Below, piece by piece: positions 1 to 64,000 of a DNA stretch of 64,000 nucleotides. The stretch lies in NCBI RefSeq assembly GCF_012848855.1, contig NZ_CP051630.1, positions 1,467,501-1,531,500 on the forward strand, read 5' to 3'. This DNA is from Pyruvatibacter mobilis. GTDB lineage: Bacteria > Pseudomonadota > Alphaproteobacteria > CGMCC-115125. The position numbers and the translations under genes are program-made. The notes beneath the pieces are model-generated. The model did not search any database. It was not told the origin of the DNA and was given only the letters and a program-made list of their open reading frames with translations. Each line of letters begins with the position of its first letter. The stretch's first letter is position 1.

Positions 1-78
1 GCTGCCCTCGGCATAGGACTGTGCGGCATCGGCTCAGCTTATGTGGCCAGCCGACCGTCGTCCCACGAAACAAAATGA
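1..78 (+). CDS. Possible 3' end of a gene cut by the window edge
   Basis: Frame 1 is open from the left edge to a TGA at 76-78 and reads a short glycine-rich hydrophobic stretch (ALGIGLCGIGSAYVASR) followed by a polar tail, which resembles the last helix of a membrane protein. It faces the next gene tail-to-tail. With only 25 codons and no upstream sequence, it could equally be a chance open frame. Confidence 0.25.
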   Translation, partial: AALGIGLCGIGSAYVASRPSSHETK

Positions 79-80
79 TG

Positions 81-106
81 AAAGGCGGCTTTGGCGGGCC
101 GCCGCC
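81..106 (-). terminator. Possible hairpin terminator after the 116-496 gene
   Basis: On the minus strand, just after the stop of the small helical protein, a GGCGGC arm (106-101) can pair with GCCGCC (89-84), followed by TTT and a T-rich stretch. The T-run is short and the loop is itself GC-rich, so support is weak. Confidence 0.3.
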
Positions 107-115
107 GCAGGGCCG

Positions 116-496
116 CTAGACGACCTTGGTATAGCCGCGCTCGATCACGCGCTCGATGGCTTCAAAGGCTTCGCGCAGTTCTTCGAACGCCATGCGGTGA
201 CGCTGCAGGTCATCAAGGGCTGCCACCGGCGGCACGCCTGGGGTCTCCACCAGGGCCAGCGCCTTTGCGAGGTAGCCGGCGCGCAGCTCCGCGATGCGGA
301 CAGCCATGCGAGTCATCACCTCGGGGGTGATTTCCGGCAGCTTGGCGCGCAGCACCATCTCGTTCGCATCCATGATGGTGCGATCCATGCGTTCGCGGAA
401 CGCCTGCAGCGCGTGGCGCTGCTCGCGGTCAAGCTCGGCACTCGTCAGCAGACGGTCGACCTTGCGCGTCTCAACTTTGCCTACGTAGCGAACCAT
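116..496 (-). CDS. Hypothetical small helical protein
   Basis: I do not recognise a family. The 126-residue product has no signal peptide or membrane segment. It is rich in Arg, Glu, Ala and Leu and should be almost wholly helical, with a Pro-rich break near residue 88 (VETPGVPPVAAL). The two charged helical halves suggest a soluble helical bundle or coiled coil. The start is well supported: GGAGG lies seven bases before the ATG at 496. It follows the VOC gene on the same strand after 110 bases, so it probably has its own promoter or is weakly co-transcribed. No function is proposed. Confidence 0.7.
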   Translation of the reverse strand: MVRYVGKVETRKVDRLLTSAELDREQRHALQAFRERMDRTIMDANEMVLRAKLPEITPEVMTRMAVRIAELRAGYLAKALALVETPGVPPVAALDDLQRHRMAFEELREAFEAIERVIERGYTKVV

Positions 497-606
497 GCAG
501 ACACCTCCAAACCGGAAACGGGCTGTTCCCAGATGATTAGTCTGGCATGTGGATATTAACGGACCATTAGGCCGGAACAGGACAATTCACGGCCACATCA
601 AACGAC

Positions 607-1032
607 TTACGGGAAGCGCTGGGCTCCGTCTTCGGCCAAGGGAGCGTGCGGATTCCAGGACACTTCCCACATATGGCCGTCCGGGTCGGCGAAATAGCCG
701 GAATGCCCGCCCCAGAACACGTCCTCACCGGCCTTAACCAAGCGGGCACCGGCGGCCACCGCTTCGTCCAGCACCGTGGCGACCTCGCCCTTCTCGCGCA
801 CATTGTAGGCGAAGGTCATACGGGCAGGCCCTGTCTCCGGCATCGTCTCGCCCGGGAACTCCTTTGCCATCTCCTCATGCGGGTAGAGCGCGAAGACGAA
901 GCAGCCCATGTTGAAGAAGGCGATACTGTCCTCTGACGAGGCGGCTTCCTCAAAGCCGAGACGGCCATAGAAGGCCCGCGAGGCGGCGAGGTCTTTTACG
1001 GTGAGCGTGATGACGCTGATTCGCTGGTCCAT
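607..1032 (-). CDS. VOC (glyoxalase/bleomycin-resistance fold) family protein
   Basis: This is a soluble single-module VOC protein of 141 residues with two beta-alpha-beta-beta-beta repeats. The first opens with RISVITLTVKDLAASRAFYGRLGF and the second ends in the hallmark GYFADPDGHMWEVSWNP. The family includes glyoxalases, dioxygenases and antibiotic-binding proteins, and the substrate cannot be read from sequence. I chose the ATG at 1032 because AGGA sits eight bases upstream and because the 15 residues added by an upstream start do not look like VOC sequence. It appears to be a single-gene unit between the GNAT gene and the small helical protein. Confidence 0.85.
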   Translation of the reverse strand: MDQRISVITLTVKDLAASRAFYGRLGFEEAASSEDSIAFFNMGCFVFALYPHEEMAKEFPGETMPETGPARMTFAYNVREKGEVATVLDEAVAAGARLVKAGEDVFWGGHSGYFADPDGHMWEVSWNPHAPLAEDGAQRFP

Positions 1033-1123
1033 GCAACATTCCTGGCTAAGATCGTCCGGATCGGGACGATGCAGCATACGCGGCGCTGCGGTAAGTGCTA
1101 GAACGGGAGCGGTAAATTCGTGC

Positions 1124-1597
1124 TCAGAGAGACGGCCGCTTGGGGCGCTTGAGCTGCATCATCGCGTCCTTGCCCTCGGCTAGCCGGAAGCCGAACTGCT
1201 CGTAGAAGCCGTGCGCGTCCTTGGTGGCCAGCGTCCAGTTATAGACCTTCTCCAGCGGCGGATAGCTGAGGATGGCGCGCATCAGCATCTTGCCGCAGCC
1301 CTGCCCCTTGAAGCTGTCGATGACGAAGACGTCCGACACCCAGGCAAAACGCGTCATATCCGTCACCAGGCGGGTGAAGCCTATCTGGCGGCCGGTGGGC
1401 AGGTGATAGAGGCCGAAGGGCAGGCCGTTGGCCACGCTTTCCATCAGCTGCTCCGGTGCCATGTCGCCGGCCCAGTAGGTTTCCGACAGGGTGTTCATGA
1501 TGACCGCCCGGTCGAGCCGGTTGCGGTCGGTGGACACCTCGAAGTCGCCCTCGCGGAAGGTGCTGCCGGTCCAGCGCGTTTGGGTTTCAGTGCTCAC
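1124..1597 (-). CDS. GNAT family N-acetyltransferase
   Basis: Small acetyl-CoA-dependent transferase of about 157 residues. The acetyl-CoA binding motif appears as SDVFVIDSFKGQGCGKMLM (Q/RxxGxG/A type), followed by the usual FYEQFGFR helix-turn near the C-terminus. The start is a GTG at 1597 that overlaps the stop of the upstream metallohydrolase by four bases (GTGA), with GGAG eight bases before it, so the two genes are translationally coupled. The acceptor could be a small molecule or a protein N-terminus; sequence does not decide. It is the last gene of the rlpA-to-metallohydrolase run. Confidence 0.85.
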   Translation of the reverse strand: MSTETQTRWTGSTFREGDFEVSTDRNRLDRAVIMNTLSETYWAGDMAPEQLMESVANGLPFGLYHLPTGRQIGFTRLVTDMTRFAWVSDVFVIDSFKGQGCGKMLMRAILSYPPLEKVYNWTLATKDAHGFYEQFGFRLAEGKDAMMQLKRPKRPSL

Positions 1598-2406
1598 AGG
1601 GGATACTCCAGCACCATGCCGTCATAGGCGGGTACGATGCCCTCGGGCAGCTCGCCCAGCAGCGTGCGGTAGTCGAGGTCCACATGCAGGTTGGTCAGCA
1701 CGCCCAGCTTTGGCTTCATCTCGCCGAGCCATTCCAGCGCCAGGTCGAGATTGGCGTGGGAGGGGTGCGGCGCGCGGCGCAGCGCATCGACGATCCAGCA
1801 GTCGATGCCGCGCAGAGATTGGCGCGCGCGCTCCGGCACGCCGATGACATCCGGTGAATAGGCAACGCTGCCCATGCGGAAGCCGAGAGAGGGAATATCG
1901 CCATGCTCGAGCAGCAGCGGTTCGAAGGTGACCGCGCCGCCAGGCCCGTCGATGGTGACCGGTGAATGGGCTTCCATCTCATGGGCGTTGAGGATGGGCG
2001 GGTAGCTTGAGCCGTCGGGCGTCCTGAAGCAGTAGTCGAACCGCGTCTTGAGCCAGCTGGCGGTGGTCTCGTCCATATAGACATCCACGCGGGCGCGCAT
2101 ATTCATGGCGACCATGCGCAGATCGTCGATGCCGTGGGCCTGGTCGGCATGGGCGTGGGTATAGAGCACAGCGTCCAGCCGGCCCTGATTGGCGCGGTTG
2201 AGTTGCTCGGCCATATCGGGGGACGTATCGATCAGCACATCAGTGGTCGGCCCGCCTTTGGCTTCGCTCTTGCGTACGAGGATCGAGCAGCGGCGGCGGC
2301 GGTTCTTCGGCTCGTCAGGGTCGCAATCACCCCAGACATTGCCGATGCGCGGCACCCCGCCGGATGACCCGCAGCCGAGAATGGTGACCTCAAGAAACCC
2401 GCTCAT
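1594..2406 (-). CDS. MBL-fold metallohydrolase (PhnP-like)
   Basis: Metallo-beta-lactamase-fold phosphodiesterase-like protein of 270 residues. The N-terminus has the LGCGSSGGVPR strand and loop typical of the PhnP/COG1235 branch, and the metal motif reads THAHADQAHGIDDL, with later ligands in LLLEHGD and LTNLHVDLD. This branch includes the PhnP cyclic phosphate hydrolase, but no phn genes are nearby. The same gene commonly follows metG and tatD in alphaproteobacteria, so a housekeeping nucleic-acid or nucleotide role is the better guess. Here a superoxide dismutase gene is interposed before it, and its stop overlaps the GNAT start. Confidence 0.85.
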   Translation of the reverse strand: MSGFLEVTILGCGSSGGVPRIGNVWGDCDPDEPKNRRRRCSILVRKSEAKGGPTTDVLIDTSPDMAEQLNRANQGRLDAVLYTHAHADQAHGIDDLRMVAMNMRARVDVYMDETTASWLKTRFDYCFRTPDGSSYPPILNAHEMEAHSPVTIDGPGGAVTFEPLLLEHGDIPSLGFRMGSVAYSPDVIGVPERARQSLRGIDCWIVDALRRAPHPSHANLDLALEWLGEMKPKLGVLTNLHVDLDYRTLLGELPEGIVPAYDGMVLEYPL

Positions 2407-2486
2407 GCCCCGTCAGACCCTCAGAACGCAGCGGCGGCGCCGGAGCCTTTGCCGGTGCCGCCGCAAATGATGTGACGGGTAGGCTA

Positions 2487-3011
2487 CTACCCGCCGATGA
2501 CGCCGCATGCAAGCCGGGCACCGGCCCCGCCGATGGGCTGGCTCAGATGATCGTCCTCATTGGCGTGGATCACCAGGGCCGAGCCGTCCGCGTCCAGCAG
2601 GCCACGCTCGCCGTCCATCTTCACCAGATGGGTGAACACTTCGGCGTGCGCCGCGCCGGTCTCATCGGCGTGGATGTTGGGAAGGTCCGCATTGTCCGGG
2701 CCTTCATCGTTGAGCAGGCCGTGGGCGTTGTCGTCGAAATTGATGTGGCCCTTGGATTTCTTGAAGGTCCCCACGTCGGAGCAGTCACCGACGCTGTGCA
2801 GGTGCATGCCGTGCCAGCCGGGGGTAAGGCCGCCGGGGCTGATCTCGATGCGGATCAGGATGCCGGTGGGTGCCGGGGTGAGGCTGGCGCGGCCGATGGT
2901 ATCGCCCGCGCCGCCGATGATATCCACATCGGTGGCAGCTGCCTGGGCGGCACCGGCCAGCCCGAGGCCTGCGGCCAGAACCAGCGCTGCTGTCATTGAA
3001 TGAAATGCCAT
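2487..3011 (-). CDS. sodC: Periplasmic Cu/Zn superoxide dismutase
   Basis: Copper-zinc superoxide dismutase that would convert superoxide to peroxide in the periplasm. A signal peptide of about 25 residues ends at AAQAA. Metal ligands are visible in order: HGMHLHSVGDCS (copper histidines and the first disulfide cysteine), GHINFDDNAHG (bridging histidine and zinc region), DLPN, and VIHANEDD, with the second cysteine in GARLACGVIGG. Length (174 residues with signal) matches bacterial SodC. AGGGG about eight bases before the ATG at 3011 supports the start. It sits between tatD and the PhnP-like gene with 106 and 80 base gaps, so it may have its own promoter. It looks like an insertion into an otherwise conserved gene order. 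Confidence 0.92.
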   Translation of the reverse strand: MAFHSMTAALVLAAGLGLAGAAQAAATDVDIIGGAGDTIGRASLTPAPTGILIRIEISPGGLTPGWHGMHLHSVGDCSDVGTFKKSKGHINFDDNAHGLLNDEGPDNADLPNIHADETGAAHAEVFTHLVKMDGERGLLDADGSALVIHANEDDHLSQPIGGAGARLACGVIGG

Positions 3012-3117
3012 GGATGTCCCCTCTGTCGCTCGCCGCGAGAAATGCGGCGTGCCAGTCTTGGCCCTGGATCAACCAAAGACAAGTGTGGCGGGAACAGGCT
3101 GCCTTGTGGGGGCGGCC

Positions 3118-3897
3118 CTAAAGGGGCGGCACCTTGGTGAACAGGCGGTGGAAATTGGCGGTGGTGATCTCTTCGATCTCCTCCGGCGTCACGCCCTTGA
3201 TTTCCGCCAGCTTGGCTGCCGTGTGCGCCGTGAAGGCGGGCTCATTGGTCTTTCCGCGATGGGGCACGGGCGCGAGATAGGGCGCGTCTGTCTCGACCAG
3301 CAGGCGCTCTAGCGGCAGCTGCTTCACGGTCTCGCGGATGTCATCGGCCTTCTTGAAGGTGATGATGCCGGACAATGAGACATAGCCGCCGATGGCCACC
3401 GCGCGCCGGGCCAATTCGGGGCCGGACGAGAAGCAATGCAGCAGGAAGGGGAACGCGCCCTTAGCGTGTTCGGCTTCCAGGATCTCCGCCATATCCTCAT
3501 CCGCCTCGCGGGCGTGGATGATCAGCGGCAGCTGGGTCTCGCGCGCGGCTTCGATATGGGCAAGGAAGCAGGTCTTCTGCTCATCGCGCGGGGCATTGTC
3601 GTAGAAATAATCGAGCCCCGTCTCGCCGATGCCGACCACGTCCGGTGAGTTCGTCGCGTCGATGATGCGCGCGGCGGTGACGCCGGTTTCGCTGTCGGCC
3701 TCATGCGGGTGGACGCCGACAGTGCACCACACATTGTCGAAGCGTTTGGCCACGTCATGCACGCGGTCGAACTCCGACAGCTTGACGCAGATGGTCAGCA
3801 TACGGCCAATGCCCGCCTCGCCCGCGCGGGCGACCACGGCGTCGATGTCCTCGACGAGGCCCGGATAATCGAGATGGCAATGGCTGTCGACAAGCAT
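3118..3897 (-). CDS. tatD: TatD family metal-dependent DNase
   Basis: TIM-barrel metal-dependent hydrolase of 259 residues. Ligands and signatures: DSHCHLDY at the N-terminus (HxH), GIGETGLDYFYD, IIHARE, FLLHCFSS and LLVETDAPYLAP. TatD proteins are 3'-5' exonucleases acting on DNA or RNA and linked to repair and turnover; the name is historical and does not imply a protein-export role. It starts only seven bases after the metG stop, so it is co-transcribed with metG. Confidence 0.95.
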   Translation of the reverse strand: MLVDSHCHLDYPGLVEDIDAVVARAGEAGIGRMLTICVKLSEFDRVHDVAKRFDNVWCTVGVHPHEADSETGVTAARIIDATNSPDVVGIGETGLDYFYDNAPRDEQKTCFLAHIEAARETQLPLIIHAREADEDMAEILEAEHAKGAFPFLLHCFSSGPELARRAVAIGGYVSLSGIITFKKADDIRETVKQLPLERLLVETDAPYLAPVPHRGKTNEPAFTAHTAAKLAEIKGVTPEEIEEITTANFHRLFTKVPPL

Positions 3898-3904
3898 GGG
3901 ACGG

Positions 3905-5461
3905 TTACTCGGCTTTCTCTTCTTCCACGTAACGGGGGAAAACGCCTTCGGGCTTGGGAAGTTCCGTGCCCGGCGTGAGGCGGCCCCCCTCGCCCAGCGC
4001 TGCGAAGGTGCGGTCTGCTTCGGGGATCACAACAAGGTCCAGCAGCCTGGCGCAGGACGTTGGCATGATTGGGGACGCCAGGATCGCGATCTGGCGGATG
4101 ATCTCGGCCGTCACATAGAGCACGGTGCCCATGCGCTCGGGGTCTGTCTTCTTCAGCGCCCAGGGTTCCTGGCCGGCAAAATAGCGGTTGGCCTCGGCCA
4201 CCACCTTCCAGACGTCCCCTGCATAGGTGTGGATCGCCTGCTCGTCCATGGCAGCGCGGGCAGGCTCCAGCAGGCCGTCGACGGCTGCCAGCATGGCGGT
4301 GTCGTCGTCGGTCAGTGCGCCCGGCTGGGGCACCTTGCCGTCACAGTTCTTGGCGATCATCGACAGGGACCGCTGGGCGAGATTGCCAAGGTCATTGGCG
4401 AGGTCCGCATTGATGCGGTTGACCATCGCCTCATGGCCGTAGCTGCCGTCCTGGCCATAGGGCACTTCGCGGCAGAAGAAATAGCGGAACGGGTCCAGCC
4501 CGTATTTGTCGATCATCTCGAAGGGATCGAGCACGTTGCCGAGGGACTTCGACATCTTCTCGCCGCGGTTATAGAGAAAGCCGTGCGCGAAGACGCGCTT
4601 GGGCAGCGGCACATCCGCCGACATCAGGAAGGCCGGCCAGTAGACCGTGTGGAAGCGCAGGATGTCCTTGCCGATGATGTGCAAATCCGCTGGCCAGTAT
4701 TTGGTGAAGGCCTCTTCGTCCGTATCCGGAAAACCAACGCCGGTGATGTAGTTGGTCAGCGCGTCGATCCACACATACATCACGTGGTCGTCGTCGCCGG
4801 GCACCGGCACGCCCCATTTCAGCGTCTTGCGGGAGACGGACAGGTCCTTGAGGCCGCCTTTCACGAAAGACATGATCTCGTTGCGGCGGGCATCTGGCTG
4901 CACGAAGCCGGGCTGGCTTTCATACAGCTCCATCAGCTTGTCCTGATAGGCGGAAAGCTTGAAGAAATAGCTCTCCTCCTCCATCCACTTCACCTCGGTG
5001 CCGGTGGGGGCCAGCTTCTCGCCATTGGGGCCTTCGGTGAGTTCGGTCTCGGTATAAAACGCCTCGTCGCGCACCGAGTACCAGCCTTCATACTTGCCCA
5101 GATAGATGTCGCCCTTGGCGGCAAGGCGGCGCCAGATTTCCTGCGATGCCTTGACGTGGCGCTCTTCGCGGGTGGTGATGAAATCATCATTCGAACACCC
5201 AAGCGCTGCCGCCAGGTTCTTGAACATGGGCGTGTTGCGGTCGGCCAGTTCAGCGGGGGTGATGCCTTCCTTCTCGGCGGTCTCCACCATCTTCTGGCCG
5301 TGCTCGTCGGTGCCGGTCAGGAAGAACACGTCATAGCCGTCCAGCCGCTTGAAGCGCGCGAGAACATCCGTGCTCAACGCTTCATAGGCATGGCCGATAT
5401 GGGGGGCGCCATTGGGGTAGGAAATGGCGGTGGTGATGTAGAAGGTCTTGTCGCCCGGCAT
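3905..5461 (-). CDS. metG: Methionyl-tRNA synthetase
   Basis: Class I aminoacyl-tRNA synthetase that charges tRNA-Met. The HIGH motif is PHIGHAY (residues 20-26) and the KMSKS loop is KMSKSLGN (from residue 302). The connective-peptide knuckle between about 115 and 165 has no zinc-binding Cys pairs, which fits the zinc-free short form, and the C-terminal EMAP-like tRNA-binding domain is absent at 518 residues. Both are normal for this alphaproteobacterial type. It lies 30 bases after holB and 7 before tatD in the same transcription direction, as part of a conserved replication/translation operon. Confidence 0.97.
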
Positions 5462-5491
5462 GGGGTCTGGTCCGGCAAATAGCAGCGTGAC

Positions 5492-6613
5492 CTATCCGCG
5501 CGCCGCAGTCTCGAGGGCTGCAAACGTGCCGAGGATCACTTGTTTTCGGTCGAGATTCAGCGCGTCCGCCCGCTCGGCATTGCGCGCGGTGTTTTCCCAT
5601 ACCTCTACCCAGCGATCAAGCGGCGCCCCGGCGGCGAGGCGGTTCATCACATCGGCCTCCCCGGCGATCACTTCATCGGTCATGGCCGGGCCACCGGCGG
5701 CCTGGCGCACCATGCGCACCAGCCAGTCCGACAAGAGCTCACGGAACATGGCATAGGACTGGTCCGCGCCGCGCCGGGCCAGCTTGTCGGCCAGGGCATG
5801 GATGGCGGGCACGTCCGGCCGCGGCAGGCTGGACATGACGGTAAACAGTTCGCGGTAGAGTTCCAGCCCGCCGCCGCCCGCCAGCAGCAGGGCGCGGCCG
5901 ACGCTGCCCTGGGCCAGCCGGGCAATGGCCTCCATGTCGCCATCGGCCATGTCACCCAGATGCCCGTGCACGGCGGAGAGTAGCTGGTCGTGGCTTAGGG
6001 GCGTCAGCGGCAGCTGGCGGCAGCGCGAGCGGATGGTGGGCAGCAGGCGGCCGGGATGGTTGGCCAGCACCATAAAGACAGTCTGCGCTGGCGGTTCCTC
6101 CAGCACCTTCAGCAGGGCGTTGGCGGCGTTGGCGTTCATGTCATCCGCCGTATCGACGATGCAGATGCGCCAGCCGCCCTCGCCCGCCTTCATGCCGAAA
6201 AAGGCGCTGGTGCGGCGCACCTCGTCCACGGTCAGCACTGTCTTGAACTTCTTGGCCCGGTCGTCCCAAGGCTTGCGCAGGGTCAGCACATTGGCGTGGC
6301 CCCGCGCGGCGATGCGTCGGAAGACGGGGTCCTCGGGCGGCACATGCAGGGTGGACACACCGGTGGCCTCCGCCCCGCGCGGGTCGCCATATTTGAGCAG
6401 GAAGCGGGCAAAGCGATAGGCCAGCGTGGCCTTGCCGATACCGATAGGACCCGTCACCAGCCAGGCATGGTGCAGGCGGCCCGCCATGAAGGCCTGGCGC
6501 AGCGCATCCTCCGCCTGCTGATGACCATAGAGAATTTCGGTCTCGCGCGGATGGGGAAAGCCTTCAAGGCTGTCCGGTTCGGGAATGTCCACGGGTTCGG
6601 GCGTGCGCGCCAT
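5492..6613 (-). CDS. holB: DNA polymerase III delta' subunit
   Basis: Clamp-loader subunit of 373 residues. The AAA+ core shows a P-loop (GPIGIGKATLAYRFARFLL), the delta'/gamma signature KVLEEPP, and the sensor region TIRSRCRQLPL. The C-terminal third is helical, as expected for the collar domain. Its ATG overlaps the last base of the tmk stop (TGATG), which indicates translational coupling to tmk. The P-loop is intact although delta' in Escherichia coli does not hydrolyse ATP. Family and neighbours (tmk upstream, metG downstream) agree. Confidence 0.94.
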   Translation of the reverse strand: MARTPEPVDIPEPDSLEGFPHPRETEILYGHQQAEDALRQAFMAGRLHHAWLVTGPIGIGKATLAYRFARFLLKYGDPRGAEATGVSTLHVPPEDPVFRRIAARGHANVLTLRKPWDDRAKKFKTVLTVDEVRRTSAFFGMKAGEGGWRICIVDTADDMNANAANALLKVLEEPPAQTVFMVLANHPGRLLPTIRSRCRQLPLTPLSHDQLLSAVHGHLGDMADGDMEAIARLAQGSVGRALLLAGGGGLELYRELFTVMSSLPRPDVPAIHALADKLARRGADQSYAMFRELLSDWLVRMVRQAAGGPAMTDEVIAGEADVMNRLAAGAPLDRWVEVWENTARNAERADALNLDRKQVILGTFAALETAARG

Positions 6614-7263
6614 CAGCCGGTCACCTCCGGAAAGCGGCGGGCGACTTCCTGCCAGATAATTTCCGATACGGCATCGGCGGGGTCGCGCGCGTCCACCACC
6701 ATGCAGCGCTCCGGCTCGGCCCGGGCTATGGCGAGAAAGCCCTGACGCAGCTTTTCGTGGAAGGTCACGTCCAAGCCCTCATAGCGGTCCTCGCCCGCCT
6801 GGGCGTCCGCCTCACGGGCGCGGGCGCGGGCCAGGCCCTCTTCCACCGGCAGATCAAGGATGAAGGTGATGTCCGGGCGCGTGAAGCTGACCGTCAGGCC
6901 CTCGAGGGTGCCGATGGCCTCATCGCCCAGCCCAAGGGCATGGCCCTGATAGGCACGGGTTGAATCGGCAAAGCGGTCCGTCACCACCCATGCGGCGCGA
7001 TCGAGTGCGGGGCGGATGACACGGTCGAGATGATCGGAACGGGCGGCGTTGTGCAGCAGGGCCTCGGTGAGCGGTGACCAGCGATCAGCGCTGCCGCGCA
7101 CCAGCAGCGCGCGGATTTCCTCGGCCCCCTGGGTGCCGCCGGGCTCCCGCGTTGCGATGGTTTCGATACCGCGCTCTTCCAGCGCCGCCACCAGCCGGCG
7201 GATCTGCGTGGTCTTGCCCGCGCCCTCCCCGCCTTCAAAGCTGATGAAGCGTCCCTGCCCCAT
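6613..7263 (-). CDS. tmk: Thymidylate kinase
   Basis: Phosphorylates dTMP to dTDP with ATP. P-loop EGGEGAGKTTQ at residues 10-20, the DR-type substrate motif VTDRFADSTRAYQGHALGLG, and an Arg-rich lid (ARAREADAQAG) are all present. The length of 216 residues is standard. Eleven bases separate it from the carboxypeptidase gene upstream, and its stop overlaps the holB start, so the three genes should be one message. Confidence 0.96.
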   Translation of the reverse strand: MGQGRFISFEGGEGAGKTTQIRRLVAALEERGIETIATREPGGTQGAEEIRALLVRGSADRWSPLTEALLHNAARSDHLDRVIRPALDRAAWVVTDRFADSTRAYQGHALGLGDEAIGTLEGLTVSFTRPDITFILDLPVEEGLARARAREADAQAGEDRYEGLDVTFHEKLRQGFLAIARAEPERCMVVDARDPADAVSEIIWQEVARRFPEVTG

Positions 7264-7274
7264 GGCGGCGGGGA

Positions 7275-8420
7275 TCAGCCGGAGATGAGCGCCGCCAGGG
7301 CGCTCATGGCCTTGCCGAACAATCCAAGCTCATCGACGCTTTCGCCAGCCTGAAGGTCGTAGGTGCGCGTGGGCATGCCGGGCGCGGAGACCTGCAACTT
7401 GCCGATCACCTGCCCCTGTTCGATGGGAGCCTGCACAGGGCTGTCATAACGGACCTTGAGGTCGAGGTTTTTGCGTGCGTCGCGCGACATGGTGAGTGCC
7501 AGCGCCTCGGGGATCACCAGCGGCACGGTGCGGCTGGTGCCGTGCCAGACAGGCGCGCGCTCGAGTTCCTGACCGGCTTCCAGCAGGTCATATTTGCGGA
7601 ACTCGCGGAAGGCCCAGTCCATCAGGCGCTGGGTCTCATTGGCGCGGGCCTTTTCGGAGTCCAGGCCGTTCACCACCAGGATCAGGCGGCGGTCATTACG
7701 CGTGGCGGACGCGGTGAGGCCGTAGCCGGACACCGAGGTGTGGCCGGTCTTCAGGCCGTCGGCGCCCATGTTCATGTAGAGCAGCGGATTGCGGTTGGAC
7801 TGGGAGATGCCGTTCCACTCGAAATCGCGGACCGCGTAGATCTCGTAGAATTCCGGATAGGTGTCGATGATGTAGCGCGCGAGCTTCGCCAGCTCGTTGG
7901 CGGTCATCAGATGGCCTTCATCGGGCCAGCCCGTCGCGTTGCGGAAAGTGGATTTCGCCAGGCCGATTTCGCGCGCGCGTTCAGTCATCTTCTCGGCGAA
8001 GGCAGCTTCAGACCCTTCCAGCGCTTCGGCGATGGCGATGCAGGCATCGTTGCCGGACTGGACGATGACGCCGTAGATGAGGTCCTTCACCGGCACGCGG
8101 CTGCCGAGCTCGGCGAACATGGTGGAGGAACCCGATGCGGCACCGCCCTTGCGCCAGGCATTTTCGGAGATGACGAATTCGTCTTCCAGCGTCACCCGGC
8201 CGTCGCGGATCGCGTCGAACAGCATGACCATGGTCATCAGCTTGGACATGGAGGCCGGGGCCATCAGCTCCGTGCCGTTCTTCTCGTAGATGATCTCGCC
8301 GGTGTCGTAATCCATCAGCGAGATGTATTCAGCCGGGCTTTCAATGGCGCGGGCCGGGGCCGCGGCCAGCACGGCCAGAAGGATGAGGAAGGACGACAGG
8401 AGGGTCAGGCGGGCGGTCAT
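7275..8420 (-). CDS. D-alanyl-D-alanine carboxypeptidase (PBP5 type)
   Basis: Low-molecular-weight penicillin-binding protein that trims the terminal D-Ala from peptidoglycan stem peptides in the periplasm. A signal peptide ends at APARA, and the serine-protease triad is complete: SMSK at residues 57-60, SGND, and KTG in GLKTGHT. The C-terminal beta-rich domain (from about residue 280) and a final amphipathic helix (LGLFGKAMSALAALISG) suit membrane anchoring. I chose the ATG at 8420 (381 residues) because GGAG lies about ten bases upstream and because the 16 residues of a longer reading spoil the signal peptide. It lies downstream of rlpA, another cell-wall gene. Confidence 0.95.
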   Translation of the reverse strand: MTARLTLLSSFLILLAVLAAAPARAIESPAEYISLMDYDTGEIIYEKNGTELMAPASMSKLMTMVMLFDAIRDGRVTLEDEFVISENAWRKGGAASGSSTMFAELGSRVPVKDLIYGVIVQSGNDACIAIAEALEGSEAAFAEKMTERAREIGLAKSTFRNATGWPDEGHLMTANELAKLARYIIDTYPEFYEIYAVRDFEWNGISQSNRNPLLYMNMGADGLKTGHTSVSGYGLTASATRNDRRLILVVNGLDSEKARANETQRLMDWAFREFRKYDLLEAGQELERAPVWHGTSRTVPLVIPEALALTMSRDARKNLDLKVRYDSPVQAPIEQGQVIGKLQVSAPGMPTRTYDLQAGESVDELGLFGKAMSALAALISG

Positions 8421-8695
8421 GAAACGGCTGCTCCATCCGGATTGGCTGTAGCGGGTACGCGGGGACACGTAGCGGGCACGCAGGACTTAGTGTCTGGCCG
8501 GAGAGTGCATTCCCCATGCGGTGCATGGCGTGCCGCACCCGGCCATGGACGCCTGTTGGATTACCGCGTCTTGGGCCCCGGGACCAGAGGGCCCGCGGGA
8601 ATTCTTGGCGGCGGCAGGCCCCTGTTCCGCCGGATTGCGCGCCTGCTGCGATGGCTGAGGCAATGGCGGCAAGGCACTGATGGGACGGTGGAACG

Positions 8696-9784
8696 TCAGT
8701 TCACGACGACGCGGGCACCGTCCTGGCCTCTTGAGATGACTGATTCGAGCAGGCTGTCCGCACCGGGTGCGTTATCCACAGGCCCCACGCGGACGCGGTA
8801 CCAGGGTGTGCCATTGACGACCGTCTCCTTCACCTCGACGGGCCCCAGATCCTTGAGCTGGGTAGCGAGGCTGTTGGCATTGCTGGCACTGCGGAAGGAG
8901 CCGGCCTGGACGAAGAAATTATCCGTCACCGGTGCCATGGCGCGAGTCGGCGTTTCCGAAACCGGCGGCTGGCTTGCGGGCGCGGCCTGGGGGGCCGTGA
9001 TGGCGGAGGGCACAGAGGCGGCGGCGCTGCCCGCGCCTGCGAGCAGCGACACATCCATGGGCATGGAGGGTAATGGCGGCAGGCCTGCCGTGGCGATGCC
9101 GCTGTCGTCATTATCCTTCGGCTGGTCGTCGCGGATGGGCTGCATGGATGCGGCAGAGGCCGCGGCAACCTGGCGGGCGGCGGGCTGGGTCGCCTGAGGC
9201 TGGGACTGGGGCTGCGCCTGGGCCGTCTGCAGACCCTGCTCGCCCTTCCAGTCGGCGGCGCGGGACAAATACTGCACGCGCACCTTGGTCGTGCCTTGCT
9301 CCTTGAAGCCGAGAAGCTCTGCCGCGCGCATCGACATGTCGATCTCGCGATCATGGGCGAAAGGCCCGCGGTCATTGACGCGGACGATAAGGGAGCGGCC
9401 GTTTTCGAGATTGGTCACGCGCGCGATCACCGGCATGGGGAGCGTCGGGTGCGCGGCGGAGACCTTGTACATGTCGAAGATCTCGCCATTGGCGGTCTTC
9501 TTCTTGTGGAAGTTGGGGCCGTACCACGACGCGATGCCCACATTGTCGTAGTTCGGATCGTCCTTCGGGTAATACCACTCACCGGCGATCTTGTAGGGCG
9601 TGCCGACCTTCCAGTAACCGCCTGCCCCGGTGGGCGTTTCGCTGCGGCTCACATCCTTTAGGACGGCGCCTGCGAGCTGTGTCTCGGCGCAGCCTGCAAG
9701 CGCCAGAACCGCGGACAGCACGACCGGCAGTGCGCCGGCGCGCAGAACGGACTTCGCGCCCGTGCGTGACATCATGTGGATCAT
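8696..9784 (-). CDS. rlpA: RlpA-type septal lytic transglycosylase lipoprotein with SPOR domain
   Basis: Lipoprotein that acts on denuded glycan at division sites. The lipobox is LAGC near residue 32. The double-psi beta-barrel spans about 75-170 with the signatures GIASWYGPNFHKKKTANGE and VRVNDRGPF, including the catalytic-type Asp. A long Gln/Ala/Pro-rich linker (about 185-285) leads to a C-terminal SPOR domain beginning FFVQAGSF. The start at 9784 has GGGGA upstream at a slightly long spacing; in-frame ATGs three and four codons later are alternatives. It is the first gene of the cell-wall/replication operon, separated from the carboxypeptidase by about 275 bases in which I see no gene. 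Confidence 0.93.
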   Translation of the reverse strand: MIHMMSRTGAKSVLRAGALPVVLSAVLALAGCAETQLAGAVLKDVSRSETPTGAGGYWKVGTPYKIAGEWYYPKDDPNYDNVGIASWYGPNFHKKKTANGEIFDMYKVSAAHPTLPMPVIARVTNLENGRSLIVRVNDRGPFAHDREIDMSMRAAELLGFKEQGTTKVRVQYLSRAADWKGEQGLQTAQAQPQSQPQATQPAARQVAAASAASMQPIRDDQPKDNDDSGIATAGLPPLPSMPMDVSLLAGAGSAAASVPSAITAPQAAPASQPPVSETPTRAMAPVTDNFFVQAGSFRSASNANSLATQLKDLGPVEVKETVVNGTPWYRVRVGPVDNAPGADSLLESVISRGQDGARVVVN

Positions 9785-9876
9785 GGCTTCATTATCCCCA
9801 CCTGAACTGACCCCGAACCGTCAGGGGCGCGTGCCGCCAAGGCTGTCAGCGCGCGTCTCACCCTCATTCATTAGAA

Positions 9877-9906
9877 TACCTTCACGAAGGTAAACGAGGC
9901 GTTTAC
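9877..9906. promoter_or_regulatory. Two overlapping palindromes before the MmgE/PrpD gene
   Basis: TACCTTCACGAAGGTA (9877-9892) is a perfect inverted repeat with 7-base arms and a 2-base spacer. It runs into GTAAACGAGGCGTTTAC (9890-9906), also with perfect 7-base arms and a 3-base spacer. They lie between the divergent rlpA and MmgE/PrpD starts, the second ending six bases before the MmgE ATG. They are probably operators for an unidentified regulator, or a structure masking the ribosome site. Confidence 0.5.
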
Positions 9907-9912
9907 GATTTC

Positions 9913-11259
9913 ATGACTTCTCCCAAAGCCCATGCTGCCGACGCGGCGCCCTCCCTTACCCGCCGCCTGGTGACCCATGCCCGCGCCAAGGCATCGTCCG
10001 GTGACGATCTGGCGCTGGCGGCGCTGTTCGTCCTTGATGCGGTGGCGAATACGCTGGGCGGGCGCAACAGCGAGGCCGGGCGGCTTTTGCTGCGCTGGGC
10101 GGGCAACGGGCCGCTGGCGCCCGCAAGCCCCGCTGAGACCGGGGCCCGCGCCTTCCTGATGGGCGGGCTCACGCATATTCTTGAGACAGACGATCTGCAT
10201 CGCGCCTCGGTGGTGCATCCGGGCTGCGTGGTGGTGCCGGCGGCGTGGGCGATGGCCCTGCGTACCGGTGCCAGCGGAGCTGAGTTTCTGCGCGCGGTGC
10301 TGGAAGGCTTCGAGGTGACGACGCGGGTGGGCATGGGCGTGGGGCCCGCCCATTACCGCATCTGGCACAACACGGCGACCTGCGGTCCTTATGGCTCGGC
10401 CATGGCGGCGGCAACGCTGCTGGGGCTCGACGAGGACCAGAGTGTGCACGCGCTGGGCAATGCGGGCAGCCAGTCAGCCGGCCTGTGGGAATTTCTCGAG
10501 ACGGGCGCGATGACCAAGCATCTGCATGCGGGACATGCGGCGCAGGCAGGCGTGCAGGCGGCGGACCTGGCAGCGCTCGGCTTTACCGGGCCGCCGCGCA
10601 TTCTTGAAGGGGACAAGGGCTTCTTCGCCGCCGCCTGCCCGGATGGGAATGCGGAGCTTGTGATGTCCGGTCCCGAGGGGCCGTGGCAGCTGGCGCTGAC
10701 CTCCATGAAGCCCTGGCCCTCCTGCCGCCACACTCACCCGGCGATCGACGCGGCGCTGGACCTGTCGGCGACGCTCAAGCATATGAGCCCGGACGAGATC
10801 CATGCGGTGAAGGTGGAGACCTATCAGGCGGCGGAGGATGTGTGCGACCGGGCCCATGCCACCAGCGAGTACGAAGCCAAGTTCTCGCTGCAGCATTGCG
10901 TGGCGACGGCGCTGGAGAATGGTGAGGTGACGCTGGCGTCCTTCTCGGATGAAGCGCGGGTGAAGGCGCAGCGGCTGGCCAGCGGCATCGAGATCGCGGT
11001 GGTTGATCCCTACGCCTCCGCCTATCCGGCTGACTGGGGCAGCGCTGTGGAAGTGACGCTGACGGACGGGGCCGTGCACCGGGCCGAGCGCAGCCATGCC
11101 AAGGGCGACCCGGAGGCGCCGCTGCTGCCGCCGGATGTGGTCCGCAAGGCGGTTGATCTGATGGAGTTCGGGGGTGTGGCGTCGGCTGAGGAGCTGGCGG
11201 AAGCCATCCTCGCCCTGCCCCTGTCGGACAGGCTACCGGAGCTGCCTATCTTCGGATAG
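9913..11259 (+). CDS. MmgE/PrpD family protein
   Basis: Member of the 2-methylcitrate dehydratase/iminodisuccinate epimerase/cis-aconitate decarboxylase superfamily, 448 residues, usual length. Visible signatures are the helical N-domain with LETDDLHRASVVHPG, then FEVTTRVGMGVGPAHY, WHNTATCGPYGSAMAAA and TKHLHAGHAAQAGVQAADLA, followed by the lid domain with KPWPSCRHTHPAID. The prpB/prpC genes needed for a methylcitrate cycle are absent, so I assign only the family. No good Shine-Dalgarno sequence precedes the ATG; the space is taken by palindromes. It is divergent from rlpA and seems monocistronic. Confidence 0.88.
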   Translation: MTSPKAHAADAAPSLTRRLVTHARAKASSGDDLALAALFVLDAVANTLGGRNSEAGRLLLRWAGNGPLAPASPAETGARAFLMGGLTHILETDDLHRASVVHPGCVVVPAAWAMALRTGASGAEFLRAVLEGFEVTTRVGMGVGPAHYRIWHNTATCGPYGSAMAAATLLGLDEDQSVHALGNAGSQSAGLWEFLETGAMTKHLHAGHAAQAGVQAADLAALGFTGPPRILEGDKGFFAAACPDGNAELVMSGPEGPWQLALTSMKPWPSCRHTHPAIDAALDLSATLKHMSPDEIHAVKVETYQAAEDVCDRAHATSEYEAKFSLQHCVATALENGEVTLASFSDEARVKAQRLASGIEIAVVDPYASAYPADWGSAVEVTLTDGAVHRAERSHAKGDPEAPLLPPDVVRKAVDLMEFGGVASAEELAEAILALPLSDRLPELPIFG

Positions 11260-11303
11260 GCAATAGTTCAGCCGGGCCGCGCGCAGGCGCGGCGGGCCGG
11301 GTG

Positions 11304-11750
11304 TCAATCGCCGAGAAGCGGGAACAGGGCATAAAAGGCGATGCCCGCGCCGAGGATGAGGCTGGTGAGCACGAGCCACGGGCCCCAGTAGCCGCCGGCG
11401 TCACGGGGGGCAGTGCTGCCCCCCATGGCCGTCGCGGAAGCCGGGGCGGCGCCCACGGCCTGCGCCGCGGTGCCGTTCCGGTTACGCAGCTTGGCGCGGT
11501 TTTCCTCGTGCCACTGGCGGGCGGCATAGTCCGCCTTGTTGTCCAGATGCCACTTGGTTTCCGTCTCGCGGCCATTGCCGCCGCCGCCACCGCCGCCGCC
11601 GCCGGTGTTGTCAGGGCCACCGCTGCTGTTGCGGCGCTCGGCGCGCCGGTCGCGGTAGGAAAGCCACAGGCTGTCCAGGATAATGAGCACAAACAGGCCC
11701 CCGATCATCGTCGCCGGGATCCATGTCTGGACCAGATCGTATTCGGTCAT
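11304..11750 (-). CDS. Hypothetical two-helix membrane protein with polyglycine linker
   Basis: Small protein of 148 residues with one transmembrane helix near the N-terminus (IPATMIGGLFVLIILDSLWL) and one at the C-terminus (WGPWLVLTSLILGAGIAFYALF). Between them is a charged, soluble loop containing a run of nine glycines and a KWHLDNKADYAARQWHEENRAK segment. No family is recognised. The ATG at 11750 is preferred over an upstream start because GGGGAG stands eight bases before it. It is convergent with the MmgE/PrpD gene. Confidence 0.65.
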   Translation of the reverse strand: MTEYDLVQTWIPATMIGGLFVLIILDSLWLSYRDRRAERRNSSGGPDNTGGGGGGGGGNGRETETKWHLDNKADYAARQWHEENRAKLRNRNGTAAQAVGAAPASATAMGGSTAPRDAGGYWGPWLVLTSLILGAGIAFYALFPLLGD

Positions 11751-12083
11751 CCGAAACTCCCCTTGTGCGCCACGCAATACGCCGTGGCCGCGGCGCGGGA
11801 CATTCGTTGCCCCGCTGTTTCTTTTTCATACAGGTTCAAAGCATGAGGACCGCCCAAAAGGCAAGAGATCGCGGGAAGTTTCGTCCCATCCGCCGCCCTG
11901 CACAATCGCCCGCCCGCCGCAGCGTTAACGCGCCGGTACCCGCGCCACTGCCCCGCCACAGCTGAAAAACCGCCAGGGCCCGAGGATTCCGCGCGTGAGG
12001 ATTGTTGCGTATGCGCCACGACGCAGCTAAAGCTGTGCGCCCGGCACGGACGGCCCCTCTCACAGGAGCCCGACCGGTCCCGC
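11751..12083. other. Gene-free stretch before tRNA-Ser
   Basis: These 333 bases separate the small membrane protein from tRNA-Ser. I see no open frame with credible composition, no repeat and no clear terminator. The right end should hold the tRNA promoter, but no convincing -35/-10 pair stands out. Confidence 0.5.
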
Positions 12084-12173
12084 GGAGGGGTGGCCGAGTG
12101 GTTGAAGGCACCGGTCTTGAAAACCGGCAGGCGTGCAAGCGTCTCGTGGGTTCGAATCCCACCCCCTCCGCCA
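12084..12173 (+). tRNA. tRNA-Ser (UGA)
   Basis: A complete 90-base class II tRNA. The acceptor stem GGAGGGG pairs with CCCCUCC, followed by discriminator G and encoded CCA. The anticodon stem CCGGT/ACCGG encloses the loop CTTGAAA with anticodon TGA. A long variable arm typical of tRNA-Ser follows, then a T arm GTGGG-TTCGAAT-CCCAC. The D arm region reads TGGCCGAGTGG. It ends eight bases before the convergent LysR gene's stop, and no integrase or duplicated 3' end suggests use as an attachment site. Confidence 0.98.
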
Positions 12174-12181
12174 AGCGCTCC

Positions 12182-13093
12182 TCATACCCCCTCCTGCGCG
12201 ACAATCCCGGGCACACGCTCGCGGAGGAAGGCGGACAGGGCTTTCACGGCAGGGGGCAGGCCTCGTCTTGAGGGCATCAGCAGGCTCAGCTGGGCGTCGC
12301 CGGCGGTCCAGTCAGGCAGGACACGGACCAGTTTTCCTCGCGCTACTTCCTCCCTGCACACATAGGCGGGCAAGGCGACGATGCCCTGCCCGTCGGCTGC
12401 GCATTGCTTCAGCGTCACCATGTCGTCGCTGCACAGCAAGGGCGTGAAGGGAATGGAGACATGGGTGTCGCCTGGGCCCCGAAGCGACCAATTGCCCGTT
12501 TCCGGCCGCCAGCCGAGTTTCAGGCCGGTGTGGGTTTCAAGGTCTTCCGGCCGTGCGGGGGTTCCGGCGCTGTCGAGATAGGAGGGCCCCGCGAACAGGT
12601 GCCAGACGACCGGTGCCAGGCGGCTCTGGATCAGGCTTGACGGCGGAAGCGCGTCCGCGTGGCCCCGGATGGCCATGTCGATGCCAGCTTCGACAAGATC
12701 GACCGTCTGGTTGGTGACCTGCTGGACGATCTTCACCTTCGGGTTCGCGGCCATGAACCGCGACAGCGCCGGGCTTATGGCGAATTGTGCCACACCGACG
12801 GAGCAGGACAGGCGCACAGTGCCGGAGAGGGTGTTGGCGTGACGCCGGACCGCCGCCTCTGCCGCGGCAACTTCGTCAAGCGCTGCGCGCGCGTGGCGAT
12901 AGAAGGCGTCTCCGGCATCGGTGATGATGAACCGGCGGGATGTGCGCTGGATCAGCCTTGCACCGAGGCGATCCTCCAGCTGCCGGATATGCCTGCTGAG
13001 CCTTGATTTCGGCACGCCGAGCGCGCGGCCCGCAGGGGCAAATCCGCGCTTCTCCACCACGTGGACGAAGTAGAAATAGTCATTCAGATCCAT
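12182..13093 (-). CDS. LysR family transcriptional regulator
   Basis: 303-residue regulator. The winged helix-turn-helix lies at residues 1-60 (FVHVVEKRGFAPAGRALGVPKSRLSRHIRQLEDRLG), followed by the coiled linker and a periplasmic-binding-like effector domain from about 90. It is transcribed divergently from the pirin gene, with 110 bases between the starts that hold a perfect palindrome. That arrangement is classic for a LysR regulator controlling its neighbour. The subfamily resembles regulators paired with quinone, pirin or oxidoreductase genes, but the effector is unknown. Confidence 0.93.
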   Translation of the reverse strand: MDLNDYFYFVHVVEKRGFAPAGRALGVPKSRLSRHIRQLEDRLGARLIQRTSRRFIITDAGDAFYRHARAALDEVAAAEAAVRRHANTLSGTVRLSCSVGVAQFAISPALSRFMAANPKVKIVQQVTNQTVDLVEAGIDMAIRGHADALPPSSLIQSRLAPVVWHLFAGPSYLDSAGTPARPEDLETHTGLKLGWRPETGNWSLRGPGDTHVSIPFTPLLCSDDMVTLKQCAADGQGIVALPAYVCREEVARGKLVRVLPDWTAGDAQLSLLMPSRRGLPPAVKALSAFLRERVPGIVAQEGV

Positions 13094-13108
13094 GGCTCTG
13101 CCCCGCTA

Positions 13109-13132
13109 TTTCGTTCCATTTATAGAACGAAA
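13109..13132. promoter_or_regulatory. LysR-type operator palindrome between LysR and pirin genes
   Basis: TTTCGTTC and GAACGAAA form perfect 8-base arms around an AT-rich 8-base spacer. A related half-site, CGTTCCACTGATA, recurs about 51 bases further on (13163-13175) towards the pirin start, as expected for paired recognition and activation sites. It lies 15-40 bases upstream of the LysR start. Confidence 0.6.
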
Positions 13133-13203
13133 GTTTCCGTTTCCGCCACTTCTCCCGGTTTCCGTTCCACTGATATCTCCATTCACATCAGATGGAGGCA
13201 AAC

Positions 13204-14079
13204 ATGACCAGTCACCGCCAGACACCCGTCCCGTCCGCCCGGCCGGGCATATCCATGTCGGTCAAGGGCCAGCCCCTGAGCATGGGCCAGGGTTTTGAGG
13301 CCCTCACCTTCCGGCAGGACCGTTTTGGCGGCCTGATGGACCCGCTGGTGATGGTGGACCACTTCGTGATGACCGAGCCCACTTTCGGCGCACACCCGCA
13401 TGCGGGCCTGTCTGCCGTGTCGGTGCTGTTCGAGGACAGTGAGGGGCTGTTCCACAACCGCGACTCCCTCGGCAACGACTTCACCATTGCGCCGGGCGAC
13501 CTTTATTGGCTGAAGGCCGGGCGCGGGGCCGTGCATGACGAGACGCCGCTTCCCGGTGCGCGGATCCATGCGCTGCAGGTCTTCGTCAACCTGCCCGCGG
13601 CCCGCAAGGCGGACGCACCGGCCTCCCTTCACGTGCCTGCGGGGCAGATGCCGGTCATCGAGGGTGACGGGTATCGCGTCCGCGTCGTGCTGGGTGCGTG
13701 CAACGGAACAGAGGGGGCCGTGTCACCGGCCCTGCCAATGACCATTCTCGACATCGGGCTAACAGGTGGCGGCTCGTTTACGCACCATGTGCCCGCGTCG
13801 CAGGCCGCATGGCTGCTGGCGGTGCGCGGTGATGCCGAGGTGCACACCGGGGACACCGGCACTTTGATCCGCCAGGGCACCGCACTTGCCGTGCATGGCG
13901 GCAATGAGGCGCTGCCGATCCGTATACAGAGCGTTGCCGGGGCCCAGGTGGCCATGCTTCAGGGCGCGCCGGTGCGCGAACCGTTCGTGCACCAGGGTCC
14001 GTTCGTGATGAGCACACTGGACGAGATCGAAGCGGTGAAAGCCGCCCATGCCGCCGGCGAGCTCGGCGCGCTGGAGTGA
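13204..14079 (+). CDS. Pirin family protein
   Basis: Bicupin of the pirin family, 291 residues. The metal-binding N-terminal cupin shows DPLVMVDHF followed by FGAHPHAGLSAVSVLFEDSEG and later GRGAVHDE. The C-terminal cupin begins about residue 180. Bacterial pirins bind iron and several act as quercetin dioxygenases or as redox-responsive partners of other proteins. The ATG at 13204 has GGAGG five bases upstream and is preferred over the ATG four codons earlier, which overlaps that site. It faces away from the LysR gene and is probably its target. Confidence 0.92.
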   Translation: MTSHRQTPVPSARPGISMSVKGQPLSMGQGFEALTFRQDRFGGLMDPLVMVDHFVMTEPTFGAHPHAGLSAVSVLFEDSEGLFHNRDSLGNDFTIAPGDLYWLKAGRGAVHDETPLPGARIHALQVFVNLPAARKADAPASLHVPAGQMPVIEGDGYRVRVVLGACNGTEGAVSPALPMTILDIGLTGGGSFTHHVPASQAAWLLAVRGDAEVHTGDTGTLIRQGTALAVHGGNEALPIRIQSVAGAQVAMLQGAPVREPFVHQGPFVMSTLDEIEAVKAAHAAGELGALE

Positions 14080-14157
14080 GGTGCCGGCACCCTTGTGCCC
14101 CGACCTCAAGACTGAACTGAACCCGGTGTAGTGCCTTGGTCTAGCGGCGTTGTCCGG

Positions 14158-14880
14158 TTAGGTGCTGGCAGCTACCGGCGTCCAGGGTTTGGGCGATGCG
14201 GCGGACTGCTTGTTGAGGACGAGCAGCAGCCGTGTCTGGCCGGTACCGGCGATGGGCGGAGAGCGGTGGACGATGCCCCTGCCCGGCCCGGCGCAGCTTC
14301 CCTTGAAGACGGCAACGTCATGGATGCCGAGATGCTCGGACGGGCCCTGATAGGCTTTCTGGTCCCGCAGGGCGTCACCGGCGTAAGGCGGCGGAACCCA
14401 TTCCGTGGCCGGGCCGCGATAGGTGGTGAGCAGGCGCGCATCGACGCAATCACGGTGGAACCGCCAGCAGGCATCATGGCTGATCCGCTCCAGCCGCACA
14501 TCCACGAGATCAACCTCGGCGATGGCGGCAAAGGCCGTGGCAAGGCGGGTGATATCGGCCAGCAGCAGGTCACGCGCCCCGTCATTCGGCATCCCGCTTT
14601 CGTCAGCCTGCGCCATGACCGCGCGCGGCAGGTCAGCGAGGGGGGCCAGCACGCGGAAATGCGGCAGTTGCGACGAAGCCAGTTGCCCGAGCCAAGCCGT
14701 CAGCGCGGCCGGCTGCGCCCGCTGCCAGATCACAAGCTCCGTATCCGCCCCATTGATGGCGGCGAGCCCCTCGGCCGTGTCGCAGGTCGCAATGGTAGGA
14801 GAGCTCATGATGGGGGCACGCACGCCTGTCATGCGTGCTTCGGCCATGCTGCCATCCATCTCGGCGAGCAGGCTGCTCAC
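14158..14880 (-). CDS. DUF1826 family protein
   Basis: 240-residue protein of the DUF1826 family, recognised by its [27 protein letters not shown] core and the C-terminal [19 protein letters not shown] segment. The His and Cys residues there could bind metal, and the family typically travels with COG0523 GTPases in Zur-controlled loci. The start I prefer is a GTG at 14880: it overlaps the GTPase stop as GTGA and has GGAGAGG just before it. An ATG reading from 14901 would overlap more and lacks a ribosome site. A role in zinc-limitation physiology is inference from the neighbour. Confidence 0.82.
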
Positions 14881-16097
14881 GCCGCCTCTCCGGGGATCCA
14901 TTGCGGGAACGGGTCGTTGAGGGTTTTCCAGTCATCGAGCTGCATCGCCAGTGCGTCCTCCTCGCCCACCAGGCAGGCATCGAGGCGGCGGCGCAGCGCG
15001 GCTTCATCCATGCCGGTACCGATGAAGACGATTTCCTGGCGGCGGTCGCCATAGACCGGGTCCCATTTCTCGGCCAGGTGACGGCGCCATTCCGGATGAT
15101 CCGGCCACCGCTCCTTCGGCACGCTGGACCACCAGAAGCCCATGGCCTCGTGGCGCACGAGGGCGCCGGCCTGGCTCAGTTCACCCACCCATTGCGGGCG
15201 GGTCGCCAGCCAGAAGTGGCCCTTGGCGCGGATGACGCCCGGCCAGGGCGAATTGATGAAGGCGTGGAACTTCTCCGGATGGAACGGGCGGCGTGTCCGG
15301 TAGACAAAGCTGGTGACGCCATATTCATCCGCTTCGGAGTTGTGGTCGGCGAAGCCATAGAGTTCCTTAAACCACAGCGGATGCTCCTCGGCCTTGTCGT
15401 GATCGAACAGGCCGGTATCCAGCACCCGGTCGAGCGGCACGTTCGACATGCTGGTTTCGATCAGTTCCGCGTCCGGGTTCAGGGAGCGGATGATCTTGCG
15501 GGCGGCGTCCAGCTGCTGCGGTGTTGCCGCGTCGATCTTGTTGAGAATGACCACATCGGCGAACTCGATCTGATCGACCAGCAAATTGACCAAGGACCTT
15601 GTGTCCTCATCGCCCAGCGCCTCGCCGCGGTCCTTGAGGAAGTCGGTCGAGGTGTAGTCGTTGAGCAGGTTTGCCGTGTCGACGACCGTCACCATGGTGT
15701 CGAGGCGTGAGACGTCCTCGAGGCTTTCGCCTTCCTCGGTGCGGAAATTGAAGGTGGCGGCAACCGGCAGGGGTTCGGAAATGCCGGTGGATTCGATCAG
15801 CAGATAATCAAAGCGGCCATCCTCGGCGAGCTTGCGCACTTCCTGCAGGAGATCGTCGCGCAGGGTGCAGCAGATGCAGCCATTGGTCATCTCGACCAGG
15901 GACTCTTCGGTGCGGCTCAAATTCGCGCCACCATCGCGGATGAGATCGGCGTCGATGTTCACCTCGCTCATATCGTTGACGATCACCGCGACGCGCTTGC
16001 CTTCGCGGTTGTTGAGGATGTGGTTCATCAGTGTCGTCTTGCCGGCCCCGAGGAAGCCGGAAAGCACGGTAACGGGCAGACGGTCTTGGGGGGTCAT
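14877..16097 (-). CDS. COG0523 GTPase, likely zinc metallochaperone (ZigA type)
   Basis: CobW/COG0523 GTP-dependent metallochaperone of 406 residues. Walker [10 protein letters not shown] (14-22), the metal-binding CxCC motif at 74-77 (NGCICC), ESTG, and the NKID specificity motif are present. The C-terminal CobW_C domain carries His-rich and Trp-rich segments such as [10 protein letters not shown]. Zinc is the most likely metal because the gene stands behind a Zur-like box and is followed by a translationally coupled DUF1826 gene, both typical of zinc-starvation loci. Cobalamin genes are absent, which argues against a CobW role. Confidence 0.9.
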
Positions 16098-16165
16098 GGG
16101 GAGCTGATCCTTGCCGTAAAATCCAATAGGCGCGCCCTGCGGCGTCAGCCCACCATATAATTTAT

Positions 16166-16180
16166 TGTTATAGTATTACA
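16166..16180 (-). promoter_or_regulatory. Zur-like box upstream of the COG0523 gene
   Basis: TGTTATAGTATTACA is an imperfect 15-base palindrome in an AT-rich island, about 70 bases before the GTPase start. It matches the general proteobacterial Zur pattern TGTTATAnTATAACA with one mismatch outside the centre (TTACA for TAACA gives a single asymmetric pair). AT-rich hexamers that could be a -10 lie next to it. Zur would repress the operon when zinc is plentiful. Confidence 0.6.
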
Positions 16181-16241
16181 CTATTCGTGTGCGACGCATC
16201 TTGCAAGCTGACAACAGACCTCGCCCTGTCAGGCGTGCGCG

Positions 16242-16706
16242 CTAGTTTGAGCCACCCTCGGCCGGCCGCCCGTCCGTCCGTACCAGCCGCCCATCCGGCT
16301 CCATGACAATCCCGGCATCGGGGTAGATGCAGCGATCCTGGGGGTCGCGGGTGCCGATCACCAGGAAGCGGGCCGGGGCGTCGGATCTGTTCTTCAGGCA
16401 GTGCCCATTGTCGATTCCCGCCGGGAAGACGGCGATGTCGCCGGGGTGAAGCAGGGTTTCACCCTCATTTTCGACAAGAAAAATTTCACCTTCCAGCACC
16501 ACCACCAGTTCGTCCGTCCGCTCATGCCAGTGGCGGTGGGAGGAAGCCGAGCCGGGCATCAGGGTCTCGATGGCAGCCCCGAGTTTTTCCATGCCGAACG
16601 CTGCGGAAATCGCCCGCCCCTCATACGCACCAAGCTCGCCGGCAATGCGGGTGATGGGTCCGGAACCGCTATAGGCCGGCAGGTCGGGGATGGAGATTTT
16701 CGGCAT
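16242..16706 (-). CDS. Small cupin protein
   Basis: Single-domain cupin of 154 residues. The metal motif reads HRHWHERTDELVVVLEGE, with the second half in HPGDIAVFPAGIDNGHCLKNRS, so three to four ligands are available. The N-terminus (FGMEKLGAAIETLMPGSASS) resembles cupins annotated near sugar or aromatic metabolism genes, but no substrate can be assigned. The ATG at 16706 is chosen over an upstream start because GGAGG lies six bases before it. It is divergent from the P450 with about 160 bases between. Confidence 0.85.
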   Translation of the reverse strand: MPKISIPDLPAYSGSGPITRIAGELGAYEGRAISAAFGMEKLGAAIETLMPGSASSHRHWHERTDELVVVLEGEIFLVENEGETLLHPGDIAVFPAGIDNGHCLKNRSDAPARFLVIGTRDPQDRCIYPDAGIVMEPDGRLVRTDGRPAEGGSN

Positions 16707-16868
16707 TTTTCGCCTCCGTGCCGGGTGCTGCCTAGTGGTGAAATCCGTGCCCCGCTCTGGCCGCGGGATGAGTGTGTTGCTAGCTTTTTCAGCCAGACGC
16801 TTGAGACACACGCACCCGGACAGATGGCGCCCAGCCACTTTCCGCGCAACAGACAAAGATGCAAAGAC

Positions 16869-18251
16869 ATGCGCCTTGTAAGCGATGAGATCCTGATTGA
16901 TCGCGGCGTGCAGACGCCGGTGAACGACGCGATTTATCCGATGCTGGACGAGTTCCAGCTGTGGAACCCGGCGGCGTGGACGGGCGGGCAGCCCTATGAG
17001 TTCTACGCGAAGATGCGCAAGACGGCGCCGGTGATGTGGTCGCCCATGGGGCGCGAGGCATCAGGCTTCTGGTCCGTCAGCCGTTATGACGACATCAAGC
17101 AGGTGGAACTGGCGCCGGACGTGTTCTCGTCCCAGCGCGGTAGCATCAACATCGCGATCGGCCCGCGCGAAAAATGGAAGCCGGAGAAGCTGGTGCCGGC
17201 GGCGCTTAACTCGCTGATCAACATGGATGCGCCGCACCACATGGAACTGCGCATCCAGCAGAAGGACTTTTTCATTCCCGCCTATGTGGAGAGCATCCGC
17301 GAGAAGGTGGGCCGCAAGATCGACAGCCTGCTGGACGACCTGGAGGCCAACGGCCCGGTTGTGGATTTCGTGAAGTTCTTCTCCACCCAGCTGCCGCTGT
17401 TCACGCTGTGCGAGATGCTCGGCGTGGAAGAGGAAGACCGGCCGAAGATCGTGGAGTGGATGCACTATCTGGAGCTGGCCTCCCAGTTCACCACCAACCC
17501 GATGCGCACCTTCCTGTCTGAGCCCACCTTCCCCTTCCGTTTCGGCCCGGCGGTGAAGGACATGTTCGCCTATGGGGAACGGGTGATGGCGGACAGGCGC
17601 AATAATCCGCGTCCGGACCTTCTGTCGATCATTGCGCATTCGAAGATTGATGGGGAATTGCTGTCGCAGGAATTCCTCGACGGCTCATGGCTGCTGATCG
17701 TCTTCGCCGGCAATGACACGTCGCGCAATTCGCTGTCCGGCACCATTCGCCTCATGACGGAGTTTCCTGACCAGCGGGCGATGGTGCTGGACGATCCGTC
17801 GCTGATCCCGCGCATGTCGCAGGAAGCACTGCGGATGATCTCGCCGGTGAAGCACATGCGGCGCACGGCCGCGGAGGACACCGAGCTCAACGGCCAGCGC
17901 ATCGCCAAGGACGAGAAGGTGGTGCTGTGGTATGGCGCGGGCAACCGGGATCCCGAGGTTTTCCCGGACCCGGACCGGTTCGACATGATGCGCGACAATG
18001 TGGACAAGCACATCGCCTTCGGCCACGGGGTGCATAAGTGCCTCGGCAGCCGCGTGGCGCAAATGCAGCTGCGGCTCGCCTTTGAGCGTATTTTCGACCG
18101 CTTCCCCAATATTACCTGGACTGGCCACGAGAAGATCGCCCCCAACGCGCTGGTGCACGCGATCTCCAGCCTCAAGGTCAATCTTTATGGCCAGGGCGGC
18201 GAGCGGCCGACGCGGGTGCAGGTAAGGATGCCGGCGCAGGCGGCGGACTAA
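16869..18251 (+). CDS. Cytochrome P450
   Basis: Soluble bacterial P450 of 460 residues. It has the I-helix oxygen-activation motif FAGNDTSRNSLSG, the K-helix EALR (ExxR), and the heme loop FGHGVHKCLGSR with the thiolate ligand at Cys391. The N-terminal segment has no membrane anchor. The general layout (MDAPHHMELR, GAGNRDPEVFPDPDRF) resembles P450s acting on terpenoids, steroids or alkyl chains, but the family number cannot be given. No ferredoxin or reductase gene is adjacent. The ribosome site before the chosen ATG is weak, and upstream in-frame codons do not look coding. A strong terminator follows it. Confidence 0.93.
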   Translation: MRLVSDEILIDRGVQTPVNDAIYPMLDEFQLWNPAAWTGGQPYEFYAKMRKTAPVMWSPMGREASGFWSVSRYDDIKQVELAPDVFSSQRGSINIAIGPREKWKPEKLVPAALNSLINMDAPHHMELRIQQKDFFIPAYVESIREKVGRKIDSLLDDLEANGPVVDFVKFFSTQLPLFTLCEMLGVEEEDRPKIVEWMHYLELASQFTTNPMRTFLSEPTFPFRFGPAVKDMFAYGERVMADRRNNPRPDLLSIIAHSKIDGELLSQEFLDGSWLLIVFAGNDTSRNSLSGTIRLMTEFPDQRAMVLDDPSLIPRMSQEALRMISPVKHMRRTAAEDTELNGQRIAKDEKVVLWYGAGNRDPEVFPDPDRFDMMRDNVDKHIAFGHGVHKCLGSRVAQMQLRLAFERIFDRFPNITWTGHEKIAPNALVHAISSLKVNLYGQGGERPTRVQVRMPAQAAD

Positions 18252-18270
18252 GTCTCAGCCCCTCATAACG

Positions 18271-18314
18271 CATCATCCCGCCGCGCCGGCTAACGGCGGG
18301 CGGGATGATTTTTG
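18271..18314 (+). terminator. Rho-independent terminator after the P450
   Basis: An 11-base-pair stem, ATCATCCCGCC with GGCGGGATGAT, encloses a 16-base loop that can fold further, and it runs straight into TTTTT on the plus strand. It begins 20 bases after the P450 stop. The minus strand has no T-run, so it serves the P450 rather than the convergent oxidoreductase. Confidence 0.88.
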
Positions 18315-18342
18315 GGCTCGTAGCCCGTCAGACCGATCCCCG

Positions 18343-20562
18343 TCAGACGGAGAAAGACTGGCCGGACAGGGGCAGCTTGCGCGGGCGGACGCCCGTGGCA
18401 TTGAAGATCGCGTTGGCGACCGCCGGGGCGATGGGCGGTGTGCCCGGCTCGCCGCCGCCGCCGATGTCTTCCGGATTGCCGTTGATGATCTCCACCACGA
18501 TGTCCGGTGCCTCATCCATGCGCACCATTTCGTAGTCGTGGAAATTGCTCTGTTCCACGGCGCCGTTGCGGATGCTGATCTCGCCGTGCAGGGCGGCGGT
18601 GAGACCGTAGATGATGCCGCCTTCCATCTGGGCGGTGAAGCCGTCCGGGTTCATGGCATAGCCCGGATCAGCACAGCAGAAGACCTTGCGCACGCGGGGA
18701 GCGCCCCTGGTCATGTCCACTTCCGCCACCATGGCGACGATGGTGTTGAAGGAGCGCACCAGTGCCACGCCGCGGCCATGGCCCGCGGGCTGGGCACTGC
18801 CCCAGTCCGCCATGGCGGCAGCCTTCTTCAGCACGGTGGCGAACCTCGGCGAATTGCCGAGCATCGACAGGCGGAACTCCACCGGGTCCTTGCCGGCGGC
18901 CTGGGCCATCTCGTCCACGAAGGACTCCACGAAGAAGCCGTGCTGGGAGTGGTCCACCGACCGCCAGGCCCAGAACGGCAGCGGCAGGTCCACGTCGCTC
19001 AGGGCACGGATATGCTGGCTGCCGGTGTCGTAATAGGAGACGAAGGACGCGTCCGCCGGGTCGTTGTGGAAGAGGAACACATTGTCCCAGGCCACCGGCT
19101 TGCCAGCCTCGTCCAGCCCGCCGCGGAAGCGGCTGGTGGTGGCGTTGCGGTAGGCCGCCTTCTGGATGTCTTCCTCGCGCGACCAGATGAGCTTGAGCGG
19201 GCCGCCGCCCACCTCCTTTGCCACGCGGGCTGCCATCTCCACCATGTCGGTGGCCGAACGCCGCCCGAAGCCGCCGCCCATCTGCTGCATGTGGATGGTG
19301 ATGTCATCAAGGCCGATGTCGAGAATATCGGCTGCGGCCGTGCGGCAGCGCAGGGGTGCCTGGGTGCCGAGCCAGAAATCCGCCTTGCCGTCGCGGATCC
19401 ACACGGTGCAGTTCATCGGCTCCATGCAGGCATGGGCGAGGAACGGCACCTGGTACTCCGCCTCGATAACGGTCGAGGCCTTCTCCAGCGCGCGGCCCGT
19501 ATTGCCCTGCTCGAACAGGGTGTCACCGCCATTGGCGCCTGCATCATTCAGGGCCTTGTCGAAGGTCGCGAACATGCCGGCCTGATCAAGGCCATCGGTC
19601 GGCGTCTGCGAATAGGTGACGCTGACGGCGTTCACCGCCTGCTGGGCGTGCCAGTAGCTGTCGGCCACAACGGCGATGAAACTGCCCATGTCGAGCACGG
19701 TCTCGACGCCGCGCATGGACCGGGCCTCGGCGTCATCCATGCTGTCGGCAACCGCGCCGGGCACCGGGGATGACAGCACGGCGGCATATTTCATCTTCTG
19801 GCCGGGCACCGTTGCGTCGATGCCGTATTGAGCGGTGCCGTTGACCTTGGAGGGGATGTCCAGGCGCTGGGCGGAGGTGCCCATGAGCTTGAACTCGTCC
19901 ACCGTCTTGAGGGTCGGCTTGGCGGGCAGGCTCTGATCGGCAGCGGCGACGGCGAAGTCCGCATAGTCCGCCGACTTGCCGCTGGCCTTGTGGTAGAGAC
20001 GGCTCTTCTCGGTGGTGATCTCGCCTGCCGGGACGTCCCACGCGTCGGCGGCGGCGGCCACCAGCATTTCCCGGGCTGCGGCACCCGCCACGCGCATGCC
20101 GCGCTGGCCGGTGGAGCGGATCGAGAAGCTGCCGCCGGTGAGATAGAGATCCATCATGTAGGACAGGTTCTTGAACACCCCGTCCACGGTGGGCTCAAGC
20201 CAGGCGCCGACATCAAGATCGGGCGCGACGAACAGGCGGGCCATCTCGGAGGAGACATAGTCGCCATTGGCCGGGGCGGACATGACCTCGACCTTGTCCC
20301 AGTCGGCGTCCATTTCGTCGGCCAGCATCTGGGCCAGGGTGGAGAGTGCGCCCTGCCCCATTTCGGTGTGCGGCGTGATCGCCGTCACCACATTGTCTTC
20401 GCCGATCTTCACCCAGGCATTGATCAGCTGCTCACCCTCGACGGCGGCGTCCTTCGCCAGGCTGTCGACGGGATTGCCCGGCCGGATGGCAACGCCCACG
20501 ACCAGGGCTGCGCCGCCTGCCACACCAGCGCCGATAAAGGCGCGACGGGACCACTTGTTCAT
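18343..20562 (-). CDS. iorB: Molybdopterin-binding large subunit, isoquinoline 1-oxidoreductase/aldehyde dehydrogenase type
   Basis: Catalytic subunit of a xanthine-oxidase-family hydroxylase, 739 residues. It carries a twin-arginine signal (WSRRAFIGAGVAGGAALVVG), so the folded holoenzyme is exported to the periplasm. Two molybdopterin-binding halves are visible, with QMGGGFGRR in the first and GGGEPGTPP containing the expected catalytic Glu (about 705) near the end. It lies 17 bases after the 2Fe-2S subunit gene. The IorB-type arrangement without a FAD subunit needs an electron acceptor such as a cytochrome c, and none is encoded here. Substrate could be an N-heteroaromatic or an aldehyde. 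Confidence 0.9.
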   Translation of the reverse strand: MNKWSRRAFIGAGVAGGAALVVGVAIRPGNPVDSLAKDAAVEGEQLINAWVKIGEDNVVTAITPHTEMGQGALSTLAQMLADEMDADWDKVEVMSAPANGDYVSSEMARLFVAPDLDVGAWLEPTVDGVFKNLSYMMDLYLTGGSFSIRSTGQRGMRVAGAAAREMLVAAAADAWDVPAGEITTEKSRLYHKASGKSADYADFAVAAADQSLPAKPTLKTVDEFKLMGTSAQRLDIPSKVNGTAQYGIDATVPGQKMKYAAVLSSPVPGAVADSMDDAEARSMRGVETVLDMGSFIAVVADSYWHAQQAVNAVSVTYSQTPTDGLDQAGMFATFDKALNDAGANGGDTLFEQGNTGRALEKASTVIEAEYQVPFLAHACMEPMNCTVWIRDGKADFWLGTQAPLRCRTAAADILDIGLDDITIHMQQMGGGFGRRSATDMVEMAARVAKEVGGGPLKLIWSREEDIQKAAYRNATTSRFRGGLDEAGKPVAWDNVFLFHNDPADASFVSYYDTGSQHIRALSDVDLPLPFWAWRSVDHSQHGFFVESFVDEMAQAAGKDPVEFRLSMLGNSPRFATVLKKAAAMADWGSAQPAGHGRGVALVRSFNTIVAMVAEVDMTRGAPRVRKVFCCADPGYAMNPDGFTAQMEGGIIYGLTAALHGEISIRNGAVEQSNFHDYEMVRMDEAPDIVVEIINGNPEDIGGGGEPGTPPIAPAVANAIFNATGVRPRKLPLSGQSFSV

Positions 20563-20579
20563 GGAAGGACCCTCCCGGT

Positions 20580-21035
20580 TCAGGCGCGCGCGGCGGCCTT
20601 GATGGCCGCGCGGATGCGTGTGTAGGTGCCGCAGCGGCAGATATTGCCTGACATTGCAGCGTCGATGTCGTCGTCACTCGGGTTGGGGTTATCGCGCAGC
20701 AAGGCTGCGGCGGACATGAGCTGGCCCGACTGGCAGTAGCCGCATTGCGGCACCTGGGCGTCGATCCAGGCCTGCTGGACCTTGCTCAGCGCGCCGTCCG
20801 GATCAGACAGGCCCTCGATGGTGGTGATCTCAGCTCCCTCGGCAGCCTCGATGGGCGTCGAGCAGGCGCGGATGGGTTCACCGTCCAGATGCACCGTGCA
20901 GGCTCCGCAGGCGGCGATGCCGCAGCCGAACTTGGTGCCGGTCATCTGCAATTCTTCACGGACAACCCAGAGGATTGGCATTTCCGGGTCGACATCCAGC
21001 GACACCGGTTTACCATTGATGGTCAGATTGATCAT
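20580..21035 (-). CDS. iorA: (2Fe-2S)-binding small subunit of the molybdenum hydroxylase
   Basis: Electron-transfer subunit of 151 residues with two clusters. The plant-ferredoxin-type N-domain holds [15 protein letters not shown] plus a later Cys (IRACSTP). The helical C-domain holds CGYCQSGQ and [10 protein letters not shown]. It has no signal peptide and would be carried through Tat with the large subunit. The ATG at 21035 has a GGGAGGGA ribosome site upstream; a start 39 codons earlier would read a Pro/Trp/Arg-rich leader that does not belong to the family. A perfect palindrome lies about 100 bases upstream. Confidence 0.93.
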
Positions 21036-21135
21036 GGGGCGGATCCCTCCCGAAACGGGCTGCCCCACAAGGGCACCCGGCACGTTCCAGCTCGGCCGGG
21101 GAGCGAATCCTTTCTCCGGCCAGCGCGTCGCATTG

Positions 21136-21154
21136 AAATGACCATAGGTCATTT
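21136..21154. promoter_or_regulatory. Perfect palindrome upstream of iorAB
   Basis: AAATGACC and GGTCATTT are perfect 8-base arms around a 3-base spacer, about 100 bases before the iorA start. Seventeen bases beyond it is a second perfect palindrome, TGAAGCGCGCTTCA (21172-21185). The first is the size and symmetry of a TetR, GntR or MarR dimer site, yet no such regulator adjoins the operon. Only intergenic sequence lies between here and the bphP stop. Confidence 0.55.
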
Positions 21155-21248
21155 GGCGTACGCGGGCAAGATGAAGCGCGCTTCAGTCACTCACATTTAC
21201 GTCAGCCCGGCTGGCCTTCAGCTGCGCTTCCATCCCCACTTCAGGGGC

Positions 21249-23852
21249 CTACTTGCCGCGGGCGGCCTTCTGCGCCTTGCCGATGGCCGATTTCAGATGC
21301 TCGCTGGTATAGGGCTTCTGCAGGGTTGGCAGGTCGGGCAGGTCTTCCACCGCTGCCTCCTCGGCCCCGTAGCCCGTGGCCATGAGCGTGAGGATGCCGC
21401 GCTCCGCACAGGCCCGGGCGACGGCGGCGGACGTCTCCTCGCCAAGATTCACGTCAAGCAGGGCGAAGGTGAACTCGTGGGCGTCCAGCTCCCGCAGCGC
21501 GTCCGAGACGCGGCTGGCGGTGATCACAGGCTCGGCACCCAGATCGCCCAACATGTCGGACGCATCCATCGCGATGATGAGATTGTCTTCCACCACGAGC
21601 GCGGGGCCGTCCAGACGCACATCGACAGCGGCTTCCTCGTCCGCCGCCACCGTGCCGGCGGACGTGGCCGCGCCTTCCCGCACATAACTTTCCGGGATCA
21701 CGAAATCGGCCTCCATGCCCGTAACCTTGAACCGCACATCCACTTCACCCTTGAGCTCGAACGGCACGGACCGCTCGATGATGGTGGTGCCGAAGCCGCG
21801 CCGGGTCGGCGCGTTGACCGCAGGCCCGCCCTTCTCGCGCCAGGTGATGGACAGGCGCCCATCGGGGCGGCGGGCAATGGCCATGTCCACGGTCCCTGTC
21901 TCATTGCTCAGCGCCCCATATTTGGCCGAGTTCGTGACAAGTTCATGCACGACCAGCGCCAGGCAGGTGAAGGCGGACGGCGACAGGTCCACGTCGTCGC
22001 CGACGACGGAGACGCGCGCGGCGCGCTCCATGAGGAACGCGGTGATTTCGTTGTCGATGAGGGAGCGCAGCGACACCCATGACCACTTGGTGCCCGTCAG
22101 CTGATCATGGGCGCGGGCCAGGGCATAGATCCGGTTGTCCAGCACCCGGCAATATTCGTCGATCGACACGCCGGACCCGCGCCCCTGGGCGACGATGCTG
22201 CGGATCAGATTGAGGATATTGCGCACACGGTGGTTGAGCTCGGCGATCAGCAGTTCCTGCTGCTCCTGCGCCCGCTTGCGGACCGCATTGGTCTCGTCGG
22301 CGATCTTGAGCACCACTTCGAGCAGGGTCACACGCAGGGCATCAGCCGCACGCCTCTCGGCGCGGGTCCATGGCGCGCAGCGGCCGCGCACCACTTCCTG
22401 CCAGGCCTCAAAGCTCTTGCGCGGGGTGAGGCGCGAGCCATGCGGGCCGATCTCGACGGGCTTGTCCGGATTGCCGGCCCAGGACACCGTCTGCACCAGT
22501 TCGCGGCGGAAAAGCACGATGTAATCGCGCGGCTGGCGGGAGATGGGCAGCGCCAGCATACCGGCGGCGCGCTCGACGAAATCATCGCCCTTGGCATAGC
22601 GGGCGGAGATGCAGTCAGTGGAATAGATGTGGCCGGCCTGGGTGGTGTTGAGGAAGCGGGCAAGCCCTGCGAACTCCTCTGCCGTCGGCGCGGGGCCCTG
22701 GGCAACATAATGGCCGTTGGAATAGATCGAGATGCCGTCGAAATCGATGACCTCTTCGATGTCCGCGCCGATGGTGTCCAGCGTGGTGGCGAGATCAACG
22801 CCGCTGGAGACCTTCACCATCAGCCGGTCATGCAGGGCCCGGGATTTGTCCGCCTGCTGAAGTTCCTCGTTCATTTCGAGCTGGGCAAGCTCATAGTTGA
22901 ACAGCTGGCCGAACAGCTCCACGGCGCTCCGCTTTTCAAAATCGATATAGCGCGGCGTGTTGTGGTGGCAGGCAAACAGGCCCCACAACTTGCCCTGGCG
23001 CAGGATCGAGACCGACATGGAGGCCCCTACCCCCATGTTGCGCAGATATTCCAGGTGGATGGGCGACACGGCGCGGGCGACCGACAGCGACAGGTCCAGC
23101 CGGTCGCCATTGGGCATCACGTCGGGAATGATGGGATGGATGGCCCCGTCCACATCCGCGATGAGCCGGAGCATATTGCGGCAGTAAAGTGCGCGCGCCT
23201 GCTTGGGAATGTCGCTCGCGGGATAGCGCAGGCCGAGGAACGACTCCATGCCGGGGCCCGCGGCTTCGGCGATCACCGTGCCCGTGTCGTCTTCCTCGAA
23301 GCGGTAGACCATCACCCGGTCGAAGCCGCAAAGGAGCTTGAGGCCGCGGGCGGCTTCCCGCGCCATGCTTTCCATCTCGTCGTGGCGCGCCACGCGGGCG
23401 ATCAGGCCCTGCACCTGAGCTGCGTCGTCCCTGTCGCCGGGTTCGTCGGCGCGGGGCTCGAACTCGAGCACCGTGAGGTGGCCGGACGCATGGATCGACA
23501 CATCGAAGCGCCGGCCATCGCCGAAGACCGGATAGCTGAACAGGCGGGCTGACGCATTCTGGTTGGCGAGCGTCTGCATGCGGGTGCGCAGATCATGGGC
23601 GAGGCCGCTGGGGAAGATGTCGCCGAAAGGCGCGCCGATCATCGCTTCCGCATCGAAGCCCAGCTTGTCAGCACAATTTGTGGAGGCATGGGCGATGATC
23701 CAGTCGGCGGAGACCGCGACCAGGCAGCCGAAATCCTGCACGTGGCCGAGAATGTGGATCGGTTCCCGGTCACAATTGCTGAGGTCCACCGGTTCACCGG
23801 CGAGAGTGGGATCGGGGTCACGCAAGGGCAGGCACTTTCTCTTCGGCCGCAT
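21249..23852 (-). CDS. bphP: Bacteriophytochrome histidine kinase with C-terminal receiver
   Basis: Red/far-red photoreceptor kinase of 867 residues. Order: PAS with the biliverdin-binding Cys27 in NCDREPIHI; GAF with LRYPASDIPKQAR and SPIHLEYLRNMGV; PHY with the tongue motif PRKSFEAW; an HWE/HisKA_2 kinase with phospho-acceptor His541 in ELNHRVRN; HATPase; and a receiver with phosphoacceptor Asp800 in LLDVNLGEE. The fused receiver suggests internal phosphotransfer or phosphate-sink behaviour. Its ATG at 23852 overlaps the bphO stop by 35 bases and lacks a clear ribosome site; a TTG overlapping the bphO stop is an alternative but would drop only about ten residues and keep Cys27. No output regulator is adjacent. 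Confidence 0.95.
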   Translation of the reverse strand: MRPKRKCLPLRDPDPTLAGEPVDLSNCDREPIHILGHVQDFGCLVAVSADWIIAHASTNCADKLGFDAEAMIGAPFGDIFPSGLAHDLRTRMQTLANQNASARLFSYPVFGDGRRFDVSIHASGHLTVLEFEPRADEPGDRDDAAQVQGLIARVARHDEMESMAREAARGLKLLCGFDRVMVYRFEEDDTGTVIAEAAGPGMESFLGLRYPASDIPKQARALYCRNMLRLIADVDGAIHPIIPDVMPNGDRLDLSLSVARAVSPIHLEYLRNMGVGASMSVSILRQGKLWGLFACHHNTPRYIDFEKRSAVELFGQLFNYELAQLEMNEELQQADKSRALHDRLMVKVSSGVDLATTLDTIGADIEEVIDFDGISIYSNGHYVAQGPAPTAEEFAGLARFLNTTQAGHIYSTDCISARYAKGDDFVERAAGMLALPISRQPRDYIVLFRRELVQTVSWAGNPDKPVEIGPHGSRLTPRKSFEAWQEVVRGRCAPWTRAERRAADALRVTLLEVVLKIADETNAVRKRAQEQQELLIAELNHRVRNILNLIRSIVAQGRGSGVSIDEYCRVLDNRIYALARAHDQLTGTKWSWVSLRSLIDNEITAFLMERAARVSVVGDDVDLSPSAFTCLALVVHELVTNSAKYGALSNETGTVDMAIARRPDGRLSITWREKGGPAVNAPTRRGFGTTIIERSVPFELKGEVDVRFKVTGMEADFVIPESYVREGAATSAGTVAADEEAAVDVRLDGPALVVEDNLIIAMDASDMLGDLGAEPVITASRVSDALRELDAHEFTFALLDVNLGEETSAAVARACAERGILTLMATGYGAEEAAVEDLPDLPTLQKPYTSEHLKSAIGKAQKAARGK

Positions 23853-24417
23853 CGGCGGCGTAATGGCTGAACAGGGCGAAGACGGCGCGGGCGTCCGTCA
23901 CGATGGTTTCATTGCCCGGCAGGCGGGCGTCACCCCTGCCCGCACCGGTGCAGAATGTTTTCCACACATCCAGATAATCCGGCGCCGTGAAGAAGGCCGC
24001 GGCGTGCCGGACGTCCGGCTGCGTGCTGCTGCGCCAGCGCTTCTTCAGCATCGCGTTGCCGAGGCGGGACCCGGCCAGCACGTAATCCACGGCATCCGGG
24101 TGAAGCCGGGCAGCATCAACAGGCGGGACAGCAACGGGCGGCACCTGATGGCCCAGCACCGCAAGGTCCGTCCGGGCACGGTGCGCAAGATCCACGATCA
24201 TCAGCTTGCTGATGTTTCCCGCATCGCATTCGGACAGGACGCCAAGGGCGCGCGCCTGCATGCGCAGGAACACTGCCAGTCCGTCCACGGATGAAACGTC
24301 GACATGGGCAAGGCGCGTATCCAGCGCGTCATGCGCCGGACGGGTCTCCGCCCGGAGACGATCACGCAGGAAAATAGAATTGGCCGCCGGAATGGGTGGC
24401 ACTCCAATCGATGACAT
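23818..24417 (-). CDS. bphO: Biliverdin-producing heme oxygenase
   Basis: Heme oxygenase of 199 residues that opens heme to biliverdin, iron and CO, supplying the phytochrome chromophore. The proximal heme ligand is His29 in LRAETRPAHDALD, and the distal helix is recognisable at VDYVLAGSRLGNAML, where the family has a Gly-rich kink. The ATG at 24417 with AGG nine bases upstream is preferred to a start 35 codons earlier, whose leader is rich in His/Arg and not family-like. It is translationally linked to bphP. A Fur-like box lies about 150 bases upstream on the other side of the divergent promoter region. Confidence 0.9.
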   Translation of the reverse strand: MSSIGVPPIPAANSIFLRDRLRAETRPAHDALDTRLAHVDVSSVDGLAVFLRMQARALGVLSECDAGNISKLMIVDLAHRARTDLAVLGHQVPPVAVPPVDAARLHPDAVDYVLAGSRLGNAMLKKRWRSSTQPDVRHAAAFFTAPDYLDVWKTFCTGAGRGDARLPGNETIVTDARAVFALFSHYAADAAEEKVPALA

Positions 24418-24566
24418 ATGGCTTTGCCTGAGTATGTGCGCCCTATGGGCGGCAGCTACGCAGCCGTACCGATGTTGAAAATGTGCCCCTGTAACCCCGC
24501 ATCTTCCATGGTTTGCGTCCAATTCTCAACAACGGATTTGCCGGGGCTGCGGCGGAAAAGCGCAAT

Positions 24567-24581
24567 TGCAAATAAGTCGCA
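24567..24581 (+). promoter_or_regulatory. Fur-like box in the divergent bphO / iron operon promoter
   Basis: TGCAAATAAGTCGCA is a 15-base imperfect palindrome of the TGCnAnT-n-AnTnGCA form used by alphaproteobacterial Fur proteins. An AT-rich stretch that could contain a -10 (TATATT) follows. It is about 95 bases before the porin-like gene start and about 150 before bphO, so it could control one or both. The 259-base intergenic stretch holds nothing else I can name. Confidence 0.45.
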
Positions 24582-24676
24582 TTTATATTAGAAGCAGCAC
24601 CCGGCTGGGGACTTTTCATACTGCTTCCGCGTTTCGGAGGCGGCGACCAACAACAAACACCAATGGGGGCTTTGCC

Positions 24677-25768
24677 TTGCCACAACTTTCCGCCATCGCC
24701 AGGACCATGACCGCGCTCGTGGCCACAACCTGCCTCACAGCCCCCGCCCTTGCGGAAGACAGCTTTCCGCGCATTAAGGGCGAGATCCCGATCGAGATCC
24801 AGAACGATTACACCTACGATTCCGATGACCGGGACGCGGAGCTGAACGACCTCTACACGACGATCGAACCTGCGGTGAGTGTTCGGTTCACGGAGGAGTT
24901 TTCCATCGAGGCAGGCCTTGTGCTGGAGCCTGTGCTGGACCCGGACCCGCGCGACGACCGCTTCTTCGAGGATGAGGGCCTGTTCGTCGAAACCCTGTTC
25001 CTGCAATACGCGACCGACAGCTTTTCGCTGTTCGGCGGCAAGATAAATCCGGCCTTCGGGGTGGCATGGGACATTGCCCCTGGCGTCTATGGCACGGATC
25101 TGGCCGAAGACTACGAGCTGACCGAACGGATCGGCCTGGGCGGCAGCGTTACCCTCGGCAATGACGAGACGGGGCTGCACACCATCACTGCCTCCACCTT
25201 CTTCGCCGACACCAGCTTCCTGTCTGAATCCCTGATTACCGAGCGGCCACGCAACCGGAAGTCGTCCGGCGGTGTCAGCAACACGGAAGACTTCTCGTCC
25301 TTCGCGGTGGCGCTGGACGGTGATCTCGGCATCGTGGTGCCCGGCCTTGCCTACCATCTGGGCTTTGAGAGCCAGGAAGGCGGCACCGGCAACCCGGAAG
25401 ACGAATTCGGCATCGCCGCGGCGCTCTATGGTGAGTTCGAGATCGGCGAGGACACGGTGCTTGGACCGGTGGTCGAGTATGTCCATCAGTCCGACGCCGG
25501 CGGCATCGCCGAGGACCGAGATTACATCACCCTCGGTGCGGCCCTCGTGCACGGGCCGTGGAACATCGCCGTGTCCGACACCATCCGCACCATCGACCCG
25601 GCCGGGGCCGGCGACGTGGATGACAACCAGTTCCAGGTCTCCGGCGGCTACGCCTTCGACAACGGGCTGGCGCTGGACATCGGCTACAAGCACACCGAGG
25701 AGTCCAATTCGGATTCCAACACGGTTGGCGCTCTCCTCACCTACACCCTTCCCTTTTCAGCCCCTTAA
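24677..25768 (+). CDS. Outer-membrane beta-barrel porin-like protein
   Basis: Secreted protein of about 363 residues with a signal peptide ending APALAED and alternating hydrophobic/polar strands throughout, ending in GALLTYTLPFSAP. The composition (acidic, Gly/Thr/Asp-rich, no cysteine after the signal) fits an outer-membrane barrel. I do not recognise a precise family; siderophore porins of the LbtU kind occupy a similar context elsewhere. The best start is a TTG at 24677, with GGGGG upstream, giving a normal 26-residue signal; an ATG at 24707 is the alternative and gives a short signal without positive charge. It is the first gene of the iron-type operon, 21 bases before the imelysin. Confidence 0.7.
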   Translation: MPQLSAIARTMTALVATTCLTAPALAEDSFPRIKGEIPIEIQNDYTYDSDDRDAELNDLYTTIEPAVSVRFTEEFSIEAGLVLEPVLDPDPRDDRFFEDEGLFVETLFLQYATDSFSLFGGKINPAFGVAWDIAPGVYGTDLAEDYELTERIGLGGSVTLGNDETGLHTITASTFFADTSFLSESLITERPRNRKSSGGVSNTEDFSSFAVALDGDLGIVVPGLAYHLGFESQEGGTGNPEDEFGIAAALYGEFEIGEDTVLGPVVEYVHQSDAGGIAEDRDYITLGAALVHGPWNIAVSDTIRTIDPAGAGDVDDNQFQVSGGYAFDNGLALDIGYKHTEESNSDSNTVGALLTYTLPFSAP

Positions 25769-25789
25769 GGCACAGTCGGGAGACATTTC

Positions 25790-27073
25790 ATGAAGACACA
25801 TTTGATCGCCATCGCAGCCAGTGCGTTTGCACTGGCACCGGCCATGGCCCATGCCGCGCAGGGTGATGCACCCGGCAAGGATGCCGTGCTGGACACCTAC
25901 GCGGATATCGCCCAGGCGGGCTATGAGGATTCCGTCACGCTCGCCAAGCAGCTGGAGACCGCTGTCGAGGCGCTGGTCGCCGATCCGTCCGCCGAGACGA
26001 TGACCGCTGCCCGTGAGGCGTGGCTCGCCTCCCGCGTGCCCTACATGCAGACGGAAGTCTATCGCTTCGGCAATCCGATCGTGGATGACTGGGAAGGCAA
26101 GGTGAATGCCTGGCCGCTGGATGAAGGCCTCATCGACTATGTGGATGCGTCCTACGGCACGTCTTCCGGCGACAACGCGGCCTATGCGGCCAATGTGATC
26201 GCCAATGCGGAGCTGACCCTCAGCGGCGAGACGGTGGATGCCTCCACCATCGACGCAGCGCTGCTGGCGGAGACGCTGCACGAGCTGGGCGGCGTGGAAG
26301 CCAATGTGGCAACGGGGTATCACGCGGTCGAATTCCTGCTCTGGGGTCAGGACCTGAACGGGACCGGACCGGGTGCCGGTGACCGTCCGTGGACGGACTA
26401 CGCCAAGGGTGACGACTGCACCAATGGAAATTGCGCGCGCCGCGGCGAATATCTGCTGACCGCCACGCACCTGCTCGTGGACGACCTTGAGTGGATGGCC
26501 TCAGCCTGGGGCCCTGAGGGCGACGCGCGCGCCGACCTTACCGCCGAGGGCGCGGATGCCGGTGTGGCCCGCATCCTGACCGGCATGGGCAGCCTCTCCT
26601 ATGGCGAGCTTGCCGGTGAGCGCATGCAGCTCGGCCTGCTGTTGCATGATCCGGAGGAGGAGCATGACTGCTTCGCCGACAACACCCACAACAGCCATTA
26701 TTACGACGCGCTGGGCATCGTGAATGCCTATCGCGGCCGCTACACCCGCATTGACGGGTCGGTGGTTGACGGTGCGTCGGTGTCCGACCTCGTGGCCGCC
26801 AAGAATGGCGAGGCCGACAAGGCGCTGGTGGCGAGCCTCGATGCAACGATGGCAGCCATGGGTGCGCTGAAAGACCGCGCTGACAATGGCGAGGCCTATG
26901 ATCAGATGATCGGCGAAGGCAATGAGGCGGGCAACGCCGTGGTCCAGGCCGCCATCGACGGCCTGACCGCGCAGACCCGCGACATCGAAGGTGCCGTTGC
27001 GGTGCTCGGCCTTGAGCCGATCGCCTTTGAGGGCTCCGACAGCCTCGATGCCCCCGAAGCGGTGTTCGAGTAA
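25790..27073 (+). CDS. Imelysin family periplasmic protein (IrpA-like)
   Basis: 427-residue M75/imelysin protein with a signal peptide ending AMAHAAQG. The family hallmark GxHxxE is present as GYHAVE at residues 176-181. It has the two-bundle layout, with a Cys-containing loop (DDCTNGNCARRGEY) between and a second conserved stretch DCFADNTHNSHYYDALGI. IrpA-type imelysins are iron-regulated and thought to bind iron or an iron complex; no peptidase activity is implied by the residues. It lies second in the operon, 21 bases after the barrel gene. Confidence 0.92.
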   Translation: MKTHLIAIAASAFALAPAMAHAAQGDAPGKDAVLDTYADIAQAGYEDSVTLAKQLETAVEALVADPSAETMTAAREAWLASRVPYMQTEVYRFGNPIVDDWEGKVNAWPLDEGLIDYVDASYGTSSGDNAAYAANVIANAELTLSGETVDASTIDAALLAETLHELGGVEANVATGYHAVEFLLWGQDLNGTGPGAGDRPWTDYAKGDDCTNGNCARRGEYLLTATHLLVDDLEWMASAWGPEGDARADLTAEGADAGVARILTGMGSLSYGELAGERMQLGLLLHDPEEEHDCFADNTHNSHYYDALGIVNAYRGRYTRIDGSVVDGASVSDLVAAKNGEADKALVASLDATMAAMGALKDRADNGEAYDQMIGEGNEAGNAVVQAAIDGLTAQTRDIEGAVAVLGLEPIAFEGSDSLDAPEAVFE

Positions 27074-27097
27074 GACAGTGAGAAGAAAGGCCAGCCG

Positions 27098-28669
27098 GTG
27101 AGTGTCAGGACGCGTTTCGTCTTTCAGCTTCCGGCTGGCCGCCTCTTCCGCACAATGATGATGCGTGGCCCTGCCCTTGCCGGCGGGGCCATTGCTGTTT
27201 GTGCAGTGTTTCTCGGTGCGGCGGTCACGCCTGTTGCCGCCCGTGATGCCGGAGAGGCGGCCCGGGTCGCCAGGGTCACGGCGCCTGCGACGGATTTCTC
27301 CGCGCCCGAACCGTTCGAAACGCGGCCGGGCGGCGCCGCCACCAGCTTCAAGCACCCGAACAGGGACGCCTTCTCCCAGCCATCCGCCAACATGCCCTTC
27401 GAGCGGCAACTCGATTTCCGGGTCGGCAATGGCATCTTCAAGAAGATCTGGGTGTCGTCGCCAAGTTCCACCCAATCGTCCGACGGGCTGGGTCCCCTGT
27501 TCAATGCGCGCTCGTGTCAGCGCTGCCATCTGAAGGACGGGCGTGGCCATCCGCCTGCGGCGGGGGAAACGCCGGTCTCCATGTTCCTGCGCCTCTCCAT
27601 TCCGCCGCAGACGGAAGACGACCGGACCGCGCTTGCGACCTATCTCGCAAGCGTCATTCCCGATCCGGCCTATGGCGGCCAGCTTCAGAATTTCTCGATC
27701 CAGGGTCATGACGCCGAAGGCGACATGAAAGTCACCTATGAGGAAGAGACCGTCACCCTGGGCGACGGGACCGAGGTGAAGCTGCGGCGGCCGGTCTATG
27801 AGGCGGTCAATCTGAAATACGGGCCGATGCATCCGGACGTGATGCTGTCGCCGCGCGTCGCGTCGCCAATGATCGGGCTCGGGCTGCTCGAGGCCATTCG
27901 CGCCGAGGACGTTCTTGCTGGCGCGGACCCGGAGGACAAAGACGGTGACGGGATTTCAGGCCAGCCCAACTGGGCCTTCAACCACGAGACCGGCGAGGTT
28001 GAGCTCGGGCGGTTCGGCTGGAAGGCGGGCGAGCCGAGCGTTGCGCAGCAATCGGCTGCCGCGTTCCATGGCGATATCGGCATTTCCACTCCCCTCTTCC
28101 GCACCCATTACGGCGATTGCCGGGAAGGCGCACAGGACGGCTGCCGGGACGCCCCCCATGGCGGCACACGCGACGGCACGGTCACCGAAGCGACGGACGA
28201 CATGTTCGAGCGGGTGGTGTTCTACAGCCGCAATCTCGCCGTGCCGGCCCGGCGCGACGTAGATGACCCGCAGGTGCTGGCAGGCAAGAAGCTGTTCTAC
28301 GAGAGCGGATGCATCAGCTGCCACACGCCCAAATTCGTGACCCGGCGCGATGCCATCGGCGAGGAACAGTCCTTCCAGCTCATCTGGCCCTATTCGGACA
28401 TGCTGCTGCATGACATGGGGCCGGGGCTGGCGGACAACCGGCCGGAGGGGGCCGCGAGCGGGCAGGAATGGCGCACGCAGCCGCTCTGGGGCATCGGGCT
28501 GACGGAGGCCGTCAGCGGGCATACATTGCTGTTGCATGACGGCCGGGCGCGGAATGTGCTTGAAGCCATTCTGTGGCATGGCGGCGAAGCACAGGCCGCC
28601 CGCGACAATGTGGCGGCGATGCCCGCCGAGGACAGGGAGGCGCTTCTTGCGTTCATCAATTCACTCTAG
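27098..28669 (+). CDS. Di-heme oxidoreductase (DUF1111 family)
   Basis: Exported c-type cytochrome of 523 residues, related to di-heme peroxidases and often annotated as thiol oxidoreductase. Heme sites are CQRCH (140-144) and CISCH (405-409). The N-terminal GTG start is preceded by AAAGG, and a signal sequence ends about PVAARDAG. Its C-terminal region ends with a Gly/His-rich LWGIGLTEAVSGHTLLLHDG typical of the family. Located between two imelysin genes, it plausibly changes the redox state of iron or of a ligand. The 3' end overlaps the next gene by 23 bases. Confidence 0.9.
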   Translation: MSVRTRFVFQLPAGRLFRTMMMRGPALAGGAIAVCAVFLGAAVTPVAARDAGEAARVARVTAPATDFSAPEPFETRPGGAATSFKHPNRDAFSQPSANMPFERQLDFRVGNGIFKKIWVSSPSSTQSSDGLGPLFNARSCQRCHLKDGRGHPPAAGETPVSMFLRLSIPPQTEDDRTALATYLASVIPDPAYGGQLQNFSIQGHDAEGDMKVTYEEETVTLGDGTEVKLRRPVYEAVNLKYGPMHPDVMLSPRVASPMIGLGLLEAIRAEDVLAGADPEDKDGDGISGQPNWAFNHETGEVELGRFGWKAGEPSVAQQSAAAFHGDIGISTPLFRTHYGDCREGAQDGCRDAPHGGTRDGTVTEATDDMFERVVFYSRNLAVPARRDVDDPQVLAGKKLFYESGCISCHTPKFVTRRDAIGEEQSFQLIWPYSDMLLHDMGPGLADNRPEGAASGQEWRTQPLWGIGLTEAVSGHTLLLHDGRARNVLEAILWHGGEAQAARDNVAAMPAEDREALLAFINSL

Positions 28670-29747
28670 GCGGCAGGGACTGGCGGCAGTTTTTGCAACG
28701 GGCCTCGCCGCGCTCCTGTGCCTCGCCACCCCTGCCCGCGCGGCGGATTATGCCTCGGTCAATGCAGCCGTGGCCGAGGGCCACATCCTGCCCGCTTATG
28801 ACGCGCTGGCAGAGGCCGGGACGGCACTGGCTGCCGTGACGGACAGTTATTGCGCGGCAGACGCGCCGCTGGCGGATGCCCGGCAGGCGCTGGCGGCGTT
28901 CCGACGCAGCTGGGCCGGGGCCGAGCATCTGCGGTTCGGACCCGCCGAACTGGGGATGCGCAGCCTGCGGATCAATTTCTGGCCGCAGGCGCGCGGCAAG
29001 GTGGCGGACGCCCTGTCCTCCGCGCTTGCCAAGGCTGAGGAAGCTGGTGGCGGCATGGATGTCGCGCGCCAGTCCTTCGCCGTTCAGGGCGTGCCGGCGC
29101 TGGACGCGTTGTTCAACGGTGACGACAGTGCCGCACCGGGGACGCCGCGCTGTGACCTGGCGCAGGCGATTGCCGGGAATGTGGCGCGGATGACGAGTGC
29201 CATCCGCGATGAGTGGACCGGCGGCAACACGCCCTATCTTGCAGCCTTCACCACGCCGGGCACCGGAGCCCTGCCCTTCGAGGATCATGCGGACGCGACG
29301 CTGGCCCTGTTCAAGAGCCTGCATGATGAGCTGAGCCGCATCCTGGCGCTGAAGATCGAACCGGCACTGGGCAAGACACCCGCGGACGCCCGGCCCAGCC
29401 ATGTCGAGGGTGTCGCCCCGGAGGCCGCGCTAGACACGATCCGCACCAATCTCGCAGCGCTTGAAGCGCTTTATCAGGGTCCGGATGGAACCGGCCTGGC
29501 AGCGCTGGCGGGCCAGAGCGTGACCGATACGGCGCTTGCCCCGCTGATGGAGAAGGCCTTCAGCAAGACGCGGGCGACGGCAGACAGCATTGCCCTGCCC
29601 CTGGCGGATGCTGTGACTGACGCAGAAGAGCGCAAGAAGGTGGCGCACCTGGCCACGCAGTTGCGCGCCCTGCGGCAGATCGTCGGCACGCGGCTGGCGG
29701 AGGCGCTGGGGCTGAGCGTGGGATTCAATTCGCTCGATGGTGACTGA
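28647..29747 (+). CDS. Second imelysin family protein
   Basis: Periplasmic 366-residue imelysin-like protein. It begins with a signal peptide ending LATPARAAD and has the family helices, including FRRSWAGAEHLRFGP. It lacks the GxHxxE motif of the first copy; the corresponding region reads QGVPALDALF, so it is probably a divergent partner rather than a duplicate. The start is a TTG at 28647 with GGGAGG six bases upstream, which lies inside the end of the preceding gene. A start at 28536 would put 37 non-secretory residues before the signal. It overlaps the DUF1513 gene by 11 bases. Confidence 0.85.
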   Translation: MRSSIHSRRQGLAAVFATGLAALLCLATPARAADYASVNAAVAEGHILPAYDALAEAGTALAAVTDSYCAADAPLADARQALAAFRRSWAGAEHLRFGPAELGMRSLRINFWPQARGKVADALSSALAKAEEAGGGMDVARQSFAVQGVPALDALFNGDDSAAPGTPRCDLAQAIAGNVARMTSAIRDEWTGGNTPYLAAFTTPGTGALPFEDHADATLALFKSLHDELSRILALKIEPALGKTPADARPSHVEGVAPEAALDTIRTNLAALEALYQGPDGTGLAALAGQSVTDTALAPLMEKAFSKTRATADSIALPLADAVTDAEERKKVAHLATQLRALRQIVGTRLAEALGLSVGFNSLDGD

Positions 29748-30864
29748 CCGGCGGCACTTTCTGGCGGCGGCAGGTGCAGTGCTGCTGGCACCGCAGCTTC
29801 TGCCCCTGCGCGCGCTGGCAGCAGATGATGCGCCGCGCCGCTTCGTCAGCGGGTTGCGGCGGGAGACGGGCGACTTCGCGCTGGCACTGATAGACGCGCG
29901 TGGCAGGGTGCTGGCGCAGGCCGATATGCCGGGGCGGCCGCACGCCATCGCGGCAAGTGCTGACGGCAGGCTGCTGGCGGCTGCCGCGCGGCGGCCGGGG
30001 CGGTATCTCCATGTCCTGTCCGGCGATGATCTTGCGCCTCTTGCCGAGATCAGTGCGGCGGCGGGCCGGCACTTCTATGGGCACGCGGCGTTCTCGCCGG
30101 ACGGGCGGCTGCTTTACACGACCGAGAATGACTATGACGCAGAGACGGGCGACGCGGAGACCGGCGTTATCGGCGTCTACGACCTGAAGGATAACGGCAC
30201 GCGCCTTGGTGAATTTGCGTCGCACGGCACCGGGCCGCATGAACTGCGGCTGATGCCGGACGGGGTGACACTGGCGGTCGCAAACGGGGGCATCGCCACC
30301 CATCCGGACATGCCGCGGCTCAAGCTCAACATCGACAGCATGGCCCCGAGCCTCGTCTTCATTGACCGCCGGACGGGCAGCCTCACCGGGCAGGCGGTCA
30401 TGCCGCCTGAATGGCACCAGCTCAGCATCCGCCACCTCACCATCGCACCGGACGGGCTGGTGGCCGTGGGGATGCAGTTCGAGGGCGCGCGGATGGAGCA
30501 GCCGCAGTTGGTGGCGCTGGCGCGGCCCGGGGACACCTACCTCACGCCCCTGCCCCTGCCCGACGCGGAACTGGCGCGGATGAAGGGCTATTGCGGCAGC
30601 GTCGCGTTTGACGTGGCCGGGCACTATCTGGCTGCCACGTCGCCGCGCGGCGGGATGGCGGTGCTGTTCGACGCCGTCACACGCCGCTATGCGACGACGG
30701 TGCGGCTTGCGGATTGCTGCGGCGTGGCGGCGGCGGGCATGCCGGGCCGGTTCGTCCTCACCTCCGGCACCGGCGCGGTCCGGGAAATTGATGCGCAGAG
30801 TAATGACATCCACGAAACCGGACAGAGCGGCGGGGCCTTCGACAATCATCTGACGGCCATTTGA
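29737..30864 (+). CDS. DUF1513 family protein, Tat-exported
   Basis: 375-residue protein with a twin-arginine signal (TDRRHFLAAAGAVLLAP) and repeated WD-like/beta-propeller blades such as GRPHAIAASADGRLLAAAARRPGRY and GHAAFSPDGRLLYTTENDY. The family is a hallmark last gene of the imelysin/di-heme operon. Function is unproved; a periplasmic propeller could bind an iron chelate or a cofactor. The start overlaps the second imelysin by 11 bases. The operon ends here, with no clear terminator in the 84 bases before the pump genes. Confidence 0.9.
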   Translation: MVTDRRHFLAAAGAVLLAPQLLPLRALAADDAPRRFVSGLRRETGDFALALIDARGRVLAQADMPGRPHAIAASADGRLLAAAARRPGRYLHVLSGDDLAPLAEISAAAGRHFYGHAAFSPDGRLLYTTENDYDAETGDAETGVIGVYDLKDNGTRLGEFASHGTGPHELRLMPDGVTLAVANGGIATHPDMPRLKLNIDSMAPSLVFIDRRTGSLTGQAVMPPEWHQLSIRHLTIAPDGLVAVGMQFEGARMEQPQLVALARPGDTYLTPLPLPDAELARMKGYCGSVAFDVAGHYLAATSPRGGMAVLFDAVTRRYATTVRLADCCGVAAAGMPGRFVLTSGTGAVREIDAQSNDIHETGQSGGAFDNHLTAI

Positions 30865-30948
30865 TCATGGCTGAATTGCACGTCTTGGATTGAGGCGGAT
30901 CGTGCTTTAATCAGGCGGTGATTCAACTGGACCTCAGGATTGATGAGC

Positions 30949-32037
30949 ATGACCCTGCGCCGTTTCCTCTCCCTCACCCGAAACGGCCCCAAGGGTCTTC
31001 TCGTTGCGGTCGCCCTCTCATCGGGGCTTGCCGCCTGCGCCGAAGATGATGCGGCCCCGGCCGAGCCGCCGGCACGCCCGGCCAAGCTGTTCGAGGTCGA
31101 GGAAACGCTCAACGCACGGACCACGAATTTTCCCGCTGTCATCAAGGCACGGTCGAGCGCGGAGCTGACCTTTGAGGTCGGCGGGGTGCTTGAAGTGTTC
31201 CCCGTCTCCGAAGGCCAGCAGGTGGCGAAGGACGAGCTGATTGCGCAGCTCGAACAGCGCAGTTTCGAGAACGACGTGGCGCAGGCGGAAGCGCAGTACC
31301 GGAACGCGCAGGCCCAGTTCAACCGCGCTGCCCAGCTCATCGACAAGGGCACGATTGCCCGCAGCACCTATGACACGCGGCTGAAGGACCGGGACGTTGC
31401 GAAGACGGCGCTGGACAATGCGCGCAAGCGGCTGGAGGACAGCACCATGCGCGCGCCCTTCGACGGGGTGATCGCCACCAAGCATGTGGACCAGTTCCAG
31501 ACCATCGCGCCGCAAACACCTATCGTGACAATCCAGTCCACCGGCGCTGCTGAAGCCGTGGTGCAGATCCCGTCACGGCTGGTGGCCAACTCCAACCAGA
31601 TCCAGCCGATCGAGACCGTGGTGATCCTGGACGCGGCACCGGACACGCCGATCCCGGCCTCCATCGTGTCGACATCCACACGGACCGACCCGCGCACCCA
31701 GACCTTCGAAGTGAGTTTCGCGTTCGAGCCGCCGGAGGAGCTGACCATCCTGCCAGGCATGACGGGCACGCTGCGGGCCAGCCTGGCAATCAACGGCCGC
31801 GATGGGGAGAGCCACATGCCCATTCCGCGCACCGCGGTGCTGCCGCGCGGCGAGACGCTCTATGTGTGGAAAGTTGATCCCGACACGATGACGGTGAGCC
31901 AGCAGGCCATCGAGACCGGCCCGTGGCTTGAGGAAGGCATCCCGGTGACCGGCGGGCTTGAACCCGGCGACATCATCGTCGAGGCCGGCGTTTCCTATCT
32001 GGCAGAGGGCATGAAGGTCCGCCCCTACGGGCAATAG
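30949..32037 (+). CDS. RND efflux periplasmic adaptor lipoprotein
   Basis: Membrane-fusion protein of 362 residues. A lipobox LAAC follows a short signal sequence. Next come a lipoyl-like half (FEVGGVLEVFPVSEGQQV), an alpha-hairpin (QRSFENDVAQAEAQYRNAQA) and the second lipoyl half (MRAPFDGVIATKHV), then the beta-barrel and membrane-proximal domains. The ATG at 30949 is nine bases after AGGA; the ATG at 30943 is too close. It is followed after 11 bases by the RND permease. No outer-membrane factor gene adjoins, so a TolC-type partner must be encoded elsewhere. Confidence 0.93.
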   Translation: MTLRRFLSLTRNGPKGLLVAVALSSGLAACAEDDAAPAEPPARPAKLFEVEETLNARTTNFPAVIKARSSAELTFEVGGVLEVFPVSEGQQVAKDELIAQLEQRSFENDVAQAEAQYRNAQAQFNRAAQLIDKGTIARSTYDTRLKDRDVAKTALDNARKRLEDSTMRAPFDGVIATKHVDQFQTIAPQTPIVTIQSTGAAEAVVQIPSRLVANSNQIQPIETVVILDAAPDTPIPASIVSTSTRTDPRTQTFEVSFAFEPPEELTILPGMTGTLRASLAINGRDGESHMPIPRTAVLPRGETLYVWKVDPDTMTVSQQAIETGPWLEEGIPVTGGLEPGDIIVEAGVSYLAEGMKVRPYGQ

Positions 32038-32048
32038 GAGCGGCAGCC

Positions 32049-35000
32049 ATGAACCCGGCAGAGTTTGCGGTCAAGAACCGCCTCATCAGCGTCATCACCA
32101 TCCTCATCTTCCTGTTCGGCGGGTGGATGGCCTATCTCAACATGCCGCGCTTCGAGGATCCGGAATTCACCATCCGTGAGGCGGTCGTCATCACCCAGTA
32201 TCCCGGGGCGACGCCGGAGGAAGTGGCGCTCGAAGTCACCGAGCCGCTGGAGACGGCGATCCAGGAGATGCAGGAGGTCAAGGAGATCAGGTCGGTCTCG
32301 AGCTTCGGCCTGTCGCGCATTACCGTTGAGATCAAGTACGAGTTCTCTCCCAGCAAGGACGCGCTTCAGCTCATCTGGACGAAGCTGCGCAACAAGGTGA
32401 CGGATGCGACCGGCGACCTGCCGCCGGGTGCCTCGACGCCTCTGGTGAATGACGATTTCGGCGATGTTTACGGCATCTACTATCTGGTCACCGGCGAAGG
32501 CTTCAACGATGACGAATTGCATGACTACGTCAAAAGCCTGCGCACACGCCTGCTGACGGTGGATGACGTCGGCAAGGTGGTGATCACCGGCGTGCAGTCA
32601 GAAGCGATCTATGTGGAGATCGCGCGCGACCGGGCGGCGGCGCTGGGGGTTTCCATCGACCAGGTGTTCAACGATCTGGCACAGCAGAACTCCGTCGTGT
32701 CAGCGGGCAGCGCGCGGGTTGATGATCTCCGCATTCAGATCCTGCCGACAGGCAATGTGGATTCCGTCAGCGCCATCGAAAATGTGATTGTATCAACGGC
32801 TGCATCAGACGGCTCCGGTACGACGGGCGTGGTTTACCTGCGTGACATCGCCACCGTTCGCCGGGAGCTCAAGGACCCGCAGAGCTTCATCCTGCGGCAC
32901 AACGGTAAGCCGGCCCTTGGGCTGGGCATCGCCAATGTGAGCGGGGCCAATGTGGTGAAGGTTGCCGACGGTGTACGCGAGACGCTGGCACGGGAAATGA
33001 CCGACCGGCCCATCGGCATCGATATCCACGAATATTACAATCAGGGCGAGGTGACCGACGACGCGGTACAGGACTTCGCCCTCAACGTGGTGATGGCACT
33101 GGTGATCGTGCTGGTGACGCTGCTGATCTTCATGGGAAAGGTCTCAGCTCTCATCATCGGCGCGGTTCTGCTGGTGACCATCGCCGCGACGCTGACCACC
33201 ATGAACCTGGTGGGCATCCCGATGCACCGCATTTCGCTGGGGGCGCTCATCATCGCGCTGGGCATGCTGGTGGATAATGCCATCGTGGTGACCGAGGGCA
33301 TTCTGGTGGGCGTGCAGCAGGGCCGCCGCAAACTTGAGACCGCCAAGGACATTGTGACGCGGACGTGGTGGCCGCTTCTGGGCGGCACCATTGTCGGCAT
33401 CATTGCCTTTGCCCCCATCGGCTTTGCCGCCGGCAACACGGCGGAATACACCAACCACTTGTTCTGGGTGATCCTGATTTCGTTGCTGTTCAGCTGGGTC
33501 TTCGCAATCACACTGGTGCCGCTGATGGCGGACTGGATGTTCAAAGAGACCCACGCCGGTGACCGGCAGGATGCGACGGAAAGCCGGTTTTTTGTTCTGT
33601 ACAAGGATTTCATGCGGCGGGCGCTGAGGCGGCGCTGGATCGTGGTGGCGGGCGCCTTTGCCCTGTTCGGTCTGTCGATCTGGGGGTTCCAGTTCACCAA
33701 GGCCGGGTTTTTCCCCGTGTCCACCACACCGCAGATCATTGTGGATTACTGGCTGCCCGAAGGCACTGATATCTCCCGCACCAATGCCGACATGGCCAGG
33801 CTTGGCAATACCGTGGGGGCCTTGGACGGGATCGAGAGCGTGACAACCTATGTGGGCCAGGGCGGACTTCGCTACATGCTGGTCTATGGACCGGAATCAC
33901 CCAATTCCGCCTATGGGCAATTGCTGCTTCGGGTTACTGACTCCTCGCTCATTGAAGACCTGATGCCCCGCATCCAGTCCTATGCGGATTCGGCCTTCCC
34001 GGATGCGCAGACAAAAGTCCGGCGGTTCCGGCTCGGGCCGGGCGGCGGTTCGCTCATCGAGGCACAGTTCTCAGGCCCCGATCCTGACGTGCTGCGGGAT
34101 CTTGCGACCCAGGCCACCACCATCATGTCCGAGGATGGCAGGCTGGTGGCGGTGAAGAATGACTGGCGGCAGCAGGTGTCGGTGATCGAGCCCGTCTATT
34201 CCGAAACCAGCGGAAGGCGGCTTGGCATCTCGCGCGAGGACCTGGCCAATGCGCTGCGCTCCAACTATTCGGGCCGCACCATCGGCTATTACAGGGAGCA
34301 GGACGAGCTGATCCCCATCGTGTCGCGCGCCCCGGCGGCGGAACGCGCAGGCGTGTCCGACATCGGCAATGTGCAGATCCCCTCCCAGGCCACCGGGCAA
34401 TCGGTACCGCTGCTTGAGGTGGTGAGTGGCTTCGATACCGACTGGCGCAATGCGCGGGTGCGGCGGCTGGAGCGGGTATGGACGATCAAGGCGCAGGCCG
34501 ACCCCGGGCCGGACGAGCTTGCGTCGGAAGCGCTTGCGCGCATCCGCCCGAAGATCGAAGCCATCGACCTGCCGCCGGGCTATTCTCTGATCTGGGAAGG
34601 TGAAGCGGGCGACAGCGCGGAAGCCAATGAGAGCCTTGCCGCTACCATTCCGCTCGGCTTTGCGGCGATGGTGCTGACCATCATCGTGCTGTTCAACGCG
34701 TTGCGGCAACCGGCGCTGATCTGGCTTACGGTGCCGCTGTCCTTTATCGGCGTCGTTGTCGGCCTGCTGGTCACCAACAGCGCCATGGAGTTCATGGCCA
34801 TTCTCGGCGTTTTGTCGCTGTCCGGTCTTCTCATCAAGAACGCCATCGTGCTGGTGGACCAGATGGACCTTGAAATCCGCGAGGGCAAGGCGCGGCTGGA
34901 TGCCGTTGTGGACAGTGCCGCCAGCCGCGTGCGGCCGGTGATGATGGGGTCGCTCACCACGGTGCTGGGCGTGCTGCCGCTGATGTTCGATGCCTTCTTC

Positions 35001-35123
35001 CAGGCGATGGCCGTGGTGCTGGTGTTCGGCCTGTCCTTCGCGACGCTGCTGACGCTGGTGGTGGTGCCTGCGCTCTATGCCATCTTCTTCGGCATCGGCG
35101 AAGAAGAGACCGAGGCGGCGTGA
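32049..35123 (+). CDS. RND family efflux permease (AcrB-like)
   Basis: Twelve-helix inner-membrane proton-driven pump of 1024 residues with the usual two large periplasmic loops. TM4 carries LVDNAIVVTEG, where the canonical Asp-Asp pair is Asp-Asn, and TM10-11 keep LIKNAIVLVDQ with the proton-relay Lys. This VDNAIVV form is common in the RND branch with short names such as MexK-like pumps and does not mean it is broken. Substrates cannot be predicted. It is the middle gene of an adaptor-permease-TetR set. Confidence 0.94.
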   Translation: MNPAEFAVKNRLISVITILIFLFGGWMAYLNMPRFEDPEFTIREAVVITQYPGATPEEVALEVTEPLETAIQEMQEVKEIRSVSSFGLSRITVEIKYEFSPSKDALQLIWTKLRNKVTDATGDLPPGASTPLVNDDFGDVYGIYYLVTGEGFNDDELHDYVKSLRTRLLTVDDVGKVVITGVQSEAIYVEIARDRAAALGVSIDQVFNDLAQQNSVVSAGSARVDDLRIQILPTGNVDSVSAIENVIVSTAASDGSGTTGVVYLRDIATVRRELKDPQSFILRHNGKPALGLGIANVSGANVVKVADGVRETLAREMTDRPIGIDIHEYYNQGEVTDDAVQDFALNVVMALVIVLVTLLIFMGKVSALIIGAVLLVTIAATLTTMNLVGIPMHRISLGALIIALGMLVDNAIVVTEGILVGVQQGRRKLETAKDIVTRTWWPLLGGTIVGIIAFAPIGFAAGNTAEYTNHLFWVILISLLFSWVFAITLVPLMADWMFKETHAGDRQDATESRFFVLYKDFMRRALRRRWIVVAGAFALFGLSIWGFQFTKAGFFPVSTTPQIIVDYWLPEGTDISRTNADMARLGNTVGALDGIESVTTYVGQGGLRYMLVYGPESPNSAYGQLLLRVTDSSLIEDLMPRIQSYADSAFPDAQTKVRRFRLGPGGGSLIEAQFSGPDPDVLRDLATQATTIMSEDGRLVAVKNDWRQQVSVIEPVYSETSGRRLGISREDLANALRSNYSGRTIGYYREQDELIPIVSRAPAAERAGVSDIGNVQIPSQATGQSVPLLEVVSGFDTDWRNARVRRLERVWTIKAQADPGPDELASEALARIRPKIEAIDLPPGYSLIWEGEAGDSAEANESLAATIPLGFAAMVLTIIVLFNALRQPALIWLTVPLSFIGVVVGLLVTNSAMEFMAILGVLSLSGLLIKNAIVLVDQMDLEIREGKARLDAVVDSAASRVRPVMMGSLTTVLGVLPLMFDAFFQAMAVVLVFGLSFATLLTLVVVPALYAIFFGIGEEETEAA

Positions 35124-35218
35124 GCGACTTTATTGACAGTCCGGGTGCCGATACCTAGCGTCGGACAAGGCGGCGGGCAGGACCCGCCCGCCCTGCTTGA
35201 CTGCCATTGAAAGCGACA

Positions 35219-35824
35219 ATGACGCAGACTGACACGATGACCGACAGCACCGACGCCCCGCAAGACGGGCGGCGGCAGCGGAGTGCGCGCAGCAGGGTGC
35301 GGATCGTCGAGGCCATGTTTGCCCTCATCCGCGCCGGGGACATGAACCCCAGCGCCGCGGCCCTCGCCGAGGAAGCAAATGTCGGTATCCGGACGGTGTT
35401 CCGGCATTTCGATGACGTGGAGGGGCTTTACCGGCAGATGGCGGCGCAGATCGAGGCGGAGATCATGCCGATCCTCGAGGAGCCCTATGCGGCGCGGAGC
35501 TGGCGCGGCAAGCTGGACGAGATGATTTCCCGGCGGGTCCGGGTCTATGAGCACATTCTGCCGGTGAAGGTCGCAGCCGGGCTGCGGCGGCACCAGTCGC
35601 CTTACCTGATGGAAGATTATCAGCGCTTTGCGCAGCTTGAGCGGGATGGGCTGCACGCGCTGCTTCCCGCTTCAGTGACGCAGGATAAAGCCCTGTGCGC
35701 GGGGCTTGAAATGGTTACCAGCTTCAATGGCTGGCGGCGGCTGAGGCAGGATCAGGGCCTGTCCCGCAAGGACGCCGAGGCGGCGGTGCGCCTGGCGGTT
35801 GGCAGGCTTGCCGGGCACGGATGA
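35219..35824 (+). CDS. TetR family regulator of the RND pump
   Basis: TetR-type repressor of about 201 residues with its helix-turn-helix at RIVEAMFALIRAGDMNPSAAALAEEANVGIRTVFRHFDD. The ligand domain is helical. It follows the permease on the same strand after about 95 bases that include a GC-rich hairpin (GGCGGGC/GCCCGCC, 35172-35192), so it may be separately expressed or attenuated. The ATG at 35219 is chosen by homology to the usual short leader; no convincing ribosome site is seen, and ATG at 35237 is possible. It probably represses the upstream pump genes. Confidence 0.88.
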   Translation: MTQTDTMTDSTDAPQDGRRQRSARSRVRIVEAMFALIRAGDMNPSAAALAEEANVGIRTVFRHFDDVEGLYRQMAAQIEAEIMPILEEPYAARSWRGKLDEMISRRVRVYEHILPVKVAAGLRRHQSPYLMEDYQRFAQLERDGLHALLPASVTQDKALCAGLEMVTSFNGWRRLRQDQGLSRKDAEAAVRLAVGRLAGHG

Positions 35825-36079
35825 TTACCTGCCTCCCGCTGATGGGCCTTGCATTCGCCGCAATTGCCTGTCATGCATCGCCTCAAGTCTGCACATGGGT
35901 GCGGGCTTTGACGTTCGCGACCGGCACCGCCGGAAGATGAGGGTCAAACCAGACGACCCGGAAGCGCGTGGGGCATGAGGCTCCAACAGCGCCACCTCCG
36001 CGAACCACCTTCAGCGTCATCCCCCCGGCTGCCTCACTGAACCGCGGCCCGGCACGGACGCCCATTTGAAAGACTTTGA

Positions 36080-37471
36080 GTGACTGATTTTTCCTCGCTC
36101 GGCCTTGCCGAGCCGATCCTTCGTGCCGTTTCGGCCGAGGGCTATACCTCCCCTACGCCCATTCAGGCCAAGGTGATCCCCGCCATGATGCAGGGCACCG
36201 ACGTGCTGGGCATCGCACAGACGGGCACCGGTAAGACCGCCGCCTTCGTGCTGCCGATCCTCAACACCCTGCAGCAGCACATGCGTCCGGCGCAGCCCAT
36301 GGCGTGCCGGACCCTGATCCTGTCGCCGACGCGTGAACTGGCAGCGCAGATTGCCGATAACATCCGCGTCTATGGCAAGCACACGCGTCCGTCCGTTGCG
36401 GTCGTTGTGGGCGGCGCGCGCATTCCCGCGCAGATCAAGGCGCTGGCCAACGGCAATGACATCGTTGTTGCCACACCGGGCCGCCTGCTTGACCTGGTGA
36501 AGAACAAGGCCGCCCGGCTGGATGCTGTCGAGACCGTGGTGCTGGACGAAGCCGACCAGATGTTTGATCTCGGCTTCATGCCGCAGATCAAGAAGATCAT
36601 GGCGCAGCTGCCGAAGAAGCGGCAGACGGTGCTGTTGTCGGCCACCATGCCGAAGACGGTGCGCGATCTGGCCCAGGCTTTCCTGTTCAAGCCGCTGGAA
36701 GTGACGGTGACGCCGAACTCCAAGCCCATCGACCGGATCGACCAGAAGGTGCTGATGATCCCGGCCGGCAGCAAGCGGGACGTGCTGGTGGACTATCTCG
36801 CCCGTGACGGCGTGGAGCGCGCGGTCGTCTTCACCCGGACGAAGCGCGGCGCCGACAAGGTGTGCAAGCATCTGGACATGTTCGGGTTTGCTGCTGCGGC
36901 CATCCACGGCAACAAGAGCCAGAACCAGCGCACGCGCAGCCTCAACGGCTTCCGCTCCGGCAAGGTAACGGTCCTGGTGGCGACCGACATTGCCGCGCGC
37001 GGCATCGACGTGGACGGCGTGTCGCATGTGGTGAATTACGAGCTGCCGAATGTAGCCGAAGCCTATGTGCACCGGGTGGGCCGGACGGCGCGCGCCGGGC
37101 GCAGCGGCGAGGCGCTGACCCTGTGTGACAACACCGAGCGCGGGCTGCTGCGCGACATTGAGCGGCTGATCAAGCGCAAGATTGATGTTGCGGAGACACC
37201 GGAAGCCTCGGGCCGCACGGTGGTGGCGCCGGAAGAGCGGGCCTCCTATGAGGTGGCGGAAGAAAAGCCGCGCCCCACATCCCGCAAGCCCCGTCGCCGC
37301 AAGCCGCAAGGCGCTGGCCAGAAACAGGACGGCAGCCAGAATGCGGGCCGTCCGGCGCGTGGCCACAAGGCCCGCTCCGGCAAGGCGCAGGGCGGCGCGC
37401 AGCGTGATGCCAAGCCCGGCAACGGGCAGCGGCGGCAGAAGCGCAACCGCAGGCCCGCAGCCGCGGCCTGA
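36080..37471 (+). CDS. DEAD-box RNA helicase, RhlE type
   Basis: ATP-dependent RNA helicase of 463 residues. Q-motif FSSLGL...GYTSPTPIQ, Walker A AQTGTGKT, DEAD as VLDEADQMFDLGF, SAT as LLSATMP, and the second RecA lobe with TDIAARGIDV and HRVGRTARAGRSG are all intact. A basic Lys/Arg/Gln-rich tail from about residue 385 would help RNA binding. The start is a GTG at 36080 with a weak site. The 255 bases before it hold nothing I can identify. It likely serves in ribosome assembly or cold-linked RNA remodelling. Confidence 0.93.
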   Translation: MTDFSSLGLAEPILRAVSAEGYTSPTPIQAKVIPAMMQGTDVLGIAQTGTGKTAAFVLPILNTLQQHMRPAQPMACRTLILSPTRELAAQIADNIRVYGKHTRPSVAVVVGGARIPAQIKALANGNDIVVATPGRLLDLVKNKAARLDAVETVVLDEADQMFDLGFMPQIKKIMAQLPKKRQTVLLSATMPKTVRDLAQAFLFKPLEVTVTPNSKPIDRIDQKVLMIPAGSKRDVLVDYLARDGVERAVVFTRTKRGADKVCKHLDMFGFAAAAIHGNKSQNQRTRSLNGFRSGKVTVLVATDIAARGIDVDGVSHVVNYELPNVAEAYVHRVGRTARAGRSGEALTLCDNTERGLLRDIERLIKRKIDVAETPEASGRTVVAPEERASYEVAEEKPRPTSRKPRRRKPQGAGQKQDGSQNAGRPARGHKARSGKAQGGAQRDAKPGNGQRRQKRNRRPAAAA

Positions 37472-37479
37472 ATGTCATG

Positions 37480-37514
37480 AAAAAGGGTGGAGGCGGCGTC
37501 AGGCCGCCTTCACC
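37480..37514 (-). terminator. Terminator closing the atu-like operon, overlapping the last stop codon
   Basis: On the minus strand, GGTGAAGGCGGC pairs with GCCGCCTCCACC (12 pairs, one imperfect) around a 5-base loop and leads into C then TTTTT. The TIGR03084 stop codon TGA is in the loop, so the terminator stem is also the last codons of the gene. The plus strand has only a run of A before the stem, so it is not a terminator for the helicase. Confidence 0.85.
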
Positions 37515-38305
37515 ACCTTATGCCGCGAGCCGGGGGCCGGGGGTGTCTCCGGCGGACCGGCGAAGCACTGGGCGATGGCCATCCACTTGGTGGCAACGTC
37601 GCCCGTAGTCTTCAGGCTGGTGTCGGCCACGTTGCGCACCTGCGTCACGACCTGGCAGAACTCCTCCGCTGATCCTTCGACCATGTTATCCGGGTCCGGA
37701 TCGTTGAACTCCCAAATCTCGCCGGACGGCGCCGTGAGCTTCACATAGGGCACCTTTTCCGGCACCGGCAATTTGTTGGTGATGTGGGTCCAGCCGAAGG
37801 TGTTGACCCCGAGGACGGCGATATTCTTGATCCGGTCCGCGTTCACGCGCTCAACGCCAAGGCTGTCATAGACCTCCTGGCCGTGGGCCCAGGTCTCCAT
37901 CAGCCGGGCTGTGATGCTGGACCGTGCGCTCATGCTCGGCCCGGCCCAGGGCACGCGCTGCTTGGGGTCCACCTCAAGAAAGGCGTCCGCCATGGGGCCA
38001 TAGAACCCATGCCAGCGGTCGCGCAGCTCGGTGCCGCTGACGCCATCCAGTTCCGCATTTTCAAAGTCACGCAGGGAGCCGCCGATAACCGCCTTGCCGA
38101 CGCGCTCATAGAAAGCGTTGAAGGCGGCCTCATCGGTCAATGATTTGTGGGCGGCCTCGTTCCAGATGTGGAGATGGCCGATCACGTCGCGGATCGTCCA
38201 GCCCTTGAACTGGGTGGGCGCGCGCAGCTCGTCCTCCGACAAATCCTTGATCAGGCCGTAGAGCGCGTCGCTCTCGTCCCGGAAATCCTGGGGCTGCTGA
38301 AACAT
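37499..38305 (-). CDS. TIGR03084 family (DinB/MDMPI-fold) protein
   Basis: 268-residue protein of the TIGR03084 group, with an N-terminal MDMPI/DinB-like bundle (TQFKGWTIRDVIGHLHIWNEAAHKSL) containing possible metal-binding His residues (GHLHIWNEAAH; a third in ETWAHGQEVYD). The C-terminal region includes PYVKLTAPSGEIWEFNDPDPDN. Members are found beside fatty-acid and terpene catabolic genes and may be thiol-dependent isomerases or transferases, but this is unproved. The ATG at 38305 has GAGGA upstream and is preferred over a start 15 codons earlier. It is the last gene of the atu-like operon, 60 bases after atuF, ending in a terminator. Confidence 0.85.
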   Translation of the reverse strand: MFQQPQDFRDESDALYGLIKDLSEDELRAPTQFKGWTIRDVIGHLHIWNEAAHKSLTDEAAFNAFYERVGKAVIGGSLRDFENAELDGVSGTELRDRWHGFYGPMADAFLEVDPKQRVPWAGPSMSARSSITARLMETWAHGQEVYDSLGVERVNADRIKNIAVLGVNTFGWTHITNKLPVPEKVPYVKLTAPSGEIWEFNDPDPDNMVEGSAEEFCQVVTQVRNVADTSLKTTGDVATKWMAIAQCFAGPPETPPAPGSRHKVVKAA

Positions 38306-38365
38306 AAAGTGGTCCTCACCTGTGCAGTGCTGCGCGGTGCCTGGGGGCAAGCCCGCGCGGGCGCG

Positions 38366-40363
38366 TTATTGTTCTTCCGTGCTTACATCAATTTCCACCA
38401 GCACGTCACCGGCGGGCACCTGTGCGCCTGCGGTGCAGCGGATGGACGTAACGGTGCCGTCCGCTTCGGCGCGGATCTGATGCTGCATCTTCATGGCTTC
38501 GAGCACGGCCAGGGTCTCACCCTTTGTCACCGCCTGCCCTTCGCGCACATGCACTTCCAGAATGAGGCCATGCATGGGGGCCAGAATGCGGCCGCCACCG
38601 GCGCTGTCGTCCTCAGCCCCGGCAAAGGCATAGAGGTTGCGCATCAGGCCGGTGCGATCGGCCATGCTGATATGCAGCACGCCGGTTTCCGGCGCGTCGA
38701 AGATCACGTCATGGGTGACGCCATCGACCTTCAGGCGGCAGCGGGCCGGGTCTGCATCCAGCAGGACAACCTCATGGGACGCGTCCCCGATGGCAACCTG
38801 ATAGGCATCCGGCCCGGCGGCGATGACGGTCACGTCTTCTGGCGCCTCCGGCGTGCCGAAGCGATAGACGGTCGCCAGGCGGCCGGTGCTGCTCCAGTTC
38901 ATCAGCTCGTCATCGACGGCGAAGGCGCGGGCCTGGGCCTCGTTGCTTTCAAGCATGTAGAAGATGGCAGCGGCGGCGGCTGTGATCTCCGGCGACGGCG
39001 CGGCATCGGCAAGATCATCGGCGGTATAGGTCTCATCGATGAAGGCCGTCGTGGCCTCGCCCTGCGCGAAGGCTGGGCGGCCCAGGGCATCGATGAGAAA
39101 ATCGCAGTTTGTCTTCGGGCCGAACAGGCCGGTGCGGCGCAGGGCCTCGATGAGGCGCTGGCGGGCGACGTCGCGGGTGGGGCCGTGGGCCATGATCTTG
39201 GCGATCATCGGGTCATAGAAGGGTGAGACCTCAAGCCCCGTCGCAATGCCCGCATCGACGCGCACGCCGTCACCTGACGGCGGCAGCCACAGATCGACGG
39301 TTCCGGTGGAGGGCAGAAAGCCGCCCGCGACATCTTCCGCATAAAGACGGACTTCGATGGCGTGGCCCGACAGGGTTACGTCTTCCTGGGTAAGACCCAG
39401 TGGCTCGCCCTGCGCGACCTTGATCTGAAGGGCCACGAGATCGAGACCGGTGATGAGTTCGGTGACCGGGTGTTCCACCTGCAGGCGGGTGTTCATTTCG
39501 AGGAAATAGAACTCGCCATCCGCCCCGAGTAGAAACTCGACCGTGCCCGCGCCGCGATAGGAAATCGCCTTTGCCGCATCCACGGCGGCTGCGCCCATCT
39601 TCGCGCGCAATTCGTCGGTCATCACCGGGCACGGGGCCTCTTCGATGACTTTCTGGTGGCGGCGCTGAACGGAGCAGTCGCGCTCGCCCAGGTGAATTGT
39701 ATTCCCTGCCTCGTCAGCGAAGACCTGCACCTCCACATGGCGCGGGCGCATGATCGCCTTTTCGAGGATCAGTTCGCCGGAGCCGAAGGCGTTCTCAGCC
39801 TCCGACCGGGCGAGCCGGATGGCTTCGGGCAGATCGGCCGTATCATCAACAAGGCGCATACCACGCCCGCCGCCGCCTGCGACTGCCTTGACCATGACGG
39901 GAAAGCCGATCTCCGACGCTGCCTTGATGAAGGTGTCGTCCGCCTGGTCTTCGCCTTCATAGCCCGGCACGCAGGGCACACCGGCGGCGATCATCCGCCG
40001 CTTAGCCTCGGCCTTGTTGCCCATGATGTCCACAGCGTCGGGGCGCGGGCCGATGAAGGTAAGGCCCGCGGCCTCACAGGCACGGGCGAAGCCGGCATTC
40101 TCGCTGAGAAAGCCATAGCCCGGGTGGATGGCCCCTGCCCCGGTGCGCGCTGCGGCGTCGAGAATTTTCTGCGGGTCAAGATAGGACTGGGCAACCGGCG
40201 CGGGGCCGATGCACACGGCTTCGTCTGCCATGGCCACATGGGGTGCCTCGGCATCAGCGTCTGAATAAACCGCGATAGTGCGGTAGCCGAGTGCCTTTGC
40301 CGTGCGTATGACACGCACGGCGATCTCGCCGCGATTGGCCACAAGGATCGAGGTAAAGCGCAT
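38366..40363 (-). CDS. atuF: Acyl-CoA carboxylase alpha subunit (biotin carboxylase + carrier), probably geranyl-CoA type
   Basis: 665-residue biotin-dependent subunit. It has biotin carboxylase with ANRGEIAVRVIRTAKALG, the ATP-grasp GGGGRGMR and EMNTRLQVEHPVTE, then a linker and a C-terminal biotinyl domain with the target Lys in LEAMKMQH near residue 632. Together with the beta subunit it would carboxylate an alpha,beta-unsaturated acyl-CoA. Sequence alone does not separate geranyl-, methylcrotonyl- and propionyl-CoA carboxylases; the AtuA and AtuE neighbours point to geranyl-CoA. It is separated from atuE by 15 bases with a GGGGGAG ribosome site. Confidence 0.85.
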   Translation of the reverse strand: MRFTSILVANRGEIAVRVIRTAKALGYRTIAVYSDADAEAPHVAMADEAVCIGPAPVAQSYLDPQKILDAAARTGAGAIHPGYGFLSENAGFARACEAAGLTFIGPRPDAVDIMGNKAEAKRRMIAAGVPCVPGYEGEDQADDTFIKAASEIGFPVMVKAVAGGGGRGMRLVDDTADLPEAIRLARSEAENAFGSGELILEKAIMRPRHVEVQVFADEAGNTIHLGERDCSVQRRHQKVIEEAPCPVMTDELRAKMGAAAVDAAKAISYRGAGTVEFLLGADGEFYFLEMNTRLQVEHPVTELITGLDLVALQIKVAQGEPLGLTQEDVTLSGHAIEVRLYAEDVAGGFLPSTGTVDLWLPPSGDGVRVDAGIATGLEVSPFYDPMIAKIMAHGPTRDVARQRLIEALRRTGLFGPKTNCDFLIDALGRPAFAQGEATTAFIDETYTADDLADAAPSPEITAAAAAIFYMLESNEAQARAFAVDDELMNWSSTGRLATVYRFGTPEAPEDVTVIAAGPDAYQVAIGDASHEVVLLDADPARCRLKVDGVTHDVIFDAPETGVLHISMADRTGLMRNLYAFAGAEDDSAGGGRILAPMHGLILEVHVREGQAVTKGETLAVLEAMKMQHQIRAEADGTVTSIRCTAGAQVPAGDVLVEIDVSTEEQ

Positions 40364-40378
40364 GATCTCCCCCTTTCC

Positions 40379-41182
40379 TCACTCGGCCCAGACGGGCTTG
40401 CGTTTTTCGAGGAAGGAGGCGACCCCTTCCCGCCCCTCGTCGCTAAGCAGGCGGCCTGCGAAGTTTTCGGCCGCGGCCTGTACCACCTGCGGGCGGCTCA
40501 TGCCCGGCAGGCTGAGGATCAACGACTTGGTGTCGGCAATTGCCCCGGGCGCGCATTTGAGCACCTGGGAACGGATCTGCTGCTCGGCGGCATTCAGCCC
40601 GGCCAAATCGTCGGCCACGAAATCAGCAAAGCCGAGTTCATGGGCCCCGCGCCCATCGAAGCGGGCGGCGGTCAGCATCAGGCGGCGGCCTGTCGCGTAG
40701 CCGAGCTTCTGGATCACGAAGGGGGCAATCTGGGCGGGCGAGATGCCGATGGCGGTTTCCGTCATCGCGAATTTCGCGCCCGTTTCGCAGATCACCACAT
40801 CGGCGCAGCAGGCCATGCCGAAGCCACCGGCCATGGCCGCGCCCTCGATGATGGCTATGACGACCTGGGGCGCGTCATTGATGAGGTCGAACAGTTCCGC
40901 GGCCCCTTTCGACATCTCGATGATGTCGTCGCGGCTGCCGCCGCCCTGGAAGCTTTCCTTGAACTGCTTGAGATTGCCGCCCGCGCAGAAAACGCCGTGG
41001 CGGCCGCGCAGGGTGATGCCGCGCACGGTACGGTCATCGCGCACGGCCTTGAAGGTGCGGGTGATGCCGTCCACCAGATCATCGGTCAGGGCATTGCGGG
41101 TGTCGGGCTGGTCGAACCAGATGGTAAGCCAGCCCTTGTCCAGCTCAAGCTCCACACCGGTCACGTCAGGAAGAGTCGTCAT
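40379..41182 (-). CDS. atuE: Enoyl-CoA hydratase, probably isohexenylglutaconyl-CoA hydratase (AtuE-like)
   Basis: Crotonase-fold enzyme of 267 residues. The oxyanion-hole loop is GRHGVFCAGGNLKQF, and the second active-site stretch is AMAGGFGMACCADVVICETGAKFAMTETAIG followed by ISPAQIAPFV. This last motif is the one I associate with AtuE rather than LiuC hydratases. It would hydrate the product of geranyl-CoA carboxylation. GAGG is seven bases before the ATG, and it lies 12 bases after atuC in the operon. Confidence 0.8.
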   Translation of the reverse strand: MTTLPDVTGVELELDKGWLTIWFDQPDTRNALTDDLVDGITRTFKAVRDDRTVRGITLRGRHGVFCAGGNLKQFKESFQGGGSRDDIIEMSKGAAELFDLINDAPQVVIAIIEGAAMAGGFGMACCADVVICETGAKFAMTETAIGISPAQIAPFVIQKLGYATGRRLMLTAARFDGRGAHELGFADFVADDLAGLNAAEQQIRSQVLKCAPGAIADTKSLILSLPGMSRPQVVQAAAENFAGRLLSDEGREGVASFLEKRKPVWAE

Positions 41183-41194
41183 GGGTCTGCCTCT

Positions 41195-42817
41195 TTAATG
41201 CCGGGCCACGCCGAAGGCGTTGGGGTGGAGGGTCTTGTTGCGGCCTTCCCAGATCGTCTGGAGCGCGAAGCCAAGCACCTTGCGCGTGTCGCGCGGGTCT
41301 ATGATGCCGTGATCAAGGCAGCGGCCGGAGGTGTAAAAGGACGTGGACTGACGGTCGAACAGCTCCACGATGGCGGCGTGCTGCTCGGCCAGTGCGCTTT
41401 CATCAAGCTCCTGGCCGCGGCGGGCGGCCCCGGCGCGGGCGACCTCTATCATGGTGCCCGCCGCCTGCTCGCCACCCATGACGCCGGTGGTGGCGTTGGG
41501 CCAGGCGAACAGGAAATCAGGCTCATAGGCATAGCCCGCCATGCCGTAATTGCCCGCCCCGAAGCTCGCGCCGATATAGAGTGTGATCTTTGGCACGCGG
41601 ACATTGGAGACGGCCTGGATCATCTTCGAGCCGTGCTTGATCATGCCCGCCTGCTCATATTCCGTGCCCACCATGTAGCCGGTGGTGTTGTTGAGGAAGA
41701 TGATGGGCATCTCCGCCTGATCGCAGAGCTGGAAGAAATGCGACGCCTTGTTGGCGCCCGCCGGATCAATGGGGCCGTTATTGCCGATGAGGCCGACGGC
41801 GTGGCCCATGATGCGGGCCTGCATGCAGATTGTGGCAGGGCCGAAGCGGGGTTTGAACTCGGCGAAGTCGGAGCCGTCCACCACGCGGGTTACCACCTCG
41901 CGCACATCATAGGGCTCGCGGTAATTGACCGGCACGACGCCGGCCAGCTCGTCCGGCGAATGCACCGGCGGCTCGAAGACACGGTCCGGCTGGGCCGAAA
42001 TCTGGCTGTTGATGTCGAGGCGGGTGATGATGTCGCGCAGGATGGAAATGCCGTGGGCGTCATCCTCGGCGAGATATTCCACAAGGCCCGTGACGCTGGC
42101 ATGCATCTCCGAGCCGCCGAGCTGCTCAGGGTCTGCCACTTCACCGGTGGCGGCCTTGACGAGCGCAGCCCCGGCGAGGGCTGCCATGCCGTTCTTCTTG
42201 ATGCCGATCACATAATCGCTCATGCCCGGCTGATAGGCGCCGCCCGCCGTCGAGGGCCCATGCAGGATCACGAAGGTGGGGATGCCCGCCGCACTGAGCA
42301 GCGCGAGGTTGCGGAACATGCCGCCGCCATGGGCCCAGAGCTCGACGGTGTATTCCAGCAGATTGGCGCCAGCGCTCTCCACCAGATGGATGAAAGGCAG
42401 CTTCTGGCGCAGGGCGATCTTCATGGAGCCGGTCATGACATCCACGGTGGTGCCGGTGGCGGCCCCGGCGCTGATGCCGCTGTCATCCACGAAAACCATG
42501 CAGCGCACGCCGCCGACAAAGCCGATGCCGACAATCACGTTGGCACCCGGCACGGAGGTTTCCGGGTTGGGGTCATCGACCTGGAAATTGGCCATGTTGT
42601 AGATGGCCTGGAACGGCATGCCGGGGTCGAGCAGCTGGGCAAGGCGCTCACGCGGGGTGAGCTGGCCGCGCTGCTGGAAGCGCGGCTTGCGCTTTTCCGA
42701 CAGCATGGCGGCGCGGGCCTCGTAGCTGCGCAATTGCTCCACCAGCCCCAGCATGTCCTGCCGGTTGCGGGCGAAGTCCTCCGAGGACGGATCGATCTTG
42801 GTCTGGAAAACGGGCAT
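41195..42817 (-). CDS. atuC: Acyl-CoA carboxylase beta subunit (carboxyltransferase), probably geranyl-CoA type
   Basis: Carboxyltransferase of 540 residues with N- and C-terminal crotonase-like halves (GGVRCMVFVDDSG, VESAGANLLE, FGAGNYGMAGYAYEP, MGGEQAAGTMIEVARAGA). It pairs with the biotin subunit downstream. The ATG at 42817 overlaps the atuA stop (TGATG) and has GGGAG six bases before it; the GTG one codon upstream is a weaker choice. The family includes methylcrotonyl-CoA carboxylase, so the geranyl assignment depends on context. Confidence 0.85.
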   Translation of the reverse strand: MPVFQTKIDPSSEDFARNRQDMLGLVEQLRSYEARAAMLSEKRKPRFQQRGQLTPRERLAQLLDPGMPFQAIYNMANFQVDDPNPETSVPGANVIVGIGFVGGVRCMVFVDDSGISAGAATGTTVDVMTGSMKIALRQKLPFIHLVESAGANLLEYTVELWAHGGGMFRNLALLSAAGIPTFVILHGPSTAGGAYQPGMSDYVIGIKKNGMAALAGAALVKAATGEVADPEQLGGSEMHASVTGLVEYLAEDDAHGISILRDIITRLDINSQISAQPDRVFEPPVHSPDELAGVVPVNYREPYDVREVVTRVVDGSDFAEFKPRFGPATICMQARIMGHAVGLIGNNGPIDPAGANKASHFFQLCDQAEMPIIFLNNTTGYMVGTEYEQAGMIKHGSKMIQAVSNVRVPKITLYIGASFGAGNYGMAGYAYEPDFLFAWPNATTGVMGGEQAAGTMIEVARAGAARRGQELDESALAEQHAAIVELFDRQSTSFYTSGRCLDHGIIDPRDTRKVLGFALQTIWEGRNKTLHPNAFGVARH

Positions 42818-44625
42818 CACAGTCTCCCGGCCAGGTCCGCGGGCACGGACACGGGATGGTCAAGCAGGATTTGCGCATAGGCCTTGGCCTGCGGGTCGGC
42901 GCGCAGGGACGCGACGCCACCGCCGCCAAGCGCGTCATGCAGCAGGAAATTGAAGGCGTGCGCGCCGGGCAGGCAGAAGCGCTCCACCCTGCCCCCGCCC
43001 GAGGATGTGTCGAGGAAATGAGCAAAGCGCTGCGCCACTGCGTCTTCGGTCAGGGCGGCGGTGATATAGGGCAGATAGGCCGCGTCGCGGGCGATGACGC
43101 CGATATTGGCCTTGTCGCCCTTGTCGCCGCTGCGCGCCCAGGCGAGTTTGATGAGCGGCACCTCGACGGTGCCGTCTGTCGCGGGCTCAGGATCAGCCGG
43201 GCGGTCGAGGCTTGCGGGATCGAAAGCCGTGCGCTGTTCCGGCGGCAGGGGTGCGGCGTCGCCATCCACATCGACGCTGATCGTCACCTGATCCTTCGGC
43301 AGCAGGAAGGAGAACAGGCGCACCACGGGGGACGGCTTGGGGCGGCCGCCCGAAAAGCTTGTGAGGCCCGCAGGCGTGGCAAGGGCAAGGCCCGTTACCT
43401 CTTTCAGGAGCGCGCCGATGCCCTTGGGGTCCGGGTGCTTGGCGGCAAGCTTCATCACCACTTCGCGGGACGTGGGACTGGTGCCCGCCGCGCCATATTG
43501 GGAATCGTCGCCGATGATCTCGATGCTGGTCTCGGTGAAGTCCGGTGCATTGGCCTGGCGCAGCAGCGCGCGGGCGCGGGACAGGGAAGTTTCGGCGTAG
43601 GTGCGCGCTTTGTCGGCGGCGTCGAGACCGATGAAAGCCATCATCAGCCCGCCGCGCCAGCCATCGGCATAGGTGGTGCAGACCTTGTAGGTGTCGGGCG
43701 CGGGATAGCCCTTCGCGCCAGTCATCTTCACCCGATCCGGGCCTTCTTGCGTCACTTCGACGGCGGAGAAATCGCACACGACATCCGGCACCACATAGGC
43801 CTGGGGGTCGCCGATCTCATAGACCATCTGTTCACAGACAGTGCCGACGGAGACCTTGCCGCCCGTCTCCGGCGGCTTGGTGCAGATGAAGCTGCCATCA
43901 GCGCTAATCTCAGCGATGGGGTAGCCGATGGTTTCCAGATCATCGGCCACGTCACGCCAATCAGTGAAATTGCCGCCGGTGGCCTGGGGGCCGCATTCAA
44001 TGATGTGGCCGGCCAGCGTACCTGCGGCCAGCAGATCAAACTGGTCGCGCTGCCAGCCGAATTCATGGATGCAGGCACCCAGGGTCACGGCGCTGTCCAC
44101 TACCCGGCCGGTGATGACGATGTCAGCCCCCCTGGCGAGGGCCGCTGCTATGGGGAACGCACCGAGATAGGCGTTGATGCTGGCGACGGCGTCGACCGGC
44201 GGGAAGGCCGCGCTGGAGAACATTTCGGTGTGGCCTGCATCAGCAAGCTCCTGCGCGCGAGCCAGCAGGTCATCGCCTTCGACGACGGCGACCTTGAGGT
44301 CGAGGCCGGCCTTGTCGATCAGGGCGCGCACGGCATCGGCACAGGCGCGCGGGTTCACGCCGCCTGCATTGGATATGACCTTGACGTCGCGGGATGCGAT
44401 CTCTGGAAGGCAGGGCTTCATGACGCCGGTCACGAAATCGGTCGCGTAGCCCTGGGCCGGGTCCTTGGCGCGGGCGCGGGCCATGATCGACATGGTGATC
44501 TCGGCCAGATAGTCGAAGACGAGATAATCAAGCTCGCCGCCGCGCAGGAGCTGCGGCGCCGCGCTCAGCGCCTCGCCCCAGAAGCCGCCTGCTCCGCCGA
44601 TGCGGATGGATGATGTGCCGCTCAT
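42817..44625 (-). CDS. atuA: AtuA-like DUF1446 protein (acyclic terpene utilisation)
   Basis: 602-residue two-domain protein. The N-terminal DUF1446 part begins SIRIGGAGGFWGEALSAAPQLLRGGELDYLVFDYLAEITMSI and includes NAGGVNPRAC and GRVVDSAVTLGACIHEFGW. A C-terminal ferredoxin-like domain starts about 490 (VPLIKLAWARSGDKGDKANIGVIARD). AtuA is needed for citronellol/geraniol growth in Pseudomonas, although its reaction is not settled. It leads the minus-strand operon, with GAGGGG before its ATG, and shares a divergent promoter region with the TetR gene. Confidence 0.9.
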   Translation of the reverse strand: MSGTSSIRIGGAGGFWGEALSAAPQLLRGGELDYLVFDYLAEITMSIMARARAKDPAQGYATDFVTGVMKPCLPEIASRDVKVISNAGGVNPRACADAVRALIDKAGLDLKVAVVEGDDLLARAQELADAGHTEMFSSAAFPPVDAVASINAYLGAFPIAAALARGADIVITGRVVDSAVTLGACIHEFGWQRDQFDLLAAGTLAGHIIECGPQATGGNFTDWRDVADDLETIGYPIAEISADGSFICTKPPETGGKVSVGTVCEQMVYEIGDPQAYVVPDVVCDFSAVEVTQEGPDRVKMTGAKGYPAPDTYKVCTTYADGWRGGLMMAFIGLDAADKARTYAETSLSRARALLRQANAPDFTETSIEIIGDDSQYGAAGTSPTSREVVMKLAAKHPDPKGIGALLKEVTGLALATPAGLTSFSGGRPKPSPVVRLFSFLLPKDQVTISVDVDGDAAPLPPEQRTAFDPASLDRPADPEPATDGTVEVPLIKLAWARSGDKGDKANIGVIARDAAYLPYITAALTEDAVAQRFAHFLDTSSGGGRVERFCLPGAHAFNFLLHDALGGGGVASLRADPQAKAYAQILLDHPVSVPADLAGRL

Positions 44626-44694
44626 GCGCCCCTCACCTGCCTGTTGCGCTGCCGCAGCCTTGCATCGAAGCCGCGTGTTGCCTAGTGTCCTACC

Positions 44695-44710
44695 GACCGA
44701 CTGATCGGTC
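44695..44710. promoter_or_regulatory. TetR operator in the divergent atuA/regulator region
   Basis: GACCGACTGATCGGTC is a perfect inverted repeat (6-base arms, 4-base spacer) between atuA and the TetR-family gene, about 70 bases from atuA and 45 from the regulator. It has the GACCGA half-site typical of TetR dimers controlling fatty-acid or terpene catabolic genes. Confidence 0.72.
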
Positions 44711-44753
44711 TGTCAACGATGTTTCCCGCACTCTCCCGCGCCGGAGCCTGACG

Positions 44754-45398
44754 ATGCCGCCTATGGCCCATGCTCTTACCGATACGGACGCCGCCCCGAA
44801 GGCGCAGCAGGCCGACCGGACGCGGCGCGCCATCTGCGAGGCGGCGATCGCGTGCCTGGACGAGATGGGCTATGCGGATACGTCGCTGGCGCGCATCCAG
44901 GAGCGGGCCGGGCTGTCGCGCGGGGCGCTGACGCATCATTTTCCCTCCAAGGAAGATTTGATTGCCGCGACGCTGGACATGCTGCTGGCGCGCAGCGTGA
45001 TGTCGGCGGCGCGGCTAGAGCGGATGCCGTGGCGCAAGCTGGCCGACAAGGACGCGCAGGTGCGGGCGCATCTCAAATGGCTGTGGGAACGGCTGGTGCG
45101 CACACCGGAAGGCCGGGCGCTGGTCGAGATATTGATCGCCGCGCGGACCGACAAGGCGCTGAGTAAGCGCACGGCGAAGAGCCTGATCGCGTGGAACGCG
45201 CGCATGGGCGAGGCCGTGGTGGAAGTCTATCAGTCGCCGGGGCTGGATGACCGGGACGTGGAGACCCTGTGGGCGATCTGCCGGGTGTTCATGCGCGGCA
45301 TGATCCTGCATGAACGCTTCACGCGCACGCGCGCCGAAGGCACGGAGATCGTGGACCGCTTCATCGATCTCGTCGCGCCGCACCTCAAACTCCGCTAG
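44754..45398 (+). CDS. TetR family regulator (AtuR-like)
   Basis: 214-residue TetR regulator whose helix-turn-helix is ARIQERAGLSRGALTHHFPSKEDLIAATLD. The start at 44754 has GGAG seven bases upstream; a longer reading starting in the atuA region is rejected because it crosses the operator. It is divergent from the atu-like genes and is followed by an acyl-CoA dehydrogenase after 69 bases. By position it should repress the neighbouring operon until an acyl-CoA or terpenoid inducer binds. Confidence 0.9.
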   Translation: MPPMAHALTDTDAAPKAQQADRTRRAICEAAIACLDEMGYADTSLARIQERAGLSRGALTHHFPSKEDLIAATLDMLLARSVMSAARLERMPWRKLADKDAQVRAHLKWLWERLVRTPEGRALVEILIAARTDKALSKRTAKSLIAWNARMGEAVVEVYQSPGLDDRDVETLWAICRVFMRGMILHERFTRTRAEGTEIVDRFIDLVAPHLKLR

Positions 45399-45467
45399 AA
45401 CCTAATCAACAATTCGCGCGCCGCTTTGACTGGCGCTGCCTGCCTGCTCTGCCCAAGGGAGACCCCG

Positions 45468-46613
45468 ATGCTGCTCAACGCCTATGATACCGAAGAACGC
45501 CGCCAGTTCCGCGACACCGTGCGCCGCTTTGTGGATACCGAAGTGCGCCCCTATGCGGACGAATGGGACGAGGCGGGGGACATTCCCTGGGAGCTGCATG
45601 AGAAGGCCGGGTCGCTCGGCGTCTTCGGGTTCGGCATCGACGAGCAGTATGGCGGGCTCGGCTTCGATGACTGCTTCATGCGCAAGGCATGGATGGAGGA
45701 GATGGGGGCCTCGGGCGCAAACGGCGTGCTGGCGGCCTTGGTGGGGCGCACCATTTCCATCGACCCGATCCAGAAGCTGGCGTCCGAAGAAATCCGCGAG
45801 CGGGTGCTGGCGGATGTGGTGGCAGGCCGGAAGGGCTCGAGCCTTGCGATCACCGAACCCTCGGGCGGCTCGGACGTGGCCAACCTGCAGACCAGGGCCC
45901 ACCGCGACGGCAACCATTATGTGCTGAACGGCTCCAAGACCTTCATCACCGGCGGCATGAAGAGCGACTATTTCGTGGTCGGCGCGCGCACCGGCGGCGA
46001 GGGCCTCAACGGCATTTCGCTGTTCTTCGTTGAAAAGGACTTCCCCGGTTTCTCGCGCACGCCGCTGGGCGCCAAGATGGGCTGGTGGGCCTCTGACCAG
46101 GCGACGCTCTATTTCGATGATTGCCGCGTGCCGGCGGAAAACCTGATGGGCACTGAGGGACGCGGCTTCATCGAGATCATGAAGAACTTCAATCTCGAAC
46201 GCGTGGGGCTGACGGCGGAAGCTCTGGGCATGATGAAGGAGGCGCTGCGCTGCTCCATTGAATGGGCGCAGGAGCGCAAGACCTTCGGCCAGCGGCTGAT
46301 CGAGCACCAGGTGATCCGCCACAAGATCGCCGACATGTCCGCCAAGACCGAGGCGCTGGACGCCTATCTCGACCAGATCTGCCACACCATCAATGAGGGC
46401 GAGATGCCGGTGGCGGAAATCTGCAAGGCCAAGGTGTTCGGCACCAAGGCGCTGGAATTCGTGGCATCGGAAGCGATGCAGATCCTCGGCGGCGCGGGCT
46501 ATCTGCGCGGCAATTCGGTGGAGCGCATCTATCGCGAGGTGAAGGTGCTGGCGATCGGCGGCGGGTCGGAAGAGATCATGCGCGATCTGGCCGTGCGGCA
46601 GATGGGGCTGTAG
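45468..46613 (+). CDS. Acyl-CoA dehydrogenase, possibly citronellyl-CoA dehydrogenase
   Basis: 381-residue flavoprotein with the usual layout: N-terminal helical domain, FAD/beta domain (SLAITEPSGGSDVANLQTRA, NGSKTFITGGMKSDYFVV), and C-terminal helices ending with GGGSEEIMRDLAVRQMGL. In a terpene pathway this step would desaturate citronellyl-CoA to geranyl-CoA, the AtuD role, but plain acyl-CoA dehydrogenases are very similar. The ATG at 45468 has GGGAG upstream; the longer in-frame start is TTG without a site. It is on the regulator's strand, so it may be controlled by the same repressor. Confidence 0.9.
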   Translation: MLLNAYDTEERRQFRDTVRRFVDTEVRPYADEWDEAGDIPWELHEKAGSLGVFGFGIDEQYGGLGFDDCFMRKAWMEEMGASGANGVLAALVGRTISIDPIQKLASEEIRERVLADVVAGRKGSSLAITEPSGGSDVANLQTRAHRDGNHYVLNGSKTFITGGMKSDYFVVGARTGGEGLNGISLFFVEKDFPGFSRTPLGAKMGWWASDQATLYFDDCRVPAENLMGTEGRGFIEIMKNFNLERVGLTAEALGMMKEALRCSIEWAQERKTFGQRLIEHQVIRHKIADMSAKTEALDAYLDQICHTINEGEMPVAEICKAKVFGTKALEFVASEAMQILGGAGYLRGNSVERIYREVKVLAIGGGSEEIMRDLAVRQMGL

Positions 46614-46743
46614 GCTCGGTTCTATGTCCCCCTGCCCCGGCTGTTACACTGGGCAGCGGCAATTGTGCCTGCACGGGCAACGGATCGTTCACCGGAACGG
46701 GGGAGACTGGGATGCGCCCTTCCGGCGCCCCAAGGAGGATGCC

Positions 46744-47184
46744 ATGCGCCCTGCCCGTTTCAGCACTTCCGGTCTGGATGTGAGCCGCGCGCTCGTGCCG
46801 GCGCTCGCCATGGCCGCGGCATTGGTGCTTGCCATGCCCGGCGGCGTGCGCGCCGATGAGGCCGCAAGCACGGAACTGCCGCGCTGCGAGCCTGCAACGC
46901 TTGGTGCCACCGCCTGCATGGGCGGGATTTCGTGCGAGTGCGTGCAGGTGCGCGGCGGGTCGATCAGCGGTGAGCTGTCAGGGGTGAAATGGAACTGCGA
47001 CGCCCTGCGGCCGCGTTGCGGTGACGGCGTGGCGGGGCATGACGGCGGCGTGCCCGCCACCATTCCCTATACGGAGTTTCCCTATCCGCATTCGGTCGGC
47101 ATCGACCGAAGCGAGGAAACAACGATCATCCGTCAGAACCAGACGGCGAACCCGCGCAACACGAATACCAACACCAACAACTGA
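46744..47184 (+). CDS. Hypothetical secreted cysteine-containing protein
   Basis: I recognise no family. The 146-residue product begins with a signal peptide ending about GGVRADE, and the mature part has six cysteines within about 50 residues (PRCEPATLGATACMGGISCECVQVRG and further CDALRPRCG). It ends in a low-complexity Asn/Thr tail (NTNTNTNN). A perfect GGAGG is five bases before the ATG. The cysteine pattern suggests a disulfide-stabilised periplasmic or secreted protein. It is convergent with another small secreted protein. Confidence 0.7.
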   Translation: MRPARFSTSGLDVSRALVPALAMAAALVLAMPGGVRADEAASTELPRCEPATLGATACMGGISCECVQVRGGSISGELSGVKWNCDALRPRCGDGVAGHDGGVPATIPYTEFPYPHSVGIDRSEETTIIRQNQTANPRNTNTNTNN

Positions 47185-47202
47185 GGCGGCGGCCTGCCCT
47201 CA

Positions 47203-47619
47203 TTACCGGCAGGTATAGGTCACGCGCAGTTCAGCGCCCATGCCGCGCTCGCTGGGGTCGTAGTCCTGCCATGAGGTGAGGACTTCCCATTCGGCGGGGG
47301 GCTGGCAGCGGCGGGCGATCTCGTCGGTGGCCACCTGCAGCATTTCATCCCAGTGCTTCTGCTTCACTGCGCCGGCACCGCGGCGGGGGCTGTGATAGGT
47401 CACCATCACTTCATATTCGGGCTTCTGCAGCAGCACCTGATCGGTGATCGTGATCCAGGCGATGTTGTAGGTGCCGTGTTCGCCGGTGACGGATGCCCGG
47501 GGGCCGCGCTCGAACAGGCCCTGGTGCTGGGCTGCGGCCGCACCGGACATCAGCAGCCCGCAGACAAGGGCGAGAGACCCGGCCAGACGCCCGGAAATTG
47601 CCTGATTATGCTGTTTCAT
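47203..47619 (-). CDS. Hypothetical small periplasmic protein
   Basis: 138-residue protein with a signal peptide ending about AAAAQ. The mature part has a DQVLLQKPEYEVMVTYHSPRRG strand region, two Cys (RRCQPP, TYTCR) able to form a disulfide, and a C-terminal beta strand. No family is recognised. It is divergent from the MscS gene and faces the other small secreted protein. GGGGAAGA precedes the ATG. Confidence 0.68.
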   Translation of the reverse strand: MKQHNQAISGRLAGSLALVCGLLMSGAAAAQHQGLFERGPRASVTGEHGTYNIAWITITDQVLLQKPEYEVMVTYHSPRRGAGAVKQKHWDEMLQVATDEIARRCQPPAEWEVLTSWQDYDPSERGMGAELRVTYTCR

Positions 47620-47720
47620 GCTCTATCTTCCCCGTTGAGCCGACTCGCCGGTGCGCTTGGGAGCGCCCGGGCAGCCGGCCTCGCCAAATCCCGCATGTAT
47701 CCCGACTGGAAGGCCCACTC

Positions 47721-48566
47721 ATGGACCAGAATTTCGCGACCATTACCGAACAAGCCGCCGAGACCCTGAGCAAGGTTGCCGTAACTTATGGCCTAAGTGT
47801 GATCGGCGCGCTCATTATCCTGATCGTCGGTTTCTGGGCTGCGGGGCGCGCGCGCAAGCTGGTGGAACGCCTGCTGGGCCGCATGCACGGCGTCGACCCG
47901 ATGCTGGGCCGCTTCCTGGGCAATGTCACCCGCTACATCATCATCATCGTCACGGTGCTGGCGGTGCTGTCGGAGTTCGGCGTGCAGACGGCGAGCCTTC
48001 TGGCGGTGCTGGGCACGGCAGGCCTCGCCATCGGCCTTGCCTTGCAGGGCACGCTGTCCAACGTGGCGGCGGGCGTGATGCTGCTGTTCCTGCGCCCGTT
48101 CAAGACCGGTGACTATATCGAAGCGGGCGGTGTGTCCGGCACGGTGGAAGGCATCTCGCTGTTCAACACCGAGCTTGCGACGCCGGACAATGTGCAGATC
48201 TTCGCGCCCAACAGCGATGTGTGGAGCTCGGCGATCAAGAATTACAGCTCCAAGCCGACGCGGCGCGTGGAAATCGCCTGCGGCATTTCCTATGACGACG
48301 ACATCGGCAAGGCGATGGACGTGATGCGCAAGGTGGTGGCGGAGGACGAGCGCGTGCTGCCGACGCCGGAACCGGTCTTCGCCGTCAAGTCGCTGGGCGA
48401 CAGTTCCGTCAACGTGATTTGCCGTGTGTGGGTGAAGTCTGCTGACTTCTGGCCGTTCACCTTCGACAAGACGCGCGAGGTGAAGGAAGGCTACGATGCC
48501 GCCGGTCTCACCATCCCGTTCCCCAGCCGCACCGTCTATCACGTAGGCGACAACGCCGCCGACTGA
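47721..48566 (+). CDS. Small-conductance mechanosensitive channel (MscS)
   Basis: 281-residue channel with three N-terminal membrane helices: VAVTYGLSVIGALIILIVGFW, RYIIIIVTVLAVLSEFG, and the pore helix SLLAVLGTAGLAIGLALQGTLSNVAAGVMLLF rich in Gly and Ala. It then has the cytoplasmic beta domain (PFKTGDYIEAGGVSGTVEGISLFNTEL) and alpha/beta C-terminus. It opens under membrane tension to release solutes during osmotic downshock. The ATG at 47721 has AAGG eight bases upstream and is correct for the family length; the longer reading covers the divergent neighbour's promoter. hspQ follows after 15 bases. Confidence 0.93.
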   Translation: MDQNFATITEQAAETLSKVAVTYGLSVIGALIILIVGFWAAGRARKLVERLLGRMHGVDPMLGRFLGNVTRYIIIIVTVLAVLSEFGVQTASLLAVLGTAGLAIGLALQGTLSNVAAGVMLLFLRPFKTGDYIEAGGVSGTVEGISLFNTELATPDNVQIFAPNSDVWSSAIKNYSSKPTRRVEIACGISYDDDIGKAMDVMRKVVAEDERVLPTPEPVFAVKSLGDSSVNVICRVWVKSADFWPFTFDKTREVKEGYDAAGLTIPFPSRTVYHVGDNAAD

Positions 48567-48581
48567 GACTATTCTGCTGTC

Positions 48582-48911
48582 ATGGAAGAAAAACGCGCCA
48601 AGTTCCGGATCGGCCAGGTGGTGAAGCACCGCCTGTTCCCGTTCCGGGGTGTCATTTTTGATGTGGACCCGGTGTTCAACAATACCGAGGAATGGTGGCT
48701 GGCGATCCCGGAGCATATGCGCCCGCACAAGGATCAGCCGTTCTATCACCTGCTCGCCGAGAATGACGAAACCGAGTACGAAGCCTATGTGTCGGAGCAG
48801 AACCTGCTCATCGACGACAGCGGCAAGCCGGTCCGTCACCCGCAGGTGAAAGAGATGTTCGGCGAGCTGAAAGACGGGCTGTACGAAATTCCGGCAGGCT
48901 CGGCGCATTAG
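48582..48911 (+). CDS. hspQ: Heat shock protein HspQ
   Basis: 109-residue hemimethylated-DNA-binding/YccV-like domain protein. The signature KFRIGQVVKHRLFPFRGVIFDVDPVFNNTEEWW and HLLAENDETEYEAYVSEQNLL is complete. HspQ binds the Lon protease in enterobacteria and alters its substrate choice; its role in alphaproteobacteria is inferred. It lies 15 bases after mscS, so the two are probably one transcript, closed by the following terminator. Confidence 0.95.
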   Translation: MEEKRAKFRIGQVVKHRLFPFRGVIFDVDPVFNNTEEWWLAIPEHMRPHKDQPFYHLLAENDETEYEAYVSEQNLLIDDSGKPVRHPQVKEMFGELKDGLYEIPAGSAH

Positions 48912-48924
48912 GCGCAGCACCCAT

Positions 48925-48948
48925 CCCATCCGTGATGGATAGGGTTTT
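48925..48948 (+). terminator. Rho-independent terminator after hspQ
   Basis: CCCATCC pairs with GGATAGGG (7 pairs, one bulged A) around GTGAT, followed by TTTT. It begins 14 bases after the hspQ stop and ends the mscS-hspQ transcript. Confidence 0.75.
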
Positions 48949-49057
48949 CCGGCTGCGGCCTCTTGCGGGGCTGCGGGCGGATCGCCACACTCCGCGTCAG
49001 AAATGACTCGCGGTCGGATAATGGCCGCAGCACTCCCCAGCCTGTCCGGAGGATTTC

Positions 49058-49909
49058 ATGGCCCTGTCCGATCTCACCCCGCTTGCGTCCGGCACCACCG
49101 CCGTCATCACCGGCGGTGCCAACGGCATCGGCCTCGCGGTGGCCAGGCAGCTTGCCGGTGCGGGCATGCAGCTGGTGCTGGCTGACCGCAACGAGGACGC
49201 GCTGACGGCGGCGCGCGCCGAACTGGGCGACGGGCCGGACCTGATTACCCATGCGCTGGATGTGAGCGACGCGGGCGCCTTGGATGCGCTGGCGGCCCGC
49301 GTGGCAGCGGATTGCGGGCCTGTCACCTTCCTGATGAACAATGCGGGCGCGGGCATGAACCCGGGCAAGCCGTGGGAGAACGGCGACAAGTGGCGTGACC
49401 TGCTGGCAATCAATCTCGGCGGTGTCATCAACGGGGTGCAGGCCTTCGTGCCGCATATGCTGGCGCATGGGCAGGCAGGCTTCGTGGTCAATACGGGCTC
49501 CAAGCAGGGCATCACCCTGCCGCCGGGCAACAGCGCCTACAATGTGTCGAAGGCCGGGGTGAAGGCATTTACCGAGATGCTGGCCCATGAGCTGCGCTCG
49601 CTTGAAGGCGGGGCACTGAGCGCGCATCTGCTGGTGCCGGGCTTTACCTATACGGGGATGATCAGCCAGTTCCTGCCGGAGAAGCCACCGGCTGCCTGGA
49701 CGTCCGAGCAGGTGGCGGACTTCCTGTTCGACGCGCTTGGACGCGACGAGTTCTATATTCTGTGTCCGGACAATGACGTAGACCGGCAGACAGACGAAAA
49801 GCGGATCGCGTGGACCGCCGGGGACATGATTGAAAACCGCCCGCCCCTGTCGCGCTGGCACAAGGATTACGCGGCAGCGTTCGAGGCCTTCATGGCGTCC
49901 GGCAGCTAG
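49058..49909 (+). CDS. Short-chain dehydrogenase/reductase
   Basis: 283-residue SDR with the NAD(P) site TGGANGIGLAVARQLAGAGM, the NNAGAG segment, and the catalytic Ser and YNVSKAG (YxxxK). The C-terminal region (residues 195-283) is extended and includes DVDRQTDEKR and PLSRWHKDY, which suggests a distinct subfamily acting on a larger substrate. GGAGG is five bases before the ATG. It is followed by an MBL hydrolase gene. Confidence 0.9.
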   Translation: MALSDLTPLASGTTAVITGGANGIGLAVARQLAGAGMQLVLADRNEDALTAARAELGDGPDLITHALDVSDAGALDALAARVAADCGPVTFLMNNAGAGMNPGKPWENGDKWRDLLAINLGGVINGVQAFVPHMLAHGQAGFVVNTGSKQGITLPPGNSAYNVSKAGVKAFTEMLAHELRSLEGGALSAHLLVPGFTYTGMISQFLPEKPPAAWTSEQVADFLFDALGRDEFYILCPDNDVDRQTDEKRIAWTAGDMIENRPPLSRWHKDYAAAFEAFMASGS

Positions 49910-49974
49910 TTGCGCTGGCGCGGCAACGCGCTAGAACTAGGGCGACCCATTATTGAAGAGACCGGATTGCCGCC

Positions 49975-50631
49975 ATGCCCCTGAAAATCGCCATCGTGCC
50001 CGTGACCCCGCTGCAGCAGAACTGCTCGCTGCTGTGGGACGATGAAACCATGGTGGGGGCGATCTGCGACCCCGGCGGCGATATCGGACGGCTGAGCGAC
50101 GCCATCTCGGAAGCCGGGTTCACGCTTGAAAAGGTGCTGCTGACCCATGGGCATCTGGACCATGCGGGCGCGGCGGGCGAGATCGCCCGCACCTACGGGG
50201 TGCCCATCGAGGGGCCGCACAAGGACGATGCCTTCCTGATCGAGACCCTGCCCGAGCAATCCGCCAAATACGGCCTGCCGGAATATCCCCTGTTCGAACC
50301 GACGCGCTGGCTGGACCATGGGGACACGGTGACCGTCGGCGGGCTGACGCTGGATGTGATTCATTGCCCGGGCCACACGCCGGGGCATGTGGTCTTTCAT
50401 CATGGCCCGTCGCGCATCGCGCTGGTGGGCGACGTGATCTTCCAGGGATCTGTGGGACGCACTGATTTTCCGCGCGGAAACCACCAGCAGCTCATCGATT
50501 CGATTCGGGACCGCCTGTTCACGCTGGGCGGCGATACGGGCTTTGTGCCGGGGCACGGGCCTCTTTCCACCTTTGAGTATGAGCGGCAGACCAACCCCTA
50601 TGTTTCTGACCAGGTTCTGGGCCTCGCATGA
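49975..50631 (+). CDS. MBL-fold hydrolase (glyoxalase II-like)
   Basis: 218-residue hydrolase with the metal motif THGHLDHAG, further ligands in HCPGHTPGHVVFHH and GDVIFQGSVGRTDFPRG, and a C-terminal FVPGHGPLSTFEYER. The layout matches YcbL-type type-I metallo-beta-lactamase-fold enzymes with thioesterase or phosphodiesterase activity. Its stop overlaps the next SDR start by four bases (ATGA), coupling the two. The upstream ATG has no obvious ribosome site. Confidence 0.88.
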   Translation: MPLKIAIVPVTPLQQNCSLLWDDETMVGAICDPGGDIGRLSDAISEAGFTLEKVLLTHGHLDHAGAAGEIARTYGVPIEGPHKDDAFLIETLPEQSAKYGLPEYPLFEPTRWLDHGDTVTVGGLTLDVIHCPGHTPGHVVFHHGPSRIALVGDVIFQGSVGRTDFPRGNHQQLIDSIRDRLFTLGGDTGFVPGHGPLSTFEYERQTNPYVSDQVLGLA

Positions 50632-51395
50632 GCGCGCATCCGTTTGACCTGACCGGCCGGGTGGCGCTGGTAACAGGGGCTGCGCGCGGGCTTGGCCTTG
50701 AAATGGCGCGGGCCCTGGCAGGCGCCGGTGCCCATGTGGCCATTGGCGGGCGGGACGCTGAGACGCTGCATGCAACGGCGGAACGGCTGACGGCGGAGGA
50801 CCTCAAGGTGCAGCCGCTGTGTTTTGACCCCGGCGACCTCGCCGCCGCGCGCAAGGCGGTGCAGCACCTGGTGGACACGGATGGCGGCATCGACATCCTG
50901 CTCAACAATGCCGCGGCGCGTGACCGGCGCGACCTGTTCGCGTTCGAGGAGCAGGCCATCGCCGACCTGATCCATGTGGACCTCATTGCGCCGTTCGAGC
51001 TGTCGCGCATGGCGGCCCGCCACATGGTGGGTAAGGGGCGCGGCCGGATCATCAACGTCACCTCCATCGGCGCCCATATCTCGCTCAAGGGCGACCCGGT
51101 CTACGGCATGGCCAAGGGCGGGCTGGCAACGGCGACCCGCGCGCTGGCGGCGGAGCTCGGGCCGCATGGCATCACGGTCAACGCGATCTGCCCCGGCTTT
51201 TTCGCCACCGAGTTCAATGCACCGCTGGTGGAGGTCGAGGCCATCACCCAGATGCCGCGCGACCGGTCATCGCTCGGGCGCTGGGGTGAACCGCAGGAAA
51301 TCGGCGGGGCGGCGGTGTTTCTCGCGTCCGATGCCGCAAGCTATGTGACCGGGCACACGCTGGCCGTGGATGGCGGCTATATGAGCCACTACTAG
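50628..51395 (+). CDS. Short-chain dehydrogenase/reductase (gluconate 5-dehydrogenase-like)
   Basis: 255-residue classical SDR with TGAARGLGLEMARALAGAG, NNAAARDRR, a catalytic Ser in NVTSIGAH and YGMAKGG, ending GHTLAVDGGYMSHY. The family reduces or oxidises sugar acids, 3-oxoacyl derivatives or steroids. Its start overlaps the MBL gene stop, so it is translationally coupled to it. Two SDRs around an MBL hydrolase suggest a small pathway, but the substrate is not readable. Confidence 0.9.
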   Translation: MSAHPFDLTGRVALVTGAARGLGLEMARALAGAGAHVAIGGRDAETLHATAERLTAEDLKVQPLCFDPGDLAAARKAVQHLVDTDGGIDILLNNAAARDRRDLFAFEEQAIADLIHVDLIAPFELSRMAARHMVGKGRGRIINVTSIGAHISLKGDPVYGMAKGGLATATRALAAELGPHGITVNAICPGFFATEFNAPLVEVEAITQMPRDRSSLGRWGEPQEIGGAAVFLASDAASYVTGHTLAVDGGYMSHY

Positions 51396-51432
51396 CCGGC
51401 GGCGCACTGCGCGCGCCTGCGGAGGGATTTTC

Positions 51433-51783
51433 ATGCTGCAAGCCGCCATCAAGGCCGCCCTGTCGGGCATTCTGGTGATGATCGTCGCCGAGACGTCCAA
51501 GCGCAGCCCGGCTTTCGGGGCTCTGGTGGCGTCGCTGCCGCTGATCTCGATCCTGGCGGTGATCTGGCTATGGAACGATACCGGCGACACGGTGCGGGTG
51601 GCGAACCATCTGGAAGCGACTTTCTTCTACGTGCTGCCGTCGCTGCCGATGTTTCTTGTCATGCCGATGCTACTGCGCGGGGGGATGGCCTTCTGGGCGG
51701 CGCTAGGTGCATCGGTTCTGATGACGGTTGCGCTTTACGGGCTGGTGGTTTTCGTCGCGTCACGCTTCGGGATTCAGCTTTGA
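51433..51783 (+). CDS. DUF3147 family membrane protein
   Basis: 116-residue integral membrane protein with four hydrophobic helices (AIKAALSGILVMIVAETS, FGALVASLPLISILAVIWLW, FYVLPSLPMFLVMPMLL, FWAALGASVLMTVALYGLVVFVA). The RSPAFGALVASLPLISILA stretch is characteristic of DUF3147. Function unknown. GGAGGG lies before the ATG at 51433. It follows the SDR after 37 bases and may be the last gene of that run. Confidence 0.85.
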   Translation: MLQAAIKAALSGILVMIVAETSKRSPAFGALVASLPLISILAVIWLWNDTGDTVRVANHLEATFFYVLPSLPMFLVMPMLLRGGMAFWAALGASVLMTVALYGLVVFVASRFGIQL

Positions 51784-51883
51784 CAAACTGTCACGCGTGA
51801 TTGTGCGCGGAGTGAAGGGGCATTAGGGTGCCCCGCAAAAAGCCGATCCGCGTATCCCAGAGTTCAGTGAGGTAACGAGTTCC

Positions 51884-53290
51884 ATGGCCAAAGGCCGCAT
51901 CAGCCGGGGGCAGCTTGCCGCGTTCGCCCTGCCCTCCATCCCCATTTCCGCCCTTGGCCTTCCCATCGTGGTCTACCTGCCTCCCTTCTATGCGGAGGAT
52001 ATGGGGCTGTCGCTGTCGCTGGTTGGCTGGATCTTCATGATCGCCCGGTTCTGGGACGTGTTCACCGACCCGGTGCTGGGCACGGTCTCGGACCGTATTC
52101 ACTCGCCCTGGGGGCGGCGGCGGCACTGGATCGTCATCTCAACGCCCATCCTGATGTTCTCGGCATGGATGCTGTTCATGCCGCAGGGGGAAGTGACGGG
52201 ACTCTATTTGTTCGGCTGGATGGTGGTGCTCTATGTGGGCTGGACGCTGATCACTATCTCGCACATGTCCTGGGGCGCCGAGCTGTCGCAGGATTATGAC
52301 GAGCGCTCATCCATTCAGGGCTGGCGGGAATTTGCGCTGATCTTCGGGTCGTTCACCGTGTTGGCGCTGCCGGCGCTGGTGGAATTTGCCGCCGACGGCA
52401 CGGGCCGGTCGGACAGCGTGGCGGCGATGGGCTGGTTTGTCATCATCCTGCTGCCACTGACCGTGGGCATCGCCGTGTGGGCGGTGCCGGAGTTCAAGGG
52501 CGTGCCGCAGGCGGCGATCAACTGGATGGAGTCCGGCCGCCTGCTGCTGAAGAACACGCTGCTGCGCCGGGTCTTGCTGGCAGACCTTCTGGTGGGCGTG
52601 GCACCTGGCATTACCGGGTCGCTCTACATCTTCTTTGCGTCCTATGTGATGGACCTGCCGAAATGGGCGAGCCTGCTGCTCTTGGTCTATTTCGTGGCCG
52701 GGTTCGTGGGCGTGCCGATCTGGCTGCGGATGTCGCACCGCTTCGGCAAGCACCGGACGCTGGCGACGGCCATGTTCTATGGCGCCATCGCCCTGCCGCT
52801 GGTGGTGTTCATGCCGCGCGGGGAGTTCTGGTGGCTGTTCTTCGGCAATGTGCTGTACGGCATTGCTTATGGGGCGGGTTCGTTTTTGCTGCGCGCGATC
52901 ATGGCTGATGTGTGCGACAAGGATCTGCTGGAGACCGGCCAGCAGCGGACCGGGCTCTATTATTCGCTGCTGACCATGACCAACAAGATCGGCTTTGCCC
53001 TCTCGGTCGGCATCACCTACCCCATCCTTGACCTGATCGGCTTCGTGGCGGAGCCCGGGGCCAATAGTCCGGAGACGCTGGACCAGCTCCTGGCGCTCTA
53101 TGTGGGGATGCCGGCGCTGTTCATGCTGGCGGCGGGGCTTGTGATGTGGAATTACCCGCTGACCAAGGCCGCGCAGGAAGAAATGCGCCGGCAGCTTGCG
53201 GACCGGCACCATGACCACGAGACTGCGGCGGATGCCGCTGCGGCCGTGAGTGCTGTGGCGACAACCATCCATGACAGGCCCGCGGACTGA
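51884..53290 (+). CDS. MFS transporter, GPH (sugar-cation symporter) type
   Basis: 468-residue transporter of about twelve helices. It carries the GPH-family signature DVFTDPVLGTVSDRIHSPWGRRRHWI in loop 2-3 and GSLYIFFASYVMDLPKWASLLLLVYFVAGFVGVPIWLRMS in the middle. GPH proteins co-transport glycosides or uronides with Na+ or H+, but members also act on other substrates. It is the last long gene before mazG, and its 3' end adjoins the mazG start. GAGG lies upstream of the ATG at a slightly long spacing. Confidence 0.9.
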   Translation: MAKGRISRGQLAAFALPSIPISALGLPIVVYLPPFYAEDMGLSLSLVGWIFMIARFWDVFTDPVLGTVSDRIHSPWGRRRHWIVISTPILMFSAWMLFMPQGEVTGLYLFGWMVVLYVGWTLITISHMSWGAELSQDYDERSSIQGWREFALIFGSFTVLALPALVEFAADGTGRSDSVAAMGWFVIILLPLTVGIAVWAVPEFKGVPQAAINWMESGRLLLKNTLLRRVLLADLLVGVAPGITGSLYIFFASYVMDLPKWASLLLLVYFVAGFVGVPIWLRMSHRFGKHRTLATAMFYGAIALPLVVFMPRGEFWWLFFGNVLYGIAYGAGSFLLRAIMADVCDKDLLETGQQRTGLYYSLLTMTNKIGFALSVGITYPILDLIGFVAEPGANSPETLDQLLALYVGMPALFMLAAGLVMWNYPLTKAAQEEMRRQLADRHHDHETAADAAAAVSAVATTIHDRPAD

Positions 53291-53294
53291 CCCC

Positions 53295-54143
53295 ATGCCC
53301 CATTCGACCCCGCCCCCCGACGACCGCCGCCGCATCGAGGCCCTTTTGGCCATCATGGCGCGGCTGCGGGATCCGGAGGGCGGGTGTCCGTGGGACCTGG
53401 AACAGACCTACGCAACCATCGCGCCCTACACGATCGAGGAAGCCTATGAAGTGGCGGACGCGATCGAGCGCGGGGACATGGCCGATCTGAAGGACGAGCT
53501 GGGCGACCTGCTGCTGCAGGTGGTGTTCCACTCCCGCATCGCCGAGGACGAAGGAGCGTTCACCTTCGCCGACGTGGTGCAGTCGATCTCCGACAAGATG
53601 ATCCGCCGCCATCCGCATGTGTTCAGCGACGGCGACGCGGATACGGCGCCTGCGGTGGCCGGCACCTGGGAGAAGATCAAGGCGGAGGAACGGGCGGCGA
53701 AATCCGGCCAGGACACGCCGCCGGGCACGCTGGACGGGATCCCGCGCGCCTTGCCCTCGCTTGTGCGTGCCGTGAAGCTTCAGAAGCGCGCCGCGCGCGT
53801 AGGCTTTGACTGGCCGCAGACAGCGCAGGTGCTGGACAAGCTGGTGGAAGAAACCAACGAGCTGAAAGCCGAGATCGACAGCGCAGAAAAGCAGGATGGC
53901 GCGGACATGGCCCGGGTGATGGATGAGCTGGGCGACATCCTGTTTGTCTATGCCAATCTCGCCCGCCATCTCGACGTGGACCCCGAGCAGGCGCTTGCCG
54001 GGACCAACGCGAAGTTCGAGCGGCGCTTCCGCCGCATCGAGGCGTGGCTGGCCGAAGAGGGCCGCACGCCGGACCAGTCCACGCTGGACGAGATGGACGC
54101 CCTGTGGACCCGCGCCAAGCAGGAAGAGCGCGGCGAGCTCTAG
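53295..54143 (+). CDS. mazG: Nucleoside triphosphate pyrophosphohydrolase
   Basis: 282-residue MazG with two MazG-like helical domains. It begins RIEALLAIMARLRDPEGGCPWDLEQTY, and the metal-binding EExxE-type helices are IEEAYEVADAIE and LKDELGDLLLQVVFHSRIAEDEGAFTF, repeated in the second domain as LVEETNELKAEIDSAEKQDG and VMDELGDILFVYANLARHL. It hydrolyses NTPs and dNTPs to NMP and PPi, and affects (p)ppGpp and nucleotide quality. I favour the ATG at 53295 on length; no clear ribosome site supports any in-frame ATG. It is convergent with hflX, whose tail is 21 bases away. Confidence 0.94.
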   Translation: MPHSTPPPDDRRRIEALLAIMARLRDPEGGCPWDLEQTYATIAPYTIEEAYEVADAIERGDMADLKDELGDLLLQVVFHSRIAEDEGAFTFADVVQSISDKMIRRHPHVFSDGDADTAPAVAGTWEKIKAEERAAKSGQDTPPGTLDGIPRALPSLVRAVKLQKRAARVGFDWPQTAQVLDKLVEETNELKAEIDSAEKQDGADMARVMDELGDILFVYANLARHLDVDPEQALAGTNAKFERRFRRIEAWLAEEGRTPDQSTLDEMDALWTRAKQEERGEL

Positions 54144-54164
54144 CGCCCCGCCGCCCGGCTGCTG

Positions 54165-55580
54165 CTAGTGCAGCGTCACCGCCTCCGGCAGCAGACCGGG
54201 GAACTGCTTGTTGATCCGCCCGATATCGGCCGCAGATGCCTTGATGTGGATCTCCACATTGCCGTCCGTATCCGGCGCATCCTCCCGCACCACCGTGCAG
54301 TGCTGATGCAGCCAGGCGCGCGCGGCGGCGTCCGCCGGTGTCAGCGTCACGTCGAGATCCATCAGATGCGCCGTCACCCGGGTTTCGATGAGGGTGTTGA
54401 GGGTGCCGATCCCCTCCCCCGTCATCGCGGATACGAGGACCTGGTTGGGGTCTGCGGCTGCTTCCGCCTCCAGCACGGTGCGGGCGGCGGGCTCGAGCAG
54501 GTCAATTTTGTTGGCAACCTCGACGATGAGGCCAGTGTCCTGCGGGTCGACGCCGAGTTCGCGCAGCACCTGGTGCACGTCGAGGCGCTGGGCGGCGGTC
54601 TCCGGGTGGGAGATGTCGCGCACATGCAGGATCAGGTCGGCTTCCAGCACCTCTTCCAGCGTGGCGCGGAAGGCGGCAACGAGGGACGTGGGCAGATCGG
54701 AAATGAAGCCCACCGTATCGGACAGGATGACGCGCTGGCCGCCGGGCATGTCGAGCGCCCGCATGGTGGGGTCGAGGGTGGCAAACAGCATGTCCTCCGC
54801 CATCACCTCCGCTGCCGTCATGCGGTTGAACAGGGTGGACTTGCCGGCATTGGTGTAGCCGACGAGCGCGACGATGGGATAAGGCACGCGGCGGCGCTTC
54901 TTGCGGTGCAGCTCACGGGTGCGGGTGACGCGCTCAAGCTGGTTTTCCAGCTTGGTGATGCGGTCCTGGATATGGCGGCGGTCAGCCTCGATCTGGGTTT
55001 CGCCGGGGCCGCCGACAAAGCCGAGCCCGCCGCGCTGACGCTCAAGGTGGGTCCAGGAGCGGACCAGGCGGCTCTTCTGGTAGATGAGGTGGGCCAGTTC
55101 CACCTGCAAAGCGCCTTCACGGGTGGCCGCGCGCTCGCCGAAGATCTCGAGGATCAGGCCGGTGCGGTCCAGCACCTTGGTCTTCCAGGCGCGCTCGAGA
55201 TTGCGCTGCTGGATGGGGGTGACCGGGCCGTCGATGATGACGAGGCCCGCCTCCTCCAGCTTCACCAGCCCCTTGATCTCTTCCACCTTGCCTTCGCCGA
55301 ACAGGGTGCCGGGCTTGGGCGAGGCGACGGGCACGACGGCTGAATGGGCGACGTCGAGATGGATGGCCGCGGCAAGGCCCACGGCCTCTTCCAGCCGGTC
55401 CTCGGGCGCGCGCTGGCCGGGGCGCAGATGCGCGCCAGCACCCCCGGACTTGATCCAGGGGTGCAGCACGATGGCGCGGCCGATATCGGTCGCCGCAACG
55501 CGGTCCTCAAGCGGGATGAAATCCGGCTCGTCGTCGGGGGCCGTGCGGCGGCTCTGCTTGGCGTCCTTAGGTGTCGTCAA
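54165..55580 (-). CDS. hflX: GTPase HflX
   Basis: 471-residue ribosome-associated GTPase. The N-terminal HflX domain (TRTGLILEIFGERAATREGALQVELAHL, then a coiled stretch) precedes the G domain with GYTNAGKSTLFNRM (G1), DTVGF (G3) and NKID (G4). HflX rescues or splits stalled ribosomes, especially during heat. It lies 24 bases after hfq, as in most alphaproteobacteria, so the two are co-transcribed. Confidence 0.96.
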   Translation of the reverse strand: MTTPKDAKQSRRTAPDDEPDFIPLEDRVAATDIGRAIVLHPWIKSGGAGAHLRPGQRAPEDRLEEAVGLAAAIHLDVAHSAVVPVASPKPGTLFGEGKVEEIKGLVKLEEAGLVIIDGPVTPIQQRNLERAWKTKVLDRTGLILEIFGERAATREGALQVELAHLIYQKSRLVRSWTHLERQRGGLGFVGGPGETQIEADRRHIQDRITKLENQLERVTRTRELHRKKRRRVPYPIVALVGYTNAGKSTLFNRMTAAEVMAEDMLFATLDPTMRALDMPGGQRVILSDTVGFISDLPTSLVAAFRATLEEVLEADLILHVRDISHPETAAQRLDVHQVLRELGVDPQDTGLIVEVANKIDLLEPAARTVLEAEAAADPNQVLVSAMTGEGIGTLNTLIETRVTAHLMDLDVTLTPADAAARAWLHQHCTVVREDAPDTDGNVEIHIKASAADIGRINKQFPGLLPEAVTLH

Positions 55581-55604
55581 TTGGCGGATGCGGTCCTGCG
55601 CTTG

Positions 55605-55856
55605 TTACGCGCCGGACCCTTCGCCTTCATCATCGAACAGCTGGACCGGCGCAGACGGCATGATGGTAGAAATCGCGTGCTTGTACACGAGCTGCGAATG
55701 GCCGTCACGGCGCAGAAGCACGCAGAAGCTGTCAAACCAGGTTACCACGCCTTGCAGCTTCACGCCGTTCACCAGGAAGACGGTGACCGGCATTTTCTGC
55801 TTGCGAATGTAATTGAGGAAGGTGTCCTGGAGGTTTTGAGGTTTCTCGGAGGACAT
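55605..55856 (-). CDS. hfq: RNA chaperone Hfq
   Basis: 83-residue Sm-like hexamer subunit. The Sm1 region is [29 protein letters not shown] and Sm2 is [11 protein letters not shown], with the N-terminal [12 protein letters not shown]. The ATG at 55856 has AAAGG nine bases upstream; a start 19 codons earlier adds Lys/Arg residues not found in Hfq. It mediates small-RNA pairing and is followed by hflX. Confidence 0.98.
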
Positions 55857-56198
55857 CAGTTTGGCCTTTCTTTTTTTCTTGTGCCGACCGCCGGCTGCCT
55901 GTGGGGACGGCAACCTCGCGGGACTTGAGGCAGGCTACAGCACCTGGCTGGTCCTGTTCCACGCGCCCTGACTACCAATTAATTGATACAGTTTTCTTGC
56001 GGAACAAGTCCTAATTCGCCGGTACGGGCGGATTTGCATAATTCATGAGCAGTTGCACAGGAAAAAACGGGAGGATGCCGCTCCTGTCGTCAGCGCTGCC
56101 TGCCCGGTGTCTGCCGGGCGGGGCGACCGTGTAGCACAGGGTTCGCATGAAAGGGCGCATATCTGTCCCGCAGGATTACGGGGGCCCACAGGTGCTCA
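55857..56198. other. Intergenic stretch between trkH and hfq with the hfq promoter
   Basis: 342 bases without a gene on either strand. On the minus strand a weak GGAG/CTCC hairpin precedes TTTTTT (56062-56086), which may terminate trkH transcription. Nearer hfq the sequence becomes AT-rich with a short CAATTAATTG palindrome, where the hfq promoter should lie. No small RNA or repeat was recognised. Confidence 0.45.
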
Positions 56199-57683
56199 TC
56201 AGGCGCTGTCGGTCGTGCGCAAGGCTGCAAGTACGGCAGCGGCCGCCAGCACCTCGATGCGCCCGGCGATCATGGCGATGGCAAGCACGAGCTTGGCGCC
56301 GGGGGCCATGGCGGCATAGGCCTGCATCATGTCGAGGCCCAGCACATTGCCTGCCGCATCAGGCGCAAAGCCGAGTACGGGGCCTGCATTGGACAGTGCC
56401 GCGATGGAGGCCGCGATGGCCATCTCGAAGGACACGCCATAAAGGGTGAGGCCCAGGGTGGTGAGCACCGCTGCCACCAGCATCATGACGAACATGGCCC
56501 AGACGCCGCGCATGATGGGGATGGAGAACGGCCGTCCGCCGAACTCCGTGTGCACGATGCCGTGCGGATGGGACAGGCGGGAAATCTCGCGCGAACCCTG
56601 CTTGATGAGCAGGGAGATGCGCATGAGCTTGAGGCCGCCTGCCGTGGACATGGTGCTGCCGCCGACAAAGACGACGGCAAGTGCCACCAGCAGCGGGATC
56701 TGGCGGAAGCCTTCCTCGGTGACCGGGACCACGGATGTCGACAACAGGGATGCCATCCACATCATGGCATCGAGCACAGACAGGCCCCCGCCGGAGAACA
56801 GGGCAATGACCGTCGCCAGCACGATGCCGCCCGCCGCGATGCCGAGTAGAAGATAGCGCACTTCCGGATCATCAAGGTAGCTGGCGATGGTGCGGCGGGA
56901 CATGCCGGCGTGGCGCAGGAAATTGGTGGCACCGGCAATGAGCAGGAGACAGATGACCAGCGCCGGGAACGGGCCGATGGCGGCAAGGGCAAAGCTGCTT
57001 TCAGGCATCAGCCCGCCGGTGGCGATCGCTGAAAAGCTGAGCGCGATGGCGGGCACCAGCGGCATGCCGCTGATCAGCAGCCCGACAAGGCCCATGAGCG
57101 TGATGCCGCCATAGGCCACCCCCAGCGCCAGCATGGCAGGCCAGTAGCGCCCGAAGGGGCCTGACGTCATGCCCGGCGGGATGGGCGCGCGGCGCAGGGA
57201 CAGGCCTGCAAGGCCAAGCTGCGCCAGCACCAGCATGGCGGTCATCACGGAGGCATAGCCCCCGATCCATTGCAGGGTGGCGCGCCAGATGGTGAGCGGG
57301 GCGGCTTCCTCGATGCTGGCGAAGCTGGGGTTTGTGGCCACGGCACCGGTGGTGGTGAGGGCCGAGACCGCATCGAAATAGGCGTCCATATAGAGGACTT
57401 CAGGGTCGATGCCGACAAAGGCGATGGCTGCGAAGGCCGGGGTGACCAGCCAGATGGTGGAGAGCGCGAGAATGCGTTCAGCCGCCGAGGGCCGGTGCCC
57501 CTGCCCGCGCACGCTGAAAGCCAGCGCACCGGCGATGAAGGCTGTCAGCAGACCGGTCATCAGGAAGATGACCGCCTGGCCCGGCTGGCCCACGGACAGG
57601 GCGATGACGGCGGGCAGCAGATGCGCGAAGGCGATTACCGACAGGGATGCGGCAAGGACGACGCCTATGATGGGAAACGACAT
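56199..57683 (-). CDS. trkH: Potassium uptake protein TrkH
   Basis: 494-residue K+ channel-like subunit with about ten membrane helices and the TrkH/KtrB pore-loop repeats, including GGYASVMTAM, ATGGLMPES and STAGGLKLMR. It imports potassium together with the TrkA NAD-binding subunit, whose gene ends 23 bases upstream. A weak hairpin and T-run lie after it on the same strand. The placement next to ntrX is the usual alphaproteobacterial order. Confidence 0.95.
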   Translation of the reverse strand: MSFPIIGVVLAASLSVIAFAHLLPAVIALSVGQPGQAVIFLMTGLLTAFIAGALAFSVRGQGHRPSAAERILALSTIWLVTPAFAAIAFVGIDPEVLYMDAYFDAVSALTTTGAVATNPSFASIEEAAPLTIWRATLQWIGGYASVMTAMLVLAQLGLAGLSLRRAPIPPGMTSGPFGRYWPAMLALGVAYGGITLMGLVGLLISGMPLVPAIALSFSAIATGGLMPESSFALAAIGPFPALVICLLLIAGATNFLRHAGMSRRTIASYLDDPEVRYLLLGIAAGGIVLATVIALFSGGGLSVLDAMMWMASLLSTSVVPVTEEGFRQIPLLVALAVVFVGGSTMSTAGGLKLMRISLLIKQGSREISRLSHPHGIVHTEFGGRPFSIPIMRGVWAMFVMMLVAAVLTTLGLTLYGVSFEMAIAASIAALSNAGPVLGFAPDAAGNVLGLDMMQAYAAMAPGAKLVLAIAMIAGRIEVLAAAAVLAALRTTDSA

Positions 57684-57706
57684 GGCGCTGCCCGCTCCCT
57701 TGCCTC

Positions 57707-59083
57707 TTAGAAGAACTCGATGCTGACGCGGAACATGCGCTCGACGCGGCGCACCTCGTCGGCCATGGCAAACATGATGACGCGGTCACCGGCCTGAATT
57801 TCCGTGTCGCCACGGGGCACGAGGACCTCCTCCTCACGCAGGATGGCGCCGATGCGCATGCCGCTCGGCAGTTCGGCCTCGCGCAGCGGGCGGCCCACCA
57901 GGGTGGAGGTGGCCAGTGCTTCGGCCTCGATCACTTCCGCCTTGCCATCCTGCACGGAGGACACGCCGCGGATACGCCCGCGGCGCACATGGCGCAGCAC
58001 GGTGGACACGGTGGTGGCGCGCGGGTTGACGAAGGCATCAATGCCCATGGCGCCCTTGAGGCTGGCATAGGCGCGGTTGTTGATGAGGGCGACGGTGCGC
58101 TCGCAGCCGAGCTGCTTGGCCATGACGCAGCTCAGGATATTGACCTCGTCGTCATTGGTTAGCGCCACCAGCGTCTCGGCATTGTTGGCCCCGGCTTCGC
58201 GTAGCACTTCCTCGTCCAGCGCGTCACCGTTGAGGATCACCGTGCGGGACAGGGCGTCTGCGGCCATGACGGCGCGGGACTTGTCTGCCTCGATGATCTT
58301 CACCTTGACCCGGTTGTGGGTCTCTTCCAGCTCCTTGGCCACGTGGCGGCCGATATTGCCGGCACCGACGATGACGATGCGGCGGGCGGCCTGTTCCTCA
58401 TGGCCGAACAGGGAGAGGACGCGGCGGGTCTGGCTGGTTTCGGTCACCACATAGGCCACGTCGCCGACCATCATCTGGTCGCCTGAATCCGGCACGAACA
58501 GACGGTCGCCGCGCTGCACGCCGGTAACAACGGCCTTGAGGTCCGGGAAAAGCTCCGTCAGCTGACGAAGCGGGGTGTTGACCACCGGGCAATCGTCTTC
58601 AAGGGCAATGCCGAGGAAGGAGACATGCCCGTCGGCGAAGGGAATGGCTTCGAGTGCGCCGGGCATTTCCAGGCGGCGCATCACGTCGCGGCCAACTTCC
58701 AGTTCCGGGGAAATGATCACGTCGATGGGCATGTGATCGCGGGTGAACAGGTCCTGCCACATGGGCCACAGATAGCTCTGGGCACGGATGCGGGCGATCT
58801 TTGTGGGCACGTTGAACAGCGAGTGCGCCACCTGGCAGGCGACCATGTTGACTTCATCGGCGAAGGTGACAGCGATGACCATGTCGGCCTCGCGCGCGCC
58901 GGCGCGCTCCAGCACGTCCGGATGGGAGGCATAGCCCACCACCGTCCGCACATCGAGATTGTCGGCCATCTGCTGGATCAGGTCCGGCGAATTGTCGATG
59001 ACGGTGACGTCGTTGTGTTCCGCCGCCAATTGACGGGCAATGCCGGAGCCGACCTGGCCCGCGCCGCAAACGATGACTTTCAT
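57707..59083 (-). CDS. trkA: Potassium transport regulatory subunit TrkA
   Basis: 458-residue cytosolic NAD(H)-binding gating protein with two RCK_N/RCK_C pairs. The first Rossmann site is VIVCGAGQVGSGIARQLAAEHNDVTVID, and the second is IVIVGAGNIGRHVAKELEETHNRVKVIE. It assembles a ring on TrkH and gates potassium uptake by nucleotide state. The gene is 112 bases after ntrX, so it may have its own promoter. Confidence 0.95.
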   Translation of the reverse strand: MKVIVCGAGQVGSGIARQLAAEHNDVTVIDNSPDLIQQMADNLDVRTVVGYASHPDVLERAGAREADMVIAVTFADEVNMVACQVAHSLFNVPTKIARIRAQSYLWPMWQDLFTRDHMPIDVIISPELEVGRDVMRRLEMPGALEAIPFADGHVSFLGIALEDDCPVVNTPLRQLTELFPDLKAVVTGVQRGDRLFVPDSGDQMMVGDVAYVVTETSQTRRVLSLFGHEEQAARRIVIVGAGNIGRHVAKELEETHNRVKVKIIEADKSRAVMAADALSRTVILNGDALDEEVLREAGANNAETLVALTNDDEVNILSCVMAKQLGCERTVALINNRAYASLKGAMGIDAFVNPRATTVSTVLRHVRRGRIRGVSSVQDGKAEVIEAEALATSTLVGRPLREAELPSGMRIGAILREEEVLVPRGDTEIQAGDRVIMFAMADEVRRVERMFRVSIEFF

Positions 59084-59195
59084 GAGATGCTCGTGGGACT
59101 GCTCTTGAGTGCCGCCGGGGGACGGGGACAGAAAACGCCGCCTGCGCTTGACGGCTGAAGCCGGGCGCAGGCGATGGTGGTATCACAATCGGGCG

Positions 59196-60590
59196 TCAGG
59201 CGCTTACTTCCGAGCGGTTGGAGGTGGTGACCCCCAGCGACTTGAGCTTGCGGTGAAGCGCCGAGCGCTCCATGCCGATAAAGGCGGCGGTGCGGGAGAT
59301 GTTGCCCCCGAAACGGCGGATCTGCGCCATCAGATACTGGCGCTCGAAGCTTTCCCGCGCCTCGCGCAACGGCAGGGCCATGATGTTCTGGCCCGCCTCG
59401 CCCTCGCCCACCTGCGGGGTGGTGCGCGCCACTTCCGACGGCAGCATGTCGGCGGTAATCGCGCCGTCCTTGTCGCCGGAGGCGAGGATCAGCAGCCGCT
59501 CGATGTTGTTGCGCAGCTGGCGCACATTGCCCGGCCAGTCATGGGCCTGGAGCGCGGCCATGGCGTCTTCGCCGATCTTGCGGACCGACAGGCCGGTGGC
59601 GGATGCGATGCGATCCATGAAGTGCTCGGCGAGCACGGGGATGTCTTCGCGGCGGTCGGCCAGGGCGGGCACGGTGATCGGCACCACGTTGAGGCGGTGA
59701 TAGAGATCCTCGCGGAAGCGGCCCGCGGCGATCTCGGTGGTGAGGTCGCGGCTTGATGACGACACCACGCGCACATCCACCTGCACGCGAGGGCCGCCGC
59801 CAAGGCGCTCGAAGGTCTGGTCCACGAGGACACGGAGGATCTTGCCCTGGGTTTCCAGCGGCATGTCCGCCACTTCATCGAGGAAGAGCGTGCCCTTGTG
59901 GGCCTGCTCGAAGACGCCGACCTTGGCCGGGCGGCCCTCCGCCGCCTCGACGCCGAAGAGTTCCTCTTCCATGCGCTCGGGCGCCATGGTGGCCGCGTTG
60001 ATGACCACGAAGTCTCCCGTGGTGCGCAGGGAGCGGGCGTGCAGCATGCGCGCCACCACTTCCTTGCCGCAGCCCGACGGTCCCGTGATCAGCACACGGC
60101 TGTTGGTGGGGGCGATGCGGTCCACCATCTGGCGGAGCTGGTTGAGGCTCGAGGAATTGCCGACAAGCTCTGCTTCGTCGCTGGAGCGCTGGCGCAGTTC
60201 CTCGTTCTCGCGCTTGAGGGTCGAGGCTTCAAGGGCGCGCTTGACGATGAGGACCAGCCGGTCCGCCTTGAAGGGCTTTTCGATGTAGTCATAGGCGCCG
60301 TTCTTGATGGCGGTGACGGCGGTTTCGACATTGCCGTGGCCGGAGATGACGACGACCGGCAGGTCCGGGTGCTTCTCCTTGATGGCGGCGAGCAGGTCGA
60401 GGCCGTCCATGCGGCTGCCCTGCAGCCACACATCGAGCACCACGAGGCGCGGCACGCGGGCCTGAATGGCCTTCAGCGTCTCATCGCTGTTGGCGGCAAG
60501 GCGCGTCTCGTAGCCCTCATCCTCCAGGATGCCCGCCATGAGTTCGCGGATGTCGAACTCGTCATCGACGATCAGAATGTCAGATGCCAT
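59196..60590 (-). CDS. ntrX: Nitrogen response regulator NtrX
   Basis: 464-residue regulator with a receiver (phosphoacceptor Asp53 in VVLDVWLQ, Lys in YIEKPF), an AAA+ domain with Walker A GPSGCGKEVVARM and LFLDEVADMP, and a C-terminal FIS-type helix-turn-helix (NISRTAAFIGMERSALHRKLKSLGV). The GAFTGA loop that contacts sigma54 is absent; the corresponding stretch reads GVEAAEGRPAKVGVFEQAH. So it is predicted to act without sigma54, as known for alphaproteobacterial NtrX. It lies 18 bases after ntrY. Confidence 0.95.
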   Translation of the reverse strand: MASDILIVDDEFDIRELMAGILEDEGYETRLAANSDETLKAIQARVPRLVVLDVWLQGSRMDGLDLLAAIKEKHPDLPVVVISGHGNVETAVTAIKNGAYDYIEKPFKADRLVLIVKRALEASTLKRENEELRQRSSDEAELVGNSSSLNQLRQMVDRIAPTNSRVLITGPSGCGKEVVARMLHARSLRTTGDFVVINAATMAPERMEEELFGVEAAEGRPAKVGVFEQAHKGTLFLDEVADMPLETQGKILRVLVDQTFERLGGGPRVQVDVRVVSSSSRDLTTEIAAGRFREDLYHRLNVVPITVPALADRREDIPVLAEHFMDRIASATGLSVRKIGEDAMAALQAHDWPGNVRQLRNNIERLLILASGDKDGAITADMLPSEVARTTPQVGEGEAGQNIMALPLREARESFERQYLMAQIRRFGGNISRTAAFIGMERSALHRKLKSLGVTTSNRSEVSA

Positions 60591-60608
60591 TCGTCTAGCC
60601 CCCCAATC

Positions 60609-62975
60609 TTAACGTCCGGCCGATGTGCCGAGGCCGAAAAGGCCGTTCAGCGAGTCATCGGCAAATCCTTCGGTCGTATCCGGATCGTCCGGATACTGCT
60701 CAAGTGTGTCGTCGTCCGACGGCGCCGCTTCCTGGCGCTTCGGGAAAGTGAGGCGGATGCACGCGCCGTGCCCGCCCTCGGCAACCCAGGGCGCATCCTC
60801 CAGCGCCAGGGTGCCGCCATGGTCTTCCATGATCTTCTTCACGATGGCGAGGCCGAGACCCGTGCCCTTTTCGCGGTGGGTCACGTAAGGCTCAAGCAGC
60901 CGGTAGCGCTCTGACCGCGGCAGGCCGATGCCGGTGTCGGATACGCTGACCGATACCATCTCGCCCATGTCGCGCACATCGACGACGATGCGGTCTGCTT
61001 CCTCGTCCGGCGCCGTGCCGTGTTGCGCGTGACGGGTTTCGATGGCCTCGCGCGCGTTCTTGATGAGGTTGGTGAGCGCCTGGCCGATGAGGCGGCGGTC
61101 ACATTCCGCGTGCACCGGCGGGCTCGTCTCGTCGAACTCGAAGGACAGGTTGGTGGCGGCGACGCGCTGCAGGAACAGAGCCTCGCGCGCCAGCTCGGAC
61201 ACGTCTTCCTCGGCCATGACGGCGGTGGGCATGCGGGCGAAGGACGAGAACTCATCCACCATGCGGCCAAGGTCGCCGACCTGGCGGACGATGGTGCTGG
61301 TGCATTGCTCGAAGACCTCGTGGTCCTTCTCGATCTGCGGGCCAAACTTGCGCTTGAGGCGCTCGGCGGAGAGCTGGATCGGTGTCAGCGGGTTCTTGAT
61401 CTCATGCGCGATGCGGCGGGCGATGTCGGCCCAGGCGGAGGCGCGCTGGGCGGAGACAAGCTCGGAGATGTCGTCGAGCGTCACGACGAAGCCGTGCGCG
61501 CCGTCGCCGGATTTTTCAGACACCACGCGGATGGTCAGGGTGCGCTCGCCGCCATCCTCCTGCGGGATGATGATCTGGCCCTCGGACGGGCGGTCGCTGC
61601 GGGCAATGGCCTGGCGGACGAAGATGCTGGTCTCCGGCACTGCGGTGATGAGGGGCTGGCCGATCAGCTCGTCGCGGGTGCGGCCCAGGAGCGACAGGCA
61701 GCTGCGGTTGACGAGATTGATGCGGCCCTTGGCGTCGAGGCCGATGACGCCGGCGCTGACGCCGGAGAGCACGGTTTCGGTGAAGCGGCGGCGGCGGTCG
61801 AGCTGCTGGTTGGCTTCCACCAGTTCGTTGCGCTGGCTTTGCAGCTGGCCGGTCATGCGGTTGAAGGTGCGGCCCAGCGCCGTGATCTCATCGGCGTCGC
61901 TGCCCACTTCAACGCGGGTGGTGAGATCGCCGTCGGAGACGCGCTCCGCCGCGCCCACCAGCATGCCGATGGGGGCGACCATGCGGTTGGCCGCCCACAG
62001 GCCGAACCAGATGGCTGCCAGCAGCACGAGCAGCGCCACCATGACGTAGATGAGGGCGAAGGTGAGCTGGAAGGTGTAGCGGCGGCTTTCGAGATTGTCG
62101 TATTCCGCGGCGGCCGCCTGGGTGCGGGCCAGGTGGTCCAGCACGCGCGCATCAACGAAGCGGGTGACGAGCAGGAAGGCATCCTCGAAGCCGGTCAGCC
62201 GCACCAGTGCCTGCACCTGGTCACCGGCTTCGCTCGACGTCAGGTGGGCTTCGCCCTCCCCCAGCTCCTTCAGGAATTCCGGGGTCGGCGGATCAATCCG
62301 CGTCTGGGCGGAACCGTCCGCATAGGACATGAGGGTGCCGGATGAATCCGCCACGAAGGCGCCGGACAGGGAGCGGAGTGCCGCCTGCGTCGTCATCACC
62401 TCGCGGAAGCGGGCGGGATTGGAAAAGTAAAGCGGTGCGTAGCGGTTGAGGTCCGCCGCCATGGCCAGCGCGTCGGCGCGGAGCACCTGGCGGTGCTCGT
62501 CCAGATAGGCCTGGGCGACAGTGGCGGCATTGTTGACGATGGTGCGGGTGCGGTCGGAGAACCAGGAATCGAGGCTGCGGTCGAGGGTGATGGCCGCGAA
62601 GACGGCCACGATGATGGCCGGCATGATCGCCACGAGGCTGAACATGGCGACGAGCCGCACATGCAGCCGCGCACCCGCATTGCCGGCGCGGCGGGCCATC
62701 CACAGGCGCACGAGCCGGTAGGCGATGAGGGCCAGCAGGGTCAGCACCAGCGCCAGGTTGACCAGCATCATGGCGATGGCCTGGCCGCGGGTGGGGGTGA
62801 AATCAGTGGCGCCGGTCAGCGACAGATAGGTGATGATGCCGCTGATGACCGCGGCGATGGCCAGGGCGATGCCGAGAAAGGTGGGCCACTGGATACGACG
62901 CAGCCACCAGGCAACGCGCGCTGTGGCGGTCCTGTAGGAGCCCTTGAGATCTGCTGTCGAACTTGTGGACGTCAT
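60609..62975 (-). CDS. ntrY: Nitrogen sensor histidine kinase NtrY
   Basis: 788-residue membrane sensor kinase. Two to three N-terminal helices and a further membrane helix near residue 310 bound a periplasmic sensor; then come HAMP, PAS (FTETVLSGVSAGVIGLDAKGRINL), HisKA with the phospho-acceptor in RRIAHEIKNPLTPIQLSAERLKR (about His526), and HATPase with GTGLGLAIVKKIMEDHGG. It pairs with NtrX, whose gene follows after 18 bases. Signals proposed in the family are nitrogen, oxygen or redox state. Confidence 0.96.
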   Translation of the reverse strand: MTSTSSTADLKGSYRTATARVAWWLRRIQWPTFLGIALAIAAVISGIITYLSLTGATDFTPTRGQAIAMMLVNLALVLTLLALIAYRLVRLWMARRAGNAGARLHVRLVAMFSLVAIMPAIIVAVFAAITLDRSLDSWFSDRTRTIVNNAATVAQAYLDEHRQVLRADALAMAADLNRYAPLYFSNPARFREVMTTQAALRSLSGAFVADSSGTLMSYADGSAQTRIDPPTPEFLKELGEGEAHLTSSEAGDQVQALVRLTGFEDAFLLVTRFVDARVLDHLARTQAAAAEYDNLESRRYTFQLTFALIYVMVALLVLLAAIWFGLWAANRMVAPIGMLVGAAERVSDGDLTTRVEVGSDADEITALGRTFNRMTGQLQSQRNELVEANQQLDRRRRFTETVLSGVSAGVIGLDAKGRINLVNRSCLSLLGRTRDELIGQPLITAVPETSIFVRQAIARSDRPSEGQIIIPQEDGGERTLTIRVVSEKSGDGAHGFVVTLDDISELVSAQRASAWADIARRIAHEIKNPLTPIQLSAERLKRKFGPQIEKDHEVFEQCTSTIVRQVGDLGRMVDEFSSFARMPTAVMAEEDVSELAREALFLQRVAATNLSFEFDETSPPVHAECDRRLIGQALTNLIKNAREAIETRHAQHGTAPDEEADRIVVDVRDMGEMVSVSVSDTGIGLPRSERYRLLEPYVTHREKGTGLGLAIVKKIMEDHGGTLALEDAPWVAEGGHGACIRLTFPKRQEAAPSDDDTLEQYPDDPDTTEGFADDSLNGLFGLGTSAGR

Positions 62976-63130
62976 CCCCGGGGTGCCCTGTGTGCAAACC
63001 CCGTTTCAGCCCTGCGGTGTCACACCGGCCTCACGGGGGAAGCGGTATTGTGACGATGCAACAGATGCAAATCAACAACATTGTTGCCGGAATGCGACAG
63101 GCAGACAAGCACGCCAAGCCGTTGTTTCCG

Positions 63131-64000
<870 letters not shown>

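Follow-up and report, generated by a model that had tools for sequence, protein, structure and literature searches.

The operon to the right of the site studied here is the counterpart of the Pseudomonas imelysin operon PA4370-4373, which the excerpted text of its description calls Fur-regulated and which contains two imelysins, the second without the GxHxxE histidine, together with an EfeB homologue (PMC3143127). In both operons, as far as that excerpt goes, two imelysin genes surround a gene for an EfeB-type di-haem peroxidase and a Fur-type site lies ahead of them (PMC3143127). In contrast to PA4370-4373, the operon described here starts with a barrel gene, is followed after 75 bases by transporter-like genes, and has a control by Fur that is predicted.

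The Fur sites of Caulobacter overlap the -35/-10 elements (PMC3751524), and Fur1 of Sphingobium binds Fur boxes located before tonB2, fiuA, feoA and other iron-uptake genes (PMC7376174), both according to excerpts of these papers. As in the excerpted accounts of the Caulobacter crescentus and Sphingobium sp. SYK-6 Fur regulons, a Fur-type inverted repeat is found here before genes of TonB receptors or iron uptake. Binding was demonstrated by EMSA in those two species, whereas the present site is known from sequence alone, in a genome that also encodes Irr.

On the left side of the site there is a bphO-bphP pair, in which, as in the partial descriptions of P. aeruginosa and P. syringae, the heme oxygenase gene directly precedes the bacteriophytochrome gene. 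The expression of P. aeruginosa bphOP is described, in the excerpt, as stationary-phase and quorum-sensing dependent, apart from that of the iron-regulated HemO (PMC10936436). Unlike the Pseudomonas pairs, the one described here is divergent from an adjacent iron operon, and its phytochrome is of the HWE-kinase type. No report on the control of bphO by Fur was found among the titles and abstract openings of the open-access papers listed, and a paper on Candidatus Phaeomarinobacter makes no mention of phytochrome, iron, siderophore or heme oxygenase (PMC4110880). Our results place the imelysin operon of a marine-type alphaproteobacterial lineage in a predicted Fur regulon; a Fur-regulated imelysin operon is an already known kind of arrangement, and the proposed connection with light sensing lacks support.

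The palindrome and the rightward operon

The window, i.e., the whole stretch of 64 kb that was analysed, contains a divergent gap of 259 bases (24418-24676) between bphO on the minus strand, which starts at 24417 and encodes 199 aa, and the barrel gene on the plus strand (Table 1). The right edge of this gap is a matter of start-codon choice because alternative in-frame starts exist for the barrel gene: the TTG at 24677 was taken, but the frame could begin as far back as a TTG at 24566, and an in-frame ATG lies at 24707.

Table 1. Genes, predicted sites and candidate promoter elements around the divergent gap (window coordinates)
Feature	Position	Strand	Remarks
bphP, bacteriophytochrome	21249..23852	-	overlaps bphO by 35 bases
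bphO, heme oxygenase family	23818..24417	-	divergent from the operon, probably outside the control of the box
Weak second Fur-like site TGCGTCCAATTCTCA	24514..24528	.	score 9.4
Rival weak promoter pair TTGCAA/TAGAAG	24566-24594	+	also overlaps the box
Fur-type 7-1-7 palindrome TGCAAATAAGTCGCA	24567..24581	.	probable operator of the rightward operon
TATATT, possible -10 hexamer	24584..24589	+	candidate, two bases behind the box, no good -35
Outer-membrane beta-barrel protein, first operon gene	24677..25768	+	start codon uncertain
Imelysin (M75)	25790..27073	+	PF09375 5e-83; GxHxxE present as GYHAVE
Di-haem oxidoreductase (DHOR)	27098..28669	+	PF06537 3e-103; two CxxCH: CQRCH, CISCH
Second imelysin	28536..29747	+	PF09375 6e-34; GxHxxE absent
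DUF1513 protein, last gene counted	29737..30864	+	PF07433 2e-100

The first-pass annotation had noted one Fur-like box in this gap, with an iron-type operon to its right. The box is present as the exact string, which is the single mismatch-free occurrence of TGCAAATAAGTCGCA within the window, and the count of one holds for the strong sites but not for the gap as a whole, in which the weak second site is also found. The iron-type operon is likewise supported, with family matches for its imelysin, DHOR, second imelysin and DUF1513 proteins. A search with the single string and up to three mismatches gave one match in the window, and it is weakly informative on its own because shuffles gave 0.78 matches on average. 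With a matrix built from eight other sites of the genome (five exact and three with one mismatch), from which the box itself was excluded, TGCAAATAAGTCGCA scores 21.6 and the next window position 12.5, while the matrix derived solely from the five remaining exact sites gives 21.7 for the box vs. 12.95 for the next position. The palindrome is very probably, as predicted from its sequence, a binding site of Fur. The second-best position of the window with the main matrix, TGCGTATGACACGCA (40303-40317), scores less than the 12.8 reached by the top position of the reversed window.

The genes of the operon are separated by gaps of 21 and 24 bases, after which the frames overlap; the true start of the second imelysin is probably downstream of 28536. 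The first imelysin, the di-haem oxidoreductase and the imelysin without GxHxxE are all encoded on one strand, and the EfeB/DUF1111 protein of the Pseudomonas operon presumably belongs to the same DHOR family. The barrel protein gives weak Porin_4 and OMP_b-brl matches, both under the curated cut-off, and its N-terminus is signal-peptide-like by eye. At 75 bases after the DUF1513 gene, on the same plus strand (30940-35123), we found an HlyD-type gene followed by a gene that by eye is RND-pump-like.

No sigma-70 consensus promoter was found on either strand of 24300-24800, and the candidate elements of the rightward promoter (Table 1) are weak. We consider it highly likely, from the sequence comparisons described here, that the palindrome serves as Fur operator for the barrel-imelysin-DHOR-imelysin-DUF1513 operon and that bphO-bphP form a separate operon. 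When iron is sufficient, metal-loaded Fur would occupy the box, over the core promoter of the operon, and transcription would be blocked. Under iron shortage Fur would leave and the outer-membrane and periplasmic iron-uptake proteins would be made. The back-to-back bphO-bphP operon would be transcribed from its own promoter, nearer to bphO, and would not respond. We infer the binder, the repression, the promoter positions and this non-response of bphO.

The site before the operon in relatives

Two sets of operons were compared. The class-wide alphaproteobacterial sample comprises 54 imelysin loci from the 67 genomes, other than the source genome, with an imelysin match, 13 loci with low-identity, partial or split matches having been left out. 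The named-locus set comprises 80 imelysin loci, with many Rhizobiales and Rhodobacterales among the titles. In 77 of these loci, 300 bases are available upstream of the first gene; the nearest of the 80 is from a Candidatus Phaeomarinobacter MAG (83% identical).

Within the 300 bases upstream of the first gene, a site scoring at least 13 was found in 22 of the 54 class-sample operons, vs. 0/54 in the reversed control, 1/51 at 2 kb upstream and 0/54 inside the gene. Similarly, nine of the 77 named loci have such a site and none of the 77 in the reversed control, while 32 of the 54 class-sample operons and 68 of the 77 named ones have no upstream site at this score. The threshold of 13 bits was chosen after a first set of scores was known, and the reversed control gave 0 at 13, 15, 18 and 20. 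Using the five-site matrix, 23 of the 54 class-sample operons had a site and none in the reversed control, which stayed at 0 for thresholds of 10, 13, 15 and 18. A Fur-type site thus recurs before this operon across the class while the neighbouring genes change.

Both congeners in the sample (G001 and G003) have sites before the barrel gene, scoring 17.6 and 14.3, respectively, with other genes as left neighbours; the third congener (G002, 81% complete) is outside the class sample. The operon site of G001 is one of the three exact sites in its genome, and G003 has no exact site genome-wide. At the congener loci L053 and L054, two Fur-like sites lie 22 bases apart, approximately 1250-1285 bases upstream of the imelysin gene and before the barrel gene, the one further upstream being weaker. 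In the window, compared with these pairs, a single strong site has a weak companion at a distance of 53 bases.

The sequence TTAGAA-N3-TTCTAA, which we take to be the Irr-type (ICE) palindrome, is found ahead of the operon in 13 of the 134 other loci, at 200-385 bases upstream of the imelysin gene; the titles of most of these 13 loci name Mesorhizobium (L117, L127, L138, L155, L159, L166, L168, L169, L170, L173, L175, L178 and L183). Since this palindrome precedes the operon in these loci, the sequences suggest that the iron regulator of the operon may have changed between lineages.

The bphO-bphP pair and the proposed sharing of the site

The first-pass annotation had taken bphO for a heme oxygenase, which agrees with its kinship and with the position of bphP directly behind it. 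By itself, the bphO sequence of the window matches no significant Pfam or NCBIfam family, a direct search reaches PA-HO only at E 0.28, ranked behind an unrelated match, and PF01126 has no match in the source genome even at E 1. When 14 bphO-like proteins, the window bphO included, are combined in a profile, HemO is reached at 1e-22 and PA-HO at 4e-21; PF01126 is matched by seven of the 14 members, the window protein not being among them. The protein has the invariant histidine and the GSxLG stretch of the family; its single-sequence structure model, with a mean pLDDT of 36.8 and a pTM of 0.26, is too poor to bear on the fold. We assign bphO to the heme oxygenase family on this sequence kinship. 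The bphP product contains PHY (1e-50), HWE_HK (7e-20), PAS_2 and GAF domains and a receiver-like C-terminus, for which the receiver-type NCBIfam matches are below the cut-off.

The same annotation had proposed that the box could be shared with bphO and could link light sensing to iron supply. In this reading, Fur, aided by the weak site at 24514-24528, would also repress bphO-bphP, chromophore and light sensing would rise in iron shortage, and bphO would free heme iron; if true, red-light sensing would be tied to iron supply. We regard this as unlikely. It is likewise unlikely that, in this species, the position of bphO-bphP close to the Fur operator of the rightward operon has brought the pair under iron control through both sites, with phytochrome loading and heme-iron release following iron supply.

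The layout is indeed divergent, with 149 bases between the box and bphO. In a loose scan, which gave weak pairs only, the guessed promoter of bphO is TTGAGA/GAAGAT (24529-24501), and the weak site covers its possible -35 TTGAGA (24529-24524). The score of 9.4 is reached by two of the 134 reversed 300-base control regions, and the congeners G001 and G003, which do not have bphO there, have no site at the position matching TGCGTCCAATTCTCA; both observations count in favour of sharing. However, the strong box would lie some 70 bases upstream of the start that the guessed bphO promoter implies.

Genomic context also argues against sharing. Profile searches found bphO-like genes in 22 of the 289 class genomes, the source genome included, and we compared 22 other loci (profile matches and one further locus), in 15 of which bphP directly follows on the same strand. 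Not one of the 15 pairs has a comparable Fur-type site within 350 bases upstream, the best score being 7.6; these upstream regions are approximate, with start codons set by a fixed rule and with L206 matching only in part. Conversely, neither bphO nor bphP was found in the flanks of the 134 other copies of the operon (tblastn, E 1e-3, flanks up to 5 kb), with at least 4 kb of upstream sequence in 121 loci and less than 1.5 kb in 10; a lone diverged bphO could escape this search. Sharing is also disfavoured by the two congeners mentioned above, in which the site stays with the operon next to other left neighbours. Therefore, with bphO/bphP found beside none of the other operon copies and a site before none of the 15 other pairs, a shared iron-light switch is unsupported, and the shared reading is kept barely open by the weak site overlying the possible -35 of bphO.

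In favour of sharing, the bphO profile matches nothing in the source genome apart from bphO itself, and HemS domains are present in this genome. Against it, HemS and bphO are separated within the genus: HemS is present in G001, where no bphO was found, and bphO-bphP are present in G003, where no HemS was found. In P. aeruginosa, moreover, HemO is the iron-regulated enzyme, and bphOP follows stationary phase and quorum sensing, according to the excerpted paper (PMC10936436).

One of the seven bphO-like loci without a directly following bphP has a strong site (22.4), which also speaks for sharing. This locus (L200:1468-2034), from another alphaproteobacterium, encodes a heme oxygenase; the palindrome TGCAAATCATTTGCA precedes the gene by 102 bases, and no phytochrome was found alongside. 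From these sequence features, its product looks like an iron-type heme oxygenase under the control of Fur. Coming back to the window, there is little sign of sharing, and the light-sensor genes look like chance neighbours of the operator. Divergent genes in a single genome are a poor ground for assuming a shared regulatory site, and such cases must be interpreted cautiously.

The candidate regulators and the other exact sites of the genome

Three proteins of the Fur family are encoded in the genome, one nearest to Fur, one IrrA and one nearest to Zur. The first (L001) matches PF01475 at 4e-40 and has the ferric iron uptake regulator as its nearest NCBIfam model, at a score of 104, i.e., below the cut-off of 146. 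It is quite unlikely that the site is bound not by an iron-sensing Fur but by a different member of the family, namely Irr or a manganese sensor of the Mur kind. This alternative draws on the low score of the Fur protein, on IrrA, which is over the curated cut-off, and on the single half-site TTAGAA behind the box (24588-24593). The full Irr-type palindrome is, however, a different sequence and is absent from the gap (24418-24676), and Fur is therefore a better candidate than Irr. The alternative is also opposed by the exact sites of the genome, which include those of heme-type and siderophore receptors.

These exact sites were obtained with the 7-1-7 inverted repeat TGCRANTNANTYGCA, a degenerate palindrome used as the search pattern and chosen wide enough to accept TGCAAATAAGTCGCA, which matches it exactly. 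Its half-sites are, we assume, the alphaproteobacterial Fur half-sites. The pattern has six exact sites in the single-contig genome of 3.33 Mb and none when read backwards; with one mismatch, there are 21 sites vs. nine for the reversed control. As the pattern was chosen to accept the box, the place of the box among the six is not evidence, and the evidential weight is in the surplus formed by the five further exact sites and in their neighbouring genes.

An iron-type gene is found beside three of these five sites, and none could be assigned at the other two. The gene at 2037371 encodes a TonB-dependent receptor; its best NCBIfam models, those of heme/hemoglobin receptors, are matched below the cut-off (the protein is partial), and HemS domains are found at 2.4-3.4 kb from the site. 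At 2669386, the neighbour is a TonB siderophore receptor above the NCBIfam cut-off. The third gene, at 2289312, encodes an ABC solute-binding protein, which we read as ferric type, its nearest NCBIfam models being for other substrates and under the cut-off. The protein adjoining the site at 526345 (159 residues) matched no family, and the site at 507871 is flanked by a tRNA, with no gene directly after the site.

It is very unlikely that the palindrome arose by chance and has no function, as could be proposed from the one-mismatch sites of the reversed control and from the lack of an exact site in G003, given the excess of exact sites over the control (six vs. none), the recurrence of the site before the same operon in the class and its presence in both sampled congeners.

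The site at 507871 (G000:C1:507871-507885; L004:1501-1515) is the best-scoring exact Fur-type palindrome in the genome and lies approximately 125 bases behind the tRNA gene. A Fur-controlled small RNA was considered there and rejected: in three congeners the matches are confined to the tRNA, the predicted fold does not stand out from those of shuffles (z -0.65), and Rfam at gathering scores gives the tRNA alone. The sites with one mismatch include one near a bfd-like ferredoxin gene and one near a further TonB receptor gene.
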